Assembly: GCA_013334335.1 (NCBI GenBank)
Contig: JAAXXR010000013.1
Location: 1-43,528, forward strand
DNA from: Chlorobiaceae bacterium
GTDB taxonomy: Bacteria > Bacteroidota > Chlorobiia > Chlorobiales > Chlorobiaceae
Direction: 5' to 3'
DNA: 43,528 nucleotides
Positions 1 through 43,528 of the stretch are shown here, piece by piece. The notes below the pieces were generated by a model, which made no database searches, was not told where the DNA came from, and saw only the letters and a list, made by a program, of their open reading frames with translations. Positions within the stretch are counted from its first letter, which is position 1; each line of letters begins with the position of its first letter. Position numbers and translations under genes: made by a program.

Positions 1-613
1 TGGTTGGCCCGCAATGTTGCTGTGGCCACTTCCGTTTGTCCCGACGCGTGTATCGGCAGTTTCGTCACCGAACTTTGCCGGTTATCTGCCTTCAGACCTT
101 GCCTGCCTTTGAGCTCCTCTCCCTCTCTTGTCACGATCGTCGCTGTCGAGCCTGGCTTTTGTGAAGGCAGGTTTCTGTCGGTTCATTATTTCCGGTCGTA
201 TCCGGCAATCGAAAAGTCTCGGAATGAGAATTACCGCATTCCGGCCGGCAGTGCGGGATGAAACGCCTTTTATGTTATAGGGTATATAAAAGCTTGATTT
301 TAAATGATTTGAAATGATGTTTATGTGTTATTGGATGTTGGCATGAATCTTGCAAGTGTATTTGTGTGTAGAGACATAATCATGCAGGACGAGACGGGTT
401 TTGCACGGTCAGCCCGGTTCCTGTCAGGGGGCTTCTCCACAGAACAGATGGGGCGGCAAGGAGGTGAAAGCGTTCGTAACCTTAACGCACAGATCAGGTT
501 AAGGGATATCGACGTTGCTGTTGCCAGAGGTTTTCCCGCTCGCGAAGGCGGGAGCGTGTGGCACCTTGTCGGCATCCGGATCAGTACAACAGGTGAAAAA
601 TCTTTACCCCCAG
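1..613. other. Gene-free left edge with regulatory sites
   Basis: No convincing gene is seen here; short open frames have no recognisable domain. The stretch contains an inverted repeat at 220-226/237-243 (CGGAATG...CATTCCG), an AT-rich segment around 270-335 and a strong sigma-54 promoter at 338-354. The region after the promoter is most simply the untranslated leader of the activator gene that starts at 614. Confidence 0.6.
338..354 (+). promoter_or_regulatory. Sigma-54 (-24/-12) promoter of the activator gene
   Basis: TTGGCATGAATCTTGCA matches the RpoN consensus YTGGCACG-N4-TTGCW, with GG at 340-341 and GC at 352-353, the required 12 bases apart. Transcription should start near 365, giving a leader of about 250 bases before the start codon at 614. 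The inverted repeat at 220-243 lies about 100 bases upstream, where an activator site would be expected. Since the gene downstream is itself a sigma-54 activator, autoregulation is likely (inference). Confidence 0.8.
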
Positions 614-1957
614 ATGAAACAAGCATCCATAGTGATCGTTGGTGATCACCATTACAGAGGGCGTCGAAATTCGGTCAGTATCGAGCGGCCCGGACTGAAG
701 TTGACCTGGGTGGAAAAAATTGGCGATGCGGAATGCCTGGCCGAAAAGGATCGCGTTGACCTTATGCTTGTCGCCCTGAATGGCAGTTCCATTAACGACG
801 AGCTGTTGTCGTTGCGACGTTTTTTTGAACAGCACCGGCAGGTCCGGGTCATGTTCTTCAGCGGTGATCGTGAATTGAGTGCCACCCTTTCCGGTCTTGA
901 AGCACTTCATGCCGATCAGCTTGCCGGAATCGTCGCACCAGCTCCGGTTCAGGAACCTCAGCAGTCATCTGGTATCATTGCAGCTCGAGGCGAGGCGGTG
1001 TCGTCTACGGGTGTTGTCTCGGGTTGCTTCGGTTATGAAGGACTTGTTGGTGCATCACCTGAAATAAGGAAGCTCAAGAACCTTCTTTTGAAAATCGCAC
1101 CTACCGATACGACGGTCCTGCTTCAGGGAGAAAGCGGAACCGGCAAGGAGGTGATCGCCCGGGCGATTCACCATCACAGCTCCAGAAGCAATGAGGTGTT
1201 CATTCCGGTCGATTGTGCCGCAATCAGCGAAAACATCATTGAAAGCGAGCTTTTCGGCCACGCCAGGGGGGCGTTTACCGGAGCTGACCGGGCTACGCTC
1301 GGTCTGATCCGGTCGGCGGACAAGGGGACACTGTTCCTTGACGAAATAGGCGAGCTTCCCATGTCGATGCAGGTCAAACTGCTCAGGACACTCCAGGAGC
1401 GGGCGGTCAAACCGGTAGGGGAGACAAGGATTCATCCCGTCGATATCAGGATCGTCGCCGCAACAAACATCAACCTTGCCGAAGCGGTAAAGCAAGGGCG
1501 TTTCAGGCAGGACCTCTATTATCGTCTCAACGCGATCACCATCTATGCGCCGCCCTTGCGGGAGCGCATTCAGGATCTTCCATCGCTCTGTGACCATTTC
1601 TTGAAACAACTGGTGCAGGAGGGCTATCCAGAAAAGAGGATCTCAGCGGCAGCGATGGATCTGATGTGCATAAGCGAGTGGCCTGGTAATGTCCGCGAAC
1701 TGGAAAATGTACTCCGTCGTGCCGCAACCCTTGCCTCGGGTCCTGTCATCGGTCCTGAAAGCCTTGATATCGATTCGATCTCCTTCGGGAGGGTTTCGGA
1801 AGTTGACAGCGAGCGGCCAGCAAGTGTCGCGTTCCATGAAAAAGAGGCGATCCGTCAGGCGCTGAACAGGACTCGAGGTAACAGAAGGGCCGCGGCAGAG
1901 CTTCTGGACATCAGCGAAGCAACGCTGTACCGGCGCCTGAAAATCTACAGCCTGTAG
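614..1957 (+). CDS. Sigma-54-dependent activator with degenerate receiver domain
   Basis: Bacterial enhancer-binding protein of 447 residues that would open sigma-54 promoter complexes by ATP hydrolysis. Residues 1-110 look like a response-regulator fold, but the usual phosphorylated Asp position reads DLMLVALNG, so phosphorylation is unlikely. The AAA+ domain (about 140-385) has Walker A GESGTGKE (172-179), the sigma-54 contact loop GAFTGA (219-224) and Walker B LFLDE (240-244). A Fis-type helix-turn-helix closes the protein. The start at 614 was chosen because the fold begins there; the frame is open from 515 and no good ribosome site decides between them. Atypical receivers of this kind occur in FleQ/VpsR-like regulators of motility or exopolysaccharide. 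The adjacent glycosyltransferases fit such a role, but that is inference. Confidence 0.9.
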
Positions 1958-2304
1958 GACTGACCCATGAAGCAGACCCGTCCGCTGGCCATCGCCTTAT
2001 CCTGGTCCCCCTGCATTTGCGTTCCGAAATGAACGCGCTGTGTCGGACTGAGAGCGCCTCCACTTTGGTGCTCGCATTCTGACAGTCATGTTTCGCATCC
2101 GTCATCGTTCAGGTTGTCTCGAAATCTTTGCTGGCTGGATGTTTCAAGGGCTGTTCATGATTATGGCATTGTATTTGCAGGCTCAATGTGTGGCGCCGTC
2201 ACCTGTCGCGATGGCTGTTTGCAGAACCTCATGCACCTGCATATCGAGAGACGACGGAGAAAACACGGCAGAATGAACGACTATGCCGATCAACGGAGCA
2301 ACGA
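1958..2304. other. Intergenic region with sigma-54 promoter
   Basis: No gene is seen. It contains a short inverted repeat GCGTTC-N6-GAACGC at 2019-2036 and the sigma-54 promoter at 2163-2179. The repeat lies about 130 bases upstream of the promoter, a plausible position for an activator site. Confidence 0.5.
2163..2179 (+). promoter_or_regulatory. Sigma-54 (-24/-12) promoter of the GAF gene
   Basis: ATGGCATTGTATTTGCA has the GG (2165-2166) and GC (2177-2178) elements 12 bases apart and a full TTGCA -12 box. It points at the GAF-domain gene starting at 2305, with a leader of about 115 bases. Confidence 0.78.
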
Positions 2305-3411
2305 ATGAACGTACTCAACATGAACCCTGGTCAAGCCTCCGGGAACGGTTTCCTGAAGATGATGTCCGATATGTCGTCGCTGCCGTTGCAGAGCCGGGAT
2401 ACAGATATCGACGGTGTGGTCCGGGAGATTCTGGGGCTTATAGGTCGGTATCTTGGGGCCGACAGGAGTTATTTTTTTCAGCTGAGCAGCGACAGTCTCT
2501 TTATGGACAACACGCATGAGTGGTTCGCTGGCGGGGGGTTCGACGACCCGGAGCCGCCCAAAAGGATGTCGCTGGCCCAGTACCCCTTCTGGAGCGGGTA
2601 TATCATGAGAAACGAAACGCTGTGTATTCCTGATATCGATACCCTGCCTGATGCGGCAACTGCGGAAAAGGAGCTTCTGTCAAGGCACAATATCAGGTCT
2701 CTGGTTGCCCTGCCTTTGCTGGCCGAGGGGAGGGTGTTCGGATTCATTGGACTCTCGGCGATCAGGCACTTCATGGAGTGGGACCAGGAGAGCCAGCATA
2801 TGCTGAAGATGGCGGGAAACATCATCGTCAGTGCGATTCAGTGCAACCGTTCGGAGCGACTGCTCAACGAGGAGCATGATCTTGTCGAGAGCATCCTTGA
2901 GTCTGAATCCCTGAAAGAGGCTCTTGCCCATGGTCTCGATTCGGCACTCAGGATTTCGAACATGCGGGCCGGCGCGCTCTTTCTCGTTCAGCCACGGGAC
3001 GGTGGGATGGATCTCGTGGCGCACCAGGGCATCTCCGGATTGACCGTCGAGCAGGGGGAGCATGTACTGGCCGGAAGCGCCATCTGCAGGTTCCTGACAT
3101 CGCACCGTTCCATCTTCTTCGGCAGGACCGAGAAACCGATTGGCGAGAACCGGTTTTTTATTGATGAAAATCCGGAAAGCCTCGCGCTCATTCCCATACG
3201 GTTCAAGGATCAGTTTCTTGGCACGCTGCTGCTCTCCTCGTCAATGGCGAACGGGTTTCAGCACCATGTCAGGCGTCAGCTTGAATCTGTCGCCGTTCAT
3301 CTCGGTTTGGCGATCCACCTTGCAGAAAAGGGAGAAGAGGCCATCAGGACTCTCGAAGTCCAGCCACGAGGCGCCACGAGGCGTCCTCGCCGGCATCAAT
3401 CCTGTCCCTGA
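2305..3411 (+). CDS. Tandem GAF-domain protein
   Basis: Soluble protein of 368 residues with two GAF-type ligand or cofactor domains, at roughly 15-175 and 185-355. The first is clearer (GRYLGADRSYFF, later VALPLLAEGRVFGFIGL). No kinase, cyclase or DNA-binding domain follows, so it is probably a sensory or adaptor protein. The start at 2305 is supported by GGAG seven bases upstream; the frame is open further upstream without a ribosome site. A 10-bp direct duplication (3364-3373 and 3374-3383) lies in the last codons and changes the reading frame, so the terminal residues are probably not ancestral. The sigma-54 promoter upstream and the neighbouring activator suggest one regulon. Confidence 0.8.
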   Translation: MNVLNMNPGQASGNGFLKMMSDMSSLPLQSRDTDIDGVVREILGLIGRYLGADRSYFFQLSSDSLFMDNTHEWFAGGGFDDPEPPKRMSLAQYPFWSGYIMRNETLCIPDIDTLPDAATAEKELLSRHNIRSLVALPLLAEGRVFGFIGLSAIRHFMEWDQESQHMLKMAGNIIVSAIQCNRSERLLNEEHDLVESILESESLKEALAHGLDSALRISNMRAGALFLVQPRDGGMDLVAHQGISGLTVEQGEHVLAGSAICRFLTSHRSIFFGRTEKPIGENRFFIDENPESLALIPIRFKDQFLGTLLLSSSMANGFQHHVRRQLESVAVHLGLAIHLAEKGEEAIRTLEVQPRGATRRPRRHQSCP

Positions 3412-3540
3412 CATCAGCGAGGGAACAGCGGCCTCATCTCGAAGTTGATGATTTTTTTCACAACGGCGAGAGCTTGTGTCCCGGGCTGGAGGCCTTATGA
3501 TTTCAACACTGGGGCAGCAGTCCTGTCCGGTGTCGCCGTC

Positions 3541-3581
3541 AAGATGTTGTCTTGGAGTCCCTTCTGAGACAACATCTTTTT
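3541..3581 (+). terminator. Probable terminator between convergent genes
   Basis: A perfect 12-bp stem (AAGATGTTGTCT at 3541-3552 with AGACAACATCTT at 3567-3578) and a 14-base loop is followed by a short T-run. It lies between the GAF gene and the convergent glycosyltransferase gene and could end transcription from the left. Confidence 0.6.
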
Positions 3582-3701
3582 CAGTTTTGCGTCCGGTCAT
3601 ACCACACGAAGCGGTGGCTACATCTGCGACATCGGACGGTACCGTACCGGTGAAGGGCATATCCATGAACCAGCCGGGGGCCGGGGTCCTTACCCGGATC
3701 T

Positions 3702-4769
3702 TCAGCCTGAAATGCTGTCGAGGCGTGTGTAATGTCCTGTCACCAGCGAGAACAGCAGTACGATCCAGTAGAACCCGGCCATGAAAAGCCATGGCGTGCC
3801 GAGTGCCACTGCGCAGCAGGTTCCGGCTCCGAAAGTCATGACCAGCCGCGGGAGCGACGGAAGGGAAAGATCGGCCAGGGCAAAGAGGACCCGGGGGTGG
3901 CCGGTCAGCATGAAACTCCACAGCAGTTTGAGCGATAGCCTGCCGGTGAGCGTGGCCGAGGGGTTTGCCGGTTCTGCTGAATCCATGACTACAGCGTCTG
4001 GATTATAATCCACCATGATCTCATGTTGCAGAAGAACCCGGTTGAACTCCATGATTCCGTCGCTGGAGTGGCAGGGCCAGCCATAATGGTCGAGCACTCT
4101 TGTTTTGACACCCATGCCGTTACCGTTCAGCAATGCAGTCCCGGCCAGATGGAAGGCACCTGAAGAGCGCATGCAGGCGAAGTTGTTGAGTGTCGCGGTC
4201 ATGAACGCCGACCACTGGCCGGTTTTCGGCTTGACTGGCCCGGCGAATGCCTGGACGACGTGGATATCGGGGTTGCTGAGCGACGCGCTGATCTCGGACA
4301 GGAAGTCGCGATCGACCGAGACATCGGCGTTGATGATGACGATGGCATCGGTTGCGGCGTAATGTTTTCGGCAGTTTTTCAAAAACCAGTCGAGTGCGAA
4401 CCCTTTTCCCGGCGCGGTGCGGTCGGAGCGCTCGAAGACCTCTGCTCCGGCCTGGCGGGCAGCTTCAGCGGTGCAGTCGGTGCAGTTGTCCGCAATCACC
4501 AAGAGTTCATAGCGGTTCGCTGGATAGTCGCTCTCCAGGAGCGTTCCGATCGTCCTGGCGATATGCTTCTCTTCGTTATGGGCAGGGATCACCACTCCGA
4601 TGTTGAGGAACCTGTTTTTAACGGGCTTCCTTTTCCTGAACAGGTGTGCGGCAACGGCGCATGCCAGAAGGTAGCACGCCTGCATGGTGACGACGACCAG
4701 GATGCTGGTGAGCATGAACGGGACGATCAGGATCATGACGGTCGGCGGCTGGGTTGGAAAAAATGCCAT
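3702..4769 (-). CDS. Membrane-bound family 2 glycosyltransferase
   Basis: A 355-residue protein: an N-terminal membrane helix (about 12-38), a GT-A fold glycosyltransferase domain (about 55-260; VVIPAHNEE, then the nucleotide-sugar metal motif as NADVSVD) and hydrophobic C-terminal helices (about 295-350). GT2 enzymes of this layout add sugars to lipid or polysaccharide acceptors at the cytoplasmic membrane. The acidic metal motif usually begins with Asp; here it is Asn-Ala-Asp. It lies 15 bases after the upstream glycosyltransferase gene and is surely cotranscribed with it. The sugar and acceptor cannot be told from sequence. Exopolysaccharide or glycolipid synthesis is the likely setting. 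Confidence 0.85.
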   Translation of the reverse strand: MAFFPTQPPTVMILIVPFMLTSILVVVTMQACYLLACAVAAHLFRKRKPVKNRFLNIGVVIPAHNEEKHIARTIGTLLESDYPANRYELLVIADNCTDCTAEAARQAGAEVFERSDRTAPGKGFALDWFLKNCRKHYAATDAIVIINADVSVDRDFLSEISASLSNPDIHVVQAFAGPVKPKTGQWSAFMTATLNNFACMRSSGAFHLAGTALLNGNGMGVKTRVLDHYGWPCHSSDGIMEFNRVLLQHEIMVDYNPDAVVMDSAEPANPSATLTGRLSLKLLWSFMLTGHPRVLFALADLSLPSLPRLVMTFGAGTCCAVALGTPWLFMAGFYWIVLLFSLVTGHYTRLDSISG

Positions 4770-4784
4770 ATCGGTTCTGCCATT

Positions 4785-6164
4785 TCAGCGTGGTTGCATT
4801 TGCTTCTGTCTTGTAGCCTGTTCGTTCGGGCGGCGGGCAACCCATCCAGAGTGGTAGCCGAGGAGTCCGAAAAGCTGTGGAAGGAGCACCAGAGAGCGTT
4901 GCCAGGCATAGGTTTTGGCCAATGCCCTGTCCACTTTCCGGTCATGCATGAATTTTTCGACCATGAAAAAACGGGGTGAGAAGAGCAGGCAGAGGCCAAT
5001 GGCCGCAGGAACGAGCGCCAGAACGGCCATCTTTTCGGAGGGCGCCATGACGAACAGCAGCAGGGAGAGCAGGATCGAGGCGACAACCCCCACGCCGGTC
5101 ACGGCGAGAATCCTGAATTCATCTTTCAGGTAAGGACTGCCGGCTCTTGATTCTCCATGACGTACGGCCGCGATTTCGTACCCCGCAAGGTACGCGCGGC
5201 AGAGGCAGTGCCACAGGTCGACCGCTGCCAGATCGCGCAATACCATGATGGTCTCAAGGCGTAAGATTTTCCAGCCCGCCCTGAGGATGTCGCGGCCGAG
5301 CAACTGTTCCTGGCCGGCGATGAGGCGGTAATCGTATCCTCCCGTTGATTCGAGGGCTTCCCGCCGTATGAGCGCATCGCAGCCATATAATCCAGATGCT
5401 CCTTCCGGGGGGCGCCTTTCGATCTCCTCCATCCGGTTATAGAACGATGCAACAGGGTGCAGCTTCCGGGATAACCCGAACACCGCTCCGAGATCGTGAT
5501 CGGCAGTGAGTTCATGAACACCTGTTTTCAGCCATTTGGGATCGAGGATACTGAATGCATCGATGAACTGGATGAACGGTGCTGATCCCTGTGTCCATCC
5601 GGCATTTTTCGCAGCACCAGGCGTCGTGCGGGGAGTTCCCAACGCAGTTACCCTGACGCCCCAGCAACTGCCTGCGATCTCACGGCTGTCATCCGTTGAC
5701 CCGAGGTCGATATAGTGAATGTGCAGTTTGCGTTGTGGATAGTCCGATGTCCTGACTGATGCGAGGCAACCGCATAACTGGTCGCTGCAGTCATGACCGA
5801 CGATCACGCAGTCGATCTCCGGCAGGGGAGCGGGATTGGCCGCTTCGCAGTGCTCGTAATCCATGGGTGCTTTTGGGTGAGGTTTGCCGGTCATTGAGTG
5901 GCTGGCAACAGATTCAGCTTCAGGGTTGGCCTGGAGCTGAACGCTGTGCCCGCCAGAGCGGTGATCAGACTCTTGTTTTCGCATTCGAGGGTTGTCCTTC
6001 CGGGTCATGGCCGCATCCGGTTCGCCTTGCGGCTCATTTGCTGAACGGGCGATCATCTTTATGGTGCCATAGGGTTGAGTGCAGCGGTTCACTATTTTTC
6101 CCGGCCTTGTTGACTCATCTTCTCCGTGCTCATGCAGGGGAGATGCTTTCCGGGAGAGGATCAC
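4785..6164 (-). CDS. Family 2 glycosyltransferase, first gene of the pair
   Basis: The open frame gives up to 459 residues from a GTG. The conserved part begins near residue 115 (PEIDCVIVGHD), so the true start may be an ATG at 6056, 6008, 5894 or 5864; none has a clear ribosome site. From 5864 the protein would be 359 residues, like its neighbour. GT2 signatures are visible: GSTDDSRE, GAAKNAGW and the FIDAFS stretch where the DxD motif normally sits. Two hydrophobic helices lie near the C-terminus (about 355-400). The N-terminal hundred residues are polar and low in recognisable features. A strong sigma-54 promoter at 6449-6465 points at this gene. Confidence 0.8.
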   Translation of the reverse strand: MILSRKASPLHEHGEDESTRPGKIVNRCTQPYGTIKMIARSANEPQGEPDAAMTRKDNPRMRKQESDHRSGGHSVQLQANPEAESVASHSMTGKPHPKAPMDYEHCEAANPAPLPEIDCVIVGHDCSDQLCGCLASVRTSDYPQRKLHIHYIDLGSTDDSREIAGSCWGVRVTALGTPRTTPGAAKNAGWTQGSAPFIQFIDAFSILDPKWLKTGVHELTADHDLGAVFGLSRKLHPVASFYNRMEEIERRPPEGASGLYGCDALIRREALESTGGYDYRLIAGQEQLLGRDILRAGWKILRLETIMVLRDLAAVDLWHCLCRAYLAGYEIAAVRHGESRAGSPYLKDEFRILAVTGVGVVASILLSLLLFVMAPSEKMAVLALVPAAIGLCLLFSPRFFMVEKFMHDRKVDRALAKTYAWQRSLVLLPQLFGLLGYHSGWVARRPNEQATRQKQMQPR

Positions 6165-6738
6165 CTGGTTGAGTCGCCGGTTCAGGTCTCTTCCTGTCGA
6201 GCTTCAGGTGTTCGTGGTGACGGCAACCGACGTTGGGTATCTCGGGTGCCCCTGTGTGGAACATGACGGAACTGGCGAGGGGCTGGCTTTTCAGCAGATC
6301 GGTTTCCTGTGCGAAGCGGTTGCGTACAAGCGCCAGAACCATGTTGGCAAGCATGCCTGTTTACCGAAGTTGTTGTAACGACCCGAACTCGGGTGCGGAC
6401 TGTTGCCCTGGCAGCACCTGAACGTGAAGTCTGGACTGAGAATACTTCTGCAAACGCGATGCCAGAAGGCAAGTTTTTGTTTAAGTTGTTTATTTATAGT
6501 TACTTATATTTATTGTGCATCGGGCACCCAGCCGTGGATCCTCGCATACCGAGAGGTTCAGGCATGGTGCGCTCTCGAATTGACAGCGGTCAGCTTCTGC
6601 ACACCAGGTCATGTGCGGAACTCTTGCGTTCGTGCATCGTTCCGGAGTCCGGCGTACGAATGGTCCAGGTATGTTTCGTATACTTATCAGGGGTACGAAT
6701 TGTTTTTTCCCTTGAACAACTCATTTTCATCAGTGGCC
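6165..6738. other. Divergent intergenic region
   Basis: No gene is seen. It separates the glycosyltransferase pair (minus strand) from the secreted DUF1566 gene (plus strand) and holds the minus-strand sigma-54 promoter at 6449-6465, followed by an AT-rich patch at 6475-6515. I cannot assign a promoter for the rightward gene. Confidence 0.5.
6449..6465 (-). promoter_or_regulatory. Sigma-54 (-24/-12) promoter of the glycosyltransferases
   Basis: Read on the minus strand the site is CTGGCATCGCGTTTGCA, a near-consensus RpoN promoter with GG and GC 12 bases apart (complement of 6462-6463 and 6450-6451). Transcription would start near 6438 and run into the glycosyltransferase genes after a leader of at least 270 bases. 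Confidence 0.83.
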
Positions 6739-7368
6739 ATGACCATCCCTTGCAATCGTACATTCCTCTTTGTTCGGCGGCGTTATTTCGTATTCCTGAT
6801 GGCAGTGCTTGCGATTGCCGCGTCGTTCACACCGGCAATTGCCTTGCCTGTCTCGGGCCAGGGTGAAGATGAATTCGATGCATTGCGTACCGGCGACCTT
6901 TACGGCGGTGGAATCGTCGCGTTTATCCTGCAACCGGGCGACCCGGGCTACGTTACCGGCGAGTTGCACGGGCGGGTGATCTCCATCGAGGATCTTGGAG
7001 AGGAGGCCCCTTGGAGCGGGATTGCCGACAGACCGGCCTGTACCGCTACTGCGCTGGATACCGGGAGGGCCAACACCAGAAAGATCATGGACCAGTCCGG
7101 ACCTGGAGTTTCTGCGGCAAGGCTCTGCAGGGAGTACAGCGCCACCGTCGATTGTTCGACCTATGACGACTGGTACCTGCCGAGCATCGATGAACTTGAT
7201 CGGGTTTTTCGCAACCGTGCCGAACTCGTGAAGTTTGCCGACGGGTTTTACTGGAGCTCTTCCGAGCAGGATGCTCGTCAGGCATGGAGCATCAGCCTGC
7301 ATGACGGCCGGCGAACTCCGTCCTTCAAGGGTGGCAAGGCCTGGGTACGGGCGATGCGCTCGTTCTGA
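6739..7368 (+). CDS. Secreted DUF1566-domain protein (copy 1)
   Basis: A 209-residue exported protein. The N-terminus has a basic stretch (RRRYF) and a hydrophobic core ending near AIALP (about 14-37), a signal peptide. The mature part carries a DUF1566/Lcl C-terminal-type domain: GDLYGGGIVAFI, DDWYLPSIDEL, FYWSSSEQ and a terminal WVRAMRSF. The domain occurs in secreted and surface proteins, often in C-type-lectin-like contexts; its ligand here is unknown. Two cysteines in the insert (about 101 and 130-139) may form a disulphide. Start at 6739 is the first ATG before the signal peptide; an ATG at 6799 would cut the signal short. It is a paralogue of the protein at 9715-10239. Confidence 0.75.
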   Translation: MTIPCNRTFLFVRRRYFVFLMAVLAIAASFTPAIALPVSGQGEDEFDALRTGDLYGGGIVAFILQPGDPGYVTGELHGRVISIEDLGEEAPWSGIADRPACTATALDTGRANTRKIMDQSGPGVSAARLCREYSATVDCSTYDDWYLPSIDELDRVFRNRAELVKFADGFYWSSSEQDARQAWSISLHDGRRTPSFKGGKAWVRAMRSF

Positions 7369-7853
7369 AACACGCCATGGTTGTGCAGTCCGTGTTATTT
7401 AAGGTGAACGCATGGAAAGGCCGGCAAAAAATGATACATATGGTGAGATTGGCTCCGTTCCTGCTCCTGCGCAGGTTCTCCCATCCGCACAAGAGGTGGT
7501 TTCAGGGGTGGGTGGACTGCCGGTGGCCTGGGATGCAGCATCGAAATCTTGAGGAAAAGGATACGTGAAGAGAAACAGGACAGGAGGTCTCAAGGCCGTG
7601 GCCCTTTATGAAGCGGCAAAGGGGGCTTGTGCTTGCTGCCGGTTTTTCCTGGCTGAAAATCGGTTTCGTTTTCATAAATCTTGCCATGGTGCTTTTCCTT
7701 GGGGCGGCTCTCAGAAAAGGTCGGGAGGGAAACCTGCCAGCCGGCAGCGGGGAGGCGAGATCATGACCGGTTCCTGTTCCGGTTACGGCCGGATTATCGG
7801 AGACTCGACTGCCAAACGGTTCGGGTGATGCAATTCCGAAACAAGCAATCCTC
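7369..7853. other. Intergenic region upstream of ECF sigma factor
   Basis: About 485 bases with no convincing gene; short open frames lack any domain. A weak sigma-54-like sequence (TTGGCTCCGTTCCTGCT, 7449-7465) has the right spacing but poor flanks. No other control element is recognisable. Confidence 0.45.
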
Positions 7854-8435
7854 ATGAACAGCGGTTTCGTCCAGCAGCAGAAACCGTCACCCAGCGACCA
7901 GCAGTTGGTGACCCGTGCACTCGGGGACCGTCATGCGTTCGCCGAGCTTGTCAGTCGATACGAGGCGCCACTGATGCGCTATGTCGTTCGTCTTGGATGC
8001 AGGAATACCGCTTCAGCGCAGGATCTTCTCCAGGAGATTTTCATCAAGACCTATCTTCATCTCAACGATTACGACCACTCCTTTCCGTTTTCTTCATGGA
8101 TCTACCGGATTGCCCATAACGAAATAATTTCTTTTTTTCGAAAGGAAAAGATACGTCCCGCCGTATTAGAAAAGGAGGCGGACCTATTCCTTCTGGATAA
8201 CATGGCCGACGACCTGGGCGTTACCGGCCATGACCACATTCGCCACACTCCTCTGGAAATCCAGGCGGCGGCAGACGGTCTCGATGCGAAGTACCGCGAA
8301 GTGATCGTCCTCAAGTTTTTCGAAGAGAAGTCCTATCAGGAAATCTCCGATATCCTTCAGATACCGGAAGGGACGGTGGCGACCCTGATCAATCGAGCGA
8401 AGAAAAAAATAAAGACTATTCTGGAAAAGAGTTAA
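7854..8435 (+). CDS. ECF-family RNA polymerase sigma factor
   Basis: A 193-residue group 4 (extracytoplasmic function) sigma-70 factor. Region 2 spans about 25-95 (LVSRYEAPLMRYV, DLLQEIFIKTYLHL, PFSSWIYRIAHNEIISFFRK) and region 4 about 135-190 (LDAKYREVIVLKFFEEKSYQEISDILQIPEGTVATLINRAKKKI, shown here as separate motifs REVIVLKFFE, SYQEISDIL and GTVATLINRAKKKI). It would direct RNA polymerase to a small set of promoters. Only 11 bases separate it from the membrane-protein gene at 8447, so they form an operon. ECF factors are usually held by an adjacent anti-sigma factor; the neighbour is the natural candidate. Confidence 0.92.
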   Translation: MNSGFVQQQKPSPSDQQLVTRALGDRHAFAELVSRYEAPLMRYVVRLGCRNTASAQDLLQEIFIKTYLHLNDYDHSFPFSSWIYRIAHNEIISFFRKEKIRPAVLEKEADLFLLDNMADDLGVTGHDHIRHTPLEIQAAADGLDAKYREVIVLKFFEEKSYQEISDILQIPEGTVATLINRAKKKIKTILEKS

Positions 8436-8446
8436 AGGCAGTCCAT

Positions 8447-9247
8447 ATGTCGCCCTTCAGTCCTGATCTGATACTTGATGAACTCGAAAGGAGGAATGTC
8501 GTCCCGATCCCGAGGTGGCATTTTCTCCTGCGCCGCTCCGTTTTCTGGATTCTTGCCGTCATTTCGGTCGTGACCGGGAGCCTCGCAATGGCTACAGCGA
8601 TCTACGTGTTCCTTGATCAGGATTTCGTGGTCGATCACGAGAACATCGCACGGTTTCTGGCACAACAGCCGCTCGTGGACAATATCATCGTCAGCATTCC
8701 CTACCTTTGGCTGACGGCGCTCATCCTGTTCATCCTTGTCGCCTATTACGGGTTCCGCCATACGCGAAAAGGGTATCGCTACCCGATGGTGAGCGTCATT
8801 GGCGGCTCGCTGCTGTTGAGCCTGCTGCTCAGTGGCGTGATGAACGTTTTCGACGTGGGCAAGATCCTGCATCGCTACCTCGTCGAGAATGTCGGGGGGT
8901 ATGACAGCCTCGTGTATGCAAACGAGCAGCGATGGTCCCAGGCCAGAAAGGGCTGGCTTGGAGGAAAGGTCGTGCGCGAAGTCAAAACCATGCAACTCCT
9001 CGTGGTCATGGACTATAAAAAACGTCTGTGGACGATAGACATGAGCGATGCCGAGCTCACTCCCGGAACGATGATCACCCCGGGCAAATACCTCAAGATA
9101 ACCGGGGCGACAACCGGAACCCTGACGTTCAGGGCGAGCACGGTACAGCCCTGGGAAAAGAGGTACCAGAAACATACCCGCATGTTGAAAAAGGAGCAGA
9201 TCGTCGTCCCGCATCGAAAATCACAGGATACGACCTACTCACTCTGA
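8447..9247 (+). CDS. Three-helix membrane protein, candidate anti-sigma factor
   Basis: A 266-residue membrane protein. Residues 1-30 are cytoplasmic-looking, with membrane helices at about 31-56, 81-103 and 113-135. A polar C-terminal domain of about 130 residues follows, with a beta-rich part (GKVVREVKTMQLLVVMDY, LTPGTMITPGKYLKITG) that could be a small barrel. It has no zinc-binding HxxxCxxC anti-sigma motif. Its position directly after the ECF sigma gene suggests it controls that factor; this is inference, as I do not recognise the family with certainty. Confidence 0.7.
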   Translation: MSPFSPDLILDELERRNVVPIPRWHFLLRRSVFWILAVISVVTGSLAMATAIYVFLDQDFVVDHENIARFLAQQPLVDNIIVSIPYLWLTALILFILVAYYGFRHTRKGYRYPMVSVIGGSLLLSLLLSGVMNVFDVGKILHRYLVENVGGYDSLVYANEQRWSQARKGWLGGKVVREVKTMQLLVVMDYKKRLWTIDMSDAELTPGTMITPGKYLKITGATTGTLTFRASTVQPWEKRYQKHTRMLKKEQIVVPHRKSQDTTYSL

Positions 9248-9714
9248 TCTCAGGCCATCAGCGTTCACTGGCAAGCGCTGATGACAGGATCATCACCATC
9301 TCCAGGACCTCGCTCATTCCGTGCAGCCGAACTGGCCTTTCATGTCTTCGAAAAGACGGCAAAACCCTGGTTGGGCAATTTCCTCCGTCTATTTACGCCG
9401 AGCCTTCCCATGCGGTGACGGTCAGGTCCGAATGAACGCGCTTCCTGTGGTGCCTTGCACGCAATGAGCGGACCGGCCTCCCTTTTTAAGATAAATTTTA
9501 ACGATCGTTAATAGTGGTTTAAGGATGCCGGGGTATTATTCAGGGGTCAGTGGTTACCAGTGCCTGACGATATGCCCCTTGGCCCGAGCAAAATCAGTTT
9601 TCACGGGTACTCGTTTTCGATGACAGCCCTGTTTGACGGATGCAGGTATTTTGTCGAGCATGTTGCCCGCAGCAACTGTCCGGAGGCCGAATAACAAATT
9701 CAAAGGAGATATCC
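9248..9714. other. Intergenic region with 14-bp palindrome
   Basis: No gene is seen in this stretch. Its one clear element is the palindrome at 9498-9511, preceded by two AT-rich TTTTAA words. The ribosome site of the next gene (AAGGAG) ends seven bases before 9715. Confidence 0.5.
9498..9511. promoter_or_regulatory. Palindromic operator candidate
   Basis: TTAACGATCGTTAA is a perfect 14-bp palindrome about 200 bases upstream of the second DUF1566 gene. A related site, TTAACAATTGTTAT, occurs at 32222-32235. The form TTAAC-N4-GTTA suits a dimeric regulator; its identity is unknown. Confidence 0.4.
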
Positions 9715-10239
9715 ATGAAAACACTCATTCTTTCAGCATTGCTGAACACCTCGAAGAGGCTTGCCGGAGTTATGCTGTTCGCATCGCTTGTCGTCCCAGC
9801 AGCCTTGCCCCAGGCTTATGCTGCCGAGGGCGCCGAATCTTCGTCGACGGCAGGGACCAGGGTCGGCGACAGCCATGGCGGTGGAAAAGTGGCCTACATT
9901 TACCGGAGCGGAGACCGTGGTTATGTGGCCGGTCAGGTTCATGGCCTGATTGCGGCGAAGGAGGACCTTGGTTATGGCTACACCTGGAATAAAGCAATAA
10001 AGGTTTGCCGGGACTACCGGGGAGCCGGTTTCAGCGACTGGCGTCTTCCGACAAAGGAGGAACTTACCAAACTGTATGTCAGCAGGTTCTCGATAGGCGG
10101 ATTCAAGGAGCGCCATTACTACTGGTCCTCAACCGAAAGCGATAACAACGACGCTTGGGATCAGAGTTTCCGTACCGGAGAGCACAATCTGGGCTACAAA
10201 CTCGACAACAACTATGTCAGGCCGGTCAGGACGTTCTGA
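9715..10239 (+). CDS. Secreted DUF1566-domain protein (copy 2)
   Basis: A 174-residue exported protein with a textbook signal peptide (about 1-36, cleavage after AYA). The mature domain is DUF1566/Lcl C-terminal type: HGGGKVAYIYRSGDRGYVAG, FSDWRLPTKEEL, YYWSSTES, and a terminal YVRPVRTF. It shares the GGG-VA-I-GD-GYV-G-HG-EDLG framework with the protein at 6739-7368, so the two are paralogues flanking the ECF sigma operon. Start at 9715 is fixed by AAGGAG seven bases upstream. Likely periplasmic or surface-exposed; ligand unknown. A link to the sigma factor is inferred only from position. Confidence 0.85.
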   Translation: MKTLILSALLNTSKRLAGVMLFASLVVPAALPQAYAAEGAESSSTAGTRVGDSHGGGKVAYIYRSGDRGYVAGQVHGLIAAKEDLGYGYTWNKAIKVCRDYRGAGFSDWRLPTKEELTKLYVSRFSIGGFKERHYYWSSTESDNNDAWDQSFRTGEHNLGYKLDNNYVRPVRTF

Positions 10240-10511
10240 GCTCGAACAGCACCTGCAGGTAACCGCCTTCATCAGCTGTTCCCTGGTGGATGCACGTCGG
10301 GTTTGAACGAGACGTGATGCGCCATGCAGGTGCTCTCTGCGACGGTGAGGTACTCCGACAGACAGGGAAGGTGATGGGAGCGTCGGTCATAGTTTCCAGA
10401 CGCATTTTTTTTCAGCTCGCACTACGGCGCCGTTACGGTTACCGGTGTTGATATCCGCGAAGGATCATCGACAGTGAGCTTTTTGAGTAACAACCTACGA
10501 ATGAATTGATC

Positions 10512-11039
10512 ATGAACGCATACATCCGACCTTTGGCGACTCCGCTTGCCATCGGTGCATTTACGATTTCTGCCATTACTGGTGTCCTGATTTTTTTTGA
10601 TATTGAAATTGGTCTTGTCGAGCCGGTCCATAAATGGCTCAGTTGGTTGCTTGTCGGCAGCGTCATGCTGCATGTGGTCTCGAACCGGAAATCCTTTGCC
10701 GGATATTTTTCGAGAAAACCGGCGATGTTCATCATGGGAGCTGCGGCATTGGTTGCGGTCGGTTCACTGTTGCCGTTATTCGGTGAGGAGGAAGAGGATG
10801 GCGAACGTGCTGGCGCGGTGGCCGCAGCCAAGGCGCTTGAATCGGCATCTTTCGAGACCGTGGCCCTGGTGGTCAGGACAACCCCTGCCGAGCTTTCCAG
10901 GCGCCTTGCCGCCGATGGTTTGTCGGTGAGCGACAACTCGATGAGCATCACTGAGATTGCCGCACGTAACGGCAAAGAGGGGAGTGAGGTACTTGCCTCT
11001 GTTCTTGGCAAAACGCGAGGTAAGCCGGACAGGGATTGA
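10512..11039 (+). CDS. DUF4405-like small membrane protein
   Basis: A 175-residue protein with three membrane helices (about 11-30, 40-57, 72-90) and a polar tail of 85 residues. Helix 2 and its entry carry two His residues (VHKW at 40 and MLHVV at 54), as in DUF4405 proteins, which resemble small b-type cytochromes; haem binding is plausible. The tail has an acidic stretch (GEEEEDGE) and two helix-like segments. An ATG at 10512 was chosen over a TTG two codons earlier. It lies 24 bases before the response regulator gene, so it probably belongs to the same unit and may be a redox element or target of it. Confidence 0.75.
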   Translation: MNAYIRPLATPLAIGAFTISAITGVLIFFDIEIGLVEPVHKWLSWLLVGSVMLHVVSNRKSFAGYFSRKPAMFIMGAAALVAVGSLLPLFGEEEEDGERAGAVAAAKALESASFETVALVVRTTPAELSRRLAADGLSVSDNSMSITEIAARNGKEGSEVLASVLGKTRGKPDRD

Positions 11040-11063
11040 GATGGTCATTAACCGGAGGCATGC

Positions 11064-11744
11064 ATGAGAGTTCTCATAATCGAAGATGAACCGGGAATTG
11101 CCCGATTTCTCAAGGAAGGGCTTGAAGAGGAGTGTTACGCCGTCGACGTTGCCTCAGATGGCAAAAGCGGGCTCGATTTTGCCATGGTCAACGACTATGA
11201 CCTGATCCTTCTTGACTGGATGGTTCCGGGCATCAGCGGAGTCGAGGTCTGCCGGAATATCCGCCAGTCGGGAAGCAGCGTGCCCATTCTGTTCCTGACC
11301 GCAAGGGATACCCTCGAGGACGTGGTGTTCGGGCTTGAGAGTGGTGCCAATGATTACATTAAAAAACCCTTTGAATTCGAAGAGGTACTTGCCCGCATCC
11401 GGGTGCAGCTCAGAAGTTCGAATCAGGACGGGGATTCACTCTCTGCCGGGCCGCTCACCATCAATCCCGTGACCCACCAGGTATTTTGCGGCAGCTGTGA
11501 GCTTTCGCTGACTCCTAAAGAGTTTGCCCTTCTCGAATATCTGGTACGCAACAAGGACCGGCCATGCTCGAGGAGCCGGATCATCGAGCATGTATGGGAC
11601 ACACAGTTCTATTCAGACACCTCCGTCATCGACGTCTATATCAACTTTCTCCGTCGGAAACTCGAGGCGGCAGGGTGCGATAACCTGATCCAGACCATGA
11701 GGGGCATTGGCTACATCGTCCGCGAAAACGTCAAGGGGGTCTGA
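11064..11744 (+). CDS. OmpR-family response regulator
   Basis: A 226-residue two-component regulator. The receiver domain (1-118) has the acidic pair EDE, the phosphorylated Asp in LILLDWMVPG and the conserved Lys in YIKKPFEF. The C-terminal winged helix (about 128-222) ends with the usual RGIGYIVRE. Start is fixed by GGAGG five bases upstream. Its stop overlaps the kinase start by one base (TGATG), so the two are translationally coupled. It resembles CusR/CopR/QseB-type regulators; the likely targets are the flanking cytochrome genes. Confidence 0.95.
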   Translation: MRVLIIEDEPGIARFLKEGLEEECYAVDVASDGKSGLDFAMVNDYDLILLDWMVPGISGVEVCRNIRQSGSSVPILFLTARDTLEDVVFGLESGANDYIKKPFEFEEVLARIRVQLRSSNQDGDSLSAGPLTINPVTHQVFCGSCELSLTPKEFALLEYLVRNKDRPCSRSRIIEHVWDTQFYSDTSVIDVYINFLRRKLEAAGCDNLIQTMRGIGYIVRENVKGV

Positions 11745-13225
11745 TGCATTCACCAGGGGGCCCTCCGGGTGTGTCCGGACGGCGGATGTTTCCCGCGATG
11801 AGCCTGCGCAACCGGATCGCGTTGTATTATACCGGCACGACGGCGGTGCTGATGGCCGTCGTTTTCGCGCTTATTTTCCTGACGGTCGATCGGGTGGTCT
11901 ACAGCCATTTCGACGAGGAACTCCGGCATGAAGTGAGCGAAACCCTTTCCAAGGATCACGTGCAGGAGCACGACATCTGCGAGTTCGACCGGCTTAAAGC
12001 GGTCGGGCTGGATGAAGCCCGGGTCGGTGACCGCCTGCACTCCTCACAGGACATAAAAAAAGTCGCCGATATCGATCCCGACTATGTCCAGCTGGTTGAC
12101 AGCAACGGACAGATTGTCAGCAGGACTGCCAATCTTGCCCGCAACGTCCTCATCTTCACTCCCTCCTATTCGGGTGTTCGTTTCTACAACGCCGAACTCG
12201 CTCAATCCACCATGCGTCAGGTGCAGGTTCCCCTCGTCGACCGGAGCGGAACCGTCAAAGGCTACCTGATTGTTGCCGTTCCCCTGAAAAGTGCCATGAT
12301 GATATTGCGGGACCTGAAATACATCGTGATCGCCTGGTACCCGGTAATCATCATTGCGCTGTTCGGTCTTACCCGGTTGATAGCGTCCAGGAGCATACGG
12401 CCGATCGAGGAGGTCATCGCCACAGCGGAATCCATCACGCAGGCCAATTTTGACCGGCGCATGCCGCTTCCGGCCAGACAGGACGAGCTCTACCGGTTGA
12501 GCGCGACGATCAATGCGCTGCTCGACCGTCTCCAGGACGCGTTCCGGCGGGAAAAGCAGTTCACCGCCGACGCATCCCACGAACTGAAGACCCCCCTGGC
12601 CGTCGTGAAGGGGACTCTCGATGTCCTGGTCCGGAAGCCGCGGGATGTCGTCCACTACGAAGATCGGGTCCGCTACTGCCTCGACGAACTGAACCGCATG
12701 GCGCGCCTGATCGACCAGCTTTTGCTGCTTGCAAGAAGCGAAAGCGATTCGTCGAGCCCGAATATCGCTCCTGTCGATGTTGGTGAGGTGATCGCCACCG
12801 TCCTGTCGAGAGTTGAACCCCTTGCCGCAGCCCGGCACCGGTCGATCGATACGAAGATCGGATTTTCCGGCAGGGTCTCCGCGGATCCTGCCATGCTCGA
12901 GATGATGCTCGCCAATATTCTGTCCAACGCGCTCAAATACTCGCCGGAGGGATCCGTCGTGGAGATCCGGACCGGTGCTCAGAACGGCACCGCTTTCTGC
13001 ACCATTGCCGACCATGGCATCGGCATTCCGGATTCGAAGCTGCAGAGTATCTTCGATCGGTTCTATCGGGTCGACGAATCGAGAAGTTCGAGCACGGGGG
13101 GGTCCGGCCTCGGCCTGTCGATCGTCAGGCGACTTGCCGATCTCCAGCATATCGGCGTCGAGGTTTCAAGCCGGGAGAAGTTGGGCACCACGTTTACGCT
13201 CATCTTTCCCGTCGTTCGGAATTAA
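11744..13225 (+). CDS. Sensor histidine kinase partner of the OmpR regulator
   Basis: A 493-residue membrane kinase: a first membrane helix (about 27-48), a periplasmic sensor loop of about 140 residues, a second helix (about 190-212), HAMP, a DHp domain with DASHELKTPL and an ATPase domain (NILSNALKYS, then DHGIGIP and GGSGLGLSI). The start shares one base with the regulator's stop codon. An ATG 15 codons later (MFPAMS) is also possible. The periplasmic loop contains EHDICEFD but no obvious ligand motif. By synteny it senses a signal tied to the cytochrome pathway encoded downstream; metal or redox sensing is a guess. Confidence 0.93.
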   Translation: MHSPGGPPGVSGRRMFPAMSLRNRIALYYTGTTAVLMAVVFALIFLTVDRVVYSHFDEELRHEVSETLSKDHVQEHDICEFDRLKAVGLDEARVGDRLHSSQDIKKVADIDPDYVQLVDSNGQIVSRTANLARNVLIFTPSYSGVRFYNAELAQSTMRQVQVPLVDRSGTVKGYLIVAVPLKSAMMILRDLKYIVIAWYPVIIIALFGLTRLIASRSIRPIEEVIATAESITQANFDRRMPLPARQDELYRLSATINALLDRLQDAFRREKQFTADASHELKTPLAVVKGTLDVLVRKPRDVVHYEDRVRYCLDELNRMARLIDQLLLLARSESDSSSPNIAPVDVGEVIATVLSRVEPLAAARHRSIDTKIGFSGRVSADPAMLEMMLANILSNALKYSPEGSVVEIRTGAQNGTAFCTIADHGIGIPDSKLQSIFDRFYRVDESRSSSTGGSGLGLSIVRRLADLQHIGVEVSSREKLGTTFTLIFPVVRN

Positions 13226-13226
13226 C

Positions 13227-13260
13227 CATTTTTTAAGCCGGGCTTCAGCTCATTTTAAGC
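13227..13260 (+). promoter_or_regulatory. Direct-repeat operator candidate upstream of cytochrome genes
   Basis: TTTTAAGC occurs at 13231-13238 and again at 13253-13260, a spacing of 22 bases (two turns of DNA), just before the b-type cytochrome gene. OmpR-family regulators bind direct repeats with about 11-base periodicity, so this may be the site of the regulator encoded at 11064-11744. Confidence 0.4.
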
Positions 13261-13311
13261 TGCATCCGATATCTTTTCCCATTGATCAACCCTGGGAAAA
13301 GCTGTCGAAAT

Positions 13312-13899
13312 ATGTGGCGATCTGTGCTTGTCCAGAGGGCGTTTCCTCTGGCGCTCTCCTATATCCTTCTTCTTGCGGCGGCATTGTCGCTCGATTATCT
13401 GCTTCATATTGCGGGGCTCTCCTGGGCAGGACGTTACCTGGGGGTTTCGGGGACCGCTTTTCTGATACTTTCATTCGCCTATTCCGCTCGCAAGCAAAAA
13501 CGCGTCAAGCACGGTACGTTGAGGTTTTTTCTGCGCTTGCACTGCAACGCCGGATGGGTGGGCACCTTGATGATCATGGTCCATTCGGGTGTGCACTTCA
13601 ATGCGCTGCTGCCGTGGGCGGCAACCGGGCTGATGCTGGTGGTCACGGCAAGCGGCCACACCGGCCAGTACCTTCTCAGGAAGTTCAGGGAGGAGGTCCG
13701 GATCAAGAAAAAGCAGCTCGGACTGGCCGTCGGGAAGGAAGCGGACGACTATGGAGCCGATCTGCAGCTGTTCTGGGATTCGATGACTGTCAGGGCACTT
13801 GAACAATGGCGCTCCATTCATATGCCCCTGGTCTCGGTCCTGCTGGCCTTGACCATACTACACATACTGTCCGTAGCTTTTTTCCTGAACTGGGGGTAA
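13312..13899 (+). CDS. Cytochrome b-like membrane protein
   Basis: A 195-residue protein with about five membrane segments (about 10-30, 45-58, 78-98, 101-117, 172-192). His residues sit in the later segments in the arrangement expected for b-haem ligation: H77, H91/H95, H116, H170 and H184. It lies four bases upstream of the multiheme cytochrome gene, so it is a likely quinol-side or membrane partner passing electrons to or from it. Start at 13312 (ATG) is preferred over a TTG at 13282. Function in a defined pathway cannot be read from sequence; extracellular or periplasmic electron transfer is the general setting. Confidence 0.78.
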   Translation: MWRSVLVQRAFPLALSYILLLAAALSLDYLLHIAGLSWAGRYLGVSGTAFLILSFAYSARKQKRVKHGTLRFFLRLHCNAGWVGTLMIMVHSGVHFNALLPWAATGLMLVVTASGHTGQYLLRKFREEVRIKKKQLGLAVGKEADDYGADLQLFWDSMTVRALEQWRSIHMPLVSVLLALTILHILSVAFFLNWG

Positions 13900-13902
13900 T
13901 TG

Positions 13903-15021
13903 GTGAAATCGATCTTCATATTCATCGGAGTATCTGTCTTGCTGGCAATCCTGGCGCTGGCCTATCCCGAACTCATGCTCAACCCCGGTCCGCTCACGAA
14001 AGGGCATCATGGACTCGGCAGGAGTTGCCTGAGCTGCCACGCTCCGTTCAGCGGGGCATCTTCGGCTCGATGCCTGAGCTGTCACCAACCGGATGATATC
14101 GGTATCAGGAGCGTGTCGGGCAAATTGCTTCCTGAAAACACCTCCAGGGTTGCGTTTCACCGAGGACTGCCCAAAAATTCCTGTATCGAATGCCATACCG
14201 ATCACAAGGGGCGCCTTGCATCAAAAGCCATCAAGACCTTCAGGCACGAGTACCTCTCCCCATCGCTCAGCAACAATTGCCGAGCCTGTCACCTGGACCA
14301 GAAGCCTGCGGATCGCCTGCATCGCCTGGTCGACATGAACTGTGTAAGCTGTCATAGTACCCGCGAATGGAAGCCCGCACTGTTCAGGCATGATATGCTT
14401 GATGCGAACATTTCGGCAAACTGTTCCGCATGCCACAAAGCAGACCGACCGCTCGACAGCCTGCATCGGAATACCGGAGAGAACTGTGCCGTCTGTCACC
14501 GGACGGGGGCATGGAAGCCGGCGACATTCGATCACAAGAGACTTGGTGCCGGGACATCGTGCGTCAGTTGCCACAAAGCAGATCGCCCGCTTGACAGCAT
14601 GCACCGGAACACCGGCGCGAACTGTGCCGTCTGTCACCGGACGGTGGCGTGGAAGCCGGCGACGTTCGATCACGGGAAGCTTATTGCCGGGACGTCGTGC
14701 ATCAGCTGCCACAAGGCCGATTTGCCGAATGACCGCATGCATGCGGATGCCGGGACGAACTGCACGACCTGCCATGGAACGCGTGCCTGGAAGCCGTCGA
14801 CGTTCAACCATGAGCGGTTTTTCAGACTTGACGGCGACCATCGTGCAGGTTGCCGAACCTGTCATGCCGATGCAGGCAACTACAAAAAATACAGCTGCTA
14901 CGGCTGCCATGAGCATTCGCCCGCCAGTATCGCGGCCGAACATCGGGAGGAGGGGATAGCCAACTATCAGAATTGCGTCAAATGCCATCGAAGCGCCGAT
15001 GAGCAAGAACGGGATGATTAA
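13903..15021 (+). CDS. Membrane-anchored cytochrome with 14 CxxCH motifs
   Basis: A 372-residue multiheme c-type cytochrome. An N-terminal helix (about 2-24) without a clear cleavage site should anchor it in the membrane, with the rest in the periplasm. I count 14 CxxCH haem-attachment motifs: CLSCH twice, CVSCH twice, CAVCH twice, and one each of CIECH, CRACH, CSACH, CISCH, CTTCH, CRTCH, CYGCH and CVKCH. The middle is built from 46-residue units (CHKADRPLDS...HRNTG...CAVCHRT...AWKPATFDH). Start GTG at 13903 has GGGGGT upstream; a TTG at 13900 is the alternative. With the b-type cytochrome before it, it forms an electron wire across the periplasm; donor and acceptor are unknown. Confidence 0.93.
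   Translation: MKSIFIFIGVSVLLAILALAYPELMLNPGPLTKGHHGLGRSCLSCHAPFSGASSARCLSCHQPDDIGIRSVSGKLLPENTSRVAFHRGLPKNSCIECHTDHKGRLASKAIKTFRHEYLSPSLSNNCRACHLDQKPADRLHRLVDMNCVSCHSTREWKPALFRHDMLDANISANCSACHKADRPLDSLHRNTGENCAVCHRTGAWKPATFDHKRLGAGTSCVSCHKADRPLDSMHRNTGANCAVCHRTVAWKPATFDHGKLIAGTSCISCHKADLPNDRMHADAGTNCTTCHGTRAWKPSTFNHERFFRLDGDHRAGCRTCHADAGNYKKYSCYGCHEHSPASIAAEHREEGIANYQNCVKCHRSADEQERDD
14433..14820 (+). repeat. 138-bp tandem repeat inside the multiheme cytochrome gene
   Basis: The word CCACAAAG/CCACAAGG recurs at 14433, 14571 and 14709, exactly 138 bases (46 codons) apart. The first two units are nearly identical at DNA level, which points to recent internal duplication. Each unit brings two CxxCH motifs. 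Confidence 0.85.
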
Positions 15022-15060
15022 TCCCATTGAACCCCGGCCATGATCCGACCGCCGGAAACG

Positions 15061-16899
15061 TCAGCAGGTACATGCCGGCAGGGTGAAGTGGAATGACGAC
15101 CCTTTTCCCCGCCGGCTTTCCACGCCTACGGAACCCCCGTGGGCATTGACGATCTCCCTGACGATTGACAGGCCAAGGCCGATGCCAGATTTCTCATCCT
15201 GGCCTGGAACCCGGTAAAACTGGTCGAACAGGTGCTTCAGGTGTTCCGGGGCGATGCCTTCACCGGTGTCCGTTACCGAAAACCTGATGCCGGAAAGCTC
15301 AGCCTCAGCCTTGACGACGATCGTGCTTCCAGGCCGGGAAAAACGGATCGCGTTTGACAGGAGGTTGGCAAAAACATGCCCGATACTCGCCGCATCCGCA
15401 GTGATGCACGGCAGGTCCGTTGGAACGTCCACGATCACTGAAACCCCTTTGGAGATCAGCTCCTGCATGAACGGGTCTGTTCCGGCCCTGACCAGGGCTT
15501 CCGGTGTGTGCTGGAGCAGTTTCAGCCGCGCCCTGCCCGATTCGATACGGTTAAGGTCAAGCAGATCGTCGAGAATGTCCGCAAGCCGTTCGCTGTCTTC
15601 ACCGGCGGTATGGAGCAGCTCGGCCTGCTGCCCATTCAGGGGGCCGATGCGCTGTTCGAGTAGGAGGTGGATGACCATGCGCAGCGACGTCAGGGGCGTG
15701 CGCAACTGATGTGAGACGGTCGATACGACCCCCCGTTTCAGCTCTTTCTGTTCGTGCACCTGGGTCATATCCTGCAGCAGGAGCACCGTTCCGTTGGCTC
15801 CGTTCGAATCGGGAAGCGCGGGGACTGGAATGGCAGCAGCCTTGAAAAAGAATTCGCGGTTTTCGATGAATTTCTGGATGTAGCCGAAGCCATCGGTTTC
15901 AACCGCCTCGCCTTTTCCGGCGGCTCGCCGGAGCAGTTCCGGAAGCCAGGGGTAATCGGTGTTCTGTGCCGATGTCCCGGGTTTCAGGCCAAAAATCCTG
16001 ATCGCTGATTGCGTTGCCACATCCACCCTCTCCTCGGCGTCGAACAGCGCGATCGGCGTCGGCAGTATATTCATGATCTCCTGCGTGACCCGTCGGGTCC
16101 TGTCCAGCTTTTCGCTATCGCGTTGACGCACCGTTTTCAGGGTTGAGGTCATTTCGTTGAATGCCCGGGAGAGCTGCCCGATTTCATCGTTGGAGCTGCT
16201 TACAGCAATCAGGTCGAGGTTGCCGTTTCTGATCTCCTGTGCGGAATCGATGAGTTTGCCTATGGGCCGCAGGATCCACCGGCGGGTCTGGTAGCTGAAG
16301 ATGATCGCCACAGCAGCGCAGGCGAGGATGGCGACAAGGATGCGGGTATGTGCCGACGTGGCCGTGATTCTGGCCGAATGGTTCGCCTCATTCATGTTCG
16401 ACTGGTTCATGTCGAGAATCTGCCGGGTGAGCGTGACGATCTCCGTGTGCAGCGGCACGAGGCTCCTGAAGTAGAGCATCCTCCTTCGTTCGAGCGGCGC
16501 CGATGCGTCGGTGACCTGGTGCAGAACCGATACGTAACGGCCGAACAGAGTTGCGGTCCGTTCCGCCCGCTCTTTTTCACCCGGCAGGGTGATGTTGCCG
16601 AGTTCAACCTCGAGGGCCTGCCTGAATTGGTGCTCGCTGTCAGCGATATCGCGCAGGTCGGTTCCCTGCTGTTCCGTGAAGGAAAAAAGGATGTCGCGGT
16701 CTATTTTTTCGAGTGCCTCCTTCATCTCCTGGCAGGCCGTCACGCTACGGTAATTCTGCCTGAGGATGACGTCGATGGCGTTACCGAGACGGTCGATCTG
16801 CTGGAAGGTGAGCAGGGCCATGATCGCGATGATGGCCAGCAACCCTCCGAATCCGAGGGCGAGTTTGTGCCGGAGACTTATCATGTTTTTTTGCTGCAT
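15061..16899 (-). CDS. KinB/NtrY-like sensor histidine kinase
   Basis: A 612-residue kinase. Membrane helices at about 12-32 and 185-205 enclose a helical periplasmic sensor domain of about 150 residues. Then come HAMP (about 206-260), a PAS domain (about 272-385, NILPTPIALFDAEERV), DHp with the His in VSTVSHQLRTPL and the ATPase domain (NLLSNAIRFS, DTGEGIA, GIGLGLSI). The order HAMP-PAS-DHp is that of KinB, which pairs with the NtrC-type regulator AlgB; an NtrC-type regulator is encoded two genes upstream. It follows the permease gene by 30 bases. ATG at 16884 is an alternative start. Confidence 0.92.
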   Translation of the reverse strand: MQQKNMISLRHKLALGFGGLLAIIAIMALLTFQQIDRLGNAIDVILRQNYRSVTACQEMKEALEKIDRDILFSFTEQQGTDLRDIADSEHQFRQALEVELGNITLPGEKERAERTATLFGRYVSVLHQVTDASAPLERRRMLYFRSLVPLHTEIVTLTRQILDMNQSNMNEANHSARITATSAHTRILVAILACAAVAIIFSYQTRRWILRPIGKLIDSAQEIRNGNLDLIAVSSSNDEIGQLSRAFNEMTSTLKTVRQRDSEKLDRTRRVTQEIMNILPTPIALFDAEERVDVATQSAIRIFGLKPGTSAQNTDYPWLPELLRRAAGKGEAVETDGFGYIQKFIENREFFFKAAAIPVPALPDSNGANGTVLLLQDMTQVHEQKELKRGVVSTVSHQLRTPLTSLRMVIHLLLEQRIGPLNGQQAELLHTAGEDSERLADILDDLLDLNRIESGRARLKLLQHTPEALVRAGTDPFMQELISKGVSVIVDVPTDLPCITADAASIGHVFANLLSNAIRFSRPGSTIVVKAEAELSGIRFSVTDTGEGIAPEHLKHLFDQFYRVPGQDEKSGIGLGLSIVREIVNAHGGSVGVESRRGKGSSFHFTLPACTC

Positions 16900-16929
16900 G
16901 GATGTTCGTGCCGGTCGAGTCGTGACGGA

Positions 16930-18912
16930 TCATACGCGTATCGGCAGGATGAGGAATGGAATGCCCTGGTTGTAGAGATTCTGTTGCACGGCGAACACGG
17001 TATAATTGTGCAGCCACCTGTCCATGAGCGACTCCCTGGTGAATACCAGCTGACCACCGAAAAATACGATGTCCGGGAATTTTTCGGTGATTTTCGGTAC
17101 GAGCTTGCTGATCTCGTCAACCACGTCGGTGCCGATCGAGGTGGCGGATTCGGCATAATAACCGTGGTCCATCATATACCTGACATACTTTTCGCTCTCC
17201 TTGCTGACATAGTCGTTCAGGTGGCCGATCTCGTCGGCCCCCTTGAAGTTGCCGGCGTCGATCGGGCCGATTTCGACAAACACGAAATTCTTGTACACGC
17301 CGCTGAACAGGCGCGAGACACTGAAGAGGGTATGCAGCCCCAGGCCGTTGAACCCGTTGACGAGAATTGCCGCGGTTTTGCCCTTGGGATCACAGACCGG
17401 TTCGGGCAAGTTCTTTTCATCAATGTCCGAGCCCGACATGACGGCGGCTTCGACAATGATGTCCAGCCGTTTCAGGGTTTCATACGTCCTGTTGTAATGG
17501 CCTTTGATGAAGAAGGCGAGCATCACCAGGACACCGGTGATCACGATCGTGATCCAGCCCCCCTCGTGAAACTTGAGAAACAGCACCGTAAGCAGTATGA
17601 AGCTCGTCAGCATCAGGCCGATGCCGTTGATCAGGAGCTTGTTCACCCACCGTTCCCCGGAATTGCGTTCCTGCCACCAATGCCTTACCATGCCGAGCTG
17701 CGACAGGGTGAAGGTGATGAAGACGTTGATGCTGTAGAGCACGATGAGGAAGTCAACCGATCCGTGCGATGCGATCATCATGACCAGAGAGGCGAATCCC
17801 ATGACCAGAATACCCCGTTCGGTGACCAGCCGGTCGCTGAGGGTCGCGAATTTTTTCGGGAGCCAGTTGTCGAGCGCCATATTGGCCAGCACCCGGGGAC
17901 CATCGAGAAAACCTGTCTGTGCGGCAATGAACAGCAGGATTGCCTCCGAAAGCAGCGTGATCCAGACAAAGGAGGTTCCGGTGGCGGTTCCCCATGAACG
18001 GGTGATCGATTCGAACAGCACGGCGTTGAGGGTTTTGCCCGGAGCCTCTGAAACATCGAGGAAGATGTAGGCGGCAATGAGCCCCATGACGGTGATCGAG
18101 AGCGACCAGGCCATGAGGCGCATGGTCTTTTTTGCCGTAAGCACTCTGGGTTCACGCAGCACAGGAAGTCCGTTGCTGACGGCCTCGATGCCGGTGAACG
18201 TGCCTGCGCCGAGACTGTACGCCTTCAGGATGAGGAAGATCACGCCGAACATCCCGAGCGAGTTGAACGAACTGGTGAGATCCGCACTGGTCTCCTGGTA
18301 CACCGCGCCTGCGTTCATCATGTTGGTGCTGATCGCATAGACGATAACGAACAGATGCGTGCCGACGAACAGCAGGAAAACCGGCACCAGGGGAAGGACG
18401 GCCTCCTTGATGCCCCTGAGGTTGAGTATGAGAAGCATGATGACCCCGCTGGCGGCAAACCAGATTTTGTAGTCCAGCAGGTTTTTGGGCAGCAAACTGA
18501 AGATCGCGTCGGCGCCGCTGGCCACGGAAATGGTTATGGTCAGGATGTAGTCGATGAGCAGGGCGCTTCCGGAAATGACGCCGATCTCCGGAGAGAGCAG
18601 TTTGCTCGCGACCAGATAGCCTCCGCCGCCTGTGGGGAAGAGCTCGATGATATGCGAATAGCTGGCTGCTATGACCAGGATGGTCAGCCCCGTGGCAATG
18701 GCCACGAAGATGCCGAGTGCGGGATGGCCGTGCAGTGCCTTGAATGCTTCGGCAGGGCCGTAACAGGATGAGGAGAGCCCGTCGGAGCCGAGACCTACCC
18801 AGGCAAGGAATGCCGACAGGGAGATCGAGTGGAAGATGCGGCTGTCCCTGAAATCACGGGAGCCTCCAATGAAAAATTTTTTAACCTGTCTGAGCCCGCT
18901 GATGATCGTCAT
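16930..18912 (-). CDS. KimA-like APC-superfamily transporter
   Basis: A 660-residue transporter with about 12 membrane helices in residues 25-510 and a cytoplasmic C-terminal domain (about 520-660). The first helix region has GLGSDGLSSSCYGPAEA, close to the SSDALSSVAYG signature of KimA/YdaO-type potassium importers; amino-acid permeases of the APC superfamily are the alternative. The start at 18912 (MTIISGLRQ) is where similarity begins; the frame continues upstream to 19050 with proline-rich, unconvincing sequence. It sits between an NtrC-type regulator and its probable kinase, so its expression or flux is likely what that pair controls. Confidence 0.88.
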   Translation of the reverse strand: MTIISGLRQVKKFFIGGSRDFRDSRIFHSISLSAFLAWVGLGSDGLSSSCYGPAEAFKALHGHPALGIFVAIATGLTILVIAASYSHIIELFPTGGGGYLVASKLLSPEIGVISGSALLIDYILTITISVASGADAIFSLLPKNLLDYKIWFAASGVIMLLILNLRGIKEAVLPLVPVFLLFVGTHLFVIVYAISTNMMNAGAVYQETSADLTSSFNSLGMFGVIFLILKAYSLGAGTFTGIEAVSNGLPVLREPRVLTAKKTMRLMAWSLSITVMGLIAAYIFLDVSEAPGKTLNAVLFESITRSWGTATGTSFVWITLLSEAILLFIAAQTGFLDGPRVLANMALDNWLPKKFATLSDRLVTERGILVMGFASLVMMIASHGSVDFLIVLYSINVFITFTLSQLGMVRHWWQERNSGERWVNKLLINGIGLMLTSFILLTVLFLKFHEGGWITIVITGVLVMLAFFIKGHYNRTYETLKRLDIIVEAAVMSGSDIDEKNLPEPVCDPKGKTAAILVNGFNGLGLHTLFSVSRLFSGVYKNFVFVEIGPIDAGNFKGADEIGHLNDYVSKESEKYVRYMMDHGYYAESATSIGTDVVDEISKLVPKITEKFPDIVFFGGQLVFTRESLMDRWLHNYTVFAVQQNLYNQGIPFLILPIRV

Positions 18913-19045
18913 GGATGTGCGCTGGTGTTGATGGAACACCGGCTGCGGGAATGGAGTACAGGAGACTGGTGCAGGGGCTGATCCTGGTAACCGGTTTGTC
19001 GTCGCGCACTCCTCAGCCGCGCTGCCGATGATGCAGCGCTGATCA

Positions 19046-19061
19046 ATCAAAATCCGGGCCA
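19046..19061 (-). promoter_or_regulatory. Possible sigma-54 promoter of the transporter gene
   Basis: On the minus strand this reads TGGCCCGGATTTTGAT. The -24 half is good (TGGCCCG) and the spacing is right, but the -12 half is TTGAT rather than TTGCA. It lies 80-125 bases downstream of the two palindromes at 19135-19186, a normal activator-to-promoter distance. Confidence 0.35.
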
Positions 19062-19134
19062 GAGGCTTGTTGTGCCGCTTAAGTTACTGATTCATAATGT
19101 ATTGCGTGTTTTTTCGCGGAGCTCGTGATGCTTC

Positions 19135-19186
19135 TTGCAGCTTGCAATATGCCACGTTGATGGAGGGTTGGCGTTGCAGCGTGCAA
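19135..19186. promoter_or_regulatory. Paired palindromes, likely activator binding sites
   Basis: TTGCAGCTTGCAA (19135-19147) and TTGCAGCGTGCAA (19174-19186) are two copies of a TTGCA-N3-TGCAA palindrome, 39 bases apart. They lie between the NtrC-type regulator gene and the transporter gene. Tandem inverted repeats of this kind are typical upstream sites for sigma-54 activators, most simply the one encoded at 19200-20540. Confidence 0.6.
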
Positions 19187-19199
19187 GGCGGCACCGGAA

Positions 19200-20540
19200 T
19201 CAGCGGATACCAAGTTGCTTGCGTTTTCGCCAGAGTGTCGCCTGATCTATGCCGAGGATCTCAGCGGCTTCCTGTAGCGAAGAGCTGTCGGCAATGACCT
19301 TGCGGATATGCTGCTCTTCGATTTTGTCGAGTGAAACCGGGTCTCCCAGCCTGGTCAGTGTGGTTGTTGACAACATCGTTTCCGGAAGCAGTTCAATATC
19401 GATCTCGTTGGCGTGCCCCAGAATGACGGCCCGTTCGATCACATTGCGGAGTTCCCTGATGTTTCCGGGCCAGGGATACTTCCGGAAGATGTTCAGCACC
19501 TCGTCGGAAAATCCGGAAACCGTCCTGTTGTTGCGGGCATTGAAAAACGACAACAGGTTTTCCGCCAATGGTACGATGTCGCTGGGCCGTTCAGCCAGTG
19601 ACGGCAGATCGATCTGCACGACGTTCAGGCGGTAAAAGAGATCTTCCCTGAATCTTCCCTCTCCGACAGCCTGCCGCAGGTTGCCGTTGGTCGCCGCGAT
19701 AATGCGGACGTCGGCTTTTCGGGTCGACTGCTCGCCGATACGTTCATACTCCCGCTCCTGGATGAAGCGCAACAGTTTTGGCTGGATCGAAAGCGGCAGT
19801 TCCCCGATTTCGTCGAGGAACAGGGTGCCACCTTCGCATGCCGCCACTTTGCCGGGATTATCCCGCATGGCACCGGTGAACGAACCTTTGGCGTGGCCGA
19901 AAAGCTCGCTTTCAAGCAGTTCCGGGCTGAGCGAGGGAGATGAAATGACCTGGAAGGGCTTGTTTGCCCGTGGACTCAGGTCGTGGATGATCCTGGCTAT
20001 CATGGTTTTACCGGTTCCACTCTGACCCTGGAGCAGGACGATGGCCTCGGTTGCCGCGACCTGTGCGGCGAGTTCGATGGTCCGTTGCATGGCCGGATCC
20101 CTGGACACGAGCGGTGGCTCGGACTGGAGCTCATCCGGATGGTGCCGGAGCAAAGCCGCACGTTTTTCCGTTTCACAGCGTTCGGCGGTCTGTTCGAGTA
20201 CCTGTTCAAGCCGTGAGGGGTTGAACGGTTTGGTGATATAGTCCGATGCTCCACGCTTCATGGCCAGCACCGCGGTATCGACCGATGCGTAGGCGGTGAT
20301 GACGACGATGTTCATCCATGGGGAGCTCTTCGCCAGCGCAGGTACCAGGTCAAGTCCGCTTTCCGTGCCGAGCCTGAGGTCCACGAGGGCAAGATCGAAT
20401 CTTCTCAGTCCGGCTTCTATGAGGGCGCTTTCGTAGCTGCCCGCACAGTGTACGCTGTGGTCCCGGGACTCCAGAAACGCCGTAAGGGTTTTTCTGATGT
20501 TTGCTTCGTCGTCGACGATCAGGATATTGAGTTTCGGCAT
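19200..20540 (-). CDS. NtrC-family (AlgB-like) response regulator
   Basis: A 446-residue sigma-54 activator. The receiver domain (1-120) has the acidic pair DDE and phosphorylated Asp54 (LALVDLRLG), with Lys in YITKPFNP. The AAA+ domain (about 140-375) has Walker A GQSGTGKT, the sigma-54 loop as GSFTGA (Ser for the usual Ala) and Walker B LFLDE. A Fis-type helix-turn-helix (about 405-446) ends the protein. It is first in a minus-strand unit of regulator, transporter and KinB-like kinase, so its kinase is probably that at 15061-16899. It diverges from the mgtA-like gene with about 195 bases between. Confidence 0.93.
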   Translation of the reverse strand: MPKLNILIVDDEANIRKTLTAFLESRDHSVHCAGSYESALIEAGLRRFDLALVDLRLGTESGLDLVPALAKSSPWMNIVVITAYASVDTAVLAMKRGASDYITKPFNPSRLEQVLEQTAERCETEKRAALLRHHPDELQSEPPLVSRDPAMQRTIELAAQVAATEAIVLLQGQSGTGKTMIARIIHDLSPRANKPFQVISSPSLSPELLESELFGHAKGSFTGAMRDNPGKVAACEGGTLFLDEIGELPLSIQPKLLRFIQEREYERIGEQSTRKADVRIIAATNGNLRQAVGEGRFREDLFYRLNVVQIDLPSLAERPSDIVPLAENLLSFFNARNNRTVSGFSDEVLNIFRKYPWPGNIRELRNVIERAVILGHANEIDIELLPETMLSTTTLTRLGDPVSLDKIEEQHIRKVIADSSSLQEAAEILGIDQATLWRKRKQLGIR

Positions 20541-20623
20541 GCCTGGAGGTCAGTTCGCGATGTTGTTGAGTCGTTTCCGTCCATCCAATATAGGCAAGGT
20601 GGCGACGACTTGAAGTGCAGAAC

Positions 20624-20670
20624 CCGGAAACCTTCTTCGAGTTTCCGGCGCCTTGTTCCGCATGAGGAAC
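20624..20670 (+). other. Two hairpins in the leader region of the Mg2+ ATPase gene
   Basis: CCGGAAAC (20624-20631) pairs perfectly with GTTTCCGG (20641-20648), and GTTCC (20655-20659) with GGAAC (20666-20670). Both lie within 110 bases upstream of the mgtA-like start. Mg2+-transporter genes elsewhere are often controlled by their leaders, but I cannot match these to a known riboswitch. Confidence 0.35.
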
Positions 20671-20734
20671 GAAAAACCCTGAACCGCCGATTTACGTATC
20701 TGAGGATTCCACTTTTGAACAGGGAGCCATGGGC

Positions 20735-23296
20735 ATGTCACCTTTCGACACTCCGTCCGGCTACTGGAACACTCCGGCGCCGGAGCTCATGCAGGTGTTG
20801 CGGAGCTCGAAGGAGGGCTTGTCTCCGGAAGAAGCCGCAGCGCGTTTGACGCACTTCGGTGCTAACTCTCTGCAGGAGTCACGTCGTCACGCACTGCTCC
20901 CTCTGTTCCTCGAACGTTTCAAAAGCCCGCTGCTGCTGATCCTCATCATCGCTGCGGCGGTTTCGGTCATGCTTCGTGACTGGGTCGATGCGGTCATGGT
21001 GCTCGGAATCGTGATGCTGAGCGCGGTGTTGGGCACGATTCAGGAGTATCGTGCATCCGATGCCGTCGAAAAGCTGCGGAGCCGGGTCGCGTTGAAGTCT
21101 TCGGTCAGGCGTGGGGGTCGTGTGTTCGAGATTCCAAACTCAGGGGTGGTCCCTGGCGATGTGGTTCAGCTTGTCGCGGGCAGCCTGGTTCCTGCCGACG
21201 GGATCGTGCTTGAATCGCGCGACTGTTATGCCAGCCAGTCCATTCTCACGGGCGAGACTTTTCCGGTCATGAAGGGTGCTGGAGAGGTCGACCAGGATGC
21301 CCCGGTGGCTGAACGGAGCAACTGCCTGTTCATGGGGACTTCAGTACGTAGCGGAACGGCCTCGATGCTGGTGGTCGAAACCGGCCGCGGCACCGTCTTC
21401 GGTCAGATTGCCGACTCGATCTCGCGCACCGAGCCGGAGAACGAGTTCGAACGAGGCCTCCGGCATTTTGGCATGTTGCTGCTGCGCATCATGATCCTGA
21501 TTGTCCTCTCGGTGCTCGTCGTCAACCTCGTGTTGCAGCGTCCGGCGCCGGATACCCTTCTTTTTGCGGTCGCCCTTGCGGTAGGTCTTTCTCCTGAACT
21601 GCTTCCGGCAATTCTCGCCGTAACGCTTTCCAAAGGTGCCCTCGACATGGCGGAGCAGGGGGTCATTGTCCGTCGCCTGAACTCCATTGAAAATCTCGGT
21701 AGCATGAACGTCCTTTGCACGGACAAAACCGGCACGCTGACCAGAGGGGTGGTCCGTCTTGACCATTTCCTTGACGCTGCAGGGCGAAAAGATCCGGATA
21801 TTCTCAGGTTTGCCGCTCTTAACGCCGCTTACCAGAGCGGCATGGCAAATCCGCTCGACGACGCCATCGTCGAGCTGGCCGCTGAGTCGGGATTTTCATC
21901 TGATGGTATTCGAAAGCTCTACGAGATTCCCTACGATTTTGTGCGCAAGTGCCTCAGTGTCGTGGTGGCTGTCGAGGGGGATCGTGATGCGGAACTTGTC
22001 ACCAAGGGAGCGCTGGATGCCGTGCTTTCCCGTTGTTCATCACTCCGCCTGGATTCCGGAGTGGCGGCTCTGGACGAAGGGCGGATTTCAGAGATCCGGA
22101 ACCGGTTTGCCGGTTGGAGCTCCGAAGGGTACCGTGTGCTCGGGGTTGCCATGAAGAGGATCGCCCTTCTCGGAAGTTACGGAGTTGACGACGAGCGAGA
22201 GATGACCTTCCTCGGTTTTCTTCTTTTTTTCGACCCTCCCGAACCCGAAGTTTCCCTGACGCTCGCCGCCCTGAAGCGTCTCGGCGTGAGGACGACCATT
22301 ATCTCCGGCGACAATCAGTTCGTCGTTCGGCATGTGGCCGAAGCCGTCGGGATGCCGGTGGTGCGGGTCATCACAGGAACCGAGCTCTCCCGGATGCGTG
22401 ATGAGGCGCTCTGGCACCTGGTGTCGACGGAGGTCGTGTTCGCCGAGGTCGATCCCAACCAGAAGGAGCGGGTGATCCTGGCGTTCCGCAAGGCAGGCAA
22501 TGTCGTCGGCTATCTCGGAGATGGCATCAATGACGTGCCGGCCCTTCAGGCGGCCGACGTTGGTATATCGGTTGAAAATGCCGTGGATGTGGCGCGTGAG
22601 GCTGCTGATTTCGTGCTGCTCCGGCACGATCTTGAACTTGTCAGGAAAGGTATCGACGAAGGCCGCCATACCTTCGCCAATACCCTGAAGTACATTTTCA
22701 TCACCACCAGTGCCAATTTCGGCAACATGATCAGCCTCGCCGCAGCGTCACTCTTCCTGCCGTTCCTGCCGATGCTGGCAAAACAGGTGCTTCTGAACAA
22801 TTTTCTCTCGGATATACCAGCCATGGGCATAGCCGCTGACCGGGTAGACCGTGAATGGGAAACCACGCCACACCGCTGGGACATCGTTTTGGTCAGGAAC
22901 TTCATGATCGGGTTCGGCCTGGTCAGTACGATGTTTGATATGATCACGTTCGGTGTGCTGTGGCAACTCGTTGGGGACTCCCCGACCCTGTTCCGTACCG
23001 GCTGGTTCGTCGAGTCCCTGCTGACCGAGCTCTTCATCCTGTTTGTCATCAGGACATTCCGGCCTTTTTATCGGAGTGTTCCCGGCCGTTTCCTCACGGT
23101 GAGTGCCGGGATCGTATCGGTGTTGACCCTGTTGCTTCCCTATTCTCCGGTGGCCGAGCCGATGGGCTTCCAGCCGCTGCCGGCAGGATTACTGGTGATT
23201 ATTCTCCTTATTGTAATCGTGTATATTGCCGTTTCCGAGATGACCAAGCGCTCCCTGTCGGGGCTTTTTCAACCGGCAAGGGCGAGAAAGTCATGA
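20735..23296 (+). CDS. mgtA: Mg2+-importing P-type ATPase (MgtA type)
   Basis: An 853-residue P3B ATPase that drives Mg2+ into the cell. Visible in order: the N-terminal cytoplasmic segment, helices M1-M2 (about 55-95), the actuator domain with LTGETFPV, helices M3-M4 (VGLSPELLPAILAV), the phosphorylation loop DKTGTLT, the hinge GDGINDVPAL (usually NDAPAL) and a C-terminal helix bundle. NNFLSDIPAMGIA is typical of MgtA/MgtB. Length is slightly shorter than enterobacterial MgtA (about 900). ATG at 20735 is preferred because GGAG lies nine bases upstream; an ATG at 20729 is only three bases from it. The gene stands alone, divergent from the NtrC-type regulator. Confidence 0.93.
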   Translation: MSPFDTPSGYWNTPAPELMQVLRSSKEGLSPEEAAARLTHFGANSLQESRRHALLPLFLERFKSPLLLILIIAAAVSVMLRDWVDAVMVLGIVMLSAVLGTIQEYRASDAVEKLRSRVALKSSVRRGGRVFEIPNSGVVPGDVVQLVAGSLVPADGIVLESRDCYASQSILTGETFPVMKGAGEVDQDAPVAERSNCLFMGTSVRSGTASMLVVETGRGTVFGQIADSISRTEPENEFERGLRHFGMLLLRIMILIVLSVLVVNLVLQRPAPDTLLFAVALAVGLSPELLPAILAVTLSKGALDMAEQGVIVRRLNSIENLGSMNVLCTDKTGTLTRGVVRLDHFLDAAGRKDPDILRFAALNAAYQSGMANPLDDAIVELAAESGFSSDGIRKLYEIPYDFVRKCLSVVVAVEGDRDAELVTKGALDAVLSRCSSLRLDSGVAALDEGRISEIRNRFAGWSSEGYRVLGVAMKRIALLGSYGVDDEREMTFLGFLLFFDPPEPEVSLTLAALKRLGVRTTIISGDNQFVVRHVAEAVGMPVVRVITGTELSRMRDEALWHLVSTEVVFAEVDPNQKERVILAFRKAGNVVGYLGDGINDVPALQAADVGISVENAVDVAREAADFVLLRHDLELVRKGIDEGRHTFANTLKYIFITTSANFGNMISLAAASLFLPFLPMLAKQVLLNNFLSDIPAMGIAADRVDREWETTPHRWDIVLVRNFMIGFGLVSTMFDMITFGVLWQLVGDSPTLFRTGWFVESLLTELFILFVIRTFRPFYRSVPGRFLTVSAGIVSVLTLLLPYSPVAEPMGFQPLPAGLLVIILLIVIVYIAVSEMTKRSLSGLFQPARARKS

Positions 23297-23581
23297 AACA
23301 AGTGTTTTGCTGGTATGAGCCTGCTCTGGCGGTGCGAGCTGATGTTGGTCGATGATCGAGGGACTTGTCCTGAGCGTGAGGATTGGTTGACGATCGGGCG
23401 TCTGGACTGGTGGCTGTTCGATCGCAGGTTCTCGGGCTGTCTAATTGTGAAGCCCCGGTCTCAATGTGAGATGATTCGACATCTGGATGATGCCCGCCGG
23501 CAGGCCCCGTTAACCGGACGGAGCGCCTGAACCCTTTGTCGTTAATGGGGATATATAATGTGATGAATATGTGTGAATAGT

Positions 23582-23598
23582 TTGGCATATATTTTGCA
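23582..23598 (+). promoter_or_regulatory. Sigma-54 (-24/-12) promoter
   Basis: TTGGCATATATTTTGCA is a near-perfect RpoN promoter, with GG at 23584-23585 and GC at 23596-23597, 12 bases apart. Transcription should begin near 23609, two bases before the first hairpin. An inverted repeat at 23505-23550 lies just upstream and could bind an activator. Confidence 0.83.
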
Positions 23599-23608
23599 GT
23601 CATATCTC

Positions 23609-23745
23609 TATTGACGCCATGTCAAGCTGGTAAAAAAGCAGCGAATGGGGGGCAGGAAACTTCGGTGTGCAACCCCCGCCAGCCAGAGGAACCTGATACT
23701 CACCCGTTCCCCGGTGGGGACAGGTGAGCATCAGGTTCCGCAAAG
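23609..23745 (+). ncRNA. Candidate structured RNA (small RNA or mRNA leader)
   Basis: Three hairpins follow the predicted sigma-54 start. The first is TTGAC-GCCAT-GTCAA (23611-23625). The second pairs a G-run (near 23647-23651) with CCCCC (23673-23677). The third is long: GGAACCTGATACTCACC (23688-23704) with GGTGAGCATCAGGTTCC (23723-23739), 16 of 17 paired, capped by CCCC-GGT-GGGG. No uracil tract follows, so the RNA may read into the gene at 23828. Ends are estimates. I match it to no known RNA family with confidence. Confidence 0.55.
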
Positions 23746-23827
23746 CTTACCCGAACCTGGAGTTCAGTATTCCACATGGTCGATGTGATTTGTTTGGAAA
23801 GTTCCGTAAGAACCATGATGAGTTGTC

Positions 23828-24319
23828 ATGAAAGATCGATTTATGCATTCAATTCTCGATACGCCTGAAGTCAAGGATCTCCTCAGGCGGTTTGCACTCC
23901 GTAAGGTGCGTTATCTGGTGTTCGGGGGGTGTGCCGTCATGTGGTACTCCAGGCCCCGGTATACCTGGAACATCGATATCTGGACGGCTTCGGATCAGGA
24001 GAACGCCAGGGCCTTGTACAACGTACTGACGGAGGTCGGAGCACCGCTCTCGGGAATTTCATACGAGGATTTCCGCCAGCCGGGATTTTTTTACCAGATG
24101 GGCCGGCCGCAGCTGCGAATCGACGACATGCTGAGTCTTCGGGGGATCTCTTTCGAAGAGGCCTGGAATGAACGCGAGTCGATGATCATTGACGACATAG
24201 AGGTCAACTTTGTCAGCAGGAGGCATCTGATCGAGGCAAAACTTGCCGCTGGCCGTCCTCAGGACATCGTCGACGTGAAACATCTGGTTGACGGGGTGAC
24301 TGCAGAGAAACAGGCCTGA
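23828..24319 (+). CDS. Nucleotidyltransferase-fold protein (DUF6036/AbiEii-like)
   Basis: A 163-residue protein with the minimal nucleotidyltransferase signature: FGGCAVMWYSRPRYTWNIDIW (as FGGCAV at 32-37 and RYTWNIDIW at 44-52), RIDDML (97-102) and the terminal HLIEAKLAAGRPQDIVD. The family pattern is RxTxDID; here the first Asp is Asn48, while Asp50 and Asp99 are kept, so catalysis may be altered or lost. Relatives include the antitoxin or transferase halves of toxin-antitoxin and abortive-infection modules, but no partner gene is adjacent. An ATG at 23843 is an alternative start; neither has a strong ribosome site. The upstream sigma-54 promoter and structured RNA are likely part of its control. 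Confidence 0.78.
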   Translation: MKDRFMHSILDTPEVKDLLRRFALRKVRYLVFGGCAVMWYSRPRYTWNIDIWTASDQENARALYNVLTEVGAPLSGISYEDFRQPGFFYQMGRPQLRIDDMLSLRGISFEEAWNERESMIIDDIEVNFVSRRHLIEAKLAAGRPQDIVDVKHLVDGVTAEKQA

Positions 24320-24620
24320 AGCGTGGTGCCGCCCGAAACCTGATCAACCTCTGTTGCCGCGACCATGGAGTGGAAATAACACCGCGGCGACCGGCATTGT
24401 CCACATGTGCGCGCCGCTCATTTCAGGTCCGTCCGTTCTTCTTGTCCGTATGGAAAGGGATAGGGACGAAGGGGGCGGTAATTACGCACAATATTGTTAA
24501 ATTACCTATACAATAAATCCCCTGGAGGGGAAGGCATTGTGTGCTTTGAAACCATGGCGCCCGAGACGGTAGTATTCCGAGTGAATCATCGACCTATTTG
24601 TAACTATCAACAGAATCTGA
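24320..24620. other. Intergenic region before RNase R
   Basis: No gene is seen. It contains an AT-rich patch (24485-24518) with a -10-like TACAAT (24509-24514) but no good -35, followed by a small hairpin CCCC-TGGA-GGGG (24519-24530) that may lie in the leader of the RNase R gene. Confidence 0.4.
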
Positions 24621-27002
24621 GTGGCAAGACAACGACAGACTTCCAGCAAGACACGCCCCCCTAAGCGAAAGAAACACAGGTCGGCCAGCCAGCAGGTCGG
24701 GGATAAAGTAAGGGCGAACGATCACATCCTGATCAACGAGTTTCTTTTCAAGCGCGGTGAAAGCTCAATGGCGGCCGAGCTCATCTCCTTCCTGACGGAC
24801 CATGAAAACGAGCGCTTCCGGTCAGTCGAACTGGCCAGGAAGATGGGGTACGGCGAATCACGCCAGCTTCCTGGCTTCTGGTATGTCCTGCACAAGCTGC
24901 AGGAGGATGGTGTCGTCGACAAGGATGCCGACCGTTGCTACGGCTGGGCCGGATTCGAGGCGGACACCTATGAGGAGCACCTGGTCCACAAGGAGCCGTT
25001 CCCTGCGCCCGGCAAGGAGCGTTACAAGGTCGACAAGACCTATACCGGCAAGCTGGTTACCCATCCTAACGGTTATGGTTTCGTCAATGTCGATGGTTTC
25101 GACGACGATGTGTTCATCGGAGCTGACAAGCTGGGCGAGTCACTGCATGGTGACGAGGTCGAGGTGCTGGTGACGAAGGTTCCCGATACCTACGTTTCCA
25201 GGCAATCTCCCCACCAGCGATGCGAGGGGATCGTGACCGGCGTGGTCACCAGGCGCCTGACGACCGTGGTCGGCACGTTGCATCGTGAAAACCGCCGTTT
25301 CCTGCTCAAGCCTGACCAGCGCAAGATTCTGCCCCAGATCCATATTCCGCTCAAGGCGTCCGCAAAGGCGAAGGCGGGAGACAAGGTGCTCGCCGGCGAC
25401 CTCGAGTTCCTGAAGAATGGCACGGTCCAGGCCAGGGTCCTCGAGATCCTCGGCGCAGCCGGAGACTCGACCGTCGAGGTCAGCGCCATCGCCAGGGGTC
25501 TCGGCATCGACGAGACCTTCGACGAGAAGCTGATCAAGTTTGCCTCTGATATCCGCGAGGAGATCACCGAAGCCGATCTCGAAGGCCGCCTCGATATTCG
25601 TGGCGCGACGGTGTTCACCATCGATCCGGTCGACGCGAAGGATTTCGACGACGCCCTGTCGATCGAGGTGTTGCCCAAAGGCCTCTACAGGATAGGCGTG
25701 CATATCGCCGATGTTTCCCACTATGTTCCCGAGAATTCAGACCTCGACAAGGAGGCGCTGAAACGCGCCACTTCGGTCTATCTTGTGGACCGGGTCATTC
25801 CGATGCTCCCTTCGCGACTTTCCGAGAAGGTGTGCAGCCTCAACCCCGGCGTCGACCGCATGGCCTTCTCGATCTTTTTCACCCTGACGGCCAAGGGCGA
25901 AGTCAAGAAGCACGAATTCCACAAGACGGTTATCCATTCCAAACGCCGCTTCACCTACGAAGACGTCCAGCAGATCCTCAACGCCGGCCAGGGCGATTTC
26001 GCCAAGGAGCTGAAACTGCTCGACAGCATCAGCACCGCGTTGAGAGCGCAGCGCTTCACCCAGGGCGGCCTCGATTTCGAGACTGAAGAGGTCCGTTTCA
26101 AGCTCGGCAGCAAAGGTGAACCGATCGAGGTGATCAAGAAGGAGCGTCTCGGCAGCCATCGCCTGATCGAGGAGTTCATGCTTCTGGCAAACCGCAAGGT
26201 TGCCGAATACCTGACGACGGTGTTCGCTGAAAACGAAAAGATGCCGCATCCGGTCATCTACCGCGTCCACGGCGCTCCACAGATGGAGAAGGTTTCCGTC
26301 CTGGCGAACTTCGTCAGGAAGATCGGCTATGATCTCAAGCTCGACCGCAAGGGCCGCGAGAGCGCGACCGTCTCCTCGAAATCGCTCAGGGAGCTGCTCC
26401 AGAAGGTGCACGGCACGAACGTCGAGTTCCTGGTCAACGAACTGGTGCTGCGTTCCATGTCCAAGGCGGTCTATTCGGGAGACAACATGGGCCATTTCGG
26501 CCTCGGGTTCGAGCACTACACCCACTTCACCTCGCCGATCAGGCGCTACCCGGACCTGATCGTCCATCGTCTGCTGTTCGAATACGAGGCGATGCGCAAA
26601 AAGCGCAAGAAAATCTCTCCGCAACGACTGACGGAGATTTCCGCCCGCATCCAGTCGGTCTGCCAGATTTCGAACGAGCGTGAAAAAATTGCCGTCGAGG
26701 CTGAGCGCGAATCGGTCAAGCTGAAGCAGGTCGAATACATGTCTGCCCACATCGGCAAGGTCTATCAGGGAGTGATCTCCGGCGCGACCGAGTATGGTAT
26801 TTATGTCAGGATGGTGGATTTCGCAATCGAGGGTCTGGTGCACATGCGCAACCTGACCGACGACTATTACGAATACGACGAGACTTCGTACTCCCTTGTC
26901 GGCAAACGCAAGAAACGCCGTCTGCAGATCGGCCAGCGCTTGAAGGTGACGGTGCACGAGGTAGACATGACGAGGAGGACCATCGATCTGACGCTGGCCT
27001 GA
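24621..27002 (+). CDS. rnr: Ribonuclease R
   Basis: A 793-residue 3'-to-5' exoribonuclease of the RNase II/R family that degrades structured RNA. Domain order: a basic N-terminal stretch (RPPKRKKHR), a winged-helix-like region (about 35-110), cold-shock OB domains (about 130-310), and the RNB catalytic domain (about 325-660) with the metal-binding Asp cluster [14 protein letters not shown]-terminal S1 domain (about 700-790, [19 protein letters not shown]) follows. Length fits RNase R rather than RNase II. The start is a GTG at 24621 without a clear ribosome site. The gene stands alone and converges with the photolyase gene. Confidence 0.95.
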
Positions 27003-27041
27003 GGGGCCGGGATGGTTATCTGACGGACTGATCCACGGATT

Positions 27042-27083
27042 CGGGCCGGGTGTTTTCCTGCATTTGCCGGGACACCCGGCCCG
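27042..27083. terminator. Hairpin between convergent genes, probable terminator
   Basis: CGGGCCGGGTGT (27042-27053) pairs perfectly with ACACCCGGCCCG (27072-27083), a 12-bp stem with an 18-base loop. It lies between the ends of the RNase R and photolyase genes. It has no T-run on either side, so the terminator call rests on position and stem strength. Confidence 0.5.
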
Positions 27084-27131
27084 AGCTGTTTACGGGCCGG
27101 GCGAAGCCTGCCGTCGGTTTGGCTCAGCCGA

Positions 27132-28520
27132 TCACCACCCGATGCCGGCAAGCCCGAGGTCCGTCATCCTGCGGATGTAGCGTACGACATCGAATTTTCT
27201 TGCACAGCCTGACGCGTTCATATATCGGATCTTGCCGTAGACGGGGCGCTCGAACCATGGCCGGTCGTGCAGGCCGGCGATCGACCAGGCGATTCCGGTG
27301 TAGCCATTCGGGTCGCGTCCGTCGAGCGCGTAGCGGTCGTTGAGCACGATGGCGATCTCGAAGGCTGACGTCGGGCTCGGGCTCCATTCGAGTATTTTCT
27401 TGGCCCAGTACATCCGAAGGTATCCATGCATCAGGCCCGTCCGCACGAGTTCGGTCTGCGCCGCATTCCAGAGCGGGTCGTGCGTTTCAGCGTGTTCGAA
27501 CTGCTCGACGGTGTAGAGGTGCTCCCGCCGGTCCTGCCCGTGGTTCGCCAGGGTCGACCGGGCCCATTCAGGCATGCCGTCGAGGTGGTCGTACCGGTCG
27601 TTGTTGAGGCAGAAATTGTCGGCCAGCTCCCTGCGGATGAAGAGCTCCTCGATGAATGCCTCACGGTTTTCGGCAGCGGCCGGGGAGCCTGCGACCGAAA
27701 GGGCGACGTGCTGGGCGCTGAGCTGGCCGAAGTGGAGATAGGGGGAGAGGCGCGAGACGCAGCCGCTGTTGGGGTCGTTTCGCCGTACGGCGTAGCCCTC
27801 AAGTCCCTGGCCGATGAATTGCCGGAGCCGCTCCTCGCCAGCCTGCTGGCCGGGTAGCAGCAGGTCGGACGAGCCGTCCGGGGGATCTTGCCTTGGCCAC
27901 CCCCCGAGCTGCTCCCAGTGAACCGGAGGCCGGTCGATGGCCGAGGGCTGGAATCGGGCCTCAGGCTCCGGAAACGGAGTCAGGAACGCCGGGGCGAGGG
28001 CGTGGAGCTTCGGGCGGATGGTCCTTGCCGCGTACTCCTGCTTGGTCGAGGCGAGCCAGGCGGGAACGATGTTGTGCGCGTCGACTTCGTACAATGCGCA
28101 GGGAAGTGCCTCTGCGACTCGGGTTTTCCAGCTCCTGGGGAGTCTCAGTGGTGAGAAGTCGGTGACCACCGCACCGGCCCCTGTTTGTTCGATCGCATAG
28201 GCCGGGAGTGTGACACCGGGGTCGCCCGTCAGCACGGTCAGGGGAATACCGAGTCTCCGCAGGGCGGATTCGGTTTCGGCCAGTCCTTTGAACATGAAGT
28301 CGTAGTGACGCCTGCTTGCGCCGAGAAACGAGCCGGCCAGCGTGAACACCACTTCGAGCGGACGGCCGAGCTCGTTCGATTTCATGCAGGCGAAGAGCAA
28401 CGCCCAGTTATGCATGCTCCGCTGGTCGCGTGACATCCAGTAGACAACCGTGCCTGGCCGGTCGGGTTTGGCGTTGAGTCGTCGGGTACGACGGAGGTCG
28501 ACCTGATGGTGCGCGTCCAT
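27132..28520 (-). CDS. phr: Class II deoxyribodipyrimidine (CPD) photolyase
   Basis: A 462-residue flavoprotein that uses light to reverse cyclobutane pyrimidine dimers. The N-terminal photolyase Rossmann domain (GTVVYWMSRDQRSMHNWALL region, about 22-160) is followed by the FAD-binding helical domain. Class II marks near the C-terminus are YLRMYWAKKILEW, NDRYALDGRDPNGYTG and WSIAGLHDRPW. The ATG at 28520 overlaps the stop of the amidotransferase gene (TGATG), indicating translational coupling. The frame stays open further upstream but inside the neighbour. Class II enzymes occur in several anaerobic and phototrophic bacteria, in keeping with a light-exposed lifestyle. Confidence 0.93.
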   Translation of the reverse strand: MDAHHQVDLRRTRRLNAKPDRPGTVVYWMSRDQRSMHNWALLFACMKSNELGRPLEVVFTLAGSFLGASRRHYDFMFKGLAETESALRRLGIPLTVLTGDPGVTLPAYAIEQTGAGAVVTDFSPLRLPRSWKTRVAEALPCALYEVDAHNIVPAWLASTKQEYAARTIRPKLHALAPAFLTPFPEPEARFQPSAIDRPPVHWEQLGGWPRQDPPDGSSDLLLPGQQAGEERLRQFIGQGLEGYAVRRNDPNSGCVSRLSPYLHFGQLSAQHVALSVAGSPAAAENREAFIEELFIRRELADNFCLNNDRYDHLDGMPEWARSTLANHGQDRREHLYTVEQFEHAETHDPLWNAAQTELVRTGLMHGYLRMYWAKKILEWSPSPTSAFEIAIVLNDRYALDGRDPNGYTGIAWSIAGLHDRPWFERPVYGKIRYMNASGCARKFDVVRYIRRMTDLGLAGIGW

Positions 28521-29257
28521 CAGGTGCCGGTGATCTGGTTGGAATGCAGAAGGTCCGCCGCTTCGAGGAAATTCACCAGCAGCGTCCTGCCGGTCCTGGT
28601 GTAGGTTTCGCTGATGCAGTCGAAATCGTCCAGCAGGCCGGCTCGATCCATCTTCATGAGGTCCGGATCGATGCGGGTCCAGGCTTCGAACATGCCACGG
28701 GTCATTTCGAAGTGGCATTGCAGCCCCCAGGAGTTCCGGCCGATTTTCAGGACCTGGTTACGGCATCCCTTGCCCCAACCAAGCAGCGTCATCCCGGGAG
28801 CGGGTTGCACGGTTTCCCCATGAAGCTGGAAAACCTGCAGCCGGTCGGGCAAGCCATTGAAAAGCTGGTCCTGCCGGCCCTCCGGCGTGAGCGTGACCGT
28901 GTAGGGTTCACCGTCAGGCTCATGGAACCCGATCTCCTTGTCCGCGCATCTCTTCACGCTGCCGCCGGCGGCAATGACCATCACCTGAAGCCCGAGGCAG
29001 ATGCCGAGGCAGGGAACGCCAGCGTCGAGCGCCTCACGGACTCGTTCGATGAGATTCCGCATGGTTTCGTCCGTGTCGTTGGCGCTTTGCGGACCTCCGA
29101 GCACCACGATAGCGGCATGGTTTGCCGGATCGGGGATGCGCTGGCCTTGTGAAAGGTCGACAAGATCGAAGGTGATCCGGTGTTCCTGCAGCAGGTCGAG
29201 CAGGAGGCCCGGCCCTTCATGGCTGATGTTCTGGACGATCAGCACCTGGTTGGACAT
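28520..29257 (-). CDS. Class I glutamine amidotransferase-like protein
   Basis: A 245-residue soluble protein with the class I GATase fold. The nucleophile is Cys87 in CLGICLGLQ; the catalytic His-Glu is in LQCHFE. It resembles GuaA-like stand-alone amidotransferases that cleave gamma-glutamyl compounds or supply ammonia to an unlinked partner. Start at 29257 (MSNQVLIVQN) is where the fold begins; the frame extends to 29326 with no support. Its stop codon overlaps the photolyase start. No synthetase partner is adjacent, so the substrate is unknown. Confidence 0.85.
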   Translation of the reverse strand: MSNQVLIVQNISHEGPGLLLDLLQEHRITFDLVDLSQGQRIPDPANHAAIVVLGGPQSANDTDETMRNLIERVREALDAGVPCLGICLGLQVMVIAAGGSVKRCADKEIGFHEPDGEPYTVTLTPEGRQDQLFNGLPDRLQVFQLHGETVQPAPGMTLLGWGKGCRNQVLKIGRNSWGLQCHFEMTRGMFEAWTRIDPDLMKMDRAGLLDDFDCISETYTRTGRTLLVNFLEAADLLHSNQITGT

Positions 29258-29363
29258 GGGCAGGCAGGTGTTGGCGGTTAAGAGATCCTTTCGGGAAAGA
29301 TAGCGGTACAGCTCTTTGCCATGCAAGCTGTTTTTTCGATAGACGCGGGCCGGACGATGAGGA

Positions 29364-31907
29364 TCAACCGGTCACCGGTTTGTTGGCCTGTGCTGAAAAA
29401 GCGTCGATCGTCAATTTCAGGTGTGCCTGGAGCAACTCGGTCCATCCGCTGTTTTCCGGGATGGTTTCTGCGGCCAGTAGATCATTCATCCTTGCGGCTA
29501 CGGCCTGGAGTTTCGAGGCGCCAATACTTGCCGAGGCTCCCTTGAGGGCGTGGATCGCCCGAAGCGCGCTATCCCGGTCGTTTTGCCGTAGCGCTTCGTC
29601 AAACCTCGAAATAATCTGTCCGGCGTCTTGGGTGAAGAGTTCGACCATCTGGACAAGGAGTTCAGGGTCGCCGAGTCCCTTGATTCCCTCGATGATCGAT
29701 TCGTCAAGAAGCGGCAGGGCTCTGGTTTCGAGTCCCGGTACGGAGAGTGCCGGTTCCGGGCTGTTTTCCGGATCCGCCTGGCCACTGCCGTTGCGACTCA
29801 GGAGCCTTGAAATGGCATTGACCAGTTCGTGCCTCTTGACGGGCTTGCCCAGATGGATGTCTATGCCCGCTTTTCTGGTTTTCTGTACCGTTTCATGGTC
29901 AGCATGTCCGCTCAGGGAGATGATGGGAATGTTTCTGAGCCGCTCCATCCCATGGGTTCGGATGTTCTCCGCTGTTTCAAGGCCATCCATGACCGGCATT
30001 TCCAGATCCAGAATGACCAGGTCGATCGGCAGTTCCCTGAGCATGTCGATAGCCATCATTCCGTTTTCAGCCTGGAAAATCCTGTGGCTGACCGGTTCGA
30101 GAAGCGCCTTGAGGAACTCCCTGGTCATGAGATTGTCGTCGACCAGCAGGATTGGGGCATCGGATACCCCGATCTCGGCAGGGGGCTCTTTTTCGGGTTT
30201 TTCCCTGAAGAAACAGTTCTCGACAAGTTCCCTGATCTGTTCCTTTCTGAAGGGTTTGAGGACGTACCCGTCCATTCCCGATTGCTTCGACCTTCGACGG
30301 GCCTCCGCTTCAGTGAGCCCGGTGACGCCAATGATCGGCACCTGCCAGTAGTAGAGCGCCATTGACGGTTCGATCCCGGCTCCCGTTCTGAGCTGCCTGG
30401 TCGCGTCATCCCCGTTGAGCACGGGCATCTCGATGTCCATCAGGATCAGGTCATAGCGTTTTTTCGCAGCCATATCGAGGGCGATTTTCCCGTTTTCCGC
30501 CTGGTCTGACTCGCAGTTCATTTCAGTGAGATATTTGCTGATCAGGATCCTGTTCGGAGGCTGGTCATCCACGATCAGGACCTGTTTTCTTGAGAGCAGA
30601 TCGCGTTTTATCTGCTGGACTCTGGCGGAGTCGTTCTCAGGAAGGTCAATGACGAATTCTGTCCATTCGCCGGGAACGGATCTGCAGACGATCGATCCGC
30701 CAAAGGCTTCGATGATCCTTCTCGAGAATGAAAGGCCAAGACCATTGCCAGACGCTTTGCCGGAGGTGTAGAACTGGTCGAAAATCCGCTCCTGTTTGTC
30801 GGGAGTCACGCCAGGGCCGGTGTCTCTCACGACGATCCGCTGGCAGTCATCGGTTTTCAGCGTTGAGATATCAATGCGGAATCCGGGTTTGCCTCGGTAA
30901 TAGAGCGCGTTGCTCAGCAGATTGAACAGGCAATGGGAGAGCAGGTCGCGATCTCCGAAAAAGTCGAAATCATGCGAGAGGTCGAGATGAACCAGCTCAC
31001 GGTCTTGAGCGGTATCGAATCCGTAGGTTTCGACGACTGAACGGATGACCTTCCCCGCAGCATAGCGCTTGAACTGGTCCTGCTCGATTTCGTTTCCGTT
31101 CAGGCTTTTCAGGATCGTATCGATGATCTTGTTGCTTCGGCGTATGGTGTTCGCTTCCAGCTCGATAATGTCCTGGATGCCGGTCAGGTCAGCATCGGCA
31201 ATGGTCACCAGGCCACCGGTTCCATCCTGCTCACGCGGTTCGGGCAGCATGGTTTTGATTGCGTCGATCGCCAGGGTGATTGCGTTCAGCGGGGTCTTCA
31301 TTTCATGGGCGATCGAACCGCTCATGCTTTTCATGAGCGTGAGCCGGTCATCATTGCGCTTGCCGATCCAGCTGGTCACGATCATGGTCCCCGAGATGCT
31401 GAAGAAGAACATCATCAACAGCATCGGGTCGAAGTGCGTGTAGTTGACCTCTCCGTCCTGCAGGATAACGGTGACATGGGCGAAGACGTAAGCGAAGGAC
31501 ATGATGCTGACGATAAATATCCAATCGGTTACGATGATGATGATCAGCGGTATGCAGCACATGGTCGCCATGACCCACCACTGATTCCATTCGTTTTTCA
31601 CCATCGTGAAGAACAGGAAAAACGGAGCTGCGAAAAGGATGAAAAAAAGAAAATAGGACGGGAAGATTTTGTGCATGAACGGGCTCAGGCGGCGGTAAAA
31701 TATCAACGGCAGAGCAAGGATGGCCAGGAGGATGCGGAGTTCGAGAAAGTTCTCGAAATAGTGGGCCTGAAGGATAAGGAAAAAGTAAAACAAAATAACC
31801 CACCCGACGGTGTACCCCCCTATGGAGGCAATGACCGGTTCCCAGCGGTCAAAGATCGCTTTCGATCGCGCATCCAGCGTGCTGATGATTTGTCTTGTCG
31901 CATTCAT
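29364..31907 (-). CDS. Hybrid histidine kinase with six-helix sensor, two receivers and HPt
   Basis: An 847-residue phosphorelay protein. The N-terminus has six membrane helices (about 31-180) with short loops and no large periplasmic domain. Then come DHp with His201 (GSIAHEMKTPLNAI), the ATPase domain (about 300-430; NLLSNALYY, DTGPGV, GNGLGLSFS), receiver 1 (about 442-575, LILMDIEMPV), receiver 2 (about 595-715, LVILDLEMPV) and an HPt domain (about 745-840, IHALKGASASIG). The layout recalls CqsS/LqsS-type quorum-sensor kinases, which also sense through a compact multi-helix domain, but the ligand cannot be inferred. The nearest orphan regulator is at 33650-34408. The amidotransferase and photolyase genes lie downstream on the same strand. 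Confidence 0.9.
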   Translation of the reverse strand: MNATRQIISTLDARSKAIFDRWEPVIASIGGYTVGWVILFYFFLILQAHYFENFLELRILLAILALPLIFYRRLSPFMHKIFPSYFLFFILFAAPFFLFFTMVKNEWNQWWVMATMCCIPLIIIIVTDWIFIVSIMSFAYVFAHVTVILQDGEVNYTHFDPMLLMMFFFSISGTMIVTSWIGKRNDDRLTLMKSMSGSIAHEMKTPLNAITLAIDAIKTMLPEPREQDGTGGLVTIADADLTGIQDIIELEANTIRRSNKIIDTILKSLNGNEIEQDQFKRYAAGKVIRSVVETYGFDTAQDRELVHLDLSHDFDFFGDRDLLSHCLFNLLSNALYYRGKPGFRIDISTLKTDDCQRIVVRDTGPGVTPDKQERIFDQFYTSGKASGNGLGLSFSRRIIEAFGGSIVCRSVPGEWTEFVIDLPENDSARVQQIKRDLLSRKQVLIVDDQPPNRILISKYLTEMNCESDQAENGKIALDMAAKKRYDLILMDIEMPVLNGDDATRQLRTGAGIEPSMALYYWQVPIIGVTGLTEAEARRRSKQSGMDGYVLKPFRKEQIRELVENCFFREKPEKEPPAEIGVSDAPILLVDDNLMTREFLKALLEPVSHRIFQAENGMMAIDMLRELPIDLVILDLEMPVMDGLETAENIRTHGMERLRNIPIISLSGHADHETVQKTRKAGIDIHLGKPVKRHELVNAISRLLSRNGSGQADPENSPEPALSVPGLETRALPLLDESIIEGIKGLGDPELLVQMVELFTQDAGQIISRFDEALRQNDRDSALRAIHALKGASASIGASKLQAVAARMNDLLAAETIPENSGWTELLQAHLKLTIDAFSAQANKPVTG

Positions 31908-32558
31908 CCGGTTCTGTCACGTTTTCGTCTCGAGATGCTCGAAGAGTGCTCGCTCCCGTTGGACCGGGATATCGATACCATGAGTGTGCTGTCGCATGGG
32001 GTTCGCTGTTTTTCGAACGGTTCCTGATCCAGCTGGAGTTGTAGAGAGGTAAAGCGGGTACTGACTGGTTGCGTAAGCCTTATATATCGCGCTATGAACA
32101 ATATACAGTAAAATCATGTACGATAAATCATTATTTCTGAAACAGGCCGGCCTCACGGCGCAACCGTCCAGCAATCGGCAGCCTGTAGTTTGCGCATCAT
32201 CAAGTCGGTGGTGTCAGCCGGTTAACAATTGTTATATTACTACGACTTCGCATTTTGTTCATGTCGTCTCTTCGAGCGGTGCTTCCGGTTGCCCGAGGTT
32301 GCCGTGAGGCATGAGCCTGGGGCCATCCTGCACTGAACGAAACGCCGAACCGGGAGCATTCGCGGGCAGGAGTCGGTATGGCCGGTGTGGCGAGACGAAA
32401 ATGTTCATCCCTGGTATCCGGACGAGCGTACCCGAATCCCACTCGAAGCGGGTTTTTGCGGGAGCGGGCTCGGCTTCAGGAACTGCTTTGTTTCGTTGAA
32501 GGTTATCGCGTTGAAAGCGTGTTGAACGTCGTATGAACCTTTACAGGAGACGCATATC
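31908..32558. other. Divergent intergenic region
   Basis: About 650 bases without a supported gene between the hybrid kinase (minus) and the FMN reductase (plus). An AT-rich stretch at 32080-32135 could hold the kinase promoter. A 12-bp palindrome, TAACAATTGTTA (32223-32234), lies in the middle. Confidence 0.5.
32222..32235. promoter_or_regulatory. Palindromic operator candidate
   Basis: TTAACAATTGTTAT contains a perfect 12-bp palindrome and shares the TTAAC-N4-GTTA form with the site at 9498-9511. It lies between the divergent hybrid kinase and FMN reductase genes and could serve either. Confidence 0.35.
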
Positions 32559-33113
32559 ATGCAGCACTACAGAATTGCCGTAATTGTCGGAAGTATCAGG
32601 AAGGAGTCCCTGAACAGGAAACTGACGGACGCGGTCGTTCGTCTCGGGCCTCCCGATTTTTCGTTTTTCCACGTGCCGATCGGCGATTTGCCGCTCTATG
32701 ACCAGGATGAGGAGCACAACCCTCCGGAATCTGTCCTGCGCTTCAAAGCATCAATTGCGCAGTCGCACGGCTTGCTGTTTGCAACTCCCGAATACAACCG
32801 CTCGATATCCGGGGCCCTCAAGAACGCGATCGACCAAGCATCCCGACCCTATGGACAGAGTGCCTGGACCGGAAAGCCTGCCGGGATCATCGGGATCTCG
32901 CCCGGCGCATCCGGAACGGCGCTGGCTCAGCAGCACCTTCGCAACATACTGGCATATCTCGATATGCCGACGCTGGGACAACCTGAAGCGTTCATCCAGT
33001 CAAAAGAGGGGCTGTTCAGTGATGACGGTGGTGTCGGACCGGCGAGCCGGGAGTTTTTACAGGGGTGGATGGACCGGTTTGCCGCATGGGTACGCCATCA
33101 CTCCCGGGAGTGA
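32559..33113 (+). CDS. NADPH-dependent FMN reductase family protein
   Basis: A 184-residue flavodoxin-fold oxidoreductase. The FMN phosphate loop is GSIRKESLNRKL (11-22) and the second signature is TPEYNRSISGALKNAIDQ (79-96 region). Members reduce FMN, azo dyes, quinones or chromate with NAD(P)H and are often stress-related. Start is supported by AGGAG nine bases upstream. It is a single gene, divergent from the hybrid kinase. Confidence 0.93.
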   Translation: MQHYRIAVIVGSIRKESLNRKLTDAVVRLGPPDFSFFHVPIGDLPLYDQDEEHNPPESVLRFKASIAQSHGLLFATPEYNRSISGALKNAIDQASRPYGQSAWTGKPAGIIGISPGASGTALAQQHLRNILAYLDMPTLGQPEAFIQSKEGLFSDDGGVGPASREFLQGWMDRFAAWVRHHSRE

Positions 33114-33649
33114 TGATCCCGAATGCTCCATCCTCCCTTCGGAAAGGGGATAGAATGGTCGGGCGCGGAGCGTTGTTCCGGCTCGTATGTATTTTTAACT
33201 ATTATTTTTACAAAAAATATGGTAAATATGTCAATGCAATTTTCGGTTCCCCCCTACTATCCCTCAGGTAAAGGACGCCTTCTACCTTGAATGCCCGGCA
33301 TTCAGAGGCGCCTTCCAAAAGTTCCTCGTTTCATTGTATCTTTGACCATGTTTTGTGATGCCAGCAAGTCATGTTTTGAAACTTCGCATTGCCTGTTCTC
33401 AAGGTTCAGGAAGTGTTGTCTTTCATGCCGATGATCGGTCGATCTGTTGATTGCATGGTCACGTTTCCGGAAGACGCATTTCATGATGGGACCTCGATAT
33501 GAACGCAATGGCGTCGGCAGAGGCTTGTTGCGACCGGATTACAGGTTCGCTGCAGTGGACGAAATCTCCAGTATTCGTTTACCGGTCGGGGGCTCACGTA
33601 ACGCCCGGCCTGTCCTGATTTCAGAATCCGCAGTACAAAAAGGAGTTTT
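33114..33649. other. Intergenic region before orphan regulator
   Basis: About 535 bases with no supported gene. It holds an AT-rich tract (33185-33240) and a short palindrome GAATGCC-C-GGCATTC (33284-33298) flanked by two similar words, GACGCCTTCTA and GGCGCCTTCCA. No promoter can be assigned with confidence. Confidence 0.45.
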
Positions 33650-34408
33650 ATGACCCGGCATTTTACTCAACATATGGCCTCGGAACAGCGGGTGATCGTT
33701 ATCGAAGGCGATCGTGAGCTGCGGGACAGCCTCGTCAGCGCACTGTCGCTTCAGGGATATGCGGTTACCGGTGTCGGATCGGCAGGAGATTTTTATCAGC
33801 TGCTTTTTTCCTCTGAACAGTGCGATCTGGCGATTATCGATATCGGATTGCCTGATCAGAGCGGGTTCGTGCTGGCCGAGTATGTCAGAAAAAATACCGA
33901 TGCCCGGATTATCGTGCTTCATTCCGGCTTGTCCCTGGAAGAGCGGCTGGCGGGGTACGAATCCGGAGCGGATATATCGCTTCCGAAACCGGTCGATGCC
34001 AGGGAGCTCACGGCACTGATCGCCAACATGTTTGACCGGATCGAAGCCGCCCGGCCACGCCAGGTCAAGGCGGCTTCTGTTCAGGAACCTGCTCCCGAAG
34101 AGGAGGCCGGCGCATGGAAACTGTTGCGAAACGAGTGGAGCCTGCTGACTCCGCGGGGTGATTCTATTGCCCTGACTGCCAAGGAGTTCGATTTCCTGCT
34201 GTCGCTGGTGCTGCAGAGTACGGCGATCGTGACGCGGCAATACATTCTTAAAATTCTCGGATATCAGCCGAATGAACAGGGTAATCGAGCCCTGGAGTCA
34301 CTGATCTACCGGTTGCGCCGGAAGACCGAAGCTTTCGGTTACGGATTTCCGATTAAAACCTATCGCGGTGTGGGCTACTGCCTCGCCGTCCCCATCCTGC
34401 TCGCATGA
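33650..34408 (+). CDS. Orphan OmpR-family response regulator
   Basis: A 252-residue regulator with a receiver domain (about 12-128) and a winged-helix DNA-binding domain (about 155-248, ALESLIYRLRRK and YRGVGYCLA). The phosphorylated Asp is in LAIIDIGLPD and the conserved Lys in SLPKPVDA. The usual switch Thr is Ser (VLHSG). The first acidic pair reads EGD rather than DDE or EDE, so metal binding may be weaker. Start is supported by AAAGGAG five bases upstream. No kinase is adjacent; the six-helix hybrid kinase 1.7 kb away is the nearest candidate partner. Confidence 0.9.
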   Translation: MTRHFTQHMASEQRVIVIEGDRELRDSLVSALSLQGYAVTGVGSAGDFYQLLFSSEQCDLAIIDIGLPDQSGFVLAEYVRKNTDARIIVLHSGLSLEERLAGYESGADISLPKPVDARELTALIANMFDRIEAARPRQVKAASVQEPAPEEEAGAWKLLRNEWSLLTPRGDSIALTAKEFDFLLSLVLQSTAIVTRQYILKILGYQPNEQGNRALESLIYRLRRKTEAFGYGFPIKTYRGVGYCLAVPILLA

Positions 34409-34597
34409 ACGGCGTCGTATGCCGATTCGTCTCCGGACTCCGTTTTCCCCTTCTGGTGTCTGCCTGAGTGCTGCCGTAACTCCTGTTGCTGAAAGGTTTG
34501 CCGGATGGCCGATGCATACTCCTGCGGGCGATGCGTTTGCCCGAAAGAAGCCTGTTCACAGCGGTTGATGCTTGCCACGAGGAGGGCGTGCATCGAT

Positions 34598-34654
34598 GTT
34601 CCGGTGTCACCAATCCGTTCGTGCTTGCTTCGAAAGGGGTGGTGACACCGGAAC
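34598..34654. repeat. Perfect 15-bp inverted repeat between convergent genes
   Basis: GTTCCGGTGTCACCA (34598-34612) is repeated inverted as TGGTGACACCGGAAC (34640-34654), with a 27-base loop. It lies between the orphan regulator and the biotin carrier gene, 21 bases from the latter's stop. It may be a bidirectional terminator without T-run or a small dispersed palindromic element. Confidence 0.65.
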
Positions 34655-34675
34655 AGGTAGGGCAGGAGGTCCTGC

Positions 34676-35071
34676 TTATTCGAATTCGATCAGTGCCTGG
34701 CCGCTTTTGACGGCTTCTCCGACTGCTGCGAGAATCTTTTTGACCTTTCCAGCGGTGTGGGCCGTGATGTTCGTCTCCATCTTCATGGCTTCCAGGACGA
34801 ACAGAAGGTCATTGACCTGGAGTTGCTGTCCTGGCTGGACATTGACCCGCTGAACGATTCCGGCGATGGGGCTTCGGCAGACCTTGTCATCCGCAAGTCC
34901 GTCCGCTGCCGGTGGCGCAGTCTGGGGCCGGGGCGCTGGCTGGAAAGCCTGGCCGGTTTGTATCGTGGAGACCGGGGCGGGAGACGGATCCGGCAGTCGG
35001 ACCTCTTCGCCCTCGAGTACCTCTACATCCACCACATATTTCTTTCCGTCTATTGTCAAAGTCAACTGCAA
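34676..35071 (-). CDS. Biotin carboxyl carrier protein (1.3S-type)
   Basis: A 131-residue carrier of the carboxybiotin group. A short N-terminal part (1-28) and a Pro/Ala-rich linker (about 29-58) lead to the biotinyl domain (about 64-131) with EAMKM at 94-98; Lys97 is the biotinylation site. Size and layout match the 1.3S subunit of transcarboxylase and the gamma or biotin subunits of biotin-dependent decarboxylases. It is last in the minus-strand operon with the 5S-type and 12S-type carboxyltransferases, between which it would shuttle CO2. Confidence 0.93.
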   Translation of the reverse strand: MQLTLTIDGKKYVVDVEVLEGEEVRLPDPSPAPVSTIQTGQAFQPAPRPQTAPPAADGLADDKVCRSPIAGIVQRVNVQPGQQLQVNDLLFVLEAMKMETNITAHTAGKVKKILAAVGEAVKSGQALIEFE

Positions 35072-35082
35072 GGTGAGGCTCC

Positions 35083-35265
35083 TTATTTAGTGGTGCTGAA
35101 GGTATGGGAGGACTGGATGGATACCCTGCCCATCTGTGACCATGAGCTCGGGCCCTGGTCACAGATGAAGCGGGCCTTACGGATTCGGACGTTCTTGCCC
35201 AGATAGGCGGCGATGGCCGCCGATATGATCATCAAGAGTTCCGGTGTTATTTCCTGTTCGGTCAT
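35083..35265 (-). CDS. Small conserved protein of the carboxyltransferase operon
   Basis: A 60-residue protein with a hydrophobic helix-like segment (ELLMIISAAIAAYLGK, about 9-24) and a basic, aromatic tail ending SWSQMGRVSIQSSHTF. Small proteins with this ending accompany biotin-dependent carboxyltransferases and decarboxylases and may help assemble the complex, like OadG or a delta subunit; that equivalence is inferred. It sits 22 bases after the 12S-type gene and 11 bases before the biotin carrier gene. Confidence 0.75.
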   Translation of the reverse strand: MTEQEITPELLMIISAAIAAYLGKNVRIRKARFICDQGPSSWSQMGRVSIQSSHTFSTTK

Positions 35266-35287
35266 AAGTGCTTTTCCTGATATGGGG

Positions 35288-36832
35288 TTACAGGGGGATC
35301 AGCCCGTGTTTCTTCTGGGGTCTGAACTCCCGTTTCGAGTGGAGGACGTCGAGTGCCATGGCAAGATAGCGGCGCGTCTCTGCCGGTTCGATGACGTCGT
35401 CGACCTTGAGCCTCGCAGCCGCGGCGTAGGGGGTGGCGAATGTTTGACGATACTCCTCGATCAGCTCCTGTCGGCGACTTTTCGGGTCGGCCGCCTTGCG
35501 GATCTCCTCCCTGAAGATGATGTCGACGGCGCCTTCCGCTCCCATGACCGCGATCTCGGCCATCGGCCAGCTGATGACCCGGTCGGCGTCAAGGTCCTTG
35601 CTGCACATCGCGAGGTAGGCTCCGCCGTAGGCCTTCCGCAGGACCACCGTGATCTTCGGAACGGTCGCCGCGGAATAGGCGAAGAGCATTTTTGCGCCAT
35701 GCCTGATGATGCCGCCGTACTCCTGCTCGACTCCGGGCAGAAAGCCGGGAACATCGACCAGGGTGATGAGCGGGATGTTGAACGCGTTGCAGAAACGGAT
35801 GAAGCGAGAGGCTTTGTCCGAAGCGTCAATGTCGAGTACTCCCGCCATGACGCAGGGCTGGTTGGCCACGATGCCCACCGATCGTCCCTGGATGCGGGCG
35901 AAGCCGACGACGATGTTCGGGGCGAACGAGGTCTGTACCTCCATGAAATCGGCCCGGTCGACGAGGTGCCCGATGACCTCCCTGATGTCGTAACTCTGTT
36001 TCGGGTCGACAGGCACGACCGAGTTCAGTCGCTTGTCGGGAAGGATCACCTCTTCGGACTCCAGCTCATGGGCATCTTCGAGGTTGTTCGACGGGAGGAA
36101 CGAGAGCAGGCGCCTGCAGATTTTCATTGCGTCAAGGTCGTCCTCGGCGATGAAATGGACCACGCCCGAGTTGTTCATCTGGGCGGCGGGCCCTCCCAGC
36201 TCCTCTGCGGTCACCTCCTCGCCGGTCACGGCCTTGATGACCGATGGACCGGTGATGAACATGCGGGCCGCCTTGGTCTGGATGATGAAATCGGTCAGTG
36301 CGGGGCTGTAGGCGGCGCCACCGGCGCACGGGCCGCAGATGAGCGAAATCTGGGGCACGACTCCGGAGAGCATGACATTGTTATAAAAGATTTTGCCATA
36401 CCCCGAAAGGCTGTCGATTCCCTCCTGGATGCGTGCCCCGCCCGAGTCGTTGATGAACACGAAGGGGGAGCCGGTCTTTAGCGAAGCCTGCATCATCTGC
36501 ACGATCTTGTCACCGTGCACCTCGCCGGCGGAGCCTCCACCTACGGTGAAATCCTGGCTGGCCAGGTGCACCAGCCGGCCGTCAATGCTGCCGGAGCCGG
36601 TGACGACGCCATCGGACGCCATCTCCTTGCCGTTCATGCCGAAGTTGACGCAGCGATGTTCGGCGAACATCCCGGACTCCTGAAAACTGTCCTGGTCCAG
36701 CAGCGCCTGGATGCGCTCACGTGCGGTGAGGCTGCCGGCGTCGTGCTGCTTGTCTATGCGTTTCTGTCCTCCTCCAAGCTGTTGCTTATCTTTTCTCTGG
36801 CTCAGATCCTGCAGAATTTCCTCGATATTCAT
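35288..36832 (-). CDS. Acyl-CoA carboxyltransferase (12S/MmdA-type)
   Basis: A 514-residue carboxyltransferase with two crotonase-like halves, moving CO2 between biotin and a CoA thioester, most likely propionyl-/methylmalonyl-CoA. Visible features: GGGSAGEVHGDKIV, the oxyanion-hole segments FINDSGGARIQEG and GPCAGGAAYSPA in the N-half, and VPGFLPGVEQEYGGIIRHGAKMLFAY and YGGAYLAM in the C-half. Length matches 12S transcarboxylase, MmdA and propionyl-CoA carboxylase beta. No biotin carboxylase gene is nearby, which favours transcarboxylation or decarboxylation over ATP-driven carboxylation. It follows the 5S-type gene by 36 bases. Confidence 0.93.
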   Translation of the reverse strand: MNIEEILQDLSQRKDKQQLGGGQKRIDKQHDAGSLTARERIQALLDQDSFQESGMFAEHRCVNFGMNGKEMASDGVVTGSGSIDGRLVHLASQDFTVGGGSAGEVHGDKIVQMMQASLKTGSPFVFINDSGGARIQEGIDSLSGYGKIFYNNVMLSGVVPQISLICGPCAGGAAYSPALTDFIIQTKAARMFITGPSVIKAVTGEEVTAEELGGPAAQMNNSGVVHFIAEDDLDAMKICRRLLSFLPSNNLEDAHELESEEVILPDKRLNSVVPVDPKQSYDIREVIGHLVDRADFMEVQTSFAPNIVVGFARIQGRSVGIVANQPCVMAGVLDIDASDKASRFIRFCNAFNIPLITLVDVPGFLPGVEQEYGGIIRHGAKMLFAYSAATVPKITVVLRKAYGGAYLAMCSKDLDADRVISWPMAEIAVMGAEGAVDIIFREEIRKAADPKSRRQELIEEYRQTFATPYAAAARLKVDDVIEPAETRRYLAMALDVLHSKREFRPQKKHGLIPL

Positions 36833-36868
36833 GCTCCTCCGTTATGGCGATGTTCTTCTGATTGAAAT

Positions 36869-38368
36869 TTACTGGTACGGTGCGACCGTAACCTTGTGTT
36901 GCCGTCCGCTCAATGTCACCGAGTAGGTGATGGGGCCGGTGATCGCACCCTGATGGCCTTCAGCCGGCTTCGTTTCCGAAACGCCGGTTTCAGGGTCTAT
37001 GCCGAGGTTGCGTGGTCCTTCGTGGCGTTCCGCGAAGAACCTGGGCGCCACCTGGGGGAACATCGCGTAGGTCAGCACATCTTCGTCCGTTCCATTGCAG
37101 CCGGGGAGCGCCAGGGCATCGTCCCGGAGGCGGTCCCATTCGGGCTTGAGCAGGTCTGCCGGTCGGCAGGTGATCGGCTCTTTCTTGGCGTGCGTGCGGG
37201 CCATATCGACCACTTCCGGGCTCTTTTCGCCTGGTCCGGCGCCGTAATAGCCGAGCATGAGATCGGCAAATTCGCCGGTCAGCACCTTGTAGCGGCCCAT
37301 GAGCACATTCAGCACCGCCTGGGTGCCGACGATCTGGCTGCTGGGCGTGACCAGTGGAACGTACCCGGTGTCCTTGCGCACCAGCGGGATCTCCTCGAGG
37401 ACCTCTTTCATGCGGTCTCCCGCGCCCTGCTGCTTCAACTGGCTTTCCATGTTCGAAAGCATACCGCCGGGAATCTGGCTTTTGAAGATCTCCGTTTCGA
37501 CGCCGGTGACCTGGGACTTGAACTCACGGTAGCGTCCGAGCACCTGGGTGAAATAGTCCTTGACCCGCAGCACCCGTTCCATCTCCACGCGGGTGGTGAA
37601 GCCGGTGCCGTCGAGCATCTCGATGAAGCTCTCCGTCGGATTGTGTCCCGGCCCGAGGCTCAGGGTGCTGATCGCCGTGTCCACGCAGTCCACCCCTGCC
37701 TCGACCGCTTTCATCAGGCTCACCAGGGTGACGCCGGTGGTCGCATGGACGTGGAGGTGCACCCTGAGTTCAGGGCCGCAGGCCTCCTTGATGCCTTTGA
37801 CCAGATCGTATGCTGCCTGGGGCTTGATCAGGGCGGCCATGTCCTTGATGCAGATGGAGTCCACCCCCATATCCTGAAGACGGCGTGCCTGGTCTACGAA
37901 AAGCGCCGTGGTGTGGATGGGGCTGACGGTGTAGGAGATGGTTCCCTGGGCGTGTCCTCCGGAGCGTTTTACCGCACGAACGGAGGTTTCGATGTTTCTC
38001 AGGTCGTTGAGCGCGTCGAAAATCCGGAAAACGTCAATACCGTTTTCGGCGGATTTCTGGCAGAATCGCTCCACCACGTTGTCCTGGTAATGCCGGTAAC
38101 CGAGAAGGTTCTGGCCCCTCAGCAGCATCTGCAAGGGGGTCCTGGGCATGAGCTTCTTGAAGGTTCGCAGGCGATCCCACGGGTCTTCGTTCAGGTACCT
38201 GATGCAGGCGTCGTAGGTCGCGCCACCCCAGCACTCGATCGACCAGTAGCCTGCTGCGTCGAGATCTTCGCAGGCGCCGGTCATGTCTTCTATGCCGAGC
38301 CTGGTGGCGATCAGGCTCTGGTGTGCATCCCGAAGGGCGAGTTCGGTTATGTCAATTATACGGTCGAT
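36869..38368 (-). CDS. Pyruvate/oxaloacetate carboxyltransferase (5S/OadA-type), no ordinary start codon
   Basis: A TIM-barrel carboxyltransferase of about 499 residues that moves CO2 between oxaloacetate/pyruvate and biotin. Conserved motifs: DITELALRDAHQSL (metal-binding Asp), YWSIECWGGATYDAC, SICIKDMAAL (the carboxylated Lys) and HLHVHATTG (metal-binding His pair). The first ATG in frame (38284) comes 28 codons into the conserved part and would remove the catalytic Asp. Upstream the frame is open to a stop near 38450 but has no ATG, GTG or TTG. I place the end at an ATC (38368-38366) five bases after GGAG (38377-38374); this start is tentative. There is no biotin domain on this chain, consistent with the separate carrier gene. 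Confidence 0.85.
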   Translation of the reverse strand: MDRIIDITELALRDAHQSLIATRLGIEDMTGACEDLDAAGYWSIECWGGATYDACIRYLNEDPWDRLRTFKKLMPRTPLQMLLRGQNLLGYRHYQDNVVERFCQKSAENGIDVFRIFDALNDLRNIETSVRAVKRSGGHAQGTISYTVSPIHTTALFVDQARRLQDMGVDSICIKDMAALIKPQAAYDLVKGIKEACGPELRVHLHVHATTGVTLVSLMKAVEAGVDCVDTAISTLSLGPGHNPTESFIEMLDGTGFTTRVEMERVLRVKDYFTQVLGRYREFKSQVTGVETEIFKSQIPGGMLSNMESQLKQQGAGDRMKEVLEEIPLVRKDTGYVPLVTPSSQIVGTQAVLNVLMGRYKVLTGEFADLMLGYYGAGPGEKSPEVVDMARTHAKKEPITCRPADLLKPEWDRLRDDALALPGCNGTDEDVLTYAMFPQVAPRFFAERHEGPRNLGIDPETGVSETKPAEGHQGAITGPITYSVTLSGRQHKVTVAPYQ

Positions 38369-38804
38369 GATGACTCCGTTTTCTTGTTTGTTCTGAGGGG
38401 ATATCGTCCGGTTTCGTTTCCAGCGATTGACGGTTGGCTTGTTATGGTTTCAGCCATCCAGCTCAATCCTGGTTTTCCCTGGCTGAGGGCCCATGGCCGG
38501 ACAATTTTTTTTATTTCTTATAAATTACTTTTTGAAAATAATATAATTCCTTTCACACACGCACGTTTTCTTGTGAACCTGAAGTGAATTATGTTACATC
38601 GGCCGTTTGCCCATTCAGGGCTGGCTGCGTTGATCCGATCGTTGGCCAAGGCAATCAACGTCCCGGGGTTGCGATTCGTTTCACGGTCTCTGGCAGCCAT
38701 TGGGAATCAGCGATACAAATAAAAGGACCATACTAAAGTATCACCGTGCAGCGCGTTGTTCATCCAATCGTTCCTCCGCAGGTGTCAAGGGAGATCGTCC
38801 GTTC
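38369..38804. other. Divergent intergenic region
   Basis: No gene is seen between the 5S-type gene and the MFS gene. It contains a very AT-rich tract (38505-38555) that probably holds promoters. On the minus strand there is a weak sigma-54-like site at 38650-38666 with a good -12 half (TTGCC) but a poor -24 half. Confidence 0.4.
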
Positions 38805-40025
38805 ATGACAACCCACTCCTCGATGGAAAACCGCTCGTTTTACCGCCTGCTGACCTTCCGTATCCTTGTTGTCCTCGCCTATCAGGTGATCGCCGTCGTT
38901 GCCGGCTGGCACATCTACGAGCTCACCCGTGATCCGCTTTCCCTCGGCCTGGTCGGCCTGGCTGAAGTCATTCCGTTTTTCCTCCTGGCACTGTTCGCCG
39001 GTCATGCCATCGACCACTATTCACGGAAGCTGTTCGGCGTGGCAGCCAGTCTTCTGGTGGCCTTCAACGCCCTCATGCTTGCCGCGGTTTCCGGAGGAGC
39101 GATCCGGGGCAATCCGGTTGTCTGGATTTATGCCGCCATCGCTGTCGGCGGAGTGGCACGGGCGTTCATCAGCCCGACCTACAGCGCCATGTTCGCCGTG
39201 GTCCTGCCCCGTCATGAGTATGCCCGTGCCGCTGCTGCAGGGAGTTCCGTATTTCAGCTTGGACTTGTCGCCGGGCCGGCGCTGGGGGGCATCATGGTGG
39301 CATTGGCCGGCAAGACGGCGAGTTACCTGATCGCTGCCTGTTTCGGCATCGCTGCGGCGGTGGTCCTGTTTTCGATAAGGAGCGTGGGTTCCCCGAATGC
39401 CGAACGCCCCGCGTTGATGAGCAGCATCGGCGAAGGGTTCCGGTTCGTATTCGGGCATCGTGTCGTGCTCGGGGCGCAGTTGCTGGACATGTTCGCCGTG
39501 CTTTTTGGTGGTGCGGTGTCGCTGCTTCCCGCTTTCGTCCATGATGTGTACCATGCCGGACCCGAGGCTCTCGGGTTGTTGCGCGCGGCGCCAGCGGCCG
39601 GTGCCATGGTGACCGGCATGTATCTCGCCAGCCGCCCCGTCAGGAGCAAGAACGGCCGATGGCTGCTTGGAGCGGTCGCCGGCTTCGGTGTCTGCATCAT
39701 CTCGTTTGCCCTCTCAGGCAATTTTCTGCTGGCAGCCCTCTTCCTGCTGCTCTCCGGCGTTTGCGACGGCGTGTCGGTGGTCATGCGGAGCGCAATCGTC
39801 CAGCTTGCGACACCTGACGCTATCCGTGGCCGTGTGGCTGCCATCAGCGGCATCTTTATCGGCTCTTCCAACGAATTGGGTGCATTCGAGTCGGGGGTGG
39901 CGGCACGTCTCATGGGGTTGGTGCCATCAGTGGTGTTCGGCGGAGCAATGACGCTCCTCGTTGTGGTGTTGACTGCAAGGATCGCGCCGGACCTGCGCCG
40001 TCTCGATCTCCACCAGCTGGATTGA
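38805..40025 (+). CDS. MFS transporter (EntS-like exporter family)
   Basis: A 406-residue major facilitator with about 12 membrane helices. The loop after helix 2 carries GHAIDHYSRK, the MFS motif A variant of the EntS/MFS_3 group, whose members export siderophores or drugs. The start at 38805 lies about 11 bases after GGGAGA; an ATG at 38823 is also possible and upstream frame extension to 38700 is unconvincing. The substrate cannot be predicted. It stands alone between unrelated genes. Confidence 0.88.
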   Translation: MTTHSSMENRSFYRLLTFRILVVLAYQVIAVVAGWHIYELTRDPLSLGLVGLAEVIPFFLLALFAGHAIDHYSRKLFGVAASLLVAFNALMLAAVSGGAIRGNPVVWIYAAIAVGGVARAFISPTYSAMFAVVLPRHEYARAAAAGSSVFQLGLVAGPALGGIMVALAGKTASYLIAACFGIAAAVVLFSIRSVGSPNAERPALMSSIGEGFRFVFGHRVVLGAQLLDMFAVLFGGAVSLLPAFVHDVYHAGPEALGLLRAAPAAGAMVTGMYLASRPVRSKNGRWLLGAVAGFGVCIISFALSGNFLLAALFLLLSGVCDGVSVVMRSAIVQLATPDAIRGRVAAISGIFIGSSNELGAFESGVAARLMGLVPSVVFGGAMTLLVVVLTARIAPDLRRLDLHQLD

Positions 40026-40054
40026 CGGCCAGCCTCCGGGATTACCCTGATGGT

Positions 40055-40114
40055 GGTCGTTATCGACAGAAAACCCGCGGTAATTCGTAAATTTCCGTGG
40101 GAGGTCTAACGACC
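40055..40114. repeat. Nested inverted repeats in intergenic region
   Basis: An outer pair GGTCGTTA (40055-40062) / TAACGACC (40107-40114) encloses an inner pair CCCGCGG (40074-40080) / CCGTGGG (40095-40101, one G-T pair). The element lies 30 bases after the MFS stop codon, so it may act as its terminator or as a structured RNA. Confidence 0.45.
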
Positions 40115-40319
40115 GGCAGTAACCTGTTGTTTCATGGTAAAACACCTTTCCGACGTTGTCTGCGTTCCGGATATGCGAGCGCCGGGGAGCGGAAATGATC
40201 ACCACAATCGTGTGGAACGAAGCGGATTGCAGCAGGTGCGACAGGTTCCGGTTATCGCACTGGAGTTCCCGCTTCTTTAGCCGGACAGGCACCGCAAACG
40301 ATTGCCAACGGGAGATGAA

Positions 40320-40682
40320 ATGAGCAAGTCAGCGACAAGTGTCTTTGCCGACGGTGTCTATCATGCCGTACTCGGGGCCGCCCTGGTCATCGATCCGAAT
40401 TTCCTCCTGAACCTCCTGGGATTTCCGGTCACCTCGGAAATCTGGGTCCGCGTCGTCGGCATGACCCTTTTTTCGCTCGCGTTCTACGACATCCGGGCGG
40501 CACAATCGGAAATGGTCGATTTTTTCCGCTGGACGGTGCTGGCACGACTTCCGGCCATGATCTGTTTCGCACTGTTCGTGCTGGTCGGTTTTGCGAAACC
40601 TGCGTTCATGGTGTTCGGCGTGGTGGAGCTCCTCGGGGCGCTCTGGACCGCTTTGGCGCTCAGATCGCCAAAGGCCGTATGA
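40320..40682 (+). CDS. Small four-helix membrane protein
   Basis: A 120-residue hydrophobic protein with about four membrane helices (about 10-32, 42-60, 74-90, 94-113). I do not recognise a named family; the shape is that of small DoxX-like or conserved-hypothetical membrane proteins. Start is fixed by GGGAG five bases upstream of the ATG at 40320. It stands alone between the MFS gene and the convergent rhodanese gene. Confidence 0.8.
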   Translation: MSKSATSVFADGVYHAVLGAALVIDPNFLLNLLGFPVTSEIWVRVVGMTLFSLAFYDIRAAQSEMVDFFRWTVLARLPAMICFALFVLVGFAKPAFMVFGVVELLGALWTALALRSPKAV

Positions 40683-40877
40683 GCAGCTGACGCCGGGGTG
40701 TCGTGCGTGGTCACTTCGAATCCGGTTCGGTAGTGGGCGGTCACGGAAACGTCATGATCATCGAGGGGATGCAGGGCGGCTGACGTACGGCCGGTCACCG
40801 ACATCGTGATCCCCGGGAGACTCCTGCATCGCTCGCTGAAGGCGGTCACGCGTAACCTTTCCGGGCAGCCGCTTCGT

Positions 40878-41252
40878 TCATGACCGTTTGCCGAATAACT
40901 TGAGGATCCTCGACAGCAGGTTTACTTGCTGTGGTGTCCTGACCGGCAGCCCCTCTTTTTCCCACCGGACCATGCCTCCCTGCATGTTGATCACCTTGTG
41001 GTAGCCGTGGTTCGCAAGCATCCTGGCGGCCATCTGGCTGCGATTGCCGCGGTGGCAGGCGACGATCACCGGTTTGCCCTGGGGAATTTCCTGAATCCGC
41101 GTTTCGATTTTGCTCAGCGGGATATGCAGGAGGCCGGAAGTCTCGAAAGATTTTCTGGCTACCTCGTGCGATTCCCGTACATCGACCAACGTTACCCCTT
41201 TTCGGGTCATCGCCAGGGCTTCTGTGGGGGTCACCTCTTTTAACTTGCTCAT
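40878..41252 (-). CDS. Rhodanese-domain sulfurtransferase
   Basis: A 124-residue single-domain rhodanese. The active-site loop is CHRGNRS (66-72) with nucleophile Cys66; VDVRESHE (23-30) is the usual N-terminal signature. It can carry a persulfide between donors and acceptors such as thiosulfate and cyanide. The tail (about 105-124) is basic and amphipathic. In a sulfur-oxidising phototroph it may take part in sulfane sulfur trafficking (inference). It is a single gene. Confidence 0.93.
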   Translation of the reverse strand: MSKLKEVTPTEALAMTRKGVTLVDVRESHEVARKSFETSGLLHIPLSKIETRIQEIPQGKPVIVACHRGNRSQMAARMLANHGYHKVINMQGGMVRWEKEGLPVRTPQQVNLLSRILKLFGKRS

Positions 41253-41691
41253 GGTGTCTTGTCTAACTCTCTGTTGATTCGTTCTTGGTCCTGTGTATCC
41301 TTTTCGCGCTCCGGGATGCCATACCTATACCCCGTAGAGGTATGAAAGATACAAAATGTCGGCTCAAGAACCATGCCTGCGAGTTCGAAGCCGAGCGTCG
41401 ACGGCTGATATTCCCGTTTATTTCCCGCCGCTTGCCCTGACGGACGACCCGGCATCGAGGAACTGCGCCGAAGAGCTCCTTGAATGTCCACGCAGGACTG
41501 CCCGCTCCCTTTTCGCCCGGATTGGCGCACAGTGAACTCCGAACTGGAACTATTGACTTTCAGGGGGAGGTTTATCTCCTATATTTGGAGGAATTTACGA
41601 CGCAGCCCACCATGAGTGTCGTCCCGTGCGTTCAACCCGTCGGCGCAGGCTGCCATGCAATGTTCACTATCAGGAGGTTTTTTCTTTATCC
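41253..41691. other. Divergent intergenic region before malic enzyme
   Basis: No gene is seen. A TTGACT word (41553-41558) and a TATATT word (41580-41585) could be promoter pieces, but their spacing is too long. AGGAGG (41672-41677) lies an unusual 14 bases before the malic enzyme ATG. Confidence 0.4.
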
Positions 41692-42849
41692 ATGGATTAC
41701 TCACAACAGTCACTCGAATTACATGCCCGGAGCAGAGGTAAAATAGAAATCAGGTCCAAAGTCAGCCTGAACAGCAAAGAGGATCTCTCACTCGCCTATA
41801 CCCCAGGTGTTGCCGCTGTCTGCAGGGAGATCGGCAACGACAGAAGCAAGTCCTTCACCCTGACCAATCGAGCCAACCAGATCGCGATCGTCTCCGACGG
41901 AACGGCGATCCTCGGCCTTGGGAACCTTGGCCCCGAGGCGGCGATGCCGGTCATGGAGGGCAAGGCGATCATCTTCAAGGAGTTTGCCGGTATCGATGCC
42001 GTTCCGCTTTGCATCAACTCTGCGGATGTCGAGGATATCGTGAAATTCTGCAAGCTGATCGAACCGAGTTTTGCCGGCATCAACCTCGAGGATATCTCTT
42101 CGCCAAGATGTTTTGAAATCCTGGAGAGGCTTGAGCGCGAGCTCTCCATTCCGGTATTTCACGATGACCAGGATGGCACGGCGATCGTCACGGTGGCAGC
42201 CGTCATCAATGCCTGCCGGGTGACCGGCAGGGTTCCGGAGAGCCTGCGGGTGGTTATCAACGGTGCTGGCGCCGCAGGCATCGCCATTGCGAGGCTGCTG
42301 ATCCATCTCGGCGTCGACGACGTCGTCCTGGTTGATACCCGGGGCGCGTTATATGCCGGCAGGCCGGGGATGAATCCGGTCAAGGAGGGCATCTCCGTAA
42401 TCACCAACAGGGGGCGTCGCCAGGGGAGTCTCGCCGAGGTGCTTGTCGGCGCGGATCTCTTTGTCGGTGTTTCGAAGGGCAATATCCTCAGTCGCGAAAT
42501 GGTCGAGAGCATGAACGACGCGCCGTTCATCTTCGCCATGGCCAATCCGAACCCCGAGATCATGCCCGACCTTGCATTCGAAGCCGGGGCGAGCATTGTC
42601 GGCACCGGCAGGTCGGACCTTCCCAACCAGGTCAATAATGCCCTGGTGTTTCCCGGTCTGTTCAAGGGGCTGTTGCTTACCGGCATCACCACCATCTCGC
42701 CGGACCTCAAGATCTCCGTGGCCAGGGCGATTGCAGAGGCTGTCGAGCCCACCAAAGAGCTCCTGATGCCAACGATGTTCAACAAGGATGTCGTCACCAA
42801 CATCGTCGCCGCATTCCTCGAATCGATTGAGCTGAATCCAGAAACCTGA
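41692..42849 (+). CDS. NAD(P)-dependent malic enzyme, short form
   Basis: A 385-residue oxidative decarboxylase converting malate to pyruvate, CO2 and NAD(P)H. Motifs: SLAYTPGVA (33-41, catalytic Tyr), the Lys in GKAIIFKEFAGIDAV, FHDDQDGTAIV (metal-binding Asp residues) and the nucleotide-binding INGAGAAGIAIARLL. This short bacterial type lacks the phosphotransacetylase-like C-terminal domain of MaeB. Start at 41692 is where similarity begins; the strong AGGAGG is 14 bases upstream, longer than usual. With the carboxyltransferase operon 3 kb away it links the C4 acids malate and oxaloacetate to pyruvate. Confidence 0.93.
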   Translation: MDYSQQSLELHARSRGKIEIRSKVSLNSKEDLSLAYTPGVAAVCREIGNDRSKSFTLTNRANQIAIVSDGTAILGLGNLGPEAAMPVMEGKAIIFKEFAGIDAVPLCINSADVEDIVKFCKLIEPSFAGINLEDISSPRCFEILERLERELSIPVFHDDQDGTAIVTVAAVINACRVTGRVPESLRVVINGAGAAGIAIARLLIHLGVDDVVLVDTRGALYAGRPGMNPVKEGISVITNRGRRQGSLAEVLVGADLFVGVSKGNILSREMVESMNDAPFIFAMANPNPEIMPDLAFEAGASIVGTGRSDLPNQVNNALVFPGLFKGLLLTGITTISPDLKISVARAIAEAVEPTKELLMPTMFNKDVVTNIVAAFLESIELNPET

Positions 42850-42892
42850 GCCTGACGGTGGATGGTGCCAACTCCTCAAGACGCGATCTTTT

Positions 42893-42926
42893 CCCGCCCA
42901 CGCGCACTGACCGGTGGGCGGGTTTG
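42893..42926 (+). terminator. Intrinsic terminator after malic enzyme
   Basis: CCCGCCCAC (42893-42901) pairs perfectly with GTGGGCGGG (42914-42922), with a 12-base loop, followed by TTT and an AT-rich segment. It lies 44 bases after the malic enzyme stop codon. Confidence 0.75.
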
Positions 42927-43119
42927 AAATTTTCCTCCCATCGGTTAGATTGGCACGACCGGATTCACGCTTTCCGGCAAAACCCGCAGATGCGCCGGCA
43001 ATTCACCCGCTTCCGGACGGATCGACCTTGACCGGCGGTCGGTAGCCCGGTGCTGGCAAGGCCAGTCGGCGGTCGAGCTTGAAGGAGGGTTCTTGCAACT
43101 GCGCTAACCACAAAGAGTT

Positions 43120-43528
43120 ATGAAGAAAAGTCAGGAAGAGCGCGTCTCCTCCGTTACGAAAATGAGCCTCCAGTTCCTTGCCGAAGCCATCGGCCAATGC
43201 CCGGCCGGACTGGAAAAGAGCATGAACCGGGACATCGCCTACGCCGTCGTCGGATTCGAGTACGGAGCCGTGCAGAGTGCCGCTTATGTGGCCGGACTGG
43301 AAGAAGATGCCTCCTCTGGAATCGCGGAAGAGGTCATGTGCCGGATCAACGGCATGACCAGCGAGATGGTCTCAAAGTTCCTTTCCGTGATGCCGACCCT
43401 CGTCGAGAAAGCGTATCCTCCTATCGCCATCGGCGGCAGGGCGATTATCAGCTTCTACAATTCGACCACCGACGAGGACAAGTTGACTGCCGCGTCTTCA
43501 CTTCGGGAAGTCCTGCGACAGATCGACG
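43120..43528 (+). CDS. Hypothetical protein, truncated by the window edge
   Basis: An open frame of at least 136 codons beginning MKKSQEERVSS and still open at the last base. The protein is soluble and mainly helical, with a Gly/Ala-rich middle (GFEYGAVQSAAYVAG) and IAIGGRAIISFYNSTTDEDK later. I do not recognise a family. The ATG at 43120 has only a weak ribosome site (AAAGAG). Codon choice resembles that of its neighbours. Confidence 0.7.
   Translation, partial: MKKSQEERVSSVTKMSLQFLAEAIGQCPAGLEKSMNRDIAYAVVGFEYGAVQSAAYVAGLEEDASSGIAEEVMCRINGMTSEMVSKFLSVMPTLVEKAYPPIAIGGRAIISFYNSTTDEDKLTAASSLREVLRQID

What the first reader, a model, noticed from the sequence alone, without database searches (positions are those of the whole stretch)
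23505..23827. Sigma-54 promoter driving a triple-hairpin RNA in front of a nucleotidyltransferase-fold gene
A near-consensus RpoN promoter (23582-23598) starts transcription two bases before a first hairpin (23611-23625). A G-run/C-run stem and a 52-base hairpin with 16 of 17 stem pairs (23688-23739) follow, all in a stretch with no gene. Sigma-54-driven structured RNAs are uncommon. The RNA either is a small regulatory RNA or controls the nucleotidyltransferase gene at 23828. An inverted repeat at 23505-23550 sits where an activator could bind.
Basis: partly seen in the sequence, partly recalled or inferred. Interest (0 to 1): 0.72.

Follow-up and report, generated by a model that had tools for sequence, protein, structure and literature searches.

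The report
Sigma-54 promoter in Chlorobi-1 RNA regulon
In a green sulfur bacterium, the promoter next to a toxin-like gene carries the same kind of DNA enhancer that sits in front of a known small RNA of unknown function (Chlorobi-1), which gives that RNA a first regulatory context; the hairpin RNA that drew attention is most likely just the start of the gene's messenger RNA.

Summary
The sigma-54 promoter (23583-23598) and the strong hairpin (23688-23739) are real. The promoter, not the hairpins, is conserved. In six related Chlorobiaceae genomes the same nucleotidyltransferase (DUF6036/AbiEii-like) gene is preceded by an enhancer site (TCTCANNNTGAGA, window 23459-23471) and a -24/-12 promoter about 104-126 nt further on. 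Four of the six carry a 47-aa membrane-protein gene between promoter and nucleotidyltransferase; the window and its nearest relative lack it, and their leaders share no hairpin sequence. So the RNA is most likely the 5' leader of the nucleotidyltransferase mRNA, not a conserved small RNA.

Elsewhere in the same genome the same enhancer plus a sigma-54 promoter precedes three tandem copies of Rfam Chlorobi-1 RNA (RF01696). Across the family, 43 of 57 Chlorobi-1 copies have a sigma-54 promoter at fixed spacing (controls 0.8%). A sigma-54 response regulator next to chlorosome gene csmH co-occurs with Chlorobi-1 (33 both, 4 and 3 one only, 46 neither; p=6e-16); the response regulator inside the window does not. 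The layout resembles LuxO-Qrr circuits. I found no report of it in the papers searched. No transcript data were available, and targets are unknown.

The parts
23440..23450 (+). upstream enhancer site A (TCTAATTGTGA), imperfect copy of the palindrome
   Evidence: conserved at this place in most relatives; about 19 bp before site B
23459..23471 (+). enhancer site B, TCTCAATGTGAGA (TCTCA-N3-TGAGA), inferred binding site of a sigma-54 activator
   Evidence: half-sites kept in all six loci; same site before Chlorobi-1 in the same genome
   Evidence: sequence; not conserved in alignment A4
23583..23598 (+). sigma-54 -24/-12 promoter TGGCATATATTTTGCA; predicted start near 23609
   Evidence: TGGCA and TTGC invariant across relatives
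23609..23827 (+). predicted 5' leader of the nucleotidyltransferase mRNA, about 219 nt, hairpins at 23611-23625 and 23688-23739
   Evidence: folding; not conserved in sequence
23643..23653 (+). GAATGGGGGGC, same spacing from promoter as the AATGGGGG loop of Chlorobi-1; probably coincidence, unexplained
   Evidence: whole-leader similarity not significant
23828..24319 (+). DUF6036 / AbiEii-like nucleotidyltransferase gene, 163 aa; active-site motif reads N-I-D instead of D-x-D
   Evidence: Pfam 25.2 bits vs cutoff 23.6; PDB 8an4 E=4e-5
19200..20540 (-). NtrC-type sigma-54 response regulator nearby; considered as activator, not favoured
   Evidence: Pfam; no match in G004 and not associated with Chlorobi-1

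Best explanation
The element is the control region of a sigma-54 transcription unit. An activator binds the TCTCANNNTGAGA-type sites (23440-23471), loops over about 110 bp and opens RNA polymerase-sigma54 at 23583-23598; transcription starts near 23609 and runs through a structured, lineage-specific leader into the nucleotidyltransferase gene. In relatives the same transcript first encodes a 47-aa membrane protein, which is missing here. The unit belongs to the same regulon as the tandem Chlorobi-1 small RNAs, which have the same enhancer and sigma-54 promoters. The most likely activator is the sigma-54 response regulator encoded beside csmH, near crtP-, bchC- and bchX-type genes. Shown by sequence: sites, spacing, conservation, co-occurrence, absence of the small gene. 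Inferred: start point, looping, identity of the activator, read-through into the gene.
For: Pattern enhancer-N90-120-promoter: among 86 family genomes found at the nucleotidyltransferase locus of all six genomes of this genus that carry the gene, at Chlorobi-1 of G000 and G006, at a divergent pair in G006, and only three more single hits; reversed control zero. Promoter, enhancer and gene in all six. Small membrane gene in four of six, dN below dS. Chlorobi-1 identity 60-66 bits. Sigma-54 score of at least 12 in 43 of 57 Chlorobi-1 copies versus 16 of 2040 control positions, half-site TGTCTCA in 18 of 34 upstream regions of the second genus. Regulator co-occurrence 33/4/3/46, p=6e-16, in both genera; the window's own regulator as control p=0.38. 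Two of the three exceptions (G036, G085) have Chlorobi-1 copies without the sigma-54 promoter.
Against: No transcript data. Co-occurrence counts genomes, not independent events. The regulator is present without Chlorobi-1 in four genomes. Not all Chlorobi-1 copies have a promoter or a clear enhancer of their own. A second Chlorobi-1-like RNA in the same genomes has no sigma-54 promoter. The window response regulator lies 3 kb from the promoter and could be the local activator.
Confidence: 0.68

Rival explanations
1. The transcript is a discrete small RNA that ends at or soon after the 52-nt hairpin (23739) and acts in trans or as a sponge; the nucleotidyltransferase gene has its own promoter.
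For: Strong fold; AATGGGGG at the spacing of the Chlorobi-1 loop; same enhancer as a real small RNA family.
Against: No U-run or terminator, hairpins not conserved in five relatives, no Rfam or model match, similarity to Chlorobi-1 not significant, no sigma-70-like promoter before the gene in the simple scan.
Confidence: 0.17
2. The activator is the response regulator of the window (19200-20540), a local two-component switch for the nucleotidyltransferase unit.
For: Near the gene in four of six genomes.
Against: No ortholog found in G004, which keeps enhancer, promoter and gene; no association with Chlorobi-1 (p=0.38); common in genomes that lack the enhancer.
Confidence: 0.2
3. The hairpin leader is a cis-regulatory element (attenuator or translational switch) of the nucleotidyltransferase gene.
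For: Stable leader of 219 nt before the gene.
Against: Leaders of relatives share no common fold or sequence beyond a 5'-proximal hairpin in most of them.
Confidence: 0.12

Closest known systems
Chlorobi-1 RNA (RF01696; Weinberg 2010, PMC2864571)
   Same: same genome, same enhancer motif, same type of promoter at a fixed distance
   Different: Chlorobi-1 has two stem-loops and an intrinsic terminator; the window RNA has neither that structure nor significant similarity
LuxO-Qrr small RNAs of Vibrio (own knowledge; see also PMC10162802)
   Same: sigma-54 response regulator, upstream enhancers, several copies of one small RNA
   Different: unrelated RNA sequence, other phylum, regulator encoded beside chlorosome genes, targets unknown; a resemblance in layout, not membership
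AbiEii / MenT-type nucleotidyltransferases (PDB 8an4)
   Same: sequence similarity over most of the protein, GG motif and second Asp kept
   Different: first Asp of D-x-D is Asn in the copies compared; no paired AbiEi-like antitoxin gene seen; partner in relatives is a 47-aa membrane protein

Membership tests
sigma-54 promoter | GG and GC dinucleotides 12 bp apart in TGGCAC-N5-TTGC context | tested here: met
sigma-54 promoter | upstream enhancer sites and conservation | tested here: met
sigma-54 promoter | rpoN-dependent transcript start | not testable with these tools
   needs RNA data
Chlorobi-1 RNA (window RNA) | match to the covariance model | tested here: not met
Chlorobi-1 RNA (window RNA) | two stem-loops followed by intrinsic terminator | tested here: not met
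Chlorobi-1 RNA (G000:C22 locus L070) | match above gathering score | tested here: met
   three copies, 59.9-66.2 bits vs 50
Qrr-type circuit | sigma-54 response regulator controls multi-copy small RNAs | tested here: inconclusive
   promoters and enhancers met, control by the regulator only inferred from co-occurrence
Qrr-type circuit | Qrr sequence core and quorum-sensing input | not tested
   the RNA is assigned to RF01696; no Qrr comparison beyond the Rfam scan
AbiEii/DUF6036 nucleotidyltransferase | Pfam score above cutoff | tested here: met
   25.2 vs 23.6 bits, relatives 25.7 and 28.1
AbiEii/DUF6036 nucleotidyltransferase | catalytic D-x-D pair | tested here: not met
   N-I-D in the window and four relatives

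The most novel reading that the evidence does not exclude
Green sulfur bacteria run a Qrr-like circuit: a chlorosome-linked sigma-54 response regulator drives tandem Chlorobi-1 RNAs that tune light-harvesting or membrane genes through their AAUGGGGG loop, and the nucleotidyltransferase leader with its own AAUGGGGGG and CCCCC runs is an RNA partner (target or sponge) in that circuit.
Probability: 0.15. Interest if true: 0.82.

Novelty: new variant of a known kind. Interest (0 to 1): 0.6.

Why it matters
Chlorobi-1 has been an Rfam family of unknown function since 2010. Sigma-54 promoters, an enhancer motif and a candidate activator beside chlorosome and bacteriochlorophyll genes make its function directly testable, and would be a sigma-54 multi-copy small RNA circuit in a phototrophic phylum with little known RNA regulation.

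Tried and rejected
DNA similarity of 23500-23830 in 60 relatives: no match at E<=0.001 outside the own genome. The best hit (exact 21-nt promoter copy in G012) precedes an unrelated gene and has no enhancer. The 18-nt hairpin matches in other genomes lie inside a protein-coding gene and look like chance. Window RNA as a diverged Chlorobi-1: rejected (p=0.38). Window response regulator as the Chlorobi-1 activator: not supported. Remnant of the 47-aa gene in the window: none. Defence-system match: none for the window gene. Other exact enhancer sites in the genome (C73, C94) have no sigma-54 promoter at the right distance. No paper on sigma-54 control of Chlorobi-1 found; the library lacks most subscription journals.

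Full report
Observation. The -24/-12 sequence TGGCATATATTTTGCA lies at 23583-23598 and hairpin 1 at 23611-23625. The large hairpin has arms 23688-23711 and 23716-23739, 21 of 24 paired, and the leader folds more stably than shuffles. No Rfam family matches. There is no U-run after the hairpin and no terminator before the gene.

Conservation. The host belongs to the Chlorobiaceae (record titles). Among 86 family genomes the nucleotidyltransferase gene occurs in six genomes of the window's genus and as a fragment in one of the other genus. In all six, an exact TCTCANNNTGAGA site is followed by a sigma-54 promoter about 104-126 nt downstream; in most of them a second, imperfect site lies about 20 bp upstream of the first. 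The combined pattern is almost confined to these loci, to Chlorobi-1 and to one divergent promoter pair in G006 beside an acyltransferase gene; the reversed control gave none. The three remaining single hits are about what I would expect by chance. The hairpins are not shared. Four of the six encode a 47-aa membrane protein between promoter and gene (alignment A3), with fewer amino-acid-changing than silent changes; in the window and G006 the interval is about 150 nt shorter and no remnant is found. This makes the hairpin RNA a lineage-specific leader.

Regulon. In the same genome, contig C22 carries the same enhancer 112 nt before TGGCATACATATTGCA, then three tandem stem-loop RNAs with intrinsic terminators. 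They are Chlorobi-1, RF01696. The second of the three copies has only a degenerate promoter. A model of them finds strong matches (E below 1e-9) in 36 of 86 genomes, in the loci inspected between the agmatine deiminase and malate dehydrogenase genes (gene names from sequence, own reading). Of 57 distinct copies, 43 have a sigma-54 score of at least 12, nearly all at 58-70 nt before the AATGGGGG loop, against 16 of 2040 random positions in the same loci. The start predicted from the promoter falls, in most copies of the second genus, on GAAA, the first bases of the Rfam model. Half-site TGTCTCA/TGAGACA is found in 18 of 34 upstream regions of the second genus. A related RNA at another locus in the same six genomes has no such promoter, so the promoter is a feature of the tandem locus.

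Activator. Of the sigma-54 activators in 15 genomes, one orthologous group is in every examined genome whose Chlorobi-1 copies have the sigma-54 promoter, and in none of those examined without. Over 86 genomes it is with Chlorobi-1 in 33, alone in 4, absent with Chlorobi-1 in 3, and both absent in 46 (p=6e-16; 6/0/0/15 within the window's genus). Two of those three exceptions have copies without the sigma-54 promoter and the third genome is 86% complete. The response regulator inside the window shows no such link (24/28/12/22, p=0.38). The favoured protein (L232:7460-8956, receiver + AAA + Fis domains) is encoded beside csmH, close to crtP-, bchC- and bchX-type genes. Genome counts are not independent events, so the p-value overstates certainty.

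Gene. The nucleotidyltransferase matches DUF6036 and a solved AbiEii/AbiGii toxin-family structure, 8an4, but has N-I-D where the catalytic D-x-D pair is expected. Whether it is active is open.

Judgement. The promoter is real with high probability (about 0.93), its membership in the Chlorobi-1 regulon likely (about 0.85), the csmH-linked regulator as activator plausible (about 0.65), and the leader reading more likely than a small RNA (about 0.7 against 0.17). These probabilities are my estimates.

Noticed in passing
L242-L247 (e.g. L242 about 3165-3242, - strand): A second Chlorobi-1-like RNA with loop CCGTGGGGGAACG, conserved in all six genomes of the genus that have Chlorobi-1, without a sigma-54 promoter.
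   Followed up: partly
window 339-2179: A second sigma-54 activator gene (515-1957, GAFTGA) is flanked by sigma-54-like sites at 339 and 2164.
   Followed up: no
L105 about 1195, L106 about 1171, L107 about 1172, L108 about 1216 (gene strand): Unannotated family of 47-aa proteins with one predicted hydrophobic span behind the sigma-54 promoter; no significant Pfam match.
   Followed up: partly
L157 about 7050-7190: In G006 one palindromic enhancer site is shared by two divergent sigma-54 promoters, one before an acyltransferase gene.
   Followed up: partly
L235 about 10340-10510: In G007 the enhancer and a sigma-54 promoter lie directly behind the csmH-linked regulator gene.
   Followed up: no
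window 23828-24319: Nucleotidyltransferase motif reads N-I-D instead of D-x-D in the window and four relatives; it may be inactive.
   Followed up: partly
window 23643-23653: AATGGGGG occurs at the same distance from the promoter as in Chlorobi-1, without overall similarity.
   Followed up: yes
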